From Sphingobacteriaceae bacterium (GTDB taxonomy: Bacteria > Bacteroidota > Bacteroidia > Sphingobacteriales > Sphingobacteriaceae): 42,629 nucleotides of DNA. The stretch is taken from contig JAIEMU010000002.1 in NCBI GenBank assembly GCA_019751895.1, positions 1-42,629 on the forward strand, written 5' to 3'. The notes beneath the pieces were generated by a model that saw nothing but the letters and a program-made list of their open reading frames with translations, did no database searches and was not told where the DNA came from. A program made the translations under genes and the position numbers. Position 1 is the first letter of the stretch. Each line of letters begins with the position of its first letter. Shown piece by piece: positions 1 through 42,629 of this stretch.

Positions 1-147
1 AAAGTAAAAGAATTTGAAGCAGAATATTTACAACAATTAGAATTACGTTATCCAAAAACTTTAGCAGCGCTTAAAGCTGGTAAATTGGACGATGAAATTA
101 CAACCGTTTTAAAAACTGTTGCCAAAGAAGTTTCAAGTAATTATTAA
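1..147 (+). CDS. atpA: ATP synthase F1 subunit alpha, C-terminal end (partial)
   Basis: The reading frame enters from the left edge and gives 48 residues before a TAA stop. It ends in a short helical tail typical of F1 alpha subunits (ELRYPKTLAALK, then EITTVLKTVAKE). The protein is the non-catalytic alpha subunit of the cytoplasmic F1 head of ATP synthase. The assignment rests mainly on position: atpG follows 59 bases downstream on the same strand, as in bacterial atp operons (alpha then gamma). Most of the gene lies outside the window, so domains and start cannot be judged. Confidence 0.85.
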   Translation, partial: KVKEFEAEYLQQLELRYPKTLAALKAGKLDDEITTVLKTVAKEVSSNY

Positions 148-155
148 TTAGATAC

Positions 156-192
156 AATTTCTTAAAGCACTATTTTAGTGTTTTAAGAAATT
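156..192 (+). promoter_or_regulatory. Long intergenic hairpin between atpA and atpG
   Basis: A 17-bp inverted repeat (156-172 with 176-192) encloses a 3-base loop; the only irregularity is one G-U pair. It fills most of the atpA-atpG gap and ends 14 bases before the atpG start. No T-run follows, so it is not a standard terminator. It may set mRNA stability or processing and so subunit stoichiometry (alpha3:gamma1); this is inference. Confidence 0.6.
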
Positions 193-206
193 GACCAAAA
201 AGAAAA

Positions 207-1085
207 ATGGCTAATTTAAAAGAAGTAAGAATTAGAATAGGGTCTGTACAATCAACACAGCAAATTACCAAAGCCATGAAAATGGTTTCGGCAGCGAAGT
301 TGAAACGTGCTACCAATGCAATTGTAGCCTTGCGCCCTTATGCTACCAAATTAAAAGAAATTTTAGGAAATCTTTCATCTACTATGGAAGGAGCAGTTTC
401 TCCTTACCTAGAAGAAAGAGAACCTAACAAAGTTTTAGTAGTTGTGGTATCCTCAAATCGTGGTTTAGCAGGTGCTTTCAACATGAATGTGATTAAGGCT
501 GCTAATAATCTTATTTCGCAAAAATATGCGGAGCAATACAAAAATGGAAACCTTTCTATTGTTGCGATTGGTAAAAAAGCACAAGATTTTTACGAAAAAA
601 GAAATTACAATACGATTGGTAACAACAATGAGTTGTATGCAGGTTTGACTTTTGAGAACGTAACCAAAATTACCAACCAAATTATGGATGGTTTTGTAAA
701 AGGTGATTTCGATAAAGTAGAATTGGTTTACAATCAATTTAAAAATGCGGCGGTTCAAATCGTAACTACGGAACAATTGTTGCCATTGCCTAAAACAGAG
801 GCGGTAAAAACGTCAACGACTAATTTTGATTATATTTTAGAACCTTCGCAAACAGAAATTGTAACCGAATTGATTCCAAAATCAATAAAAATACAAATGT
901 ATAAAGCGATTTTAGACTCTCATGCTTCTGAACATGGCGCTCGTATGACTTCTATGGACAAAGCCACTGAAAACGCAGGAGAATTGCTTAAAGCATTGAA
1001 ATTATCATACAATCAAGCAAGACAAGCAGCCATTACAACCGAATTAACGGAAATTGTAAGTGGAGCCGCGGCTTTGAACGGATAA
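207..1085 (+). CDS. atpG: ATP synthase F1 subunit gamma
   Basis: The 292-residue product is the central rotor shaft of F1, coupling proton flow in Fo to ATP synthesis at the alpha/beta head. The N-terminal helix has the family pattern (IRIGSVQSTQQITKAMKMV then SAAKLKRA), and the C-terminal helix carries the conserved block from RMTSMDKATENA to the last residues (about 245-292). Length matches the usual 285-295 residues. The ATG at 207 starts directly at the conserved MANLKEVR. The gene follows atpA, and a strong symmetric terminator lies 23 bases after the stop, so this is probably the last gene of the atp operon segment. Confidence 0.97.
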   Translation: MANLKEVRIRIGSVQSTQQITKAMKMVSAAKLKRATNAIVALRPYATKLKEILGNLSSTMEGAVSPYLEEREPNKVLVVVVSSNRGLAGAFNMNVIKAANNLISQKYAEQYKNGNLSIVAIGKKAQDFYEKRNYNTIGNNNELYAGLTFENVTKITNQIMDGFVKGDFDKVELVYNQFKNAAVQIVTTEQLLPLPKTEAVKTSTTNFDYILEPSQTEIVTELIPKSIKIQMYKAILDSHASEHGARMTSMDKATENAGELLKALKLSYNQARQAAITTELTEIVSGAAALNG

Positions 1086-1107
1086 AATAATTTTTCTAAA
1101 CAAATTT

Positions 1108-1147
1108 AAAAGGCGAAATATTTATAAATATTTCGCCTTTTTTGTTT
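1108..1147. terminator. Bidirectional rho-independent terminator after atpG
   Basis: A perfect 17+17-base palindrome (1108-1124 with 1125-1141) is flanked by A-runs on the left and T-runs on the right, so it can act on both strands. It lies between the convergent ends of atpG and the minus-strand gene ending at 1155. Confidence 0.9.
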
Positions 1148-1154
1148 TAAAATC

Positions 1155-1871
1155 CTACTCTGAAGGGGTTAGTTTTTTTAGTCTAAATGCTGTTGGGTTG
1201 TAACGATAGGAACGATAGCTGTTTTTTACATATTGTACAAATTCGTAATCATCGGCATTTAAAGCCAAATTATAGGTGGGTCTATATTGTTGCATGTAGT
1301 CGGTTAATTCTTCCGCATTGAGCTTTAAAATTTGATTTACAAAGCCACTATTGAACCGATTGTCCACCACCGACTCTCGATAATCTCTTTCAATAATTTT
1401 TTCTAATTTTCGAGCATTTTTCCCCTCTCTACTAAACAAATTGTAAATACTTGTAATTGGATTGAAGGGATTGAAGCCTGGATGCGCCTGATCGAGTGTG
1501 GAGTCAAATTCTTTTTTTGTTTGGTTATATTTAGCCATCGGCGATATTTTAGAAGTAATCCGCACTTCTTTGAGCTGAATGGCTTTTGGTTTTAGTTGAA
1601 AATAGAGGGCAGATTGACCATTATATAACACTGAATCAGGAAAGTAATCGTTTAAGTTGGCGATTAATAGCTCTCCTTTTTTTACCGTTATAGAAAACTC
1701 TCCCTTGCTATTGTTGTAAATTCCGTCTTTGCTTTGCTCGTTAACAATAAAAACCTTTGCCAAGCGTTGCTTTGTGTCTTTGTTAATCACAAAACCCTTA
1801 ATCACAGTCGTTTGTCCAAAGGAAATCTGAATACAGAAAAAAAAGAGAAATAAACCGCTTTGTATCTTCAT
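1155..1871 (-). CDS. Secreted carboxypeptidase-regulatory-like domain protein
   Basis: The product has 238 residues and no known enzyme motif. It begins with a signal peptide (lysine near the start, a run of Leu/Phe, then SFGQ), so it should be exported to the periplasm or outer membrane. Residues of about 25-105 resemble the beta-sandwich CarboxypepD_reg-like domain common in Bacteroidota surface proteins (the pattern VIKGFVINKDTKQRL, later YNNSKGEFSI). The C-terminal half is helical and tyrosine/asparagine rich. I chose ATG 1871; an upstream TTG (1880) would sit inside a TAGATTTG promoter element. The gene follows the lytic-glucosaminidase gene by 48 bases and may share its transcript. Function is unknown. 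Confidence 0.75.
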   Translation of the reverse strand: MKIQSGLFLFFFCIQISFGQTTVIKGFVINKDTKQRLAKVFIVNEQSKDGIYNNSKGEFSITVKKGELLIANLNDYFPDSVLYNGQSALYFQLKPKAIQLKEVRITSKISPMAKYNQTKKEFDSTLDQAHPGFNPFNPITSIYNLFSREGKNARKLEKIIERDYRESVVDNRFNSGFVNQILKLNAEELTDYMQQYRPTYNLALNADDYEFVQYVKNSYRSYRYNPTAFRLKKLTPSE

Positions 1872-1877
1872 GGACGA

Positions 1878-1885
1878 CAAATCTA
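1878..1885 (-). promoter_or_regulatory. Possible -7 element (TAGATTTG) of the secreted-protein gene
   Basis: This matches the Bacteroidota -7 consensus TAnnTTTG on the minus strand and lies only 6 bases before ATG 1871. No good -33 TTG box is seen at 18-21 bases upstream, so it is tentative. Confidence 0.4.
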
Positions 1886-1919
1886 AAAAGATAAAATTTT
1901 GAAAGTTAATTAATTAACA

Positions 1920-2690
1920 TTATTTAACCACATTTAAACTTTGTCCTAATTTAATTTGATTGTCAACCAAGTTGTTCAGTTGTTGAAGTTCTTCGACGGT
2001 TAGGTTAAATCTTTTAGAAATATTATACAATGTATCACCTTGTTTAACCACATAAATTGAAGAAATAGATTTTTGGGTTTCTGTTTTTATGGGTGCTAAA
2101 GCAGAAGTTGGTGTAAAATATTCGCCATTAGGCAAATCATAGTTTTGTAATTGGTATTTTTCTATGACAGCGATAAGTAATTCTGGATATTTAGGATTGG
2201 TAGCGTAGCCAGCTGTTTTTAATCCTTTTGCCCAACTTTTGTAATCAGTAATGGGTAAGTCATATAGAAATTTATAGCGGTCTTTTTTTAAAACCTCGCT
2301 GTGGTCTTTATATGATTCGTCAGCATTATCGTAAACCCTAAAACAATCATTTATTTGGTCGTCGTCTTTGAAATACGTTTTGCCGAGCCAATTGTTGTGG
2401 CATTTTACGCCAAAATGATTGTTGGCAATTTTTGCCAAATCGCTATTTCCGTTTCCAGACTCTAACAATCCTTGTGCCAAGGTAATGCTTGCAGGAATAC
2501 CGTTGTTTTTCATTTCCTCAATGGCAATATTTTTGAACGTATTGATATAGCTTATTGCGGTGTAGGTGATTAAAGAGGAGTCTTTTTTAAAGGTTTCTTT
2601 TTTTATTTTTCGGTTGTTTTTAGCGTATTTATTTAAGCTACAAGCACCAATAAAAGGGGTAAAAAACAAAAAGAATACTATTTTTTTCAT
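1920..2690 (-). CDS. Glucosaminidase (GH73-type) lipoprotein with LysM domain
   Basis: The product has 256 residues. A lipoprotein signal (hydrophobic run then FIGAC, Cys about 17) predicts outer-membrane anchoring. Residues of about 50-180 form a flagellar-FlgJ/GH73 N-acetylglucosaminidase domain; the conserved ITLAQGLLESGNGNS carries the catalytic glutamate, followed by NHFGVKC and later GYATNPKY. One C-terminal LysM repeat (about 211-255, starting YVVKQGDTLYNIS) should bind peptidoglycan. The likely role is trimming glycan strands during wall growth or turnover. The gene begins 12 bases after metF stops, so it is probably read through from the metH-metF operon although it has no link to methionine. 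Confidence 0.92.
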   Translation of the reverse strand: MKKIVFFLFFTPFIGACSLNKYAKNNRKIKKETFKKDSSLITYTAISYINTFKNIAIEEMKNNGIPASITLAQGLLESGNGNSDLAKIANNHFGVKCHNNWLGKTYFKDDDQINDCFRVYDNADESYKDHSEVLKKDRYKFLYDLPITDYKSWAKGLKTAGYATNPKYPELLIAVIEKYQLQNYDLPNGEYFTPTSALAPIKTETQKSISSIYVVKQGDTLYNISKRFNLTVEELQQLNNLVDNQIKLGQSLNVVK

Positions 2691-2702
2691 AGTTTGTATT
2701 TT

Positions 2703-3656
2703 TTAAAATATTGCTTCCGCTATTTTTTTGGTTGGCTCAGGATTGCTCATGGTATAAAAATGCAAAACTGGCGCACCAATTTTTAGCAATTCTTTGCACT
2801 GGGCAATCATAAATTCAATTCCAACTTGTTTTACTTGACTTTCGTTTTTACAATTCTGTATCGCTTCACTCAAGTCTTCAGGCAAATCTATGTGAAAAAT
2901 TTTAGGTAAACTAATTAATTGTTTAGAAGATGTAATAGGCTTCAAACCTGGGATAATTGGCACATGAATGTCGTTTTCTCTACATTTTTTTACAAATTCA
3001 ACATATTTTTGATTATCAAAAAACATTTGTGTAACGATAAATTCAGCGCCCATATCTACTTTTTGTTTCAAATATTTGAAATCTGAGTTTAAATTTGGTG
3101 CTTCAAAGTGTTTTTCAGGATAACCGGCCACGCCGATGCAAAAATCGGTATTAAACACATCATGATCTTCGTGGAGATATTTTCCGTTGTTCATGTTCGT
3201 TACTTGTTGCAACAATTCGCTAGCGTAAGCATGACCACCTGGAGTAGGTACAAAATTGCTGTCTGCGTGTCGAGCATCTCCTCTAAGCACCAAAACATTG
3301 TCGATACCTAAAAATTGCAAATCAATTAAAGCATTTTCGGTTTCTTCTTTTGTAAAACCGCCACAAATTAAATGCGGAACGGCATCTACTTTGTATTTAT
3401 TCATAATTGCCGCACAAATGGCTACCGTTCCTGGGCGTTTGCGGTAGGATATTTTTTCTAATAATCCGCTATCATGTTGTTTGTAAATATAATCTTCTCG
3501 ATGATAGGTCACATCAATAAATGGAGGGTTAAACTCCATCAAAGGGTCAATTGCATCGTATATCGAGTGAATACTTTTTCCTTTTACGGGTGGCAACAAT
3601 TCGAAAGAAAACAAGGTTTTTCCTTGTGCGTTTTTTATATGATCGGTTATTTTCAT
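2703..3656 (-). CDS. metF: 5,10-methylenetetrahydrofolate reductase
   Basis: The 317-residue FAD-dependent TIM-barrel enzyme reduces 5,10-methylene-THF to 5-methyl-THF, the methyl donor for MetH. The N-terminal FSFELLPPVKG carries the catalytic glutamate position. Further family signs are DVTYH, the LRGDARH flavin region and QMFFDNQKYVEF around residue 210. Length is as expected. The start lies 19 bases downstream of the metH stop, so the two are co-transcribed under the SAM riboswitch at 7437-7537. High SAM would therefore shut down both methyl-THF production and its use. Confidence 0.97.
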   Translation of the reverse strand: MKITDHIKNAQGKTLFSFELLPPVKGKSIHSIYDAIDPLMEFNPPFIDVTYHREDYIYKQHDSGLLEKISYRKRPGTVAICAAIMNKYKVDAVPHLICGGFTKEETENALIDLQFLGIDNVLVLRGDARHADSNFVPTPGGHAYASELLQQVTNMNNGKYLHEDHDVFNTDFCIGVAGYPEKHFEAPNLNSDFKYLKQKVDMGAEFIVTQMFFDNQKYVEFVKKCRENDIHVPIIPGLKPITSSKQLISLPKIFHIDLPEDLSEAIQNCKNESQVKQVGIEFMIAQCKELLKIGAPVLHFYTMSNPEPTKKIAEAIF

Positions 3657-3675
3657 TATCTATTTTATGATTTTA

Positions 3676-6600
3676 TTAATACGCTAAGCTAGGACTTAAC
3701 CATTTTTCAGCTTCCTCAAGACTAATATTTTTTCGTTTTGCATAATCTATTACTTGGTCTTTGGTTATTTTTCCTAAACCAAAGTATCTAGCTTGTGGGT
3801 GTGAAAAGTAAAAACCACTAACGGCTGCTGTTGGGTACATGGCAAAGCTTTCCGTTAGTTTCAGTCCAATTTTATTTTCTGCGTCTAAGATATTAAATAA
3901 AGTTTCTTTTTCGGTATGGTCAGGACAAGCAGGATAACCTGGAGCTGGACGTATGCCTGCATATCGTTCTTTAATCAATTCTTGATTATTTAGGTTTTCG
4001 TCTTTTGCATAACCCCAATATTCTTTTCTAACCAATTCATGCATTCTTTCTGCAAAAGCCTCCGCCAACCTATCGGCAAGCGCTTTTGCCATGATGCTGT
4101 TGTAATCGTCATGATTTTTTTCAAATTCTGCAACCAATTCATCGCAACCAATTCCCGTTGTTACGGCAAAACCTCCAAAATAATCTTCCACTTTGGTTTC
4201 TTTTTGGGCAATAAAATCAGCAAGGGCATAATAAGGTTCATTGGCAGGCTTTTCAGCTTGTTGGCGTAAGGTGTGAATGGTTGTTTCTCCGTTTTCAGTA
4301 GATAAAACAATATCATCGCCATGAGCATACGCTGGCCAAAAACCAATTACACCCTTTGCGGTAAGTAGTTTTTCGTCTAAAATTCGTTTTAACAAAACTT
4401 GTGCATCGTCAAACAACTTTTTGGCTTCGTTGCCCACAAATTTATCCTCAAATATTTTCGGATAGCTTCCTCGCAATTCCCAAGTATGGAAAAAAGGAGT
4501 CCAATCAATATAAGGTAACAATTCTTCAAGAGGATAATTCTCAAAAACTTTTGTTCCTAAAAAACTTGGTGGATTAGCCACTTGTTCCAAATCAATTTGA
4601 AATTTTTGAGATTTGGCATCCTCGATGGTTTTAAATTGTTTATCCGTTTTTTTGTTCAAATGCGCTTCTCTTGCTTTATCATATTCAGCTTTAATATTAG
4701 CAACATATTCGTCTTTAGCATCTGGATTCATCAAAGTGCTACACACGGTTACACTGCGAGAGGCATCTAAAACGTGAATAGCTGGGCCCGAATAATTAGG
4801 CGCTATTTTTACAGCAGCATGAATACGAGAAGTGGTTGCTCCTCCTACAATCAATGGAATTTGAAAACCCTCTCTTTCCATTTCTTTTGCAAAATGAACC
4901 ATCTCATCCAACGAAGGCGTGATAAGTCCGCTCAAGCCAATAATATCGGCGTTTATTTCTTTTGCTTTTTTGATAATATCTTGCGCAGGCACCATTACGC
5001 CCATATCCACAATTTCAAAGTTATTGCAAGCCAATACCACACCCACAATATTTTTTCCAATGTCGTGCACATCTCCTTTTACAGTTGCTAGCAATATTTT
5101 TCCTGCCGAAGAACTTTGATTTTGATCGGGATTATCTAGTTTCTCTTGCTCAATATAAGGTAACAAAATAGCCACCGCTTTTTTCATTACCCTAGCCGAT
5201 TTTACCACCTGAGGTAAAAACATTTTACCCGCACCAAACAAATCCCCTACAATGTTCATTCCATCCATCAAAGGACCTTCAATCACCTGAATAGGTCGGC
5301 TGTATTTCAAACGAGCCTCTTCTACATCTATATCTAAATATTCGATTATTCCTTTTACCAAAGAATGCGACAAACGTTCTTCTACACTACTGTTTCTCCA
5401 TTGCTCATCTTTTACAATTTCTTTGCCTTTGCCTTTGATGTTTTCCGCAAGATTTACCAATCGCTCGGTAGCGTCTTCTCTTCTGTTGAGCAATACATCT
5501 TCAACGTGTTCCAATAAATTAGGTTCAATTTCTTGGTAAACTTCCAACATACCTGCATTTACAATCCCCATGTCCAATCCTGCTTTGATGGCGTGATACA
5601 AAAATGCGGCATGCATGGCTTCTCTTACGGTGTTATTTCCTCTAAACGAGAATGAAATATTGGACACCCCTCCGCTTACTTTAGCATAGGGAAGGTTTTC
5701 TTTTATCCACCTTGTGGCATTGATAAAATCCACAGCATAATTATTATGTTCCTCTAAGCCAGTGGCTACGGTAAGAATGTTTGGGTCGAAGATAATATCT
5801 TGCGCAGGGAAACCTACCTCATGCACCAAAATATCATAACTTCTTTTGCAAATTTCGATTCTACGCTCATAATTATCTGCTTGTCCCTTTTCATCAAAAG
5901 CCATTACCACCACCGCAGCGCCATATTGCATTATTTTTTTGGCACTTTCTCTAAATTTTTCTTCCCCCTCTTTCAACGAGATAGAGTTTACAATTCCTTT
6001 TCCTTGTAAACATTTCAAACCACTTTCTATAACCGACCACTTCGACGAATCGACCATGATAGGTAATTTGGCAATATCTGGCTCCGAGGCAATTAAATTC
6101 AAAAATTTAGCCATAGCCTCTTCCGAATTTATCATTCCCTCATCCATATTCACATCAATAATTTGGGCGCCACCTTCCACCTGTTGCAAAGCTACAGTAA
6201 GCGCAGCCTCGTAATCTCCTGCTAAAATCAACTTTGAAAATTTTGGCGACCCCGTAATATTGGTTCTTTCGCCTACGTTTACAAAAATACTTTCTGGCGT
6301 GATGGTCACAGGCTCTAATCCGCTCAAACGCATATGAGGAGCTATCGTAGGTATTTTTCTAGGCTTCGCTTTTTTTGCATTTTTAGCAATACATTGTATA
6401 TGCTCAGGCGTGGTGCCACAGCAACCGCCTACAATATTTACAAAACCAGCGTGTATAAAATCGTCAACCAAATGTGCTGTTTCATGTGGTTTTTCATCGT
6501 ATGCACCAAAAGCGTTGGGCAAACCTGCATTGGGATAAGCAGAAACGTAACAAGCCGCTTTGGCGGATAATTCCTCGATATGAGGACGCATCTCTTTTGC

Positions 6601-7335
6601 TCCCAAAGCGCAATTAAAACCAATACTTAAAGGATTGGCATGGGCTACCGAATTTAAAAAAGCCTCAACGGTTTGACCAGATAAAGTTCTTCCCGAAGCA
6701 TCTGTAATGGTACCCGAAATCATGATTTCTAATTTGCGACCAATAATAGCTTCATATTTTTTGATGGCTGTGATGGCTACTTTTGCATTTAGGGTATCAA
6801 AAATAGTTTCAATTAACAAAACATCCGCACCGCCATCCACCAAACCACGAATTTGTTCAGAGTAGGCTTCCTCCAATTCATCAAAAGAAATCGCTCTAAA
6901 TCCAGGGTCGTTCACATCTGGCGACATAGAAAGTGTTCGATTGGTTGGGCCTATCGCACCAGCAACAAAACATTTTCTGCCCGGATTTTCTGCCATGAAC
7001 TCCAAAACAGCTTCCTTAGCAATTTTCGCACCCTCAAAACTCATTTCATACGACAGGTCTTCCATTTGATAATCCGCCATCGAAATACGTTGCGTACTAA
7101 AGGTATTGGTTTCAATAATATCTGCACCAGCAGATAAATACGTCAAGTGTATTTTCTTGATAATATCAGGACGGGTAATGTTTAGTAAATCATTATTACC
7201 TTTTACATCACAAGGATGATTTTTAAATCTTTCTGATCTAAAATCTTCTTCCGATAAATTATATTGCTGTATCATGGTGCCCATTGCACCATCTATTACT
7301 AATATCTGATTTTCTAATTCTTCTCTTATATTCAT
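3676..7335 (-). CDS. metH: Cobalamin-dependent methionine synthase
   Basis: The 1219-residue enzyme transfers a methyl group from 5-methyl-THF to homocysteine through cobalamin. All four modules are present. The homocysteine-binding barrel (about 1-325) has its zinc ligands at GGCCGT near residue 305. The pterin-binding barrel spans about 340-610. The B12 module (about 640-890) carries the DxHxxG motif as GDVHDIGKN near residue 755. The C-terminal SAM-dependent reactivation domain (about 900-1219) has [12 protein letters not shown] near 1135. It is full length (E. coli 1227). A SAM-I riboswitch precedes the gene and metF follows it. The cobalamin need fits the B12-binding mutase subunit at 31048. 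Confidence 0.98.
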
Positions 7336-7436
7336 ACGCTCTTTGTAAAAAAATTAGGCATAAAGATTTCAATCCATAAACCATTAACTTAAAAAATGCT
7401 TGTTATAAAAAGAGGCGAAATATGAAATTTCTGAAA

Positions 7437-7537
7437 AACTTATCTTTTCCTAAAAACTTAGGATAGAATGTAGCACCTTGTTTGTACAGGTTGCTAAGAT
7501 TTCACAGGGTCTAATCCCTCCATCTTTCTTTATAAGC
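7437..7537 (-). promoter_or_regulatory. SAM-I (S-box) riboswitch controlling metH-metF
   Basis: Read on the minus strand from 7536, this has the S-box core in order: CTTATAAAGA, GGAGGGATTAGACCC, TGTGAAA, GCAACC and AAGGTGCTA. The helices can be drawn: P1 CTTAT with ATAAG (7439-7443), P2 AAGAT with ATCTT around a GGG/CCC pair, P3 ACCT with AGGT, and P4 CCTAA with TTAGG. It lies about 100 bases before the metH ATG. No clear terminator or SD-masking helix is visible after P1, so the mode of control is unresolved. Confidence 0.94.
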
Positions 7538-7541
7538 AATA

Positions 7542-7574
7542 CAAAGGTGCGATATAAAAAGAAGATTTCCAAAA
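7542..7574 (-). promoter_or_regulatory. Promoter of the riboswitch-metH-metF operon
   Basis: On the minus strand a TTTTGG box (7569-7574) and a CACCTTTG box (7542-7549) are separated by 19 bases, close to the Bacteroidota -33/-7 consensus with one mismatch. The predicted start falls at about 7536, exactly where the S-box P1 helix begins. Confidence 0.8.
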
Positions 7575-7642
7575 CAAATAAGGAAGGAGACTTTAGCTGT
7601 ATTTTGTCTATTTGGTGAAGTGCTTAATTATGCAAAATTAAA

Positions 7643-7737
7643 TTTGTTGTTTAATAAAAATGAACTTATATTTGATTGATGTTTTGCTATAAACACGCAA
7701 CTTATTGAATTGTCAGGCAAAACAAATAATTTTTTAA
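7643..7737 (+). ncRNA. Candidate small RNA with its own promoter
   Basis: A TTTG box (7643-7646), a 20-base spacer and TATATTTG (7667-7674) make a good Bacteroidota promoter, although the nearest gene starts 230 bases on. From the expected start near 7680, an 8-bp stem (7680-7687 with 7717-7724) closes a 29-base loop and is followed by a T6 run (7730s). This could be a roughly 58-base RNA or just part of a long efp leader. No homologue is recognised. The rest of 7600-7850 shows nothing else. Confidence 0.35.
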
Positions 7738-7852
7738 GACCATTAAATAGTTTTCAACTTTTAAAAAAGACCTTTTTAATTGGTATAAACGCAGTTTTTT
7801 GTCTTTTTGTTGTTAATTTTTGTTAAATATTTTTTTTATTCAAAAATAGCCT

Positions 7853-7860
7853 TACCTTTG
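7853..7860 (+). promoter_or_regulatory. -7 promoter element of efp (TACCTTTG)
   Basis: This is an exact match to TAnnTTTG, 49 bases before the efp ATG. No TTG is present at the normal -33 spacing; only T-rich sequence is seen there. Confidence 0.6.
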
Positions 7861-7909
7861 CACTACGAAATAAGAGGTAATTATAAGGCTTTAATTTCTA
7901 AAACAAACT

Positions 7910-8470
7910 ATGGCAAAAGCATCAGATTTAAAAACAGGAAACATTGTTCGTGTGAATAACGAACTTCTAACTGTTGATGAGTTTATTCATCGTACCCCAG
8001 GTAAAGGTGGCGCTTTTTATGTAGGAAAGTTTAGAAACATTAAAACTAACAAAATTGTCGAAGTTCGTATGAATACAGATGAACAAGTTGAAATTTGCAG
8101 GGTAGAGACTAGCGATTATCAATATCTGTACGAAGAAGGAGATTATTTGGTAGTAATGGACAATACTACTTTTGAACAATTTAATGTTCCAAAAACATTG
8201 TTTGGTTCATCATTAAGGTTCATAAAAGAGGGAATGAATTTATTAATTTCATTTGAAAGTGAAGAACCAATTATGGCTCAAGCACCTGCAAATGTTGAAT
8301 TAGAAATTGTTTATACAGAACCAGCCGTAAAAGGCGACACCTCTACAAATGCTTTAAAAGCAGCAACTGTAGAAACAGGAATAGAAATAAAAGTGCCTTT
8401 GTTTGTGAATCAAGGAGATAAAGTAAGAGTTGACACACGCACTGGTGATTACATAGAAAGAGTAAAATAA
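7910..8470 (+). CDS. efp: Translation elongation factor P
   Basis: The 186-residue protein binds the ribosome between the P and E sites and rescues stalling at consecutive prolines. It has the KOW-like N-terminal domain, the middle OB domain and the C-terminal OB domain ending in DTRTGDYIERVK, a strong family signature. The tip loop is RTPGKGGAF, placing a lysine (K32) at the position modified in E. coli (K34). No modification enzyme is seen nearby. Length is typical. It has its own promoter upstream and a terminator 32 bases downstream, so it is likely monocistronic. Confidence 0.97.
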   Translation: MAKASDLKTGNIVRVNNELLTVDEFIHRTPGKGGAFYVGKFRNIKTNKIVEVRMNTDEQVEICRVETSDYQYLYEEGDYLVVMDNTTFEQFNVPKTLFGSSLRFIKEGMNLLISFESEEPIMAQAPANVELEIVYTEPAVKGDTSTNALKAATVETGIEIKVPLFVNQGDKVRVDTRTGDYIERVK

Positions 8471-8501
8471 AGATTTTTCATAGTTTAGTTTAGTTTGATT
8501 T

Positions 8502-8535
8502 TGGCTTCGGGGTGGTTTCCGAAGCCATTTTTTTT
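8502..8535 (+). terminator. Rho-independent terminator of efp
   Basis: A 9-bp GC-rich stem (8502-8510 with 8519-8527, core GGCTTCGG/CCGAAGCC) is followed directly by eight T residues. The T-run also supplies the TTTG of the next promoter. Confidence 0.92.
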
Positions 8536-8566
8536 GCCCAATTTCGCGATTTATTCGCTATTTTTG
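8533..8566 (+). promoter_or_regulatory. Promoter of the formyl-THF cyclo-ligase gene
   Basis: TTTG (8533-8536) and TATTTTTG (8559-8566) are spaced by 22 bases. The box ends only 3 bases before the ATG at 8570, which would make the transcript leaderless or nearly so. Confidence 0.55.
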
Positions 8567-8569
8567 AAA

Positions 8570-9127
8570 ATGATTAAATCAGAAATTCGGAAAAAAGAAA
8601 TTCTTAAAAGAAAAAACCTTTCTGAAAAGCAATTATTTGTATTGAACGAACAATTGTTGGTAAATTTCCAGAAATTAGATTTCTCGACCATACAAACAAT
8701 ACATTTATTTTTGCCCATTGCAGAAAAAAACGAACCCAATACTTTTTTGATAATCAATTGGTTGAAAGAAAACCATCCAAATATAAAAATCATTGTTCCT
8801 AAAGCAGATTTTGAAACCTGTACTTTACAAAATTTTGAATACCAAGAAGGCAATCTAATAAAAAGTGATTACCAAATTTTAGAGCCTTTTGATACGCCAC
8901 TTTATAATGGAAATATTGATATGGTGCTCGTACCTTTGTTGGCTTTTGATAAAAGAGGTTATCGAGTAGGTTATGGAAAAGGGTTTTATGATCGATTTTT
9001 ATCGAAAATAAAAACCATCAAAATAGGAATTTCCTTTTTTGAGGCATACGAAAAAATTAGCGATGCAGATTGTAATGACATTAAATTAAATTCCTGCATT
9101 ACCCCGTCTGAAATAATTCAATTTTAA
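8570..9127 (+). CDS. 5-formyltetrahydrofolate cyclo-ligase
   Basis: The 185-residue cytoplasmic enzyme converts 5-formyl-THF to 5,10-methenyl-THF using ATP, returning stored folate to the one-carbon pool. Family signs are the basic N-terminus, VPLLAFDKRGYRVGYGKGFY near residue 125 (the phosphate-binding and active-site loop) and the following DRFL. I chose ATG 8570 (MIKSEIRKKE) because it matches the family N-terminus. An upstream in-frame ATG at 8495 would cross the efp terminator and the promoter. A small ORF starts 9 bases after the stop, and the two are probably co-transcribed. Confidence 0.93.
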   Translation: MIKSEIRKKEILKRKNLSEKQLFVLNEQLLVNFQKLDFSTIQTIHLFLPIAEKNEPNTFLIINWLKENHPNIKIIVPKADFETCTLQNFEYQEGNLIKSDYQILEPFDTPLYNGNIDMVLVPLLAFDKRGYRVGYGKGFYDRFLSKIKTIKIGISFFEAYEKISDADCNDIKLNSCITPSEIIQF

Positions 9128-9136
9128 AATAAAAAT

Positions 9137-9295
9137 ATGTCGATAGAAATAAAAATTACTTCCGCTAAGGAATACGAAAGAATCAGTATTGAATTATTTG
9201 AGTTACAAGAACAAGAAAACCTTACGCCTGCGGATTTGTTGCGAATTGACGCGATGATTTTAGCCACGCAGAAGTACGAAGATGAAGAATTGTGA
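9137..9295 (+). CDS. Small acidic protein resembling the N-terminus of HigA-type antitoxins
   Basis: This 52-residue frame has an ATG 9 bases after the previous stop and ends 4 bases before the next gene's ATG, so spacing supports a real gene. The composition is soluble and acidic with two predicted helices: ITSAKEYERISIELFELQ, then ENLTPADLLRIDAMILA, ending QKYEDEEL. This resembles the N-terminal helical segment of HigA-like antitoxins (Ixtxx-Y-xxA-..-L..-YE). The helix-turn-helix that should follow is missing and no toxin is adjacent. It may be a stand-alone peptide or a remnant. Function is unknown. Confidence 0.6.
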   Translation: MSIEIKITSAKEYERISIELFELQEQENLTPADLLRIDAMILATQKYEDEEL

Positions 9296-9299
9296 AAAA

Positions 9300-9890
9300 A
9301 TGAACCTTTTTTTGTTAAACGCGATTCATCAAGTGGAGCGCTTGACTGATGATGAAAAACATTTGATAACAAGCAATGTACAAACAAAAAAATATAAAAA
9401 AGGCGAATATCTACTTCATTCTGGCAAGGTAGCCAATCATGTTTATTTTATCGTTTCAGGCATCATTCGATTTTTCTTTTTTGATATTAATGGTAAAGAA
9501 ATAACAACTGTTTTTTTTAAAGAAAATGATTTTGTAACTAGTTTGATAAGTTTTAAGGAGTTTTCACCGAGCTCAGGAACATTACAAACGGAAACAGATT
9601 GTGAATTAATTGTAATCGAACGTAAGGCGTGGGATTTATTACAAGCACAAGCGCCAAATTGGAAAAAAGCGGTTAAAAAAATTACGGATGATTTTTTGAT
9701 GAATAAAGTTCGATTTCAACAATTTTTAATCCATCATGAGGCAAAAGACACTTACTTATTCCTTTTAAAAAAAGAACCAAATATTGTACAGCGTGTACCA
9801 ATAGGTCATCTTGCTTCTTATTTAGGGATTACTATTTATTCTCTAAGTCGTATTCGTAAACAAATTGTGAACGCTGATTTTTTGCCATAA
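9300..9890 (+). CDS. Crp/Fnr-family transcriptional regulator
   Basis: The protein has about 196 residues. A cyclic-nucleotide-binding-like beta-roll spans residues of about 20-125 (KKGEYLLHSGKVANHVYFIV, then GIIRFFF and the loop around DFVTSLISF). The PGEXXG-type phosphate cassette of true cAMP receptors is not conserved. The C-terminal winged helix (about 145-195) contains IGHLASYLGITIYSLSRIRK. Such proteins are one-component regulators in Bacteroidota, and the ligand is unknown. ATG 9300 lies 4 bases after the small ORF; an in-frame ATG at 9282 would overlap it. The NTF2-like gene starts 39 bases downstream and is a plausible target. Confidence 0.88.
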   Translation: MNLFLLNAIHQVERLTDDEKHLITSNVQTKKYKKGEYLLHSGKVANHVYFIVSGIIRFFFFDINGKEITTVFFKENDFVTSLISFKEFSPSSGTLQTETDCELIVIERKAWDLLQAQAPNWKKAVKKITDDFLMNKVRFQQFLIHHEAKDTYLFLLKKEPNIVQRVPIGHLASYLGITIYSLSRIRKQIVNADFLP

Positions 9891-9917
9891 GGCAAAATTA
9901 TACTTCAATTTCCACAG

Positions 9918-9925
9918 TATCTTTG
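9918..9925 (+). promoter_or_regulatory. -7 element (TATCTTTG) of the NTF2-like gene
   Basis: This exact TAnnTTTG match ends 4 bases before ATG 9930. No -33 box is found at normal spacing. If used, the mRNA would be leaderless. Confidence 0.5.
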
Positions 9926-9929
9926 TATT

Positions 9930-10844
9930 ATGAAAAATAAAACACGGATATTATGTTTACTGCTGTTGAGTGGGTCAACTACTTATTCACAAATAAATCG
10001 TATGAAAAATAAATTTGAATTAGAACAAAATACACATTTGGTATTGGCACAATATTATCGTTGGTATCAAGTGTACGAAGTTCCTTTTACTAAAAAAAGA
10101 ATTGAAAATCAGAAAGATATTTTAACGGATGATGTCGAAATAGTTTCACAAATGGGAACGAGCAAAGGCAAAGAAGGATTAGAAGATAGGTTAAAAGTGT
10201 TTGAAGGCTGGTTGAATGCTCATCACGTACAAAACACAAAAGTAACACAATTGGCTGACAAAAAATTATCTTTGGAAGCAGATATATTGTATCAAAACAT
10301 TCGACCTGATGCAAGTAAACACAGCTATACATTACATTATTCTACCATTTTACAAACAAGAAACAATGATTTGCCTCGTTTCGAAAAATTAGAATTAAAA
10401 CCTACTGGGGAAGTAAAAGAGTTTAATTTTGAGTCCGCTTACGTGGAAAATAGAGCAAAGTCTTTTATGCATTATTGGTTATATTTAATGGAAACCAACC
10501 AAAATGAATTGTTTAAAGAGCTATTGGCTTCAACTTTTAAATTGAACTTAAGTGATGGAAAACAGATAGAAAACTACCTGGATTTTGAAAAGTGGAAAAA
10601 CGCCGCAACCGCCAAAATAGCTACGAGCACACATCAATACAAAAATTTCAACGTACAAGAAACCGAAGAAGATGTATTCCTTGTATCTGTTGACTTTGAC
10701 TGGTTAGGAATTACAATTGATGGTAAAGAAATGACAGCCGAAACTCACCATGAGTGGATTCTGAAAAATGATAAAGATGATCGTTTTGCTAAAATGAAAG
10801 AGATGACGGTGACCATTATTAATCCTTTTGTAATTAAGCATTAA
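9930..10844 (+). CDS. Secreted protein with two NTF2/SnoaL-like domains
   Basis: The product has 304 residues. The N-terminal signal peptide (MKNKTRILCLLLLSG, then TTYSQ) predicts export. Residues of about 35-165 and 175-300 look like two copies of the SnoaL/NTF2 cone fold. Each has a long first helix followed by a short helix and antiparallel strands, with the pattern of a tryptophan or tyrosine near the helix and a terminal beta-hairpin (VQNTKVTQLADKKLSLEADI in the first). No catalytic residues can be assigned. The gene follows the Crp-type regulator on the same strand. Its stop overlaps the end of hutG on the other strand by 11 bases. Confidence 0.7.
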   Translation: MKNKTRILCLLLLSGSTTYSQINRMKNKFELEQNTHLVLAQYYRWYQVYEVPFTKKRIENQKDILTDDVEIVSQMGTSKGKEGLEDRLKVFEGWLNAHHVQNTKVTQLADKKLSLEADILYQNIRPDASKHSYTLHYSTILQTRNNDLPRFEKLELKPTGEVKEFNFESAYVENRAKSFMHYWLYLMETNQNELFKELLASTFKLNLSDGKQIENYLDFEKWKNAATAKIATSTHQYKNFNVQETEEDVFLVSVDFDWLGITIDGKEMTAETHHEWILKNDKDDRFAKMKEMTVTIINPFVIKH

Positions 10845-11811
10845 CTTTCACAAAATCGCTAATCAAATAGGCAATTGCTTTGGCAACTAATGGCGCTGTA
10901 TTGGCATTGTTTTCGAGTTGGATAGCGCCTTCGCAAAGGTGTAAATAGGTAAATTTTTTAGGACTATTGAGTACAAAACTTCTCACCTCGTTGAGCGTAA
11001 AGCCAGAAGGTGTTTGTGCGCTCGACAAAATATTTTCGATACTGTCCAAATCAATTTCCAAACCACAAGGGGTATCAGTTTGACTAATAAAGGAAAGCCA
11101 ATGTTGTAATTTGGATTGGTCGCTTTTTAGTAAATCATCAAAAAATATAGCCTTAATGTTCTCGCTTTTTGCGATTAAATCTAAAATGTTTTGGTTGTTA
11201 TAGTTTTGGTGTAAACCAAAAACTGAATAGTGCTTTAAATCTTTTTTTTCAATTGCCAAACTAAAACCATTTCCACTGTGTCGGCCTTCTGAGGGCGTTC
11301 TCAAATCGGCATGCGCATCAATATTGATGGTGTTAATGGCTTGTTTTAAAGCTTTGCTTGTTCCAGCAATAATGGGGTAAGCGTTGTTATGGCCACCGCC
11401 AATTACGATTGGAATTTTACCAGCAGCAACTATTTTCTCGATAATGGGCATTACCAAAATATCAATTTCACTTACCTTTTTTCGCAGTCCTTGTATTGTG
11501 TTTTCTAGGGGTTCTTCAATTTCAAAATAACCCAATAGGAGTAATTTTTTTCCAGTCAAAAATTCATTTTCTTGAAGATTTAACAAGGCTTTTAAAGCCG
11601 CTTGAAAAGCAGTTTTAGCACCTCCAATTCCACCATTTGCCCTTACGCCAATATCTTCGGGAATACCTAAAAGCACAAATTGGGCATTTGATTGCGAAAG
11701 TTCTCCCAAATTTGATATAGTGAGTGCTTGCTCACCAATTTTCGTCTCACCATCTCTTTGGCTTACAAGCATTAAGATGTCGTTTCTTGAAAACAATTTA
11801 AAGCTATCCAT
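10834..11811 (-). CDS. hutG: Formimidoylglutamase (arginase/ureohydrolase family)
   Basis: The 325-residue ureohydrolase has the manganese ligands in order: GGGHNN near residue 140, NIDAHADLR near 165 and EIDLDSIE near 250. In this context it probably hydrolyses N-formimidoyl-glutamate to glutamate and formamide, the last step of histidine degradation. It shares an 8-base overlap with hutI and so forms an operon with it. hutH and hutU are not in the window. Arginase or agmatinase activity cannot be excluded from sequence alone, but the neighbour and the divergent N-terminus favour HutG. Confidence 0.88.
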   Translation of the reverse strand: MDSFKLFSRNDILMLVSQRDGETKIGEQALTISNLGELSQSNAQFVLLGIPEDIGVRANGGIGGAKTAFQAALKALLNLQENEFLTGKKLLLLGYFEIEEPLENTIQGLRKKVSEIDILVMPIIEKIVAAGKIPIVIGGGHNNAYPIIAGTSKALKQAINTINIDAHADLRTPSEGRHSGNGFSLAIEKKDLKHYSVFGLHQNYNNQNILDLIAKSENIKAIFFDDLLKSDQSKLQHWLSFISQTDTPCGLEIDLDSIENILSSAQTPSGFTLNEVRSFVLNSPKKFTYLHLCEGAIQLENNANTAPLVAKAIAYLISDFVKVNA

Positions 11812-13045
11812 TATAAATTTTTCCGTTTAAAATGATGGTTTCTATTTGATTTTCGCCAAAACTATAGGGTAAAAAAGCGATGGAAGGCATTTTTTTGGTG
11901 ACAAATAAATTGGCTTTTTTGCCAATGGCAATACTTCCCAATTCGTTGCTCAATTGCATAGCCGCAGCTCCATTTATTGTGGCTGCATTGATGGCTTCTT
12001 GAGGCAACATTTTGAGTTTGACACACGCCAATGAAACGACAAAATTCATGTTGCCCGATGGCGTTGAACCTGGGTTATAATCGCTGGCAATGGCCAATGT
12101 TGCATTGGCTTGTATTAGACTTCTAGCGTTGGCAAAAGGAATGCCTAGATAAAACGAACAAGAAGGCAACAAAGTCGCGATGGTTTCACTGTTTGACAAA
12201 CTGTTAATCGTCTGTTCGTCTGTTTCTTCTAGGTGATCAACCGATATGGCATGATGTTTTACGCCTATCTGCACACCGCCCGATACCGCCAACTGATTGG
12301 CATGAATTTTTGGCTTTAAACCATATTTAGCACCTTCACTAAGCAAAAGATCGGTTTCCTCTACCGAGAAAAATCCATTTTCGCAAAATACATCCATATA
12401 ATCGGCGAGGTTTTCGGAAGCAACAAGGGGCAACATCTCGTTGATAATTAAATCTAAATAGCCTTTATGATTATTTTTATATTCGGTTGGATAGGTGTGT
12501 GCTGCCAAAAAAGTGGCTTTGATAGGTATTGGCGAATTTTGTTTCAATCGTTTGATTACCCTCAACATTTTTAGTTCACTTGCTACCGAAAGACCATATC
12601 CACTTTTTATTTCCAAAGCCCCCGTTCCTAGTTTGATGAGGTTTTGAAGACGAATGTTTGCACTTTCAAATAATTCATCTTCGGTAGCTAAGGCAAGTTT
12701 TTGTGCTGAATTTAAAATTCCGCCACCAGCTGCGGCAATTTCTTCATAGCTTTTGCCTTGTATTTTCATTACAAATTCTTCTTCACGAGAGGCTGCAAAA
12801 ACAATATGACTATGGCTATCGCACCAAGATGGAAAAACGTATTTTCCTTCAACAGAAAATGTATGGGGATGATTCCGTAAATTTTCAGGAAAGGAGTCCA
12901 TGCTGCCAAAATCTTTTATCAAATCGTTTTCAAGCAAGAGCCATGCATTTTCTAAAATGGGCAGTTGAGCCAATTCATTTCCTTTTAGCCTTAGCGTTTG
13001 CTTTGGGTGCAAACCCACAATTCCTTTGATGTGCGTGATGAGCAT
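11804..13045 (-). CDS. hutI: Imidazolonepropionase
   Basis: The 413-residue amidohydrolase hydrolyses 4-imidazolone-5-propionate to N-formimidoyl-glutamate. Metal-binding signs are the CDSHSHIVFAA motif near residue 75, LAAHTYP near 187, KIHANQLAVSGG near 242 and ASDYNPGSTPSGN near 330. Length matches the family (405-420). The start ATG immediately abuts the xth stop (13046), and the end overlaps hutG by 8 bases, so the three minus-strand genes are likely one transcript. Confidence 0.95.
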   Translation of the reverse strand: MLITHIKGIVGLHPKQTLRLKGNELAQLPILENAWLLLENDLIKDFGSMDSFPENLRNHPHTFSVEGKYVFPSWCDSHSHIVFAASREEEFVMKIQGKSYEEIAAAGGGILNSAQKLALATEDELFESANIRLQNLIKLGTGALEIKSGYGLSVASELKMLRVIKRLKQNSPIPIKATFLAAHTYPTEYKNNHKGYLDLIINEMLPLVASENLADYMDVFCENGFFSVEETDLLLSEGAKYGLKPKIHANQLAVSGGVQIGVKHHAISVDHLEETDEQTINSLSNSETIATLLPSCSFYLGIPFANARSLIQANATLAIASDYNPGSTPSGNMNFVVSLACVKLKMLPQEAINAATINGAAAMQLSNELGSIAIGKKANLFVTKKMPSIAFLPYSFGENQIETIILNGKIYNG

Positions 13046-13816
13046 TTAGTTTGAAATTTCGATTAAAATTGGACAATGATCGGAATGAACCGCATCAGGC
13101 AATATTTTTGCATTTTTTATACGTTCTACAAGCGGAAGACTTACCAAATGATAATCGATACGCCAACCTAAGTTTTTGCCTCTTGCACCTGCACGATAGC
13201 TCCACCACGAATAATGGTGTGGGTCGGGATTGAATTCACGAAAAACATCCGAAAATCCATTTTGGATGAATTTGTCCATCCACGCCCTTTCTTCTGGTAA
13301 AAAACCAGATGAATTGGCATTTGATTTTGGGTTATGTATGTCAATCGCCTTGTGGCAAATGTTGTAATCTCCTGAAACAATTAAATTGGGAAATTGGATT
13401 TTCAATGTAGAGATGTATCCTTCAAAAAAATCCATAAACGCATATTTTTTATCTTGCCTTTCGTCGCCACTTGAACCCGATGGAAAATAAACGCTCATCA
13501 ACGAAAACGTATCGAAATCCGCTCTTAGGACTCTGCCTTCGGCATCTATCCAATCTTCTCCACAACCATATTCAACATGTTTGGGTTTTATTTTGGTAAA
13601 TAAAGCTACGCCACTATACCCTTTTTTTTCGGCAGCAAACCAATAATGATGATAGCCCAATTGTTCGATAAGGGCAATAATTTCAGGAATTTGTTCTTGA
13701 AGCGCTTTTACTTCTTGTAGGCAAATCATGTCGGCTTTTGTGGCTTCTAACCAATTAAAAAAACCTTTGGTGCTTGCAGCCCTAATTCCGTTTACGTTGT
13801 AAGACAATATTTTCAT
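13046..13816 (-). CDS. xth: Exodeoxyribonuclease III
   Basis: The 256-residue AP endonuclease / 3'-5' exonuclease repairs abasic sites. Metal and catalytic motifs are all present: LSYNVNGIRAA at the N-terminus, CLQEVKA near residue 34, SGDYNICH near 146, WRIDYHLVS near 222 and the terminal HSDHCPI. The length is typical of the Xth/ExoA group. The gene lies directly upstream of hutI with no gap. It is divergent from miaB, with 110 bases between start codons. Confidence 0.96.
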   Translation of the reverse strand: MKILSYNVNGIRAASTKGFFNWLEATKADMICLQEVKALQEQIPEIIALIEQLGYHHYWFAAEKKGYSGVALFTKIKPKHVEYGCGEDWIDAEGRVLRADFDTFSLMSVYFPSGSSGDERQDKKYAFMDFFEGYISTLKIQFPNLIVSGDYNICHKAIDIHNPKSNANSSGFLPEERAWMDKFIQNGFSDVFREFNPDPHHYSWWSYRAGARGKNLGWRIDYHLVSLPLVERIKNAKILPDAVHSDHCPILIEISN

Positions 13817-13896
13817 GTTCGGGTAAAATTAGAAAAATATTTGATGAGTTTAGTAGGTTGTTTTCGTTTCCATAATTTCTTACAAATAAAATTCTG

Positions 13897-13904
13897 TATT
13901 TTTG
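13897..13904 (+). promoter_or_regulatory. -7 promoter element of miaB (TATTTTTG)
   Basis: This exact TAnnTTTG match lies 22 bases before the miaB ATG in the xth-miaB divergent gap. No convincing -33 TTG is seen. Confidence 0.5.
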
Positions 13905-13926
13905 TGCTTGATAAAAAAAATGTTGA

Positions 13927-15360
13927 ATGATTGAACTACCGACTACAGACAAAACCCACGATGAGGAGCGCCAAGGCGAAGCATTGGTAATAACCAAGCC
14001 AAGCCAACCAAATGGCCGAAAATTATACATAGAAAGCTATGGTTGTGCGATGAATTTTGCCGATAGTGAGATTGTAGCCTCTATTTTGGGAGATTCAGGT
14101 TTTGAAACCACCAACGATTACCAACAAGCGGATGTAATTTTTATAAATACTTGTTCGATACGAGACAATGCCGAGACGCGTGTCCGCAATCGACTGTCTC
14201 AATTTGGGGTGGAAAAAAGACGTAATCCTAAATTAATTGTTGGCGTACTGGGTTGCATGGCAGAACGATTAAAAGCCAAATTTTTGGAAGAAGAAAAATT
14301 GGTTGATGTAGTGGTTGGCCCTGATGCCTATCGCGATTTGCCACAACTATTAGACCAAGCCGAAGACGGTAGAAAAGCCGTTAACGTATTGCTGTCGAGA
14401 GAAGAAACCTATGCAGATATTAGTCCTGTACGTTTAAATAGCAACGGCATCACAGCCTTTATTTCCATCACCAGAGGTTGCGACAATATGTGTTCGTTTT
14501 GCGTAGTGCCTTTTACAAGAGGCCGAGAACGCAGCAGAAATCCTAGCTCTATTGTTGCAGAAGCCATTGATTTGTTTGAGAAAGGTTATCGTGAGGTAAC
14601 ACTTTTGGGGCAAAATGTGGATAGTTACAAATGGCACGAAAATCAAGAAATCCCTTTGGAAGATGACCCAACATCGGTAAATTTTGCACAATTATTGGCG
14701 ATGGTGGCGGTAATTAGTCCTGATTTGAGAATTAGATTTTCTACTTCTCATCCAAAAGACATTACCGACGAAGTATTGCATACCATTGCCAAATACGACA
14801 ACATTTGCAACTACATCCATTTACCCGTTCAATCGGGAAGTACGAGGATTTTGGAACTGATGAACAGAACCTATACCCGTGAATGGTATATTGAGCGTTT
14901 AGACGCCATCCGAAGAATTATTCCAGGTTGTTCTATTTCTTCCGACATCATTGCCGGTTTTTGCACCGAAACTGAAGAAGAGCATCAAGAAACTTTGAGC
15001 ATTATGGATTATGCCAAATTTAACTTTGCTTATACTTTTTCGTATTCAGAAAGACCAGGCACTTTAGCCGCTAGAAAATATGCAGATGATATACCTGAGG
15101 AGGTAAAAAGTCGCAGATTAGCCGAAATATTTAAAAAACAGCAAGAAGATTCTTTGGCTTGCTTAGAAGAGTTTGTAGGCAAAACGGTAAAAGTATTAAT
15201 TGAAGGACTTTCGAAAAAATCGGATAAAGAATATAGAGGTAGAAACGACGAAAACGCGATGGTAGTGTTCCCGATTACGGAAAGCGTAAAACCGGGCATG
15301 TATGCCAATGTATTTATCGAAAAATGTACTTCGGCTACATTGATAGGCAGAGTAGTCTAA
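13927..15360 (+). CDS. miaB: tRNA-2-methylthio-N6-dimethylallyladenosine synthase
   Basis: The 477-residue radical-SAM methylthiotransferase modifies A37 of tRNAs reading UNN codons. The N-terminal MTTase domain holds three cluster cysteines (YGC at residue 40, NTC near 76, LGC near 110). The radical-SAM motif is C185-x3-C189-x2-C192 within [15 protein letters not shown] domain closes the protein (about 415-477). The ATG at 13927 gives about a 30-residue acidic/basic lead before the first conserved strand, common in Bacteroidota. It heads a plus-strand cluster with the sigma-54 activator (39-base gap), lptE and secG. Confidence 0.97.
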
Positions 15361-15399
15361 TTTTGTTTTAACCTTTTTAATTGAAAACATATCGCCAAG

Positions 15400-16638
15400 A
15401 TGGATATTCAAGATATAAAAAATAGATTTGGTATAATTGGAAATTCTCCGTTATTAAACCGAGCCATTGACATTGCAAGACAGGTAGCTCCTACCGATAT
15501 GTCGGTTTTGGTGACGGGCGAAAGTGGCAGCGGTAAAGAGGTGTTTTCACATATTATTCATCAAATGAGTGCCCGCAAACATGGCGCTTTTATTGCCGTA
15601 AATTGTGGCGCTATTCCAGAAGGAACTATTGATTCGGAATTGTTTGGACACGAAAAAGGCTCTTTTACAGGTGCACATGAAGCTCGAAAAGGCTATTTTG
15701 AGGTAGCCAATGGCGGAACCATCTTTTTGGATGAAGTAGCCGAATTGCCAGTGGGCACACAAGCTAGATTGCTACGGATTTTAGAAAGTGGCGAATACCT
15801 TCGGGTAGGTTCTTCAAAAGTTCAAAAAACAGATGTGCGCATTGTAGCCGCAACCAATGTGGATGTGTATGATCGTGTAAAGTCAGGCAAATTTAGAGAA
15901 GATTTATATTATCGATTGAACACCGTTCCTTTGAAAATACCCGCATTAAACGAAAGAAAAGAAGATATTTATTTACTTTTCAGAAAGTTTTCAGCCGATT
16001 TTAGCGACAAATACCGCAGTCCGGGCATTCAGTTAGAGCCTGATGCGGTAACTACTTTGAGTAATTACAGTTGGCCGGGCAATATCCGTCAACTAAAAAA
16101 CATTGCTGAGCAAATTTGTGTATTGGAAAAAGAAAGACTGGTCAGTCAAACGGCTCTACTCAACTATATTCCAAACGAGCGAGTAGGTAATTTACCCGTA
16201 GCAATCAATCGAGAAAATAAAGACGAATTTTCGGAGCGAGATATTCTTTACAAAGTGCTTTTCGATATGAAAAAAGATATGATTGAGCTTAAAAAACTGG
16301 TTGCCGAAATCATTCGGAACGGAGGGAATACTTCCGCTTTGGTAGATGAGCAAACACATTATGTGAATCAATTGTATCAAGATATTGAAACCCCATTGAA
16401 CCACCATGTAGAAACCAGCTTAACGATAAAATCACCCCATCCACAAGCAGATGTGGAGGATGTGAATTTTACACAAGATGTGGAAGCGGAAGAAGAATCG
16501 TTATCATTGATAGAAAAAGAATCGGATTTGATACGAAAAGCCTTGATAAAACACAAAGGCAAACGAAAATTTGCAGCCCTTGAATTGGGAATTTCAGAAC
16601 GAACTTTATATCGAAAAATAAAAGAATTAAATTTATAG
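15400..16638 (+). CDS. Sigma-54-interacting AAA+ transcriptional activator
   Basis: The product has 412 residues. It has no N-terminal sensor or receiver domain; the AAA+ domain starts almost at once (Walker A GESGSGKE near residue 45). The sigma-54 contact loop reads GSFTGA (87-92) instead of the usual GAFTGA. Walker B is FLDEVAEL near 112, and the arginine-rich sensor segment is NIRQLKNI. Residues of about 250-370 form a variable, partly coiled acidic linker. A Fis-type helix-turn-helix ends the protein (FAALELGISERTLYRKIK). The gene is followed 2 bases later by lptE, suggesting translational coupling. Its target promoters are not known. Confidence 0.93.
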   Translation: MDIQDIKNRFGIIGNSPLLNRAIDIARQVAPTDMSVLVTGESGSGKEVFSHIIHQMSARKHGAFIAVNCGAIPEGTIDSELFGHEKGSFTGAHEARKGYFEVANGGTIFLDEVAELPVGTQARLLRILESGEYLRVGSSKVQKTDVRIVAATNVDVYDRVKSGKFREDLYYRLNTVPLKIPALNERKEDIYLLFRKFSADFSDKYRSPGIQLEPDAVTTLSNYSWPGNIRQLKNIAEQICVLEKERLVSQTALLNYIPNERVGNLPVAINRENKDEFSERDILYKVLFDMKKDMIELKKLVAEIIRNGGNTSALVDEQTHYVNQLYQDIETPLNHHVETSLTIKSPHPQADVEDVNFTQDVEAEEESLSLIEKESDLIRKALIKHKGKRKFAALELGISERTLYRKIKELNL

Positions 16639-16640
16639 CC

Positions 16641-17141
16641 ATGAAAAAATACCTCGTCATTACTTTTGCCTTGCTTTTGAGTGCTTGTAGCTATAAATTT
16701 AATGGAGCATCCATTCCTCCAGAAATGAAAACCATAAAAGTGTATTTTTTTGAAAACAATGCTACTTTGGTTGTGCCTTATTTAAGTCAACAGTTTACAG
16801 AGGATTTGAAAACACGAATACGAAACCAAACCAAGTTAAACATTATTCAAACCGAGGCTCATGGTGCTTTTGAAGGGCGAATTACAGCATATTCTATTAA
16901 CCCTGTGGCCATCCAAAACAATGCAAATCCAGTTCCTGGAGCCAATAGAATGAGCATAACGGTAAGCGTAAAATACACCAACGAGATCAATCCAAAAAAC
17001 AATTACGAAGAAAGTTTTACAAGGTTTAAGGATTTTGTTTTGGGTTCGCAAAGCTTACAGAGTTTAGAAGCACAATTGATAAAAGATATAAATGTGCAGT
17101 TGACCGAAGATATTTTTAATAGAGCTTTTGCACAATGGTAG
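16641..17141 (+). CDS. lptE: LPS-assembly lipoprotein LptE
   Basis: The 166-residue product begins with a lipoprotein signal (hydrophobic run then LLLSAC, Cys about 16) and the family phrase SYKFNGASIPPEMKTI. LptE plugs the LptD barrel in the outer membrane and helps place lipopolysaccharide. The pattern of two helices over a four-strand sheet is compatible with the predicted secondary structure. The start is 2 bases after the sigma-54 activator. No lptD is in the window. Confidence 0.88.
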   Translation: MKKYLVITFALLLSACSYKFNGASIPPEMKTIKVYFFENNATLVVPYLSQQFTEDLKTRIRNQTKLNIIQTEAHGAFEGRITAYSINPVAIQNNANPVPGANRMSITVSVKYTNEINPKNNYEESFTRFKDFVLGSQSLQSLEAQLIKDINVQLTEDIFNRAFAQW

Positions 17142-17175
17142 CTATAAATAAACTTACAATTATTATATTAGCACC

Positions 17176-18333
17176 GTGGAAATAACAACAGATTTAAAAA
17201 ATAGATTAGCGACCTTGATTTCTTCACCTGATTTGGTGCGGTTAAATGATGCGGAATGGCTTAAAAATCTGGTTGAAAAATATCCTTATTTCGAGCCTTT
17301 GCATCTTTTGTTGGCAAAAGCTACTCAAAACACATCTTTTTTTGAACAAAACTGCAATAAAGCAGCTTTTTTTGGAAATAGAGCGCTTTTGTATCAGCTT
17401 TTGCATCATCCTAAAGAACTTAAAAGTCAGTTTTTAAACGCAAACGATACGAATGTTATTGTTGAAGAAATAATTTCAAGCGACAATTCAGTAGAAATAT
17501 TTGAGGAAATTTCGGAAGTAAATTTTGTTCCCCAAGCGCAAAAAAATGGGGAAGAAATCTCTACCGAAAACGCAAGTCAAGAGGAAGAAGTGTTTGAAGA
17601 AATTTCGGAAGTAAATTTTATTGCTGAGGAAAGTATTTACGAAGAAGAAACGCTTTTGGAAGAAATTTCTATTGAAAACGCAAGTCAAGAGGAAGTGTTT
17701 GAAGAAATTTCGGAAGTAAATTTCACCACAAACACCACAATTCCTGTAAATATTGAGGAGCCTTTTGTAGAAACCTTATACGAAAACGAAGAAAATACGG
17801 ATTTAGAAACGGTTGTCAAAAAAGAGCAAGCAAATCCAGCCGAAGACACTCAAAAGATAAGTAAATACGATGATGATAAATTGCCGTATTCTTTTTTGTG
17901 GTGGCTTTCTAAAACCAGAAGAGAATATCAAGAATCGTTTCAACCCTATGTTTTTACTAAAAAAGGATCGCTAGACCATCAATATGTTGAGCATGTCTTT
18001 CATTTACAAACACCTTTTCACGAAAAGGATTTAAACGAAAGACCGATAAAGGCAAAAAACGAAAATAGAAGAGATATTAAAATTATAGATAATTTTATTG
18101 CCGCCGACCCACAAATAAGACCTTTAGCGGGTGAAAAAATTGACAACGAGAATAAGGGCAAGAAAAGTGCAGAGGATAAAAACGATGTCGTTTCCGAAAC
18201 TTTAGCCGCTATTTATACCGAACAGATGCTTTATCAAAAGGCAATAGACATTTATAAAAAATTAAGTTTGAAGTTTCCAGAAAAAAGCCGTTACTTTGCC
18301 AAAATTATTAAATCTTTAGAAAAAAAAATGTAA
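17176..18333 (+). CDS. Acidic protein with internal repeats and a C-terminal TPR-like helix pair
   Basis: The product has 385 residues and no assigned function. A GTG at 17176 is the only sensible start; it lies 34 bases after lptE. Residues 1-80 are helical (PYFEPLHLLLAKATQN resembles a TPR helix). Residues of about 95-215 are very acidic and contain three copies of VFEEISEVNF (see 17500-17723). Residues of about 235-255 have a conserved-looking SFLWWLSKTRREY. The C-terminus is a TPR-like pair (ETLAAIYTEQMLYQKAIDIY, then KKLSLKFPEKSRYFAKII). It sits between lptE and secG in a cluster common in Bacteroidota, so an envelope or secretion role is possible. No signal peptide is seen. Confidence 0.8.
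   Translation: MEITTDLKNRLATLISSPDLVRLNDAEWLKNLVEKYPYFEPLHLLLAKATQNTSFFEQNCNKAAFFGNRALLYQLLHHPKELKSQFLNANDTNVIVEEIISSDNSVEIFEEISEVNFVPQAQKNGEEISTENASQEEEVFEEISEVNFIAEESIYEEETLLEEISIENASQEEVFEEISEVNFTTNTTIPVNIEEPFVETLYENEENTDLETVVKKEQANPAEDTQKISKYDDDKLPYSFLWWLSKTRREYQESFQPYVFTKKGSLDHQYVEHVFHLQTPFHEKDLNERPIKAKNENRRDIKIIDNFIAADPQIRPLAGEKIDNENKGKKSAEDKNDVVSETLAAIYTEQMLYQKAIDIYKKLSLKFPEKSRYFAKIIKSLEKKM
17500..17723 (+). repeat. Three in-frame copies of an acidic repeat
   Basis: A 26-27-base unit (TTTGARGAAATTTCGGAAGT and the following AAATTT) starts at 17500, 17593 and 17698. The second and third copies also share the preceding stretch starting GAAAACGCAAGTCAAGAGG, apart from a 3-base indel. The periods are 93 and 105 bases. 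All copies keep the reading frame. Confidence 0.9.
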
Positions 18334-18343
18334 TCCATATATT

Positions 18344-18685
18344 ATGATTTTATTATACACCTTATTAATTATTGTTTGTTTAGTTTTAGGCTTGTTTGTT
18401 TTAATACAAAATCCTAAAGGTGGCGGTTTGGCTACAGGCGGTAGCGGTAGCAACATGTTTGGCGTGCAACGCACCAGCGATGTTTTAGAAAAAGGAACGT
18501 GGGTTTTAATCGCTTCAGTAGTGGTTATTTCTTTAGCAATTACAGTGATTTCTAAAACAAGCACAGGCTTAGGTTCAGGAGATTCAAAAATTCAAGAACA
18601 ATTAGACAAAACAGTAGCACCTTCACCTGTTGGTGGAAATGCAACTCCAGCTCCTGGAGCTGTTCCTGCACCAGCAACGAAGTAA
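18344..18685 (+). CDS. secG: Protein translocase subunit SecG
   Basis: The 113-residue inner-membrane protein is the small accessory subunit of the SecYEG channel. It shows two transmembrane helices (about 2-22 and 50-70) separated by the conserved cytoplasmic loop QNPKGGGLATGG then NMFGVQRTSD. The tail after the second helix is rich in Pro, Ala and Gly, as often seen in Bacteroidota. The gene starts 10 bases after the preceding gene and is followed by a strong terminator, so it ends the cluster. Confidence 0.95.
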   Translation: MILLYTLLIIVCLVLGLFVLIQNPKGGGLATGGSGSNMFGVQRTSDVLEKGTWVLIASVVVISLAITVISKTSTGLGSGDSKIQEQLDKTVAPSPVGGNATPAPGAVPAPATK

Positions 18686-18705
18686 GAAATTTATAAATTA
18701 TTTTG

Positions 18706-18739
18706 AAACCGAAGAAATGAATTTCTTCGGTTTTTTTTG
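18706..18739 (+). terminator. Rho-independent terminator after secG
   Basis: A perfect 13-bp stem (18706-18718 with 18721-18733) has a 2-base loop and is followed by a T-run to 18739. Confidence 0.92.
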
Positions 18740-18750
18740 TTTTTAAAAAG

Positions 18751-19329
18751 ATGCTATTAAATTCCTATCAAGAAACATTTATCGAAGCGGGTTGTGACGA
18801 AGCAGGTAGGGGCTGTTTAATTGGTCCTGTGTATGCAGCAGCAGTTATCTTGCCCAAAGATTTTGTATTGGAAGGATTAACCGATTCGAAAAAAGTGAGT
18901 GAAAAACAACGTAATCATTTGCGTTTGATTATTGAAAAAGAAGCTCTAGCTTGGGCTGTTGCCTCGGTAGATAACGAGGAAATTGACAAAATAAATATCC
19001 TTAATGCGTCTATCTTGGCCATGCACAAGGCGATTGAACAATTGAAGGTGATGCCTCAATTTTTAGCCATTGATGGCAATCGATTTAAGCCTTATAGAAG
19101 CCTTCCGCACCAATGCGTCATAAAAGGTGATAGCAAGTATTTAAACATCGCTGCGGCATCTATTTTGGCTAAAACACACAGAGATGCGTTTGTAGATAAA
19201 ATAGCACTAGAATACCCTGAATATGCTTGGCAACAAAACAAAGGCTATGCCACGGCTAAACACCGTTTGGCGTCTATCGAATATGGATTGACTCCCTACC
19301 ATCGAAAAACATTTGCGATAAAGGCTTGA
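18751..19329 (+). CDS. rnhB: Ribonuclease HII
   Basis: The 192-residue endonuclease cuts RNA in RNA-DNA hybrids and removes misincorporated ribonucleotides. Active-site motifs are CDEAGRGCLIGPV (Asp-Glu near residues 15-16), the LAIDGNRF aspartate near 110 and KGDSKYLNIAAASILAKTHRD, carrying the last conserved aspartates, near 128-150. Length and the final YHRKTF segment are typical. It is 65 bases after secG, beyond the terminator, and convergent with rng. Confidence 0.96.
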   Translation: MLLNSYQETFIEAGCDEAGRGCLIGPVYAAAVILPKDFVLEGLTDSKKVSEKQRNHLRLIIEKEALAWAVASVDNEEIDKINILNASILAMHKAIEQLKVMPQFLAIDGNRFKPYRSLPHQCVIKGDSKYLNIAAASILAKTHRDAFVDKIALEYPEYAWQQNKGYATAKHRLASIEYGLTPYHRKTFAIKA

Positions 19330-19333
19330 AAAC

Positions 19334-19367
19334 CAAAAAAAGGTCAAACCTTTTGAGTTTGACCTTT
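19334..19367 (-). terminator. Rho-independent terminator of rng
   Basis: A perfect 11-bp stem (19339-19349 with 19357-19367) has a 7-base loop. On the minus strand it is followed by a run of T (19334-19340), so it terminates rng transcription. On the plus strand no T-run follows. Confidence 0.85.
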
Positions 19368-19389
19368 ACGGATAATTTTTTTGAAAGTT

Positions 19390-20940
19390 TTACATTTTTA
19401 TTTCTTCTCCTTTTTGTGAAAGGAAATGAAATTCAGTTAAACTGTAAGCTTTTGAAGATTGTACTTTAATCCAATTTTTGTATTTAAAATACCATTTCCA
19501 TTGTAGCGAGAAGATACCTTTTTTGATAAAGGCTTCCACATAAGGATGTACGCACAATTGAATATTTTTTTCGTTTTGCTCTTGTAATAAATAAGCTAAA
19601 TTGCTTTCAATTTCGTCTATTAAAACAATGCTGGCTCTAATTTCACCTGTTCCATCACAAGTAGGGCATTTTTCGCTGGTTACAATGTTCATTTCAGGTC
19701 TAACCCTTTGACGTGTAATTTGTACTAAACCAAATTTGCTTGGCGGCAAAATGGTGTGTTTAGCTCTATCTAAAAGCATTAATTCTTTCAGATAATCGAA
19801 AAGAATTTTTCGATTGGTAGGTTTGTGCATGTCAATAAAATCGACCACAACAATACCACCCATATCACGCAAGCGCAGTTGCCTTGCAATCTCTTTTGCG
19901 GCCTCTTTGTTTACTTGTAATGCATTTTCTTCCTGTGTATCTTTACTAGCGGTTCTATTGCCGCTATTCACGTCTATTACGTGCAAAGCTTCGGTGTGTT
20001 CTACCACTAGGTAGGCGCCGCCAGCAAGATTTACGGTTTTTCCAAAAGCATTTTTGATTTGCTTTTCAATGCCGAAGTTTTCGTAAATTGTTTCTTTGTT
20101 TTTATAATGTTTTACAATTTTTTCCATTTCTGGAGAAACTTGCTTCACATAAGAGCGAATGTCTTCGTACAAAGCCTCGTCATTTACATGAACATTCGTA
20201 AAATCGCTAGATAAAATATCCCGAATTAAGGTAGATGAACGATCCATCTCTCCCAAAACACGTTTTGAAGGCTCTGTGCTGTGTAGTTTTTTTGCAAAAT
20301 TTTCCCATTTGGCTACACAATCTGCCAAATCCTTTTGCAATTCCTCTACACCCTTTGCTTCAGAAACGGTACGGATAATAACGCCAAAGTTTTTAGGCTT
20401 TATGCCTTCGATTATTTTTTTTAATCGATTGCGTTCGGTATTACTTTTAATTTTTTTAGAAACAGAAATCACATTGGTAAAAGGCACCAAAACAATATAT
20501 CTGCCTGCAATAGAAATTTCGGCGCTTAATCTAGGGCCTTTAGTTGAGATAGGTTCTTTCGCAATTTGAACGGGAATAATGATGTTTTTATCTAAAATAT
20601 CAGATATCTTGCCCGCTTTATCGATGTCTTCTTCTAGTTTGATTTTTTCTAAAAAATCGCTACTAACTGAACCATTCCGCTTAATTTTAGTAAACTTTAT
20701 TAAAGATTTTACTTGTGTTCCTAAGTCAAAATAATGCAAAAAAGCATCTTTTTCGTATCCAACATCTACAAATGCAGCATTGAGGCCTGGCATAATTTTT
20801 TTTATGCGGCCTAAATAAATATCCCCTACGGCGTAGTTATTGTTAGATTGTTCTTTGTGGAGTTCAACAAGTTGTTTATCTTCAATTAAAGCGATGCTAA
20901 CTCCCGTAGGTGTGGCATCAATAATTAGTTCCTTAACCAA
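19390..20940 (-). CDS. rng: Ribonuclease E/G family endoribonuclease (RNase G type)
   Basis: The product has about 516 residues and processes rRNA and mRNA. It has an S1-like domain at about 28-130 (VGDIYLGRIKKIMPGLNAAF), the GPRLSAEIS region, the DNase-I-like catalytic core around IDVNSGNR and VVDFIDM (metal-binding aspartates) and the zinc-link CPTCDGTG near residue 430. The C-terminus ends in a Bacteroidota-type LTEFHFLSQKGEEIK. It lacks the long RNase E scaffold tail. I favour a TTG start at 20940 (LVKELIID, matching the family MNKELII). The in-frame ATG at 20973 would add 11 residues encoded by a GAAA-loop hairpin. Confidence 0.92.
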   Translation of the reverse strand: MVKELIIDATPTGVSIALIEDKQLVELHKEQSNNNYAVGDIYLGRIKKIMPGLNAAFVDVGYEKDAFLHYFDLGTQVKSLIKFTKIKRNGSVSSDFLEKIKLEEDIDKAGKISDILDKNIIIPVQIAKEPISTKGPRLSAEISIAGRYIVLVPFTNVISVSKKIKSNTERNRLKKIIEGIKPKNFGVIIRTVSEAKGVEELQKDLADCVAKWENFAKKLHSTEPSKRVLGEMDRSSTLIRDILSSDFTNVHVNDEALYEDIRSYVKQVSPEMEKIVKHYKNKETIYENFGIEKQIKNAFGKTVNLAGGAYLVVEHTEALHVIDVNSGNRTASKDTQEENALQVNKEAAKEIARQLRLRDMGGIVVVDFIDMHKPTNRKILFDYLKELMLLDRAKHTILPPSKFGLVQITRQRVRPEMNIVTSEKCPTCDGTGEIRASIVLIDEIESNLAYLLQEQNEKNIQLCVHPYVEAFIKKGIFSLQWKWYFKYKNWIKVQSSKAYSLTEFHFLSQKGEEIKM

Positions 20941-20954
20941 ATTTACAAATTTAA

Positions 20955-20970
20955 AGGTGTTTTCACACCT
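20955..20970 (-). promoter_or_regulatory. GAAA-tetraloop hairpin at the 5' end of rng
   Basis: A 6-bp stem (AGGTGT with ACACCT) encloses a GAAA loop on the minus strand, just upstream of the preferred rng start and directly after an ATG at 20973. It could control translation or be cleaved by RNase G itself; this is inference. Confidence 0.45.
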
Positions 20971-20995
20971 CATTACATATTGGATAATTAGACAA

Positions 20996-21035
20996 ACAAA
21001 TACATAGCCTAATATAAAAATATTAGGCTATGTAT
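20996..21035 (-). terminator. Hairpin between the basic-peptide gene and rng
   Basis: A perfect 16-bp stem (21000-21015 with 21020-21035) has a 4-base loop; on the minus strand it is followed by TTTGTTTG. It is likely the terminator of the HU-TPR-peptide transcript, though the T-run is broken. Confidence 0.7.
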
Positions 21036-21045
21036 CGTTATAGTT

Positions 21046-21099
21046 GATTAATGATCAGTCATTAATCCTGACAAAAATAAATTAAACCTTGAGGTTTAA
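21046..21099 (-). repeat. Two further perfect small hairpins in the 3' region of the basic-peptide gene
   Basis: There is a 9-bp stem with a TCAG loop (21046-21054 with 21059-21067), and an 8-bp stem with a 2-base loop (21082-21089 with 21092-21099). Together with the stems at 21000-21035 and 20955-20970 they make four hairpins within 145 bases. Confidence 0.6.
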
Positions 21100-21108
21100 C
21101 TTAGTGAT

Positions 21109-21198
21109 CTATTTTTTCTTATGTCTATTTTTTCTTAAACGTTTTTTACGTTTGTGTGTAGCCATTTTATGTCTTTTTCTCTTTTTACCACTTGGCAT
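21109..21198 (-). CDS. 29-residue highly basic ribosomal-type peptide
   Basis: The frame starts ATG at 21198 and ends TAG at 21109. It encodes MPSGKKRKRHKMATHK followed by a Lys/Arg-rich tail; 20 of the 29 residues are Lys, Arg or His. I recognise this pattern as a small basic protein found widely in Bacteroidota, probably a ribosomal subunit component of the bTHX kind or a similar rRNA-binding peptide. The exact name is uncertain. Position supports a real gene: it follows the TPR gene by 39 bases in the HU-TPR operon and is followed by hairpins. It is too short for ordinary gene callers. Confidence 0.75.
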   Translation of the reverse strand: MPSGKKRKRHKMATHKRKKRLRKNRHKKK

Positions 21199-21237
21199 AA
21201 TCTTTTAATTTAGTGTTTTTAAAAATCTGTTATTTAA

Positions 21238-22083
21238 TTATTTTTTTAGCTCAGCCAACTTCTTTTCTATAAAACTAGTTAAAGTTGGGTTGGCGGCTAA
21301 TTTTTTGCTCTTTGTATAAGCGTTTATCGCTTCATTGTTTTTTCCTAAGCTTTCATAAGCGGTAGCTAAATAAAAATAGGCTTCAGGACTTTCTTTGTAG
21401 GCTATTATTTTGTTAAATCGATCTACAGCTTTGTCAAATTGACCCGATTTCATTGCAAACATACCTAAATTCATGTTCGCTTTTATATTATTCGGTTCTT
21501 TTTTCACAATTTCCAACAACATTGTAATTCCTTGCATTGGTGCTCCTATTCCATTTACGATGGTAGTTGCCAATCCAATTTGTGAGGAAATGTCATTTTT
21601 GTCAAAAGTAAGTGCGGTTGAATAGGCAATATTGGCTTTTTGTAAAAAACCCGATTGCATTAAACTGTCTTTACTGTTTTCAAAAGCGCTTAAAAAACGA
21701 TTACCCGTAGTTAACCAATTGTTTAAGCTAGGCTGCGATTTAGCGATTTCTTCAAAATAAAAAGCGCTTGGCCCGTCTTGAGCTACATCATCCCATTTTT
21801 TTGCTAAACTTTTCGCCAAATTAATTTTTTCAGCTCCAGAAGCACCTGCATAGTTTTGTTCTAAGTTGGTAATTTCTTTTGCTATCGTATTGCTAATCAG
21901 GTTTTTTGCCGTAGCAGAAACTTCTTGCAAATTAATGTTTTGATTTGTATTGCTGGGTTGAGCAGCGGCGGTGTTTTCTTCTTCTTTTACTAAACCTTTA
22001 ATGTCACGACTAAATAAAAAACCAACCAACAAAATAATTGCGGCGATAAATATGATTTGCGTTTTATTTAAGGATTTAAGCAT
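21238..22083 (-). CDS. Membrane-anchored tetratricopeptide-repeat protein
   Basis: The product has 281 residues. The N-terminus is an uncleaved-looking membrane anchor (LNKTQIIFIAAIILLVGFLF), with the rest periplasmic or cytosolic. Residues of about 30-120 are helical. Three TPR-like units follow in the C-terminal half (ALTFDKNDISSQIGLAT; EPNNIKANMNLGMFAMKSGQ; SPEAYFYLATAYESLGKNNE). TPRs bind partner proteins, and no partner can be named. It starts 12 bases after the HU stop, so it is co-transcribed with HU and the basic peptide. Confidence 0.85.
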   Translation of the reverse strand: MLKSLNKTQIIFIAAIILLVGFLFSRDIKGLVKEEENTAAAQPSNTNQNINLQEVSATAKNLISNTIAKEITNLEQNYAGASGAEKINLAKSLAKKWDDVAQDGPSAFYFEEIAKSQPSLNNWLTTGNRFLSAFENSKDSLMQSGFLQKANIAYSTALTFDKNDISSQIGLATTIVNGIGAPMQGITMLLEIVKKEPNNIKANMNLGMFAMKSGQFDKAVDRFNKIIAYKESPEAYFYLATAYESLGKNNEAINAYTKSKKLAANPTLTSFIEKKLAELKK

Positions 22084-22095
22084 TTTTTGAAAAAA

Positions 22096-22380
22096 TTATT
22101 TTTTAATGTTTTTTACTTTTTCAGAGAAAACTTTTGCTGGTTTAAAGCTTGGAACATAATGTTCTGGGATGATAATTGCAGTGTTTTTAGAAATGTTTCT
22201 CGCTGTTTTTTCAGCTCTTTTTTTAACTACAAAACTACCAAAACCTCTGATGTACACATTTTCTCCAGCAATCATATTGTTTTTTACTACTTTGAAAAAC
22301 GCTTCAATAGCTTCTTGCACATCTACTTTTTCAACACCTGTTTTTGAGGCTATTTCTGAGATAACTTCTGCCTTAGTCAT
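22096..22380 (-). CDS. HU-family DNA-binding protein
   Basis: The 94-residue nucleoid protein bends and compacts DNA as a dimer. It shows the typical N-terminal helices (MTKAEVISEIASKTGVEK) and the GFGSF hinge before the DNA-binding arm. The arm is RAEKTARNISKNTAIIIPEH, where the usual NPQTG is replaced by NISKN. The final strand is VPSFKPAKVF. I chose the ATG at 22380; an upstream in-frame start would add 22 unrelated residues running through the promoter. It is first in the HU-TPR-peptide operon and divergent from mutY. Confidence 0.95.
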   Translation of the reverse strand: MTKAEVISEIASKTGVEKVDVQEAIEAFFKVVKNNMIAGENVYIRGFGSFVVKKRAEKTARNISKNTAIIIPEHYVPSFKPAKVFSEKVKNIKK

Positions 22381-22417
22381 AATTTTAATTTTTAAATTTA
22401 TAATTGTTTTTGGGTTG

Positions 22418-22449
22418 CAAAAGTATTGTTTTAAAGTGAGATACAAAAA
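22418..22449 (-). promoter_or_regulatory. Promoter of the HU operon
   Basis: On the minus strand TTTTTG (22444-22449) and TACTTTTG (22418-22425) are separated by 18 bases, an excellent match to the Bacteroidota -33/-7 consensus. The HU ATG lies 37 bases beyond the -7 box. Confidence 0.85.
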
Positions 22450-22508
22450 TTATTTAGCACTATTTTTTATTTTTTTAAATTGGATGTAATTATAAAGGTT
22501 AGGAAATG

Positions 22509-22516
22509 TAATTTTG
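22509..22516 (+). promoter_or_regulatory. -7 element of mutY (TAATTTTG)
   Basis: This exact TAnnTTTG match ends 5 bases before the preferred mutY ATG (22522). A TTG at 22480-22482 is 26 bases upstream, longer than normal spacing. Confidence 0.5.
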
Positions 22517-22521
22517 GAAAG

Positions 22522-23583
22522 ATGGAATTTCAAAAAGAACTGATTAATTGGTATTTAAAAAATAAAAGAGATTTGCCTTGGCGAAATCAAAAGGATGCGT
22601 ATGTGATTTGGCTGTCGGAAATTATTTTGCAACAAACTAGAGTCGCACAAGGACTGCCTTATTTTGAAAAATTTCTAGCGCATTTCCCTACTGTAGTGCA
22701 CTTTTCCTCCGCTTCGGAGCAAGAGGTGTTGAAACTTTGGCAAGGCTTGGGCTATTATTCGAGAGGGCGGAACATGTTGCATACCGCCAAAATGGTGGTT
22801 GAGAAACATCAAGGTATTTTCCCTATTGCGTACAAAGATTTGATCCTATTAAAAGGAATTGGCGATTATACCGCCGCAGCTATTTCATCTTTTTCAAATG
22901 GAGAACAAAAAGCCGTTTTAGATGGCAATGTGTTTAGGGTTTTGGCTCGATATTTTGGAATAAGCACAGCCATTAACTCCAGTTTAGGCAAAAAAGAGTT
23001 TTCTAAATTAGCTCAAGAATTGATTTTGGGGCAAGATGCTGCTAATTATAATCAAGCCATTATGGAGTTTGGCGCTTTGCAATGCAAGCCCGTTTCGCCC
23101 AACTGTGGGCAATGTGTGCTGGCTACAAGCTGCGCTGCTTTTTCAAATCAAGAGGTAACAAACCTTCCTGTGAAAATAAAAAAAGCCAAATCAAGAGAAC
23201 GCTGGTTTAATTATTTTTTTATTGAAAATGAAGGGGATATATTGGTACATCATCGACAAAAAGGCGATGTTTGGCAACATTTATACGATTTTCCTTTGGT
23301 AGAAACGACGAATTTTTGGAATGTTGATGGAAGTGACTTCAATAAAAAAGCAGCAGGTTTGGTTGGTGAAAAAGCCATTTTAAAACCCCTACATTCGGTT
23401 AAACATTTGCTAACGCACCAAACAATTTATGTACAGTTTTTTGAAGTAAAGGATGTTCAAGACAAATCCAACTCTTTTTTAAAAATTTCTTTAGATGCGT
23501 TTAAGTTGTTGCCACAGCCCAAGGTTATCCATGATTTTATGTCTAATTATGAAAAACAAACAATAGATTATGTCAGGTATTAA
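22522..23583 (+). CDS. mutY: A/G-specific adenine glycosylase
   Basis: The 353-residue base-excision enzyme removes adenine opposite 8-oxoguanine. It has the catalytic-domain opening SEIILQQTRVAQGLPYF, the helix-hairpin-helix LLKGIGDYTAAAI near residue 110, the catalytic aspartate region VLDGNVFRV, and the iron-sulfur cluster cysteines in CKPVSPNCGQCVLATSC near 198-214. A NUDIX-like C-terminal 8-oxoG recognition domain follows. ATG 22522 (MEFQKELINWY) matches the family start, whereas the ATG at 22480 adds 14 unrelated residues across the promoter. The 3' end overlaps ssb by 14 bases. Confidence 0.96.
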   Translation: MEFQKELINWYLKNKRDLPWRNQKDAYVIWLSEIILQQTRVAQGLPYFEKFLAHFPTVVHFSSASEQEVLKLWQGLGYYSRGRNMLHTAKMVVEKHQGIFPIAYKDLILLKGIGDYTAAAISSFSNGEQKAVLDGNVFRVLARYFGISTAINSSLGKKEFSKLAQELILGQDAANYNQAIMEFGALQCKPVSPNCGQCVLATSCAAFSNQEVTNLPVKIKKAKSRERWFNYFFIENEGDILVHHRQKGDVWQHLYDFPLVETTNFWNVDGSDFNKKAAGLVGEKAILKPLHSVKHLLTHQTIYVQFFEVKDVQDKSNSFLKISLDAFKLLPQPKVIHDFMSNYEKQTIDYVRY

Positions 23584-23995
23584 TAAAGTTATTTTAATCG
23601 GTCGTTTGGGTAAAGACCCAATAGCTAGATATGTAGAAAGTGGCGTTTGTGTAGTTAATTTTACACTTGCTACAACAGAAAATTTTACCAAAGATGGAAA
23701 AAGAACGGAACAAACCGAATGGCATCAAATTGTGATGTGGCGTTCCGTTGCCGAATTAGCGGTAAAATATTTAAAAAAAGGAACCTTGATTTATTTAGAA
23801 GGAAAACTCCGCACCAGAAGTTTTGAAGACACTTCTAAAATAAAGCGACAAGTAACCGAAGTAGTTGCAGACAGTTTTAAAATATTGGGCTCAAATCCCA
23901 ATCAAACACCAAATACAGCAATCTCACCAAGCAACACCACAGTAGATGTAGAAAAAATTGCTTCAAATGATGAATCCGGTGATTTACCTTTTTAA
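23570..23995 (+). CDS. ssb: Single-stranded DNA-binding protein
   Basis: The 141-residue protein coats single-stranded DNA during replication and repair. Residues 1-105 are the OB fold (INKVILIGRLGKDP, then WHQIVMW). A flexible linker rich in Asn, Thr and Pro follows. The acidic partner-binding tip is DESGDLPF. The ATG lies inside the end of mutY, so translation is probably coupled to a repair gene. A terminator follows 5 bases after the stop. Confidence 0.96.
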   Translation: MSGINKVILIGRLGKDPIARYVESGVCVVNFTLATTENFTKDGKRTEQTEWHQIVMWRSVAELAVKYLKKGTLIYLEGKLRTRSFEDTSKIKRQVTEVVADSFKILGSNPNQTPNTAISPSNTTVDVEKIASNDESGDLPF

Positions 23996-23999
23996 CTAA

Positions 24000-24038
24000 A
24001 AATAGCCTTGGGGTTTTCCAAGGCTATTTGTTTTTTTA
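24000..24038. terminator. Bidirectional terminator between ssb and glmS
   Basis: A perfect 12-bp stem (24000-24011 with 24018-24029, core AGCCTTGG/CCAAGGCT) has T-runs on the right (plus strand) and left (minus strand). It separates the convergent ends of ssb and glmS. Confidence 0.92.
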
Positions 24039-25874
24039 TTCTACCGTCACCGATTTGGCTAAATTTCGGGGTTGGTCAACATTGCAGTTTCTCAACACAG
24101 CAATGTGGTAGGACAGCAGTTGTAAAGGAATGGTTGCTAATAAGGGCAAGAACGCTTCGCTTGCGTCGGGTATTTCGATGCAATAATCTACCATTTTCTT
24201 TACTTCGGTATCGCCTTCGGTAACAATAGCAACTACAATACCTTTTCGGGCTTTTACCTCTTGTATGTTGCTCATCACTTTTTCGTAAGATGAATTTTTA
24301 GTGGCAATTACGACCACGGGCATTTCTTCGTCTATAAGCGCAATTGGGCCATGTTTCATTTCTGCCGCAGGATAGCCTTCGGCGTGGATGTATGATATTT
24401 CTTTAAGTTTTAAAGCGCCTTCTAAGGCAACAGGGAAACCACTTCCTCTGCCCAAAAATAAACAATTTCTAGCATCTTTAAGTTTTATGGCAACCTCTTT
24501 AATTAGTTTGTCAGACAATAATGCTTTAGAAATTTTTTCAGGGATTGCATCCAATTCGGTTAGTAACTCAACCAACTTAGAGTTGGTAATGGCACCTCTT
24601 TGTTGTGCTATATAAAACGCCATTAAAGTCAAAACGCTTACTTGAGCGGTAAATGCTTTGGTCGATGCTACGCCAATTTCTGGCCCAGCGTGGGTATAAA
24701 CTCCAGCATGGGTAAGACGAGGAATTGAAGAACCTACCACGTTGCAAATACCAAAAATGGTAGCGCCTTTTTCTTTTGCCAATTCTATCGCCGCCATGGT
24801 GTCGGCAGTTTCTCCTGATTGAGAGATGGCAATTATTACATCTTTTTCAGTGATAATTGGGTTTCTGTATCTAAATTCAGAGGCATATTCAACTTCTACA
24901 GGTACACGAGCATATTCTTCAATTAAATATTCGCCCACCAAACCGGCATGCCATGATGTTCCACAGGCTACAATGATAATACGGTCAATATTTTTTAGCT
25001 TTTCTACAAAATCTTTGATACCTCCCAATTGTACTAGTCCCTCGTTTGGATAAATACGACCACGCATACAATCTCTTACTGAACGGGGTTGTTCATAAAT
25101 TTCTTTCAACATAAAATGCTCGTAGCCGCCTTTTTCTAGCATTTCTAATTGCATTTCTAGTGCTTGAATGTAAGGGGTTTGCACTACGTTGTCTAGTCTT
25201 TTGATAAGTAAATTGTCACGCTTTACACACGCAATTTCATTGTCGTTTAAGTAAATTACATTTTTTGTATATTCAATGATAGGTGTTGCATCGGATGCGA
25301 TAAAATATTCACCTTCACCCACACCAATTACCATCGGACTGCCTTTGCGAGCTACAATAAGTTGGTTAGGATTGTTTTTGTCCATAATTACGATGGCATA
25401 AGCGCCTGTAACTTCTTGTAGGGCTAGTCTAACCGCTTCTAAAAGATCTGTTTTTTCATTTTTATAAATTTCTTCAATCAAATGAATCAATACTTCGGTA
25501 TCGGTGTCGCTGTTAAACTGATGTCCTCTGTTTAACAATTCTTCTTTTAAAACCGCATAGTTTTCAATAATGCCGTTGTGTATGATGCTTAAATTTCCAT
25601 CGTTTGAAGTGTGAGGATGAGAATTCCTGTCTGACGGCTCGCCATGCGTTGCCCAACGGGTATGCCCCATGCCAATGGTTCCCGCTAAATCTTTCGATTC
25701 GGCATAGGCTTCCAATACATTTACTTTCCCGGCTTTTTTATAGATGTTTAGGGCGCTATTATTGATTAAAGCAATACCTGCGCTATCGTAGCCTCGATAT
25801 TCTAATCTTTTTAAACCTTTTACCACAATTGGCCAAGCTTGTCGCCCTCCAATGTAACCTACTATTCCACACAT
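24036..25874 (-). CDS. glmS: Glutamine-fructose-6-phosphate aminotransferase (isomerizing)
   Basis: The 612-residue enzyme makes glucosamine-6-phosphate from fructose-6-phosphate and glutamine, the first step to peptidoglycan and LPS amino sugars. The N-terminus MCGIVGYIGG gives the nucleophile Cys after Met removal. The glutaminase domain covers about 1-220 (RWATHGEPSDRNSHPH). Two SIS sugar-isomerase domains follow (GTSWHAGLVGEYLIEE near 300; GRGSGFPVALEGALKLKEIS near 475). The C-terminus NLAKSVTVE is canonical. It has its own promoter, and no glmS ribozyme is seen, as expected outside Firmicutes. Confidence 0.98.
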   Translation of the reverse strand: MCGIVGYIGGRQAWPIVVKGLKRLEYRGYDSAGIALINNSALNIYKKAGKVNVLEAYAESKDLAGTIGMGHTRWATHGEPSDRNSHPHTSNDGNLSIIHNGIIENYAVLKEELLNRGHQFNSDTDTEVLIHLIEEIYKNEKTDLLEAVRLALQEVTGAYAIVIMDKNNPNQLIVARKGSPMVIGVGEGEYFIASDATPIIEYTKNVIYLNDNEIACVKRDNLLIKRLDNVVQTPYIQALEMQLEMLEKGGYEHFMLKEIYEQPRSVRDCMRGRIYPNEGLVQLGGIKDFVEKLKNIDRIIIVACGTSWHAGLVGEYLIEEYARVPVEVEYASEFRYRNPIITEKDVIIAISQSGETADTMAAIELAKEKGATIFGICNVVGSSIPRLTHAGVYTHAGPEIGVASTKAFTAQVSVLTLMAFYIAQQRGAITNSKLVELLTELDAIPEKISKALLSDKLIKEVAIKLKDARNCLFLGRGSGFPVALEGALKLKEISYIHAEGYPAAEMKHGPIALIDEEMPVVVIATKNSSYEKVMSNIQEVKARKGIVVAIVTEGDTEVKKMVDYCIEIPDASEAFLPLLATIPLQLLSYHIAVLRNCNVDQPRNLAKSVTVE

Positions 25875-25894
25875 ATTATTTTATTTTAAAATCA

Positions 25895-25928
25895 AAATCC
25901 CAACAAAGGTATTAATTTGTTGGGATTT
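25895..25928 (-). promoter_or_regulatory. Hairpin with a glmS -7 element in its loop
   Basis: A 13-bp inverted repeat (25895-25907 with 25916-25928) surrounds the loop. On the minus strand TACCTTTG (25904-25911) matches TAnnTTTG, 29 bases before the glmS ATG. The repeat could terminate the upstream DUF4270 transcript and be a binding site at the promoter; which is unclear. Confidence 0.55.
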
Positions 25929-25960
25929 ATTAATGAGGGAAATAAATTAAATATTTTTAT

Positions 25961-27424
25961 TTAGTTGACCTTTGTGTAGTAAATGTTTAATTTAATGCGA
26001 TTGGTAGGATTGATCAATTGATTTGATTTGTCTTTAGCACCAGAACCAATTATCGACCTTGCACCAGTACTAAAAGCACCCATCATATCAAATTCTGTTA
26101 AACCTGTTGCGCCTAAAAAAGTTCCATAATCTTCGGTTTTTTTGTCTATCAAGTCTTGCAAATAACTTGTCATCACAAAAATATAGCGATTGTTGATAGC
26201 ATCAAAATAACCACCAAAACCACTTTCAGAAAGCGCTCTCGCATCTCCACCAGGGTTCGATTGTGTATATCGATTATTATCAGGAATGTTTTTACGTTGC
26301 TCGGCGATATCATAACGATACAAAGTTAATCGAGGAGAAGCCTTAAAAAGGCCCGTGTTGCTGCCCGTACTCAAATCTACAACCAATTCGGCTTTGTTGA
26401 CTACAATTTTTCCCACCTTTTTACTTAGCTCGTTAAGATTTGGAAAGCTTATTTTGTTTCTTAATCCCGCCATTGGCTGTAAATAAGTGATTGGGTATTG
26501 AACAGCAGTGTTTTTTAATTGCGTTTCGATAGCTGTGCCTGTATAATCGTGTTTTATGGTGGCTGCTATCGGATTGCTTCCGCTGCTAATTGGGAAACTT
26601 ACACCTACGGTATCTATATTTGATGTGGTAGAAGTATTGTTTGTTTTTCTGTAATACAATTCAAGTTTAGAGTTGCTACCTGCAAAATCAAAAAACATTA
26701 ATCCGCCCGTGCCTGTTGTAGGGTTTTTAAGACCAACATGCAATCCTTTAAAATTACTTGTAAAAATGCTGTTTTTAGCTAACACCGCAGCCGATTGTTT
26801 TACAATTGCATTGTCGATAAAGGCTTTATCTAGTTTTATTCTTATTTGAGGATTAACATTTATTAAGGTATCTTTTTTACCCGTTATGATACTCATTACT
26901 TTGCTAAAGGTATTGGGTGCTATTTTTGCCGATTGACTGCCTAGTAGTTGACTTCCTTTAGTCCAAACTTTATTGCTCAAAAAAGAGGTTTCTGTAGCAG
27001 GGTTGTCATTTAATTGATATACTTCAATGTTGTAATTTGAAGTACTGTCGCCATAAAAAACAGTTTCATATTTGTTGTCTTTTACTATTCTGGCATAATT
27101 GAGCACCAAAACAGCAGAATCTAAAACAGGCGAAGTACCAAAACTATATGCATCTGAAGGTAAATTTACAGTCATTGCTAAATCGGCTTGGGTGGTGCCA
27201 AAAACAGGGTCAGTTAAAAATCCCATTGGGTATCTTCCATAGCCAACAGTGCTTTTTGGTTCTTCTTCAAGCGTTTCCGACTTGATGGTTAAAGTATCAA
27301 TCAATGCGCTTTTAATAGCGTCTTTATCGTCAAGGTCTAAACCAATTTGATTAGCGTCTTTACAGGCGGCAAAAAGAAAAAGACTTATCAACAGGGTTAA
27401 TAAGTCTAATTTGAAAAATTTCAT
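25961..27424 (-). CDS. DUF4270 family lipoprotein
   Basis: The product has 487 residues. A lipoprotein signal is clear: MKFFKLDLLTLLISLFLF, then AACKD with the Cys near 21. The rest is rich in beta strand and in Asn, Ser and Thr, with no catalytic motif; I recognise the family opening (ADP-like QIGLDLDD) and the genomic setting. It is probably an outer-membrane or periplasmic lipoprotein of unknown role. ATG 27424 is preferred because it opens the signal peptide and leaves 22 bases to the gene before it. An upstream ATG would overlap that gene. It lies between the glycogen-synthase-like gene and glmS, a linkage common in Bacteroidota. Confidence 0.85.
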   Translation of the reverse strand: MKFFKLDLLTLLISLFLFAACKDANQIGLDLDDKDAIKSALIDTLTIKSETLEEEPKSTVGYGRYPMGFLTDPVFGTTQADLAMTVNLPSDAYSFGTSPVLDSAVLVLNYARIVKDNKYETVFYGDSTSNYNIEVYQLNDNPATETSFLSNKVWTKGSQLLGSQSAKIAPNTFSKVMSIITGKKDTLINVNPQIRIKLDKAFIDNAIVKQSAAVLAKNSIFTSNFKGLHVGLKNPTTGTGGLMFFDFAGSNSKLELYYRKTNNTSTTSNIDTVGVSFPISSGSNPIAATIKHDYTGTAIETQLKNTAVQYPITYLQPMAGLRNKISFPNLNELSKKVGKIVVNKAELVVDLSTGSNTGLFKASPRLTLYRYDIAEQRKNIPDNNRYTQSNPGGDARALSESGFGGYFDAINNRYIFVMTSYLQDLIDKKTEDYGTFLGATGLTEFDMMGAFSTGARSIIGSGAKDKSNQLINPTNRIKLNIYYTKVN

Positions 27425-27446
27425 AATATTATATAAAGTGCAATTA

Positions 27447-28277
27447 TTAATCAACTGATATTAACTCTTCAGCACAAATTTCTTCATAAAGGCTGTAAAA
27501 GTTGTCGTAATTTTCGGTTAAATTATGTGCTAAAGTTGGCTTTTTCAAATCTTTAACAATCTTTAACACCTCTTTGTCGATGTTTTCATCTGCAAATACA
27601 ACAGCATCCGAATATTTTATCGCACCGATGTGTAAACTATTGCAATCTCCTTTTTCGAAAACTTTGGTTTCTTCGGTCGTGATGTCCGTAATTACTGCTT
27701 TTTTGTAAAAGTCTGCGTTTAAGCTTCCTTCAAAACCATTTTCGTAAACAGAATACACCACTTTTGAGGTTTTAAAAGTAGGATCTTCCTTATAGGTAGT
27801 TTTGATGTAAAGCGGCACCAAAGCACTCATCCAACCATGACAATGTACAATATCTGGCGACCAGCCTAATTTTTTAACGGTTTCTAGCGCTCCTTTACAG
27901 AAAAACACCATACGCTCGTCATTGTCGGCATAAAATTTATTTTCTTTATCGGTAAAAACATACTTTCTGTGAAAATAATCTTCGTTATCTAAGAAATAAA
28001 CTTGCATTCTTGCGGCAGGTATTGATGCCACTTTAATAATCAAGGGATTGTCGTTGTCGTTTACTACAATGTTCATCCCTGAAAGTCTAATTACTTCATG
28101 TAGCCTATTTCTTCTTTCATTGATGTTGCCAAATTTTGGCATCAAAATTCTAATTTCAAACCCTCTGTCTTGCATTGCTTGAGGCAATTTGCGGGTAATT
28201 TCTGAAATTTTACTAAGTTCGAGGAATGGCGACATCTCGTGGGTAACAATTAATAACTTTGCTTTTGCCATCTCCAT
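27447..28277 (-). CDS. Glycogen/starch-synthase-like protein (N-terminal domain only)
   Basis: The 276-residue protein matches the N-terminal Rossmann domain of GT5 glycogen synthases: LLIVTHEMSPFLELSKISE at the start, MPKFGNINERRNRLHEVIRL near 50, HCHGWMSALVPLYIKT near 145. True glycogen synthases have about 480 residues. The C-terminal nucleotide-sugar-binding lobe is absent, so it is probably not a complete synthase. This short form is widespread in the phylum and sits beside panC and DUF4270. Function is unknown. The start could also be the Met two codons later (28271). Confidence 0.87.
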   Translation of the reverse strand: MEMAKAKLLIVTHEMSPFLELSKISEITRKLPQAMQDRGFEIRILMPKFGNINERRNRLHEVIRLSGMNIVVNDNDNPLIIKVASIPAARMQVYFLDNEDYFHRKYVFTDKENKFYADNDERMVFFCKGALETVKKLGWSPDIVHCHGWMSALVPLYIKTTYKEDPTFKTSKVVYSVYENGFEGSLNADFYKKAVITDITTEETKVFEKGDCNSLHIGAIKYSDAVVFADENIDKEVLKIVKDLKKPTLAHNLTENYDNFYSLYEEICAEELISVD

Positions 28278-28316
28278 ATGCTAAATATTTTTGGTAAATA
28301 ATAGATTATCAAGCAG

Positions 28317-28324
28317 CAAAGATA
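28317..28324 (-). promoter_or_regulatory. -7 promoter element (TATCTTTG) of the glycogen-synthase-like gene
   Basis: This exact minus-strand TAnnTTTG match lies 40 bases before ATG 28277. No clear -33 TTG is seen. It lies in the divergent gap with panC. Confidence 0.5.
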
Positions 28325-28357
28325 AGCAATAAATATCATTTTTTTGATTAATTGTAT

Positions 28358-28378
28358 TCTTGTTTTGTTAAAACAAGA
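28358..28378 (+). promoter_or_regulatory. Small stem-loop upstream of panC
   Basis: A perfect 9-bp inverted repeat (28358-28366 with 28370-28378) has a 3-base loop and ends 38 bases before panC. Its role is unknown; it could be an operator or a leader element. Confidence 0.4.
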
Positions 28379-28416
28379 TAAATACCCAACTTAGCGCCGA
28401 AAAATTATATATAAGT

Positions 28417-29274
28417 TTGAAAGTAATAAAGACCATTTCCGAGCTAAAAGAAGCCATAAGTACGGCAAAAGCGAGTTCAACCAAAACAGCCATTGTGCCT
28501 ACAATGGGCGCTCTTCATGAAGGGCATTTGTCGTTAATTTCTTTAGCTAAGCAACAAGCCAAGCTGGTTGTTTGTACCATTTTTGTAAATCCTACGCAAT
28601 TTACCGACCCAAAAGATCTAGAAAAATATCCCAGACCCTTAGCACATGATATTGAAAAATTGACGCAAGTAAATTGTGATATTTTATTCATGCCTAGTGT
28701 TTTAGAGATGTACCCTGACTTCCCTACGCCAGAAAAATGGAAAATAGATTTAGGTAAAGCAGAGTTTTTATTAGAAGGCGCTTTTAGAGCTGGTCATTAT
28801 CAAGGTGTGACTCAAATTGTAAAAAAACTATTTGATGCCGTAGAGCCGAATATCGCTTTTTTTGGACAAAAAGACTACCAACAGGTGTTGATGATAAAAA
28901 ACATGGTCGCTCATTTTCAATTGCCGATTGAAATTGTTTCTTGCCCTATTGTAAGAGAAGAAAGTGGTTTGGCGATGAGTTCGAGAAATATTCACCTTTC
29001 AGATGAAGATAGGCAAAAAGCTTTAGTGCTTTTTAAAGCCTTAAACATTGCAAAAGAAAATTTCAATAAATTGTCGATTGAAGATACGTTGGACTTATCT
29101 ATTTCTACAATAGCACAAACACAGGGTGTAGAATTGGATTATTTTACCATTGCTGACGGTGAAACTTTGGAACCTATCACAACAAAAAATGCAACTAAAA
29201 TAGTTGCATTAGTTGCCGCTAAAGTGGGACAAACGCGTCTTATCGACAATATGATATTGAAAGAATTAGATTAA
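28417..29274 (+). CDS. panC: Pantoate-beta-alanine ligase
   Basis: The 285-residue enzyme joins pantoate and beta-alanine with ATP to make pantothenate, the coenzyme A precursor. Motifs are PTMGALHEGHLSLI near residue 28 (HIGH-like), FVNPTQF near 58, AGHYQGV near 126, FFGQKDYQQV near 147 and MSSRN near 186. The start must be the TTG at 28417 (MKVIKTISELKEAI): no ATG or GTG fits upstream, and the next Met is inside the conserved motif. It converges with glnS, with 7 bases between the stops. Confidence 0.96.
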   Translation: MKVIKTISELKEAISTAKASSTKTAIVPTMGALHEGHLSLISLAKQQAKLVVCTIFVNPTQFTDPKDLEKYPRPLAHDIEKLTQVNCDILFMPSVLEMYPDFPTPEKWKIDLGKAEFLLEGAFRAGHYQGVTQIVKKLFDAVEPNIAFFGQKDYQQVLMIKNMVAHFQLPIEIVSCPIVREESGLAMSSRNIHLSDEDRQKALVLFKALNIAKENFNKLSIEDTLDLSISTIAQTQGVELDYFTIADGETLEPITTKNATKIVALVAAKVGQTRLIDNMILKELD

Positions 29275-29281
29275 ATCATTC

Positions 29282-30937
29282 TTATGCTTTAGGTTTCCAA
29301 GCTTCTTTCAATGATACGGTTCGATTGAAAATGAATTTTTCAGCGTTTGAATCTTTATCTAAACAAAAATACCCTTTTCGTATAAATTGATATCTTGTGT
29401 CTTGATTTGCTCCAGTCAAATATGGTTCAATATATGCGTTTTTAATAACCTGCATGCTGTTCGGATTCAAATAATCTTTAAAGTCGCCTTCAGCAGCATC
29501 GGGCAATTCTTGCGTAAATAAATTCTCGTAAATACGTACCTCTGCCGTTTTTGCATGTGCTACACTTACCCAGTGAATGGTTCCTTTGACCATCAATCCA
29601 CTGGTATCGTTGCCACTTTTTGATTCAGGAATATAAGTACAATGCACCTCTGTCACGTTTCCATTTTCATCCTTCACAAAATCATTGCACTGCACAATGT
29701 AGGCATGTTTCAATCTTACGGTGGCACCAGGGGCTAATCTAAACCACTTTTTAGCTGGTTCTTCCATAAAATCCTCCCTTTCAATCCATAATTCTTTACC
29801 AAAAGGAATTTCGCGGTGTCCACCTTTGTCTTCTGCCTCAGGATTATTTTCGCCGATTAAGATTTCACTTTGTTGGCTGTAATTGGTAATCACCAATTTG
29901 ATAGGATCTAAAACCGCCATCACACGGGTAGCTGTTTTGTTTAAGTCTTCACGAACACAAAACTCTAACAAACCCAATTCGATTAAATTTTCTCTTTTGG
30001 CAATGCCGATTTTTTCGCAAAAAGCTCTAATGCTGGCAGGTGTATATCCTCTTCGGCGCAAACCGCTAATGGTAGGCATGCGAGGGTCGTCCCAACCGCT
30101 TACCAAGTTTTCGTTCACCAATTGCATCAATTTTCGTTTACTCATTACCGTATAGGAAAGGTTTAAACGAGCAAATTCGTATTGTTTAGATGGGAAAATT
30201 TCTAACTTTTCGATAAACCAATCATACAATTCACGATGTGAAACATATTCAAGCGTACATATTGAATGGGTAATGTTTTCGATGCTATCGCTTTGTCCAT
30301 GTGCAAAATCGTACATCGGATAAATGCACCAAGTCGTTCCTGTGCGGTGGTGTGCGGCGTGTTTGATGCGGTAAATAATAGGATCACGCATCAACATATT
30401 TGGGCTCGACAAGTCAATTTTTGCTCTCAAAATACACGTTCCATCCTCAAAATCGCCCTTTTTCATTTGTGCAAACAAAGCCAAATTTTCAGCAACAGTA
30501 CGATTTCTGTATTCGTTGGCTACGCCAGCTACGGTTGGCGTTCCTTTTTGAGTTGCAATATCTTCTGCACTGCTGTGGTCCACATAAGCTAATCCTTTTT
30601 CAATCAATTTTACGGCATAGCCATGCAATTGGTCAAAATAATCGGAAGCATACAATTCATTTTTCCACTCAAAACCCAACCATTTTATATCCTCTTGTTG
30701 GCTATTTACGTATTCTGTTTTTTCTGTTACAGGGTTTGTATCATCAAAACGCAAATTGGTGTAGCCGCCATATTTTTTTGTTAAACCAAAATTCAAGCAA
30801 ATTGCCTTGGCATGTCCAATATGTAAATAGCCATTGGGTTCAGGCGGAAAGCGGGTAACTAAACTTTTACATTTTCCACTTTTTAAATCCGCCTCAATTA
30901 GTTCTTCAATAAAGTTTAACGAACGTTCTTCACTCAT
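29282..30937 (-). CDS. glnS: Glutaminyl-tRNA synthetase
   Basis: The 551-residue class I synthetase charges tRNA-Gln. It has PPEPNGYLHIGHAKAI near residue 31 (HIGH motif), the FDDTNP segment near 63 and the KMSKS-type loop VMSKRKL near 265. Two beta-barrel anticodon-binding domains follow. Length matches the E. coli enzyme (about 554). A promoter TACCTTTG lies 19 bases upstream. Having GlnRS means the cell can make Gln-tRNA directly rather than only through the amidotransferase route. Confidence 0.97.
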   Translation of the reverse strand: MSEERSLNFIEELIEADLKSGKCKSLVTRFPPEPNGYLHIGHAKAICLNFGLTKKYGGYTNLRFDDTNPVTEKTEYVNSQQEDIKWLGFEWKNELYASDYFDQLHGYAVKLIEKGLAYVDHSSAEDIATQKGTPTVAGVANEYRNRTVAENLALFAQMKKGDFEDGTCILRAKIDLSSPNMLMRDPIIYRIKHAAHHRTGTTWCIYPMYDFAHGQSDSIENITHSICTLEYVSHRELYDWFIEKLEIFPSKQYEFARLNLSYTVMSKRKLMQLVNENLVSGWDDPRMPTISGLRRRGYTPASIRAFCEKIGIAKRENLIELGLLEFCVREDLNKTATRVMAVLDPIKLVITNYSQQSEILIGENNPEAEDKGGHREIPFGKELWIEREDFMEEPAKKWFRLAPGATVRLKHAYIVQCNDFVKDENGNVTEVHCTYIPESKSGNDTSGLMVKGTIHWVSVAHAKTAEVRIYENLFTQELPDAAEGDFKDYLNPNSMQVIKNAYIEPYLTGANQDTRYQFIRKGYFCLDKDSNAEKFIFNRTVSLKEAWKPKA

Positions 30938-30956
30938 AATTATTTTTTTTGTGTCA

Positions 30957-30964
30957 CAAAGGTA
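30957..30964 (-). promoter_or_regulatory. -7 promoter element of glnS (TACCTTTG)
   Basis: This minus-strand TAnnTTTG match lies 19 bases before the glnS ATG. The -33 region has no clear TTG. Confidence 0.55.
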
Positions 30965-31047
30965 ATAACAATGTTTTTGTTTTTCGGATGTTGGTTAATT
31001 AAAGCAGTATTTTTTTTACATTTACATCGTTTTTTGAGTTTTATATT

Positions 31048-31482
31048 ATGGATAAAGTATTAAATAGACCTATACGGGTTTTGATAGCGAAAGTAGGGCT
31101 GGATGGACACGATAGAGGAGCGAAGGTGATTGCCACTTCTTTGCGAGATGCAGGAATGGAAGTAATCTATACAGGATTGAGGCAAACGCCTGAAATGGTG
31201 GTTAATACCGCTTTGCAAGAAGACGTGGACGCAATAGGAATTTCTATCTTGTCGGGTGCACACATGACCGTTTTCCCAAAAATAATTGAGGAAATGAAAA
31301 AGAAAGGCATAACCGACGTATTGCTTACTGGAGGCGGAATTATTCCTGATGGAGATATGGTAAAATTGAAAGCATTAGGTGTGGGCGAGCTTTTTGCCCC
31401 AGGAACCACCATGACTGCCATTTCTGAATACATAAAAAACTGGGCAATAGAAAACAGAAATTTTAACAACAATGGAATATAA
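31048..31482 (+). CDS. Stand-alone B12-binding subunit (methylmalonyl-CoA mutase C-terminal domain type)
   Basis: The 144-residue protein is a complete cobalamin-binding Rossmann domain. It has D19-x-H21-x-x-G24 within [11 protein letters not shown], the SILSGAHM loop near residue 70 and the [12 protein letters not shown] loop near 98. It resembles the small subunit of split acyl-CoA mutases such as methylmalonyl-CoA mutase, with the large catalytic subunit encoded elsewhere. Its ATG is followed by an enoyl-CoA hydratase gene overlapping by 11 bases, which suggests a shared acyl-CoA pathway (propionate or branched chains). Confidence 0.92.
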
Positions 31483-32254
31483 AAACATTATCATAACGAT
31501 AAAAGACCATATCTTTTATTTAACGATAAACAGAGAATCGAAGCTAAATGCTTTGAACAAAGACACCTTACACGAAATATCAAACGCGATAGAAAGTGCA
31601 AAAAATGATGCCAATGTACGAGCTATTTTGATTACTGGTGCAGGACAAAAGTCGTTTGTTGCGGGTGCAGATATTTCAGAATTTCAAGATTTTGATTTGC
31701 AAGGTGGCAAACAATTAGCCATCGAAGGACATAAAAACGTATTTGATGCAATAGAAAATTGTCCTAAGCCTATAATTGCAGCGATTAATGGCTTTGCTTT
31801 GGGTGGAGGATTGGAATTGGCAATGGCTTGTCACATTCGCATTGCTTCTGAAAACGCTAAATTGGGTTTGCCAGAAGTAACTTTAGGATTAATACCTGGT
31901 TATGGCGGCACACAACGTTTGACACAGTTGGTAGGAAAAGGCAAAGCGATAGAAATGATTACTACCGCAGCAATGATTAGCGCTGAAAATGCAGAAAAAA
32001 TAGGCTTGGTAAATTACGTAACAACGCTAGAAAATTTGATTCCGAAGGCGGAAGAACTTTTGAATAAAATAAAACAAAATGCACCTATCGCCATTGCCAA
32101 CGCCATTGCTGCGGTAAATGCTAATTTCGATAAAAATGCAAACGGTTTTGAAGTAGAAATTAATCGATTTGCAGATTGCTTTGCTACACAGGATTTTAAA
32201 GAGGGCGTAAACGCGTTTTTAGAAAAAAGAAAAGCTAATTTTGAAGGTAAATAA
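31472..32254 (+). CDS. Enoyl-CoA hydratase/isomerase (crotonase family)
   Basis: The 260-residue crotonase-fold enzyme has the oxyanion-hole segments AGADISEF near residue 65 and [16 protein letters not shown] near 105. The catalytic [19 protein letters not shown] near 130 carries the two glutamate positions of true hydratases. It should hydrate short-chain enoyl-CoAs to 3-hydroxyacyl-CoAs in the cytoplasm. Its ATG lies inside the end of the B12-subunit gene, so translation is likely coupled. The exact acyl chain is not resolved. Confidence 0.93.
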
Positions 32255-32266
32255 ATTAATCATAAG

Positions 32267-32530
32267 ATGAAAGACAACACAAAAGTAATTACAGCCTTAT
32301 TGGTAGGCGTAGCGGCAGGAGCAATTTTAGGCGTTTTGTTTGCACCCGACAAAGGAAGTGAAACCAGAGAAAAATTAGGTAGAAATTTGAAAGATTTGGG
32401 CGATAACTTAAAAGAAAAAGCATCGGACGAGTTGAGTAACTTGAGCGCTCTAAAAGATAGAGTGGTGGATGCTTTTAAAAACAATCCAAACGGAGTTGCT
32501 GCGGAGTATGATGAAACCGAACACGCCTAA
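32267..32530 (+). CDS. YtxH-domain membrane protein
   Basis: The 87-residue product has a short N-terminal glycine/alanine-rich membrane helix (TALLVGVAAGAILGVLFAP), then DKGSETREKL, the YtxH/gas-vesicle-like signature. A charged amphipathic coil rich in Lys, Asp and Leu follows. Such proteins are small stress-related membrane proteins in many bacteria. It starts 12 bases after the hydratase gene and leads the pair with the holin-like gene. The biochemical role is not known. Confidence 0.85.
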   Translation: MKDNTKVITALLVGVAAGAILGVLFAPDKGSETREKLGRNLKDLGDNLKEKASDELSNLSALKDRVVDAFKNNPNGVAAEYDETEHA

Positions 32531-32539
32531 GCTTTAAAG

Positions 32540-32905
32540 ATGGCAGATCAAAAAAACATAGAATCGATTATTGCAGATACCAAAGTTTATCTCGATAATC
32601 GATTAGATTACATTCGTTTAGTGGTGCTCGAAAAGACCGCTAAATTTTTTGCAAACTTGGTTTCCAATACTTTGTTGCTTGTCTTTTTTGGGGTTTTCAT
32701 TTTGTTTGGCAGTCTCACTTTAGGCTTTTATCTGTCGCAAATTTGGGGTAGCTATACCTTAGGTTTTGCAGCGGTAACGGGCATTTATTTGTTGCTATTT
32801 GTGGTTTTACTATTGCTAAAAGGAAAAGTGATAGAAAAGCGTTTGGCAGATTTTTTTGTCAAAATGTATTTTAATAAAATTGAAGACAAGAAGGATGAAA
32901 AGTAA
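32540..32905 (+). CDS. Phage-holin-III-superfamily-like membrane protein
   Basis: The 121-residue protein has two transmembrane helices at about 33-60 and 72-92 (NTLLLVFFGVFILFGSLTLG and AVTGIYLLLFVVLLLL) with a positively charged tail ending in DKKDEK. This resembles the holin superfamily III / YqjE type often paired with YtxH genes. It is a housekeeping membrane protein rather than a phage gene. Its last 83 bases are duplicated downstream at 34665-34747. The next gene's ATG (32895) overlaps its stop. Confidence 0.83.
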   Translation: MADQKNIESIIADTKVYLDNRLDYIRLVVLEKTAKFFANLVSNTLLLVFFGVFILFGSLTLGFYLSQIWGSYTLGFAAVTGIYLLLFVVLLLLKGKVIEKRLADFFVKMYFNKIEDKKDEK

Positions 32906-32985
32906 AATCGAAACTTTAGCGCAATTACAGCAAGAAATTAAACGTTTGGAAGCATCTTGCAACCAACAGGAAGTGATTTTAAAAC
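32823..32985 (+). repeat. 163-bp perfect direct repeat, copy 1
   Basis: Base-for-base identical to 34665-34827 by eye. It covers the last 83 bases of the holin-like gene and the first 91 bases of the following gene. Outside these limits the sequences differ at once (G/A on the left, C/A on the right). Confidence 0.95.
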
Positions 32986-33017
32986 CCTTGTGCTTATTGT
33001 CGATAGATCCCAAATAA
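32895..33017 (+). pseudogene. Truncated copy of the gene at 34737
   Basis: The ATG at 32895 gives the same first 30 residues as the intact gene at 34737 (MKSKIETLAQ to EVILK), then diverges into PLCLLSIDPK and stops. This is the left-hand remnant of the duplication; the remainder is interrupted by the AlbA_2 gene insertion. It is unlikely to make a functional protein. Confidence 0.9.
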
Positions 33018-33092
33018 TCTACTCATGGAAGATGAAGTGTTGTTGTAGTTTTATGATATAACAAACTCAAGAGTTTAAATTTTCAAAAAGAA

Positions 33093-34547
33093 ATGATTGT
33101 ATCGCAAATAAATTCACAGATAACATTAGATTATCTTCAAAAGAAGAGGGAAAATCAATATTTCGAACGTAAAGGCTTAGGTGAAAAAGATATCAAGCCA
33201 ACTAAAATTGCGGATGAGTTAATTGGTATGCTCAATGCAGATGGTGGCGTGTTGGCGTTTGGGGTGTCGGATAATGGAGAAATTCAAGATTTAAAAAGCC
33301 TTGGAGAACAACTAAGCCAATACAGAAATCTGTTTATTGATTTTATAGAGCCCCACGGCAATATTAAGCTTGAGGAAATTGAAGTAAATGGTGATTTAGT
33401 ATTTCTTTATCATGTTGATCAAGATATTGAACGCATTTTTAAACGAAAAGATAATGAGCATATTTTCCTCAGAGTGGATGATAAAAACAGGCATTTAGAT
33501 AGAAATGCTGTTAGAGCATTAGAATATGATAAACAAATAAGAAAATTTGAAGATGAAACACAGCCTGATTTTAATTTTGAAGACCTTGATAATAAATTAA
33601 TCGAGGGTTATAAGCAAAAATTAAATTACCAAGGTTCCTTACTTGACTTGCTTGTAAAGAGGCATTTGGCAATAAAAAAAGAAGGAGAATACAAAATAAA
33701 AAAAGCAGGGGTTTTACTTTTTGCAAAAGACCCTGAAAAATACATTACATCTGCATCTCTTCGATACATTCGATATGAAGGCGTAGAAGCGAAAGTTGGA
33801 ACGGAGCACAATGTGGTAAAAGATGAACGATTTGAAAACAATTTACCTTCGATTATTGGCCATGTAAGAAACTTCCTAAAAACCACTTTAAAAGATTATT
33901 TTTTTCTTGATTTAGAAACAGGACGTTTTAACAAAGTACCTGAATACCCTGAAGAAGCATGGCTTGAAGGAATTGTAAATGCACTTTGCCATCGTTCATA
34001 TAATATTCAAGGTAATGCGATTTACATAAAGCATTTTGACGATCGCATAGAAATATCTAACAGCGGACCTCTTCCTGCTCAAGTTAGCATTGAAAATATT
34101 AGAACGGAAAGATATTCTCGCAATCCACGTATCGCAAGAGCATTGGAAGACATGGGTTTTGTTCGCCAATTAAACGAGGGAGTGTCGAGAATATATCAAT
34201 CTATGGAAAAATCTATGCTTTCTATTCCCGAATACATAGAAAAAAATGGAAACGTCTATTTAATTCTCAGAAATAAGATTAGCAATCATGCCAAGACTAT
34301 TCCAGATGCAGTACTAAAAACTATTGAAAACAATTGGGGGAATTATAATGACACTCAGAAGAAAATTTTACAATATTTATTTTATCACAATCAGGCAACA
34401 GTGAACGAATTAGTTGCTTTTACGGGTATTAATGATAAAACTGTTAAACTCTATTTAAATCAGTTTATGGAGAATGAAAAAATATTGGATCGTTTGAGTG
34501 AAAAGTTGAGAGATAAAAATGCAAAATATGCCTTTATGAAGATTTAA
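33093..34547 (+). CDS. AlbA_2 (Schlafen-like) and HATPase domain protein with C-terminal winged helix
   Basis: The product has 484 residues. Residues of about 12-150 match the Schlafen AlbA_2 fold (YFERKGLGEKD, then MLNADGGVLAFGVSDNG). Residues of about 290-400 match the GHKL-like ATPase seen in RecG-C-terminal-like regulators (GIVNALCHRSYN, then IEISNSGPLP and GFVRQLNEGVSRIY). A winged helix ends the protein (TVNELVAFTGINDKTVKLYL). Such proteins are often accessory, linked to mobile DNA or defence, and thought to bind nucleic acid. It stands alone in a 1.68-kb insertion. The exact role is not known. Confidence 0.9.
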   Translation: MIVSQINSQITLDYLQKKRENQYFERKGLGEKDIKPTKIADELIGMLNADGGVLAFGVSDNGEIQDLKSLGEQLSQYRNLFIDFIEPHGNIKLEEIEVNGDLVFLYHVDQDIERIFKRKDNEHIFLRVDDKNRHLDRNAVRALEYDKQIRKFEDETQPDFNFEDLDNKLIEGYKQKLNYQGSLLDLLVKRHLAIKKEGEYKIKKAGVLLFAKDPEKYITSASLRYIRYEGVEAKVGTEHNVVKDERFENNLPSIIGHVRNFLKTTLKDYFFLDLETGRFNKVPEYPEEAWLEGIVNALCHRSYNIQGNAIYIKHFDDRIEISNSGPLPAQVSIENIRTERYSRNPRIARALEDMGFVRQLNEGVSRIYQSMEKSMLSIPEYIEKNGNVYLILRNKISNHAKTIPDAVLKTIENNWGNYNDTQKKILQYLFYHNQATVNELVAFTGINDKTVKLYLNQFMENEKILDRLSEKLRDKNAKYAFMKI

Positions 34548-34554
34548 TGCGTGA

Positions 34555-34641
34555 TAAGGAACATCGTTTTTTATACATAAATAGCTGATTATCAAAGCGC
34601 ATTATTGATTAAGGAACATTAAAGGCAAAATAAGGAACATT
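34555..34641 (+). repeat. Three copies of TAAGGAACAT behind the AlbA_2 gene
   Basis: Copies start at 34555, 34610 and 34631; the last two form a 21-base imperfect tandem repeat. They lie in the 117-base tail of the insertion. The meaning is unknown: a regulatory tail or the remains of longer coding sequence. Confidence 0.7.
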
Positions 34642-34664
34642 AAAAAGAGAGATGCAATACAAAA

Positions 34665-34827
34665 GAAAAGTGATAGAAAAGCGTTTGGCAGATTTTTTTG
34701 TCAAAATGTATTTTAATAAAATTGAAGACAAGAAGGATGAAAAGTAAAATCGAAACTTTAGCGCAATTACAGCAAGAAATTAAACGTTTGGAAGCATCTT
34801 GCAACCAACAGGAAGTGATTTTAAAAC
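34665..34827 (+). repeat. 163-bp perfect direct repeat, copy 2
   Basis: Identical to 32823-32985 with an offset of 1842 bases. It includes an orphan 3' fragment of the holin-like gene and the start of the intact gene at 34737. Confidence 0.95.
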
Positions 34828-35162
34828 AAGATGTAACGTCTTATTTTAAGCAGTTTACATTGGCAAAAATGTTTAAGAATTACATTTTCCCAAAATCGAA
34901 AGACAAAGAAAGTAATGCCGCATCGGTAAGCAGTCAAGTTTTGTCTTTTTTACTACCTTATTTGCTCAATAAAACGATATTTAAAAACTCAAGCATGTTA
35001 ACTAAAACCATTACCACTTTGGTAAGCGGCAGGTTTAGTAGCTTTTTAACTTTAGAAAATGTATTAAGCGTAGTAGCTGAAATTAAAAATTTGTTTAATA
35101 AAAAACAGCAAGCGCCTCATTTTGCAGATTACGGCATTCCGCCAGATAGCGAAACGTATTAA
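34737..35162 (+). CDS. Small helical protein, phase-variation-free intact copy of the duplicated gene
   Basis: The product has 141 residues and an unknown function. The N-terminus is a coiled helix (SKIETLAQLQQEIKRLE), followed by a basic patch (PKSKDKES). Then comes a hydrophobic segment (SSQVLSFLLPYLLNKTIF) that could be membrane-associated. The rest is polar, ending FADYGIPPDSETY. It belongs to the YtxH/holin-like operon; its ATG overlaps the holin stop in the original arrangement, as in copy 1. ATG 34737 is preferred over an upstream in-frame ATG (34698) that lies in the holin fragment. The gene survives only because the insertion duplicated its 5' end. Confidence 0.85.
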   Translation: MKSKIETLAQLQQEIKRLEASCNQQEVILKQDVTSYFKQFTLAKMFKNYIFPKSKDKESNAASVSSQVLSFLLPYLLNKTIFKNSSMLTKTITTLVSGRFSSFLTLENVLSVVAEIKNLFNKKQQAPHFADYGIPPDSETY

Positions 35163-35469
35163 AAATGGAAATTTCGTTTTGTTGGGTATAATTTTTAATA
35201 TCCTTGCATCCTAATCATTGTGAAAATTGAACATTGTAGCGCTATGACTACAAAAACGCTTCGGATAAACGCAGGTGTTTGGTTAAACTTGCGGTTGTAT
35301 AGATGTTGGTGGCAAGTGTAAAGGACGACAATAAACGAACAAAAATGCTAGACTCTTCGCAAAATAAAAAGAGCCATTTTTTGCCCAAGCACACAACATT
35401 TATTTATCTCGATTAATGAGATATATTTACCAACAATGGTTACTTTTGACGACCAATATTATTTTGGCT
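35163..35469 (+). other. Intergenic region before the restriction module
   Basis: No gene is seen in 307 bases. It holds short inverted matches (CTACAAAAACGC at 35248-35259 with GCGGTTGTATAG at 35291-35302) and GC-rich phrases such as TTGGTGGCAAGTG, unlike the AT-rich housekeeping spacers. It probably contains the left edge of the acquired module and the XRE promoter, but no exact -7 box is found near the ATG at 35470. Confidence 0.5.
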
Positions 35470-35673
35470 ATGAATAGAATTAAGGAAGTGCTTGATAAAA
35501 AAGGAATTAAACAAACGTGGCTAGCTCAGCAATTAGGCAAAAGCTACAACATGGTGAATAGTTATGTACAAAACCGACAACAACCTAGACTTGAAGTACT
35601 GCATGACATAGCTAAAATTTTAGATGTAGATGTTGTTGAATTAATTGTATCAAGTAAGAAACAAGAAAAATAG
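35470..35673 (+). CDS. XRE-family helix-turn-helix regulator
   Basis: The 67-residue protein is a single Cro/C1-type DNA-binding domain: MNRIKEVLDKKGIKQTWLAQ, the recognition helix NMVNSYVQNRQQP and then LHDIAKILDVDVVELI. ATG 35470 is chosen because an upstream ATG (35416) adds 18 unrelated residues. The McrB-like gene starts 4 bases after its stop, so it is likely the controller of the restriction operon, in the manner of a C-protein that delays nuclease expression. Confidence 0.92.
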   Translation: MNRIKEVLDKKGIKQTWLAQQLGKSYNMVNSYVQNRQQPRLEVLHDIAKILDVDVVELIVSSKKQEK

Positions 35674-35677
35674 ACTA

Positions 35678-37306
35678 ATGATTAATTATAGTATTGAACT
35701 TCATAAGTTTTTGAAACAAGCAAAAACAAGCGACTTAAAAACTAAGCACTTTGAAAAAACTTTAGAAGATTTTCAAGTTAAAGTTAGTTTTGGACAAGGT
35801 GTAGAAGCAAGAGTCCCTTGGATTTCATTTTTGAAAGAACCTAATACAACTAGTGATGGAATATATCCTGTTTATCTTTTTTTTAAGCGAGAAAATATTC
35901 TAGTATTGGCATACGGGATAAGTGAAACTAACATACCCAAAATAAATTGGAGATTAAATAATCCAACAAGCATTATTGATTTATTTTCAAGCAAAGGCTA
36001 TTCAAAACCTGATAGGTATGGAAATTCATTTGTTTACAAATCTTATAGCATTGATAATTTACCAGATGATAGTACACTAGACAAACATCTTCAAGAAATA
36101 CTTGCAATATACTCAAATCTAGACATGTCCATTGTGAAAAAACCAATTCAAGAATCTACCCTATTCAACATTGCATCTTTTCAGAAAACAACAAAAGATG
36201 CCGGTTTAATCTTTTCTACTCAACTCATTCAACGTTTTGTTGCCTCTTTGTGCACCAAACCGTTTGTAATTTGCAGCGGTCTTTCAGGTTCTGGTAAAAC
36301 AAAATTATCACAAGCCTTTGCTCAATGGATAACACAAGATGAATCTCAATATGTCATTGTACCTGTTGGTGCCGATTGGACGAATCGTGAACCGCTTTTA
36401 GGCTATCCAAATGCTTTAGATAAGGAAGAATATGTTAGCCCTGAAAATGGTGTTTTAGATTTAATGATTAGAGCAAAGGAAAATATTGAGAACACAGAAG
36501 AACCCACAAAACCCTACTTCTTGATATTAGACGAGATGAATTTAAGTCACGTTGAACGATATTTTGCTGATTTTTTGAGCACCATGGAATCTGGGGATAA
36601 AATACCATTACATAAAATTGAAAATAAAAATAACTCGTTGATGGTTCCTCCTTCAATAAACCTTCCCAAGAATTTATTCATCATTGGCACGGTAAATATT
36701 GATGAAACCACTTACATGTTTAGCCCAAAGGTTTTAGACAGAGCAAATACCATAGAATTTAGATTGACTGAAGAAGATTTAGATAAATTCATTCAAAGTG
36801 AGATACCACTAAAAATGGATTTATTAAAGACTCAAGGTGCAAATATGTCGGACGGCTTTATGGCAATGGCATTACAAGAAACAGATAAGAATTTGAAAAA
36901 TGTGGAAAAAGATTTAACACTATTCTTTTCTGAATTAAAAAAATCAGGGGCTGAATTTGGTTATAGAACAGCTAGCGAAATTGGAAGGTTGATGTTTATG
37001 TTAGAAAAACTTGGCGAATCAGGCGACAACTTACTTGATATTGCCATCATGCAGAAATTACTACCTAAATTGCATGGTTCGAGAAACAAGCTCACCAAAG
37101 TTCTTCCGATTTTAGGTGGTTTTTGTATTGAGGGTAATGATTTAAAAATTAAAGAAGATTACTTGGATAAATTCGCAAATAATAGTTTAACCGAGGTTGA
37201 ACTTAAAGCAGACCCAAAGATCAAATACAAAATATCATTCGAGAAAATTTGCAGAATGTATAAAAATGCAGTTGAAAACGGTTTTGCAAGTTACGCTGAA
37301 GCATAA
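35678..37306 (+). CDS. McrB-like AAA+ NTPase with DUF3578 N-terminal domain
   Basis: The 542-residue product is the motor subunit of a McrBC-type (type IV) restriction system. Residues of about 10-160 match the MrcB N-terminal DUF3578 domain (SFGQGVEARVPWISF, YPVYLFF), the predicted modified-DNA reader. The AAA+ domain carries Walker A G201-LSGSGKT, the Walker B region LILDEMN (D285-E286) and the McrB-type GTVNIDE signature (337-343), followed by VLDRANTIEF. A helical C-terminus of about 70 residues closes it. ATG 35678 follows the regulator by 4 bases. In McrBC, GTP use drives the nuclease along DNA; nucleotide preference here is inferred. Confidence 0.94.
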   Translation: MINYSIELHKFLKQAKTSDLKTKHFEKTLEDFQVKVSFGQGVEARVPWISFLKEPNTTSDGIYPVYLFFKRENILVLAYGISETNIPKINWRLNNPTSIIDLFSSKGYSKPDRYGNSFVYKSYSIDNLPDDSTLDKHLQEILAIYSNLDMSIVKKPIQESTLFNIASFQKTTKDAGLIFSTQLIQRFVASLCTKPFVICSGLSGSGKTKLSQAFAQWITQDESQYVIVPVGADWTNREPLLGYPNALDKEEYVSPENGVLDLMIRAKENIENTEEPTKPYFLILDEMNLSHVERYFADFLSTMESGDKIPLHKIENKNNSLMVPPSINLPKNLFIIGTVNIDETTYMFSPKVLDRANTIEFRLTEEDLDKFIQSEIPLKMDLLKTQGANMSDGFMAMALQETDKNLKNVEKDLTLFFSELKKSGAEFGYRTASEIGRLMFMLEKLGESGDNLLDIAIMQKLLPKLHGSRNKLTKVLPILGGFCIEGNDLKIKEDYLDKFANNSLTEVELKADPKIKYKISFEKICRMYKNAVENGFASYAEA

Positions 37307-37318
37307 AAGATATGTTTT

Positions 37319-38341
37319 ATGAAAGAGCATTTAAATACGAATGATTTATCACATTCCCTGGATTTTTATCAACAGGTTTCGGACTTATTAAAACAAGCTC
37401 GAGAAAATGTGATTAGGGCAATTAATACCACAATGGTGCATACCTATTTTGAGATAGGAAGAATGATAATAGAGGAAGAACAAAATGGGTCACATAGAGC
37501 TGAATATGGCAAACAAATTTTAAAAGAATTATCCAAAAAGCTCAGCAAAGATTTTGGGAAAGGGTTTTCGACTGACAACTTAGAAAGAATGAAAAAACTT
37601 TACATTCTTTATTCCAACCCAATTTCCGCAACACCTTTGCGGAAATTCACCCTTTCGTGGTCGCACTATCTTCAATTAATGCGAATAAAAAACGAAAATG
37701 AACGAAATTTTTATGAAATAGAAGCCCTAAATAATAAATGGAGTTTGAAAGAATTGGAGCGGCAGTATAATTCTAATCTTTATAACCGTTTAGCACTGAG
37801 CAAAGATAAAGAAGGTGTTAAACAACTTTCAGAAAAAGGTCAAATCATCGAAAAAGCAATAGACATTATTAAAGATCCTTATGTTTTAGAATTCTTAAAT
37901 CTACCTGATTCTAACGCTTATAGCGAAACAGAATTAGAGACGGCACTTATAGATAAATTAGAACACTTCTTATTGGAATTGGGCAAAGGTTTTACTTTTG
38001 TCGGAAGACAAGTTCGGTTCACATTTGATGAAGAGCATTTTAGGGTTGATTTGGTTTTTTACAATCGTTTACTCAAATGCTTTGTTCTTATAGATATTAA
38101 GATTGGGAAACTAAAACACCAAGACCTCGGTCAAATGCAGATGTATGTCAATTATTATGACCGATTTGTAAAACTCGATGAAGAGAACAAAACAATTGGA
38201 ATAATATTATGCAAGGATAAGAAGGATACGATGGTAGAGATTACTTTACCAGAAAATAATGAACAAATATTTGCAAGTAAGTATGCGTTGATTTTGCCAA
38301 GCAAAAGTGAATTACAACAAATAATTGAAAATAAAGATTAA
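37319..38341 (+). CDS. DUF1016 / YhcG-family PD-(D/E)XK nuclease
   Basis: The 340-residue protein has an N-terminal helical wHTH-like DUF1016 domain (TYFEIGRMIIEEEQNG, then YGKQILKEL and SWSHYLQLMRI). The C-terminal YhcG nuclease domain (about 190-335) holds a D244 within RVDLVFYN and a D259-x-K261 motif in IDIKIGK, so it looks catalytically intact, although Asp replaces the usual Glu. It lies between the McrB-like and McrC-like genes with gaps of 12 and 3 bases, so it belongs to the operon. It may be an extra nuclease or a passenger. A hairpin inside the gene is listed separately. Confidence 0.92.
   Translation: MKEHLNTNDLSHSLDFYQQVSDLLKQARENVIRAINTTMVHTYFEIGRMIIEEEQNGSHRAEYGKQILKELSKKLSKDFGKGFSTDNLERMKKLYILYSNPISATPLRKFTLSWSHYLQLMRIKNENERNFYEIEALNNKWSLKELERQYNSNLYNRLALSKDKEGVKQLSEKGQIIEKAIDIIKDPYVLEFLNLPDSNAYSETELETALIDKLEHFLLELGKGFTFVGRQVRFTFDEEHFRVDLVFYNRLLKCFVLIDIKIGKLKHQDLGQMQMYVNYYDRFVKLDEENKTIGIILCKDKKDTMVEITLPENNEQIFASKYALILPSKSELQQIIENKD
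37621..37647 (+). repeat. Perfect inverted repeat inside the DUF1016 gene
   Basis: A 10-bp stem (37621-37630 with 37638-37647) has a 7-base loop. It encodes the segment around PISATPLRKF just before the conserved SWSHY motif. Confidence 0.75.
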
Positions 38342-38344
38342 AGT

Positions 38345-40687
38345 ATGTTTAGTTCTTCGTCCAAATCATCAATAGAAATAATGTTAGACCATATAAAAAG
38401 AGGTTTAACATTGACTATTGATGCAAAAAAAGACAACACATTATTTGATTGTAAAGATGCAGTGCTAGAAGGAGAAGCTCAATATCAACTAAATGAAGGC
38501 TGTTTTTATGATTATGAACTCTCAGAACCTAATTATATGTTCAAACCTATGGAGTGTATTCAGGCTCATCCTAGGAATAAACATATTGGTATTATTGCAC
38601 CAAATATTTATGTAGGGACATTAACTTTAGAAATTATAGATAAAGAAAAACCGAATGTTTTTCATAAAATTAAACTAGAGGTCCGTTCTGTAAAAAGTGA
38701 TTACAAATCCGACTATCGCTATATGTTGGAGAGTATCACTGAAAAGTGTACGGATTTAATTATGCAGATTGATTCACCGATTAATCAACATTTTGAAACC
38801 GATTTTAATAAGAACCCAGAGACTTTATATCAACGCTTTTCTTTTGTAAAATCATTAATTGATTCACTAGAATTTGAAGAAGCTATTCAAAAAATAGTGT
38901 CCAATCCTACTACCAAATGGGAAGAGGAACATGAGGAAAAACATATCCGCAGCATACGAAGATTTAATCAAAAAAACATAAAACAATTGGTTACCAAAAG
39001 TAACCGAATGGAAATAAGTAGGGATCATTTTTTGAATAAGTCTTATGGATTAACCTCTATTCCAACTAAAATTGATAGTACAAGGAAAACAGAATCTATA
39101 GACACAGCTGAAAATCGCTTTATTAAACATGCGTTAGAAGAATTTCTTTTTTTCTGCGAAAATTGCGAATTGAAATTTGAAAAATATTCAACCGCCAAAT
39201 TGGAATCGGGACTACTAGCAACCAAAATTTCTACTTTATTAAACCAATCATTTTTTAAGCAAATATCACGACCTACCTCTCTAAAACTGAACAGCCCAGT
39301 GCTGCAAAGGAAAAGCGGATATAGAGAGATTTTAAATGCTCGACTTAAGTTTGACTTAGCCGCTAAATTGATTTGGAATGGTGGAGACAATGTATATGAA
39401 GCAGGCAAAAAAAATATTGCTACGCTATATGAATATTGGTTGTTTTTTACTTTGTTAGATTTATTAAAAGAAGTGTTTGAAATTGAACCCAAAAGTATTG
39501 CAGAATTGATTCAATACGATGAAGGTCAATTGTCGCTAAACTTAAAACAAGGAACGGTAATAGCAATGAAGGGAGTATACAAATCTCCTTCAAGAAAGTT
39601 AAATATTCAATTCTCCTATAATCGTTCATTTGGTGGTGGCAAAACTTTTCCGAATTCAGGCAGTTACACAACTACACTTCGTCCTGATTATACTTTATCC
39701 ATTTGGCCTGCGGAAATAACAGAAGCAAAAGATGCAGAAAAAACAGAATTGATTACACACATTCACTTTGACGCAAAATACAAAGTCAAAAATTTCTATG
39801 CGCTAATTTCTAAATCTACAGACGAGGAGTTGACAGCGGAAGAAAACATTAAACTAACTGAGGAAGAGGTAGAGGAAGAAAAAAAAGGCACTTTTAAAAA
39901 TGCAGATTTATTAAAAATGCATGCTTATAAAGACGCTATTAGAAGAACTGGTGGTGCTTATGTTTTATATCCAGGCGAGGGCAAGGATGAGCCTTTTAGA
40001 GGTTTTCACGAATTAATTCCCGGCCTAGGGGCTTTTGTAATTAAACCCACTAAAGACGAGAAGGATAAAGAACACTTAAAAAATTTCATAAAAAAAGTAG
40101 TTGCAAACTTTATTGACAGAGCATCTCAAAGAGAATATACCGCTGTTAAAATTTATGATATTCATAAACATAAAAAAGACGATAAAATCATTCTAAATGA
40201 ATCAATGCCTGAATTTTTGGACTCAGCAAAAAAAGAGAAGTTAATACCAGACGAAACATTCGTATTAGTTGGATACTGCAAGAATAGTTTGAATATTAAT
40301 TGGTATAAAAAAGAAGGTAAATATAATTTCCGAATGGATAATGACAAAGGTTCATTATGTTTAGAAAACAATGTTGTAAATGCAAGATATTTGCTACTTA
40401 GAGAATCAGGAAAAGATACTGCAAATAAAGTGTTCAAAATAAAAAGCAAAGGACCAAAAGTAATTCAAGGTTCTGTTTTAGAAAAAGAAGGTTATAAATC
40501 AGATAAAATCAAAGACTATTATTTGGTAATTGAAATAGAAAAAGAAGAAAGCAATGACTTTAATGGAGCTAGTTTTAATTTTAAAGAATTGAAAGAATAT
40601 AAAGAAATTCCAGAAGATAAATACAAAAAGCCGGCTATTCCATTTGCAGTAAGCTTAACAGAATTAATGAAAGTGAAAGTAAAATAG
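38345..40687 (+). CDS. DUF2357 McrC-like restriction nuclease
   Basis: The 780-residue protein is the predicted nuclease partner of the McrB-like motor. Residues of about 60-330 match the DUF2357 region, with the conserved NRFIKHALEEFL helix near 255. The PD-(D/E)XK core (about 345-510) includes YEYWLFF, RPDYTLSI (D448) and HFDAKYK (D476-x-K478), an intact catalytic set. The C-terminal 190 residues (about 590-780) form an additional beta-rich domain (VLVGYCKNS, NFRMDNDKGSL, ARYLLLRESG, FKIKSKGPKVI), perhaps a modified-base reader. It follows the DUF1016 gene by 3 bases. It is longer than E. coli McrC (about 350). Confidence 0.92.
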   Translation: MFSSSSKSSIEIMLDHIKRGLTLTIDAKKDNTLFDCKDAVLEGEAQYQLNEGCFYDYELSEPNYMFKPMECIQAHPRNKHIGIIAPNIYVGTLTLEIIDKEKPNVFHKIKLEVRSVKSDYKSDYRYMLESITEKCTDLIMQIDSPINQHFETDFNKNPETLYQRFSFVKSLIDSLEFEEAIQKIVSNPTTKWEEEHEEKHIRSIRRFNQKNIKQLVTKSNRMEISRDHFLNKSYGLTSIPTKIDSTRKTESIDTAENRFIKHALEEFLFFCENCELKFEKYSTAKLESGLLATKISTLLNQSFFKQISRPTSLKLNSPVLQRKSGYREILNARLKFDLAAKLIWNGGDNVYEAGKKNIATLYEYWLFFTLLDLLKEVFEIEPKSIAELIQYDEGQLSLNLKQGTVIAMKGVYKSPSRKLNIQFSYNRSFGGGKTFPNSGSYTTTLRPDYTLSIWPAEITEAKDAEKTELITHIHFDAKYKVKNFYALISKSTDEELTAEENIKLTEEEVEEEKKGTFKNADLLKMHAYKDAIRRTGGAYVLYPGEGKDEPFRGFHELIPGLGAFVIKPTKDEKDKEHLKNFIKKVVANFIDRASQREYTAVKIYDIHKHKKDDKIILNESMPEFLDSAKKEKLIPDETFVLVGYCKNSLNINWYKKEGKYNFRMDNDKGSLCLENNVVNARYLLLRESGKDTANKVFKIKSKGPKVIQGSVLEKEGYKSDKIKDYYLVIEIEKEESNDFNGASFNFKELKEYKEIPEDKYKKPAIPFAVSLTELMKVKVK

Positions 40688-40736
40688 CCCACGTAATTTG
40701 CAAGCACAGTGGACAAGACATTGGCTATAACAGCGA

Positions 40737-40775
40737 TTTGACAAAAGTGGCCGTTAAATCTCCACCTTCGTCAAG
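40737..40775. repeat. Imperfect palindrome downstream of the McrC-like gene
   Basis: TTTGACAAAAGTGG (40737-40750) pairs with CCACCTTCGTCAAG (40762-40775) at 11 of 14 positions (two of the mismatches can be G-U), with an 11-base loop. It lies 50 bases after the McrC-like stop in sequence unlike the AT-rich housekeeping spacers. It could be a terminator (no T-run) or an insertion-site relic. Confidence 0.55.
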
Positions 40776-40808
40776 CTACAAAACGTTGACAAACGAACAC
40801 CTTCCCTT

Positions 40809-40865
40809 ATCAAATCATCTTCACAAAATCCTGCATAGCCAAAGCAGGGTTTTGTGTTTTCATAA
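40809..40865 (-). repeat. Displaced copy A of the trpC 3' end
   Basis: It is 57 bases and matches 41888-41944 at 55 of 57 positions. On the minus strand it still reads MKTQNPALAMQDFVKMI and a TGA stop. One difference is silent (AAC/AAT) and one gives Lys for Arg. It contains a 13-bp stem (40822-40834 with 40844-40856, one weak pair). Confidence 0.95.
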
Positions 40866-40880
40866 TTTTTACAACCTTTT

Positions 40881-41792
40881 TTAAAGCAGTTCTTGTATTG
40901 AGTTTAAAATAGTATCTACCGATTTTTTATCCATTTTTGAAAAAGCAAACCATTTTTTGCCCAAATCTTTTAATGAAGCACCTATATGATATACTTCGTT
41001 TTCGTCGATAATTAAAAATCGGTCGTGGCTTTTGTCAAAAGTTTTTAGTTTAAAATTCCCGTATTGCTCGTTGGCTTTTTGCACATCTAAGATTGTTTGT
41101 TTCGCTATGTTTTTAGTAAGTAGCAGTGCCTTTACTTTTTTGTCTTTTTTGGATAAAAGTGTAAGTGTATTTTCATCAATATAATTATCAATCAACACAA
41201 TACTCTTTGTTGCCGAACGAATAATCTTTGAAGCCAATTCGTAGGCATCAAAAACACTTTCGTTAAAAAAAACACCTTGAGCTGGAATTGTATTTTTGCT
41301 TTCGAGAGCTTTAAAAACTCGCTCAATTTTTTGTTCAGTTTCAAGTTGTTTAAATTCTATCTTGTCTAAACGGTGACTTATCAACGTATTTTCGAGCAGT
41401 ATTTGGCGCATTTTTACGAAAGCATTCATAATCTCAATGCTGGCATTAATTGCTGTGTCGCTATTTAACACAGCAGATAGCATTGCTACGCCTTGTTCGG
41501 TAAAAACATAAGGGTTTGTTCTTCGTTTTGTGGTCGCAATTTGCGACTGCAAATTAAATTGCTTTTCTGTGGTCGCAATTTGCGACTGCAAAAATTTCCA
41601 TTCTTCACCAGAAACTTGAAACATAAAGGCCTCAGGGAACCTTTTGCTATTCCGTTTCACTTGTTCGTTAATTCTTTTTGTTTCAACATCATACAACTCC
41701 GAAAGATGATAATCGACCATTACTTGTACGCCACGAACAGTGTATATTCTATTTTCAATATGCATCGGTGTGTTACTTAATTTCGTATTCAT
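40881..41792 (-). CDS. ORF6N-domain protein with C-terminal PLD-like domain
   Basis: The product has 303 residues. The N-terminal ORF6N domain (about 10-130) carries VMVDYHLSELYDVETKRINE, RFPEAFMFQ and PYVFTEQGVAML, a phage-antirepressor-related DNA-binding module. Two in-frame 13-residue repeats (LQSQIATT) sit in the middle. The C-terminal part (about 180-303) has one HKD-like motif, HDRFLIIDENEVYHIG, as in phospholipase-D-like nucleases; Arg replaces the usual Lys. One HKD motif per chain would need dimerisation. It is the only gene in the trpC-linked insertion. A regulatory or defence role is possible but unproven. Confidence 0.88.
   Translation of the reverse strand: MNTKLSNTPMHIENRIYTVRGVQVMVDYHLSELYDVETKRINEQVKRNSKRFPEAFMFQVSGEEWKFLQSQIATTEKQFNLQSQIATTKRRTNPYVFTEQGVAMLSAVLNSDTAINASIEIMNAFVKMRQILLENTLISHRLDKIEFKQLETEQKIERVFKALESKNTIPAQGVFFNESVFDAYELASKIIRSATKSIVLIDNYIDENTLTLLSKKDKKVKALLLTKNIAKQTILDVQKANEQYGNFKLKTFDKSHDRFLIIDENEVYHIGASLKDLGKKWFAFSKMDKKSVDTILNSIQELL
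41529..41592 (-). repeat. In-frame 39-bp-spaced repeat with hairpin units in the ORF6N gene
   Basis: An identical 25-base unit occurs at 41529-41553 and 41568-41592 (period 39 bases, 13 codons). Each unit includes GTCGCA-ATT-TGCGAC, a 6-bp hairpin. Copy number could vary by slippage without a frameshift. Confidence 0.9.
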
Positions 41793-41887
41793 ATCCGTTC
41801 TAATTTCGATTCATTATAAAAGCACTTTTGGGATGACCATCGCTTTGCCTCGATTATCAAGATACAACTTAGATGCAATTTACTAAA

Positions 41888-41944
41888 ATCAAATCATCCT
41901 CACAAAATCCTGCATAGCCAAAGCAGGATTTTGTGTTTTCATAA
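41888..41944 (-). repeat. trpC 3'-end repeat, copy B (in the active gene)
   Basis: This copy forms the last 18 codons of trpC, including its stop. Inside it is a perfect 13-bp stem (41901-41913 with 41923-41935) with a 9-base loop. Copy A at 40809-40865 differs by two bases. Confidence 0.95.
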
Positions 41945-42629
41945 AGTTCTCGCCAATTAAAAAGCCATTAAAACCTACGGATTTTAATTTTTTTATCGTT
42001 TCGGGATTGTCGATGGCGCTTTCTGATATTTTCAAAAATTCGGAAGGAATTTTATCTACCAAGCCAAACGAGGTCTCAATATCTACCGTAAAAGTAGCCA
42101 AATTGCGGTTGTTGATGCCAATGGCATCCACATTTGGGCAAATGCTTCGTTCCAATTCTTCTAAATTGTGTACTTCTAACAATACATTTAAACCCAAACT
42201 TTGGGCTAATTTCCCAAAATCAACAATTTGTTGAGGCGTTAAAATAGCGGCAATCAACAAAATAATATCTGCTCCCCAAGCCTTAGCCTCCAAAATTTGG
42301 TATTCATCAATGATAAAATCTTTACGCAAAATAGGAATATCGTTGGCTGTTCTGGCTTGTAACAAATCTTCGGTTTTGCCACCAAAAAAATCGGTATCGG
42401 TTAAAACGGATAAAGCCGATGCACCCGCTAGGTTGTAGCCTTTGGTTACCTCAATTACGCTAGCAGTGTCGTTAATAATCCCCTTTGAAGGCGATTGACG
42501 TTTAAATTCGGCGATAATGCCGCTACGATTTGGGTCTAGCAAAAAATCACGAAAAACGAGTGGTTTACTTAAAAAAGGAATACAGGTTTCCAACGAAGCG
42601 ATGCTTTTTATTTGTTTAGCCCAATTAAC
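41889..42629 (-). CDS. trpC: Indole-3-glycerol-phosphate synthase (N-terminus beyond the window)
   Basis: At least 246 residues are encoded; the frame runs open to the right edge. TrpC closes the indole ring in tryptophan synthesis. The TIM-barrel signs are present: IIAEFKRQSPSKG (active-site Lys), PILRKDFIIDEYQI, LLEVHNLEEL, IGINNRNLATF and SESAIDN, ending FLIGENFMKTQNP. A TTG at 42593 could be mistaken for the start, but the frame continues upstream with a TrpC-like sequence (WAKQIKSIASLE), so the true start is off the window. Its 3' end is the target of the ORF6N insertion. Confidence 0.95.
   Translation of the reverse strand, partial: VNWAKQIKSIASLETCIPFLSKPLVFRDFLLDPNRSGIIAEFKRQSPSKGIINDTASVIEVTKGYNLAGASALSVLTDTDFFGGKTEDLLQARTANDIPILRKDFIIDEYQILEAKAWGADIILLIAAILTPQQIVDFGKLAQSLGLNVLLEVHNLEELERSICPNVDAIGINNRNLATFTVDIETSFGLVDKIPSEFLKISESAIDNPETIKKLKSVGFNGFLIGENFMKTQNPALAMQDFVRMI

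Follow-up and report, generated by a model that had tools for sequence, protein, structure and literature searches.

An ORF6N gene probably inserted at the 3′ end of trpC with a long direct duplication of its target, and comparable units in the same genome and in relatives

The ORF6N gene next to trpC is probably a passenger that was inserted at the 3′ end of trpC, leaving a long direct duplication of its target, and similar events probably took place elsewhere in the same genome and in relatives. The window, that is, the whole stretch of DNA analysed here, is an entire contig of 42,629 bases. It belongs to a genome of 2,318,821 bases in 217 contigs with a completeness of 79.67%, and as far as the contig number and the completeness tell, the source is a draft metagenome assembly. 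The 3′ end of trpC occurs twice in this contig, and the features of this region (unit 1) are as follows:

40809–40865, minus strand: unit 1 repeat copy A, a displaced trpC end that still reads MKTQNPALAMQDFVKMI followed by a stop
40881–41792, minus strand: ORF6N gene with a PLD-like C-terminal half, the cargo of unit 1 (PF10543, E 5e-32; PADLOC PDC-S05)
41888–41944, minus strand: unit 1 repeat copy B, the live trpC end, equal to copy A at 55 of 57 positions
41889–42629, minus strand: trpC, indole-3-glycerol phosphate synthase (PF00218, IGPS, E 5.8e-72), with the frame open to the contig end

As the preliminary description had stated, 57 nt of the trpC 3′ end are present as a direct repeat with 96% identity and a spacing of 1079 nt, and a single gene, the ORF6N gene of 303 codons, lies between the copies; that copy B is the live end and that copy A stays in frame to a stop are likewise both seen in the sequence. 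The two differences between copies A and B are AAT/AAC, which is silent, and AGG/AAG, which exchanges Arg and Lys. The 5′ end of trpC lies beyond the right end of the contig. When the 72-nt copy-A region was compared with its own genome by BLAST, copy B was recovered at E 3.9e-21, and the sole further match was the self-complementary one of a dyad within the repeat; at this BLAST sensitivity, the unit 1 repeat is thus neither a chance match nor a dispersed repeat. We infer that unit 1 itself arose by insertion. The trpC protein of the window is nearest to Pedobacter (best identity 78%), and none of 145 genus genomes, in which the best trpC DNA identity was 79%, is a close relative that shows the trpC site of unit 1 without an insert.

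From 80 genus genomes, the DNA downstream of trpC was taken (roughly 8 kb in the first 20 genomes and as much as 19 kb in the remaining ones, with shorter stretches where contigs ended) and was analysed together with 80 named loci. The trpC end was recognized in 119 of 161 loci, a count that includes the window and some genomes twice; the trpC-end pattern excluded the other 42, none of which belonged to the 80 genus loci. The gene downstream of trpC varies between genomes. A displaced trpC end with cargo between it and the live end was detected at three loci, namely, the window, L046 and G162. At L046, an 83-nt repeat (93%) encloses the genes of a DUF433 and a DUF5615 protein, and a feoA-like gene (named by eye) follows. 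In the single-contig genome G162, a repeat of about 105 nt (80%) encloses small minus-strand ORFs, and the displaced trpC end is followed by an ABC-transporter-like gene (also named by eye). This gene stands directly after trpC in L040 and L047, and therefore both loci show the uninserted state of the G162 site. The varied cargo at the trpC end that the preliminary description had suggested looking for was thus found in two other genomes, and its view of unit 1 as a mobile unit agrees with these data, since the unit acts like an element inserted at the 3′ end of a gene without damage to trpC. Empty trpC sites, which it had also proposed to seek, were obtained for G162 but not for unit 1 itself, the closest trpC being the one of 79% identity.

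A second pair in G162 (64 nt, 84%) indicates that a hairpin downstream of trpC was duplicated as well. Over their final 60 nt, the live and displaced trpC ends of G162 show 75% identity, and both resemble ends found in other Pedobacter; one of the two probably came in with the insert, and the pair fits better with an insert bringing its own trpC end than with a simple recent copy of the target. A DNA search with trpC gave a match in 140 of the 145 genus genomes, and within the limit of this search, which misses weaker repeats, a second trpC-end match was obtained only in the own genome and in G162; 60 of the 140 genomes were covered by this search alone. Weak partial matches at L068 (27 nt, 85%) and L111 (35 nt, 77%) were not counted. 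All three trpC cases have the 10-mer TTATGAAAAC in common within the repeat, and this is simply conserved trpC coding sequence. In one genome, seen twice (L041 and L227), 99 bp spanning the trpC end are simply duplicated in tandem. In Pedobacter sp. Leaf170 (L042), a palindrome with 26-bp arms is located on both sides of trpC (5851–5909 and 6739–6797); these repeats were set aside as REP-like palindromes.

A second unit was identified in the same window, with the following features:

32540–32905, plus strand: holin-like (Phage_holin_3_6) host gene, whole; match below the family cut-off
32819–32985, plus strand: unit 2 left repeat, 167 nt, with the end of the holin-like gene and the start of the next gene (truncated here)
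33093–34547, plus strand: unit 2 cargo, a protein with SLFN_AlbA_2 and HATPase_c_4 (Pfam E 8.5e-16 and 2e-19)
34661–34827, plus strand: unit 2 right repeat, 167 nt, with the end of the holin-like gene (truncated here) and the start of the intact next gene
34737–35162, plus strand: downstream host gene of unit 2, intact, without a Pfam match

The two copies differ at 1 of 167 positions (99.4% alike) and are spaced 1842 nt apart; one gene lies between them, and both host genes are whole. The cargo protein also matched the PADLOC pAgo profile (E 1e-42 over residues 47–405). The holin-like gene and the next gene are adjacent in L263 and L264, that is, in both of the two analysed loci that hold both genes, which represents the uninserted state of this site.

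Having sampled 40 stretches of the own genome, we identified 15 direct and 0 inverted repeat pairs in 799 kb of it within the limits of 40–300 nt in length, at least 78% identity, a gap of more than 250 nt and a start-to-start distance of up to 5000 nt. Three of the direct pairs lie within single repetitive ORFs (L292, L295 14706–15591 and L304) and several are sub-pairs of one locus, leaving eight units, or six without the doubtful L271 and L273. Ten single-contig genus genomes (400 kb) gave five direct pairs and one inverted pair, and the five control pairs were all located, as judged by eye, between paralogous genes or Rhs-like copies. The stretches downstream of trpC in relatives (1.23 Mb) gave seven direct and three inverted pairs; two of the seven are those in G162, and the others look like dispersed repeats or have no gene between them. 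Other Bacteroidota loci, amounting to another 0.70 Mb, yielded three direct pairs, one of them at L072. As the own genome was picked for the finding, this comparison of rates is not blind.

Among these units, the one at L280 (unit 3) shows a 55-nt repeat, differing at 3 of 55 positions, that spans the stop of gldD and the beginning of the following gene, which is metallo-beta-lactamase-like (both names given by eye). The cargo consists of two paralogous genes of 231 and 232 codons, the second being 69% identical to the first. In all 29 loci examined, which are the best-matching of 58 other genomes searched, gldD and the next gene are adjacent (gap of at most about 140 nt), which represents the uninserted state of the L280 site. 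At L295, a small gene and the gene of a ParE-like toxin are enclosed by a 128-nt repeat (84%), and at L309, a 53-nt repeat resembling a terminator flanks a gene of 903 codons that matches a TonB plug domain. The repeats of units 1 and 2, L280 and L295 have no extra copy in the sampled 799 kb beyond self-complementary matches. L273 has a 120-nt repeat around a 272-codon lipoprotein-like gene; L273 and L271 are doubtful and may be dispersed repeats, because parts of their repeats recur elsewhere in the genome.

Several other arrangements were observed alongside. At L271 (12515–14667), three copies of an intergenic repeat of 111–205 nt alternate with toxin–antitoxin-like modules, one with an HTH gene and one with a HepT and nucleotidyltransferase pair, like a small array. 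At L278 (15937–16855), a 172-nt direct repeat surrounds an IS200-like Y1 transposase gene. At L072 (9006–9943; Cytophagales), a PIN-domain gene and its small partner are surrounded by a 110-nt direct repeat (85%), and a pheT-like gene (named by eye) follows closely. Other pairs were rejected: the pair at a gene 3′ end in L038 is a dispersed palindromic repeat with 16 matches in its own genome, those of L207, L253, L254, L065 and L090 are dispersed palindromic or intergenic repeats (by eye), and those of L204 have no ORF of 80 codons between them.

We also scanned for ORF ends duplicated more than 250 nt downstream. Across 81 loci including the window (1756 frames), three such ends were detected, two in the window and one in G162, and each of two internal control stretches gave none. 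The 80 named loci (1363 frames) gave five, namely, the dispersed repeat of L038, the tandem duplication of L041, L046 and two in L073; the L073 ends appear in both controls too, as gene duplications.

The trpC repeat contains a dyad in each copy:

40822–40856: imperfect dyad in copy A, one mismatch
41901–41935, no strand assigned: 13-bp dyad with a 9-nt loop in copy B, perfect 13+13; relatives without it

The perfect 13+13 dyad of copy B is present just as had been described. In the 799 kb of the own genome, we took stop-to-stop frames on either strand that reach 150 codons and scanned their final 57 nt; a perfect dyad of at least 13 bp was found at 1 of 624 frame ends. This one must be the trpC end, and hence the trpC dyad, although chosen post hoc, is unusual. 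The trpC ends of relatives have perfect arms of only 3–7 bp (76 loci, some genomes twice) and use other residues or codons at the dyad position. In nine other repeats, the best perfect arms were 5 bp (unit 2), 4 bp (L280), 6 bp (L271), 4 bp (L273), 7 bp (L278), 12 bp (L295), 16 bp (L309), 4 bp (L046) and 15 bp (G162), that is, at most 7 bp in six and at least 12 bp in three; the three long-armed ones look like intergenic or terminator hairpins. Given the short arms both in the trpC ends of relatives and in six of the nine other repeats, the hairpin is not a common feature of the units. Its role as a recombination target, proposed in the preliminary description, was rejected on the same counts, the dyad being kept neither in relatives nor in most comparable repeats.

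The ORF6N protein matches the PADLOC family PDC-S05 over nearly its full length (E 1.9e-115, residues 7–300 of 303), and we suspect from this match that the gene is a candidate phage-defence gene, the family name itself being a candidate label. The assignment of its C-terminal half as PLD-like is putative, by motif only. A stretch H-x-R-x4-D ... I-G-A-S is conserved in the window protein and seven homologues (L115–L121, with one gap in L121; L122 was missed by the script and left out of this comparison), and we take the HKD consensus to be HxKx4D, the window protein having HxRx4D. Neither the PLD models of Pfam nor PDB sequences gave a match to the protein, and a single-sequence structure prediction was unusable (pLDDT 34.7). 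Within the gene (41526–41592), a 28-nt stretch (LQSQIATT) is repeated in frame 39 nt apart.

Among 395 genomes of the class, 17 (counting the own one) gave a match to the ORF6N protein at E ≤1e-60. The protein matched 64 plasmid records, with at least 80% coverage in five, one of which is the plasmid pTS1 of Treponema saccharophilum (L363); there, the homologue lies inside a restriction–modification cluster, with a methyltransferase and a winged-helix (HTH) gene on one side and subunit S on the other. Such a scattered distribution is consistent with horizontal transfer. One further ORF6N match in the own genome is a short gene on contig C47. A pattern scan of viral contigs for ORF6N-PLD relatives gave zero matches, no phage record covered 80% of the protein, and no paper in the open-licence literature joined ORF6N and phospholipase D. 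In that literature, ORF6N appears together with defence in two papers and with Pedobacter in one, which deal with a phage and with Lactobacillus genomes, and PDC-S05 appears in two. To the left of the ORF6N gene in the window lie three further genes, two of them neighbouring defence genes:

35645–37306, plus strand: McrB-like protein (MrcB_N; PADLOC PDC-M26A), neighbouring defence gene
37319–38341, plus strand: YhcG/DUF1016 PDDEXK nuclease (PADLOC PDC-S02), neighbouring defence gene
38345–40687, plus strand: DUF2357 and PDDEXK_7 protein in an McrC-like position, without a PADLOC match

The surroundings of ORF6N genes elsewhere were analysed for duplicated ends, a check that followed from the preliminary description. 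Eight full-length ORF6N-PLD homologues of the genus (L115–L122; nine are listed) had no flanking repeat at E <0.02 within 1.5-kb flanks, the best pairs having 29 nt with 79% identity and 19 nt with 89%, and 21 shorter ORF6N genes gave nothing above 23 nt at E 0.002. Because these eight relatives lack flanking repeats, the ORF6N gene is probably a passenger.

Of the alternatives, the one that survives best, although we regard it as unlikely, is that small elements lacking an integrase are inserted at gene 3′ ends by a tyrosine integrase supplied in trans, which restores the gene, with a core in the trpC codons GENFMKT. The three trpC cases have TTATGAAAAC in the repeat followed by two natural-looking trpC ends, and ten tyrosine-recombinase matches are present elsewhere in the genome. 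However, the distance from the start of the displaced copy to its end is different in each case (57, 83 and about 105 nt), the shared 10-mer is conserved coding sequence, units 2 and 3 have no core in common with it, none of 25 Pfam-scanned proteins of the window contig is a recombinase, and none of the ten matches lies on that contig. No core is common to the trpC, holin and gldD repeats, which together with the varying repeat length speaks against one site-specific enzyme. No integrase or transposase was found in units 1 and 2, L046, L271, L273, L295, L309 or the first L280 gene, the scan leaving out the second L280 gene, the small partner of L072 and the G162 ORFs; the exception among the units is L278, with the Y1 transposase as its cargo.

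That the duplications are an assembly artefact or a strain mixture in a draft genome is improbable. The fragmentation into 217 contigs, the incomplete genome and the position of trpC at a contig end would favour this, but the copies differ (2 of 57, 1 of 167 and 3 of 55 positions) and are hence distinct sequences, the trpC anatomy recurs in the single-contig genome G162, and false joins are not expected to yield 15 direct and 0 inverted pairs. More improbable still is an ordinary tandem duplication of a gene-holding stretch followed by deletion, or a chance pairing of dispersed repeats. The tandem duplication in L041/L227 and the dispersed palindromic repeats of other genomes, such as that of L038 with its 16 matches, show that both kinds of event occur, but the cargo is wholly absent from uninserted sites and there are 0 inverted pairs in 799 kb; relatives with cargo downstream of a single trpC end were not seen, but none of them is close. 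Finally, the proposal of the preliminary description that the ORF6N-PLD protein itself, as a recombinase or nuclease, moves unit 1 via the trpC hairpin is hardly credible: its conserved PLD-like motif, its place as the sole gene of unit 1 and the rarity of the dyad (1 of 624 frame ends) stand against eight tested full-length homologues (of nine listed) without flanking repeats, units 2, 3 and L046 without an ORF6N gene, and dyads of 3–7 bp at the trpC ends of relatives.

We therefore return to the insertion of the ORF6N gene as a passenger with duplication of its target. The duplicated piece would keep trpC intact on one side and leave a displaced, unused trpC end on the other, and several such events would have occurred in this genome and its relatives, the cargo being small defence, toxin–antitoxin-like, surface-protein-like and other genes. 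Insertion may have taken place by either of two routes: a small circle with one copy of the repeat could join by a single crossover, or replication could switch template and resume 50–200 nt upstream. We think such short-homology recombination likelier than a site-specific integrase. Of the two chemistries considered likely here, one was proposed for plants by Woodhouse et al. (PMC2869330), according to the passage cited: a repeat-bracketed gene becomes circular and integrates through homology. As a wider and tentative suggestion, which we consider rather doubtful, this Pedobacter lineage may have an active, integrase-free insertion of small immune and toxin–antitoxin genes, in which 50–200 nt of target are duplicated and favoured 3′ ends such as that of trpC are reused. 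If true, defence islands would be built one gene at a time. How integrase-less defence and toxin–antitoxin genes enter chromosomes is poorly understood, and several units, some with an uninserted site in relatives, provide exact junctions for comparing mechanisms.

Three known systems can be compared with these units. Islands and prophages driven by an integrase insert at gene 3′ ends and restore the gene, as e14 and phage 21 do at icd. As in unit 1, the gene end is supplied on the side of the insert and the old end is displaced to the far side; unlike them, unit 1 has no integrase, is approximately 1 kb long and has no fixed core. Integron gene cassettes are single-gene units with attC ends of the form GTTRRRY/RYYYAAC. 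They resemble unit 1 in the single gene and in the hairpin within the repeat, but GTTRRRY is absent from either strand of the 57-nt trpC repeat (by eye), and the hairpin is missing from most other units.

The third system, insertion with long target duplication, was reportedly described by Nobusato, Uchiyama, Ohashi and Kobayashi in 2000 (Gene 259:99). According to the passages cited, the insertion of some restriction–modification systems is accompanied by long target duplications that vary in length and measure roughly 100 bp (PMC3874152), with an example from Helicobacter pylori (PMC1643837) and one more mention (PMC4978471). No paper in the open-licence literature joined insertion of this type and Bacteroidetes. 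The likeness lies in the insertion of a complete small gene or set of genes between direct repeats of the target, which are variable and around 100 bp long (here 57, 167, 55 and 128 nt for the own genome; relatives have 83 and about 105 nt), in cargo of a selfish or defence type and in the lack of a tie to a known mobile element. The printed cases, as far as these passages go, concern restriction–modification genes, and the named ones Helicobacter pylori; here, in contrast, the cargo is not restriction–modification but a PDC-S05 ORF6N gene, an AlbA_2/HATPase gene, toxin–antitoxin-like and other genes, the host belongs to the Bacteroidota, and the insertions lie partly at gene 3′ ends, with different cargo at one trpC end. 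We treat restriction–modification cargo as typical of the printed cases rather than as defining. The anatomy thus matches insertion with long target duplication, in print for restriction–modification genes, with other cargo and in the Bacteroidota, and the pattern described in those passages is extended to other immune genes and to another phylum.
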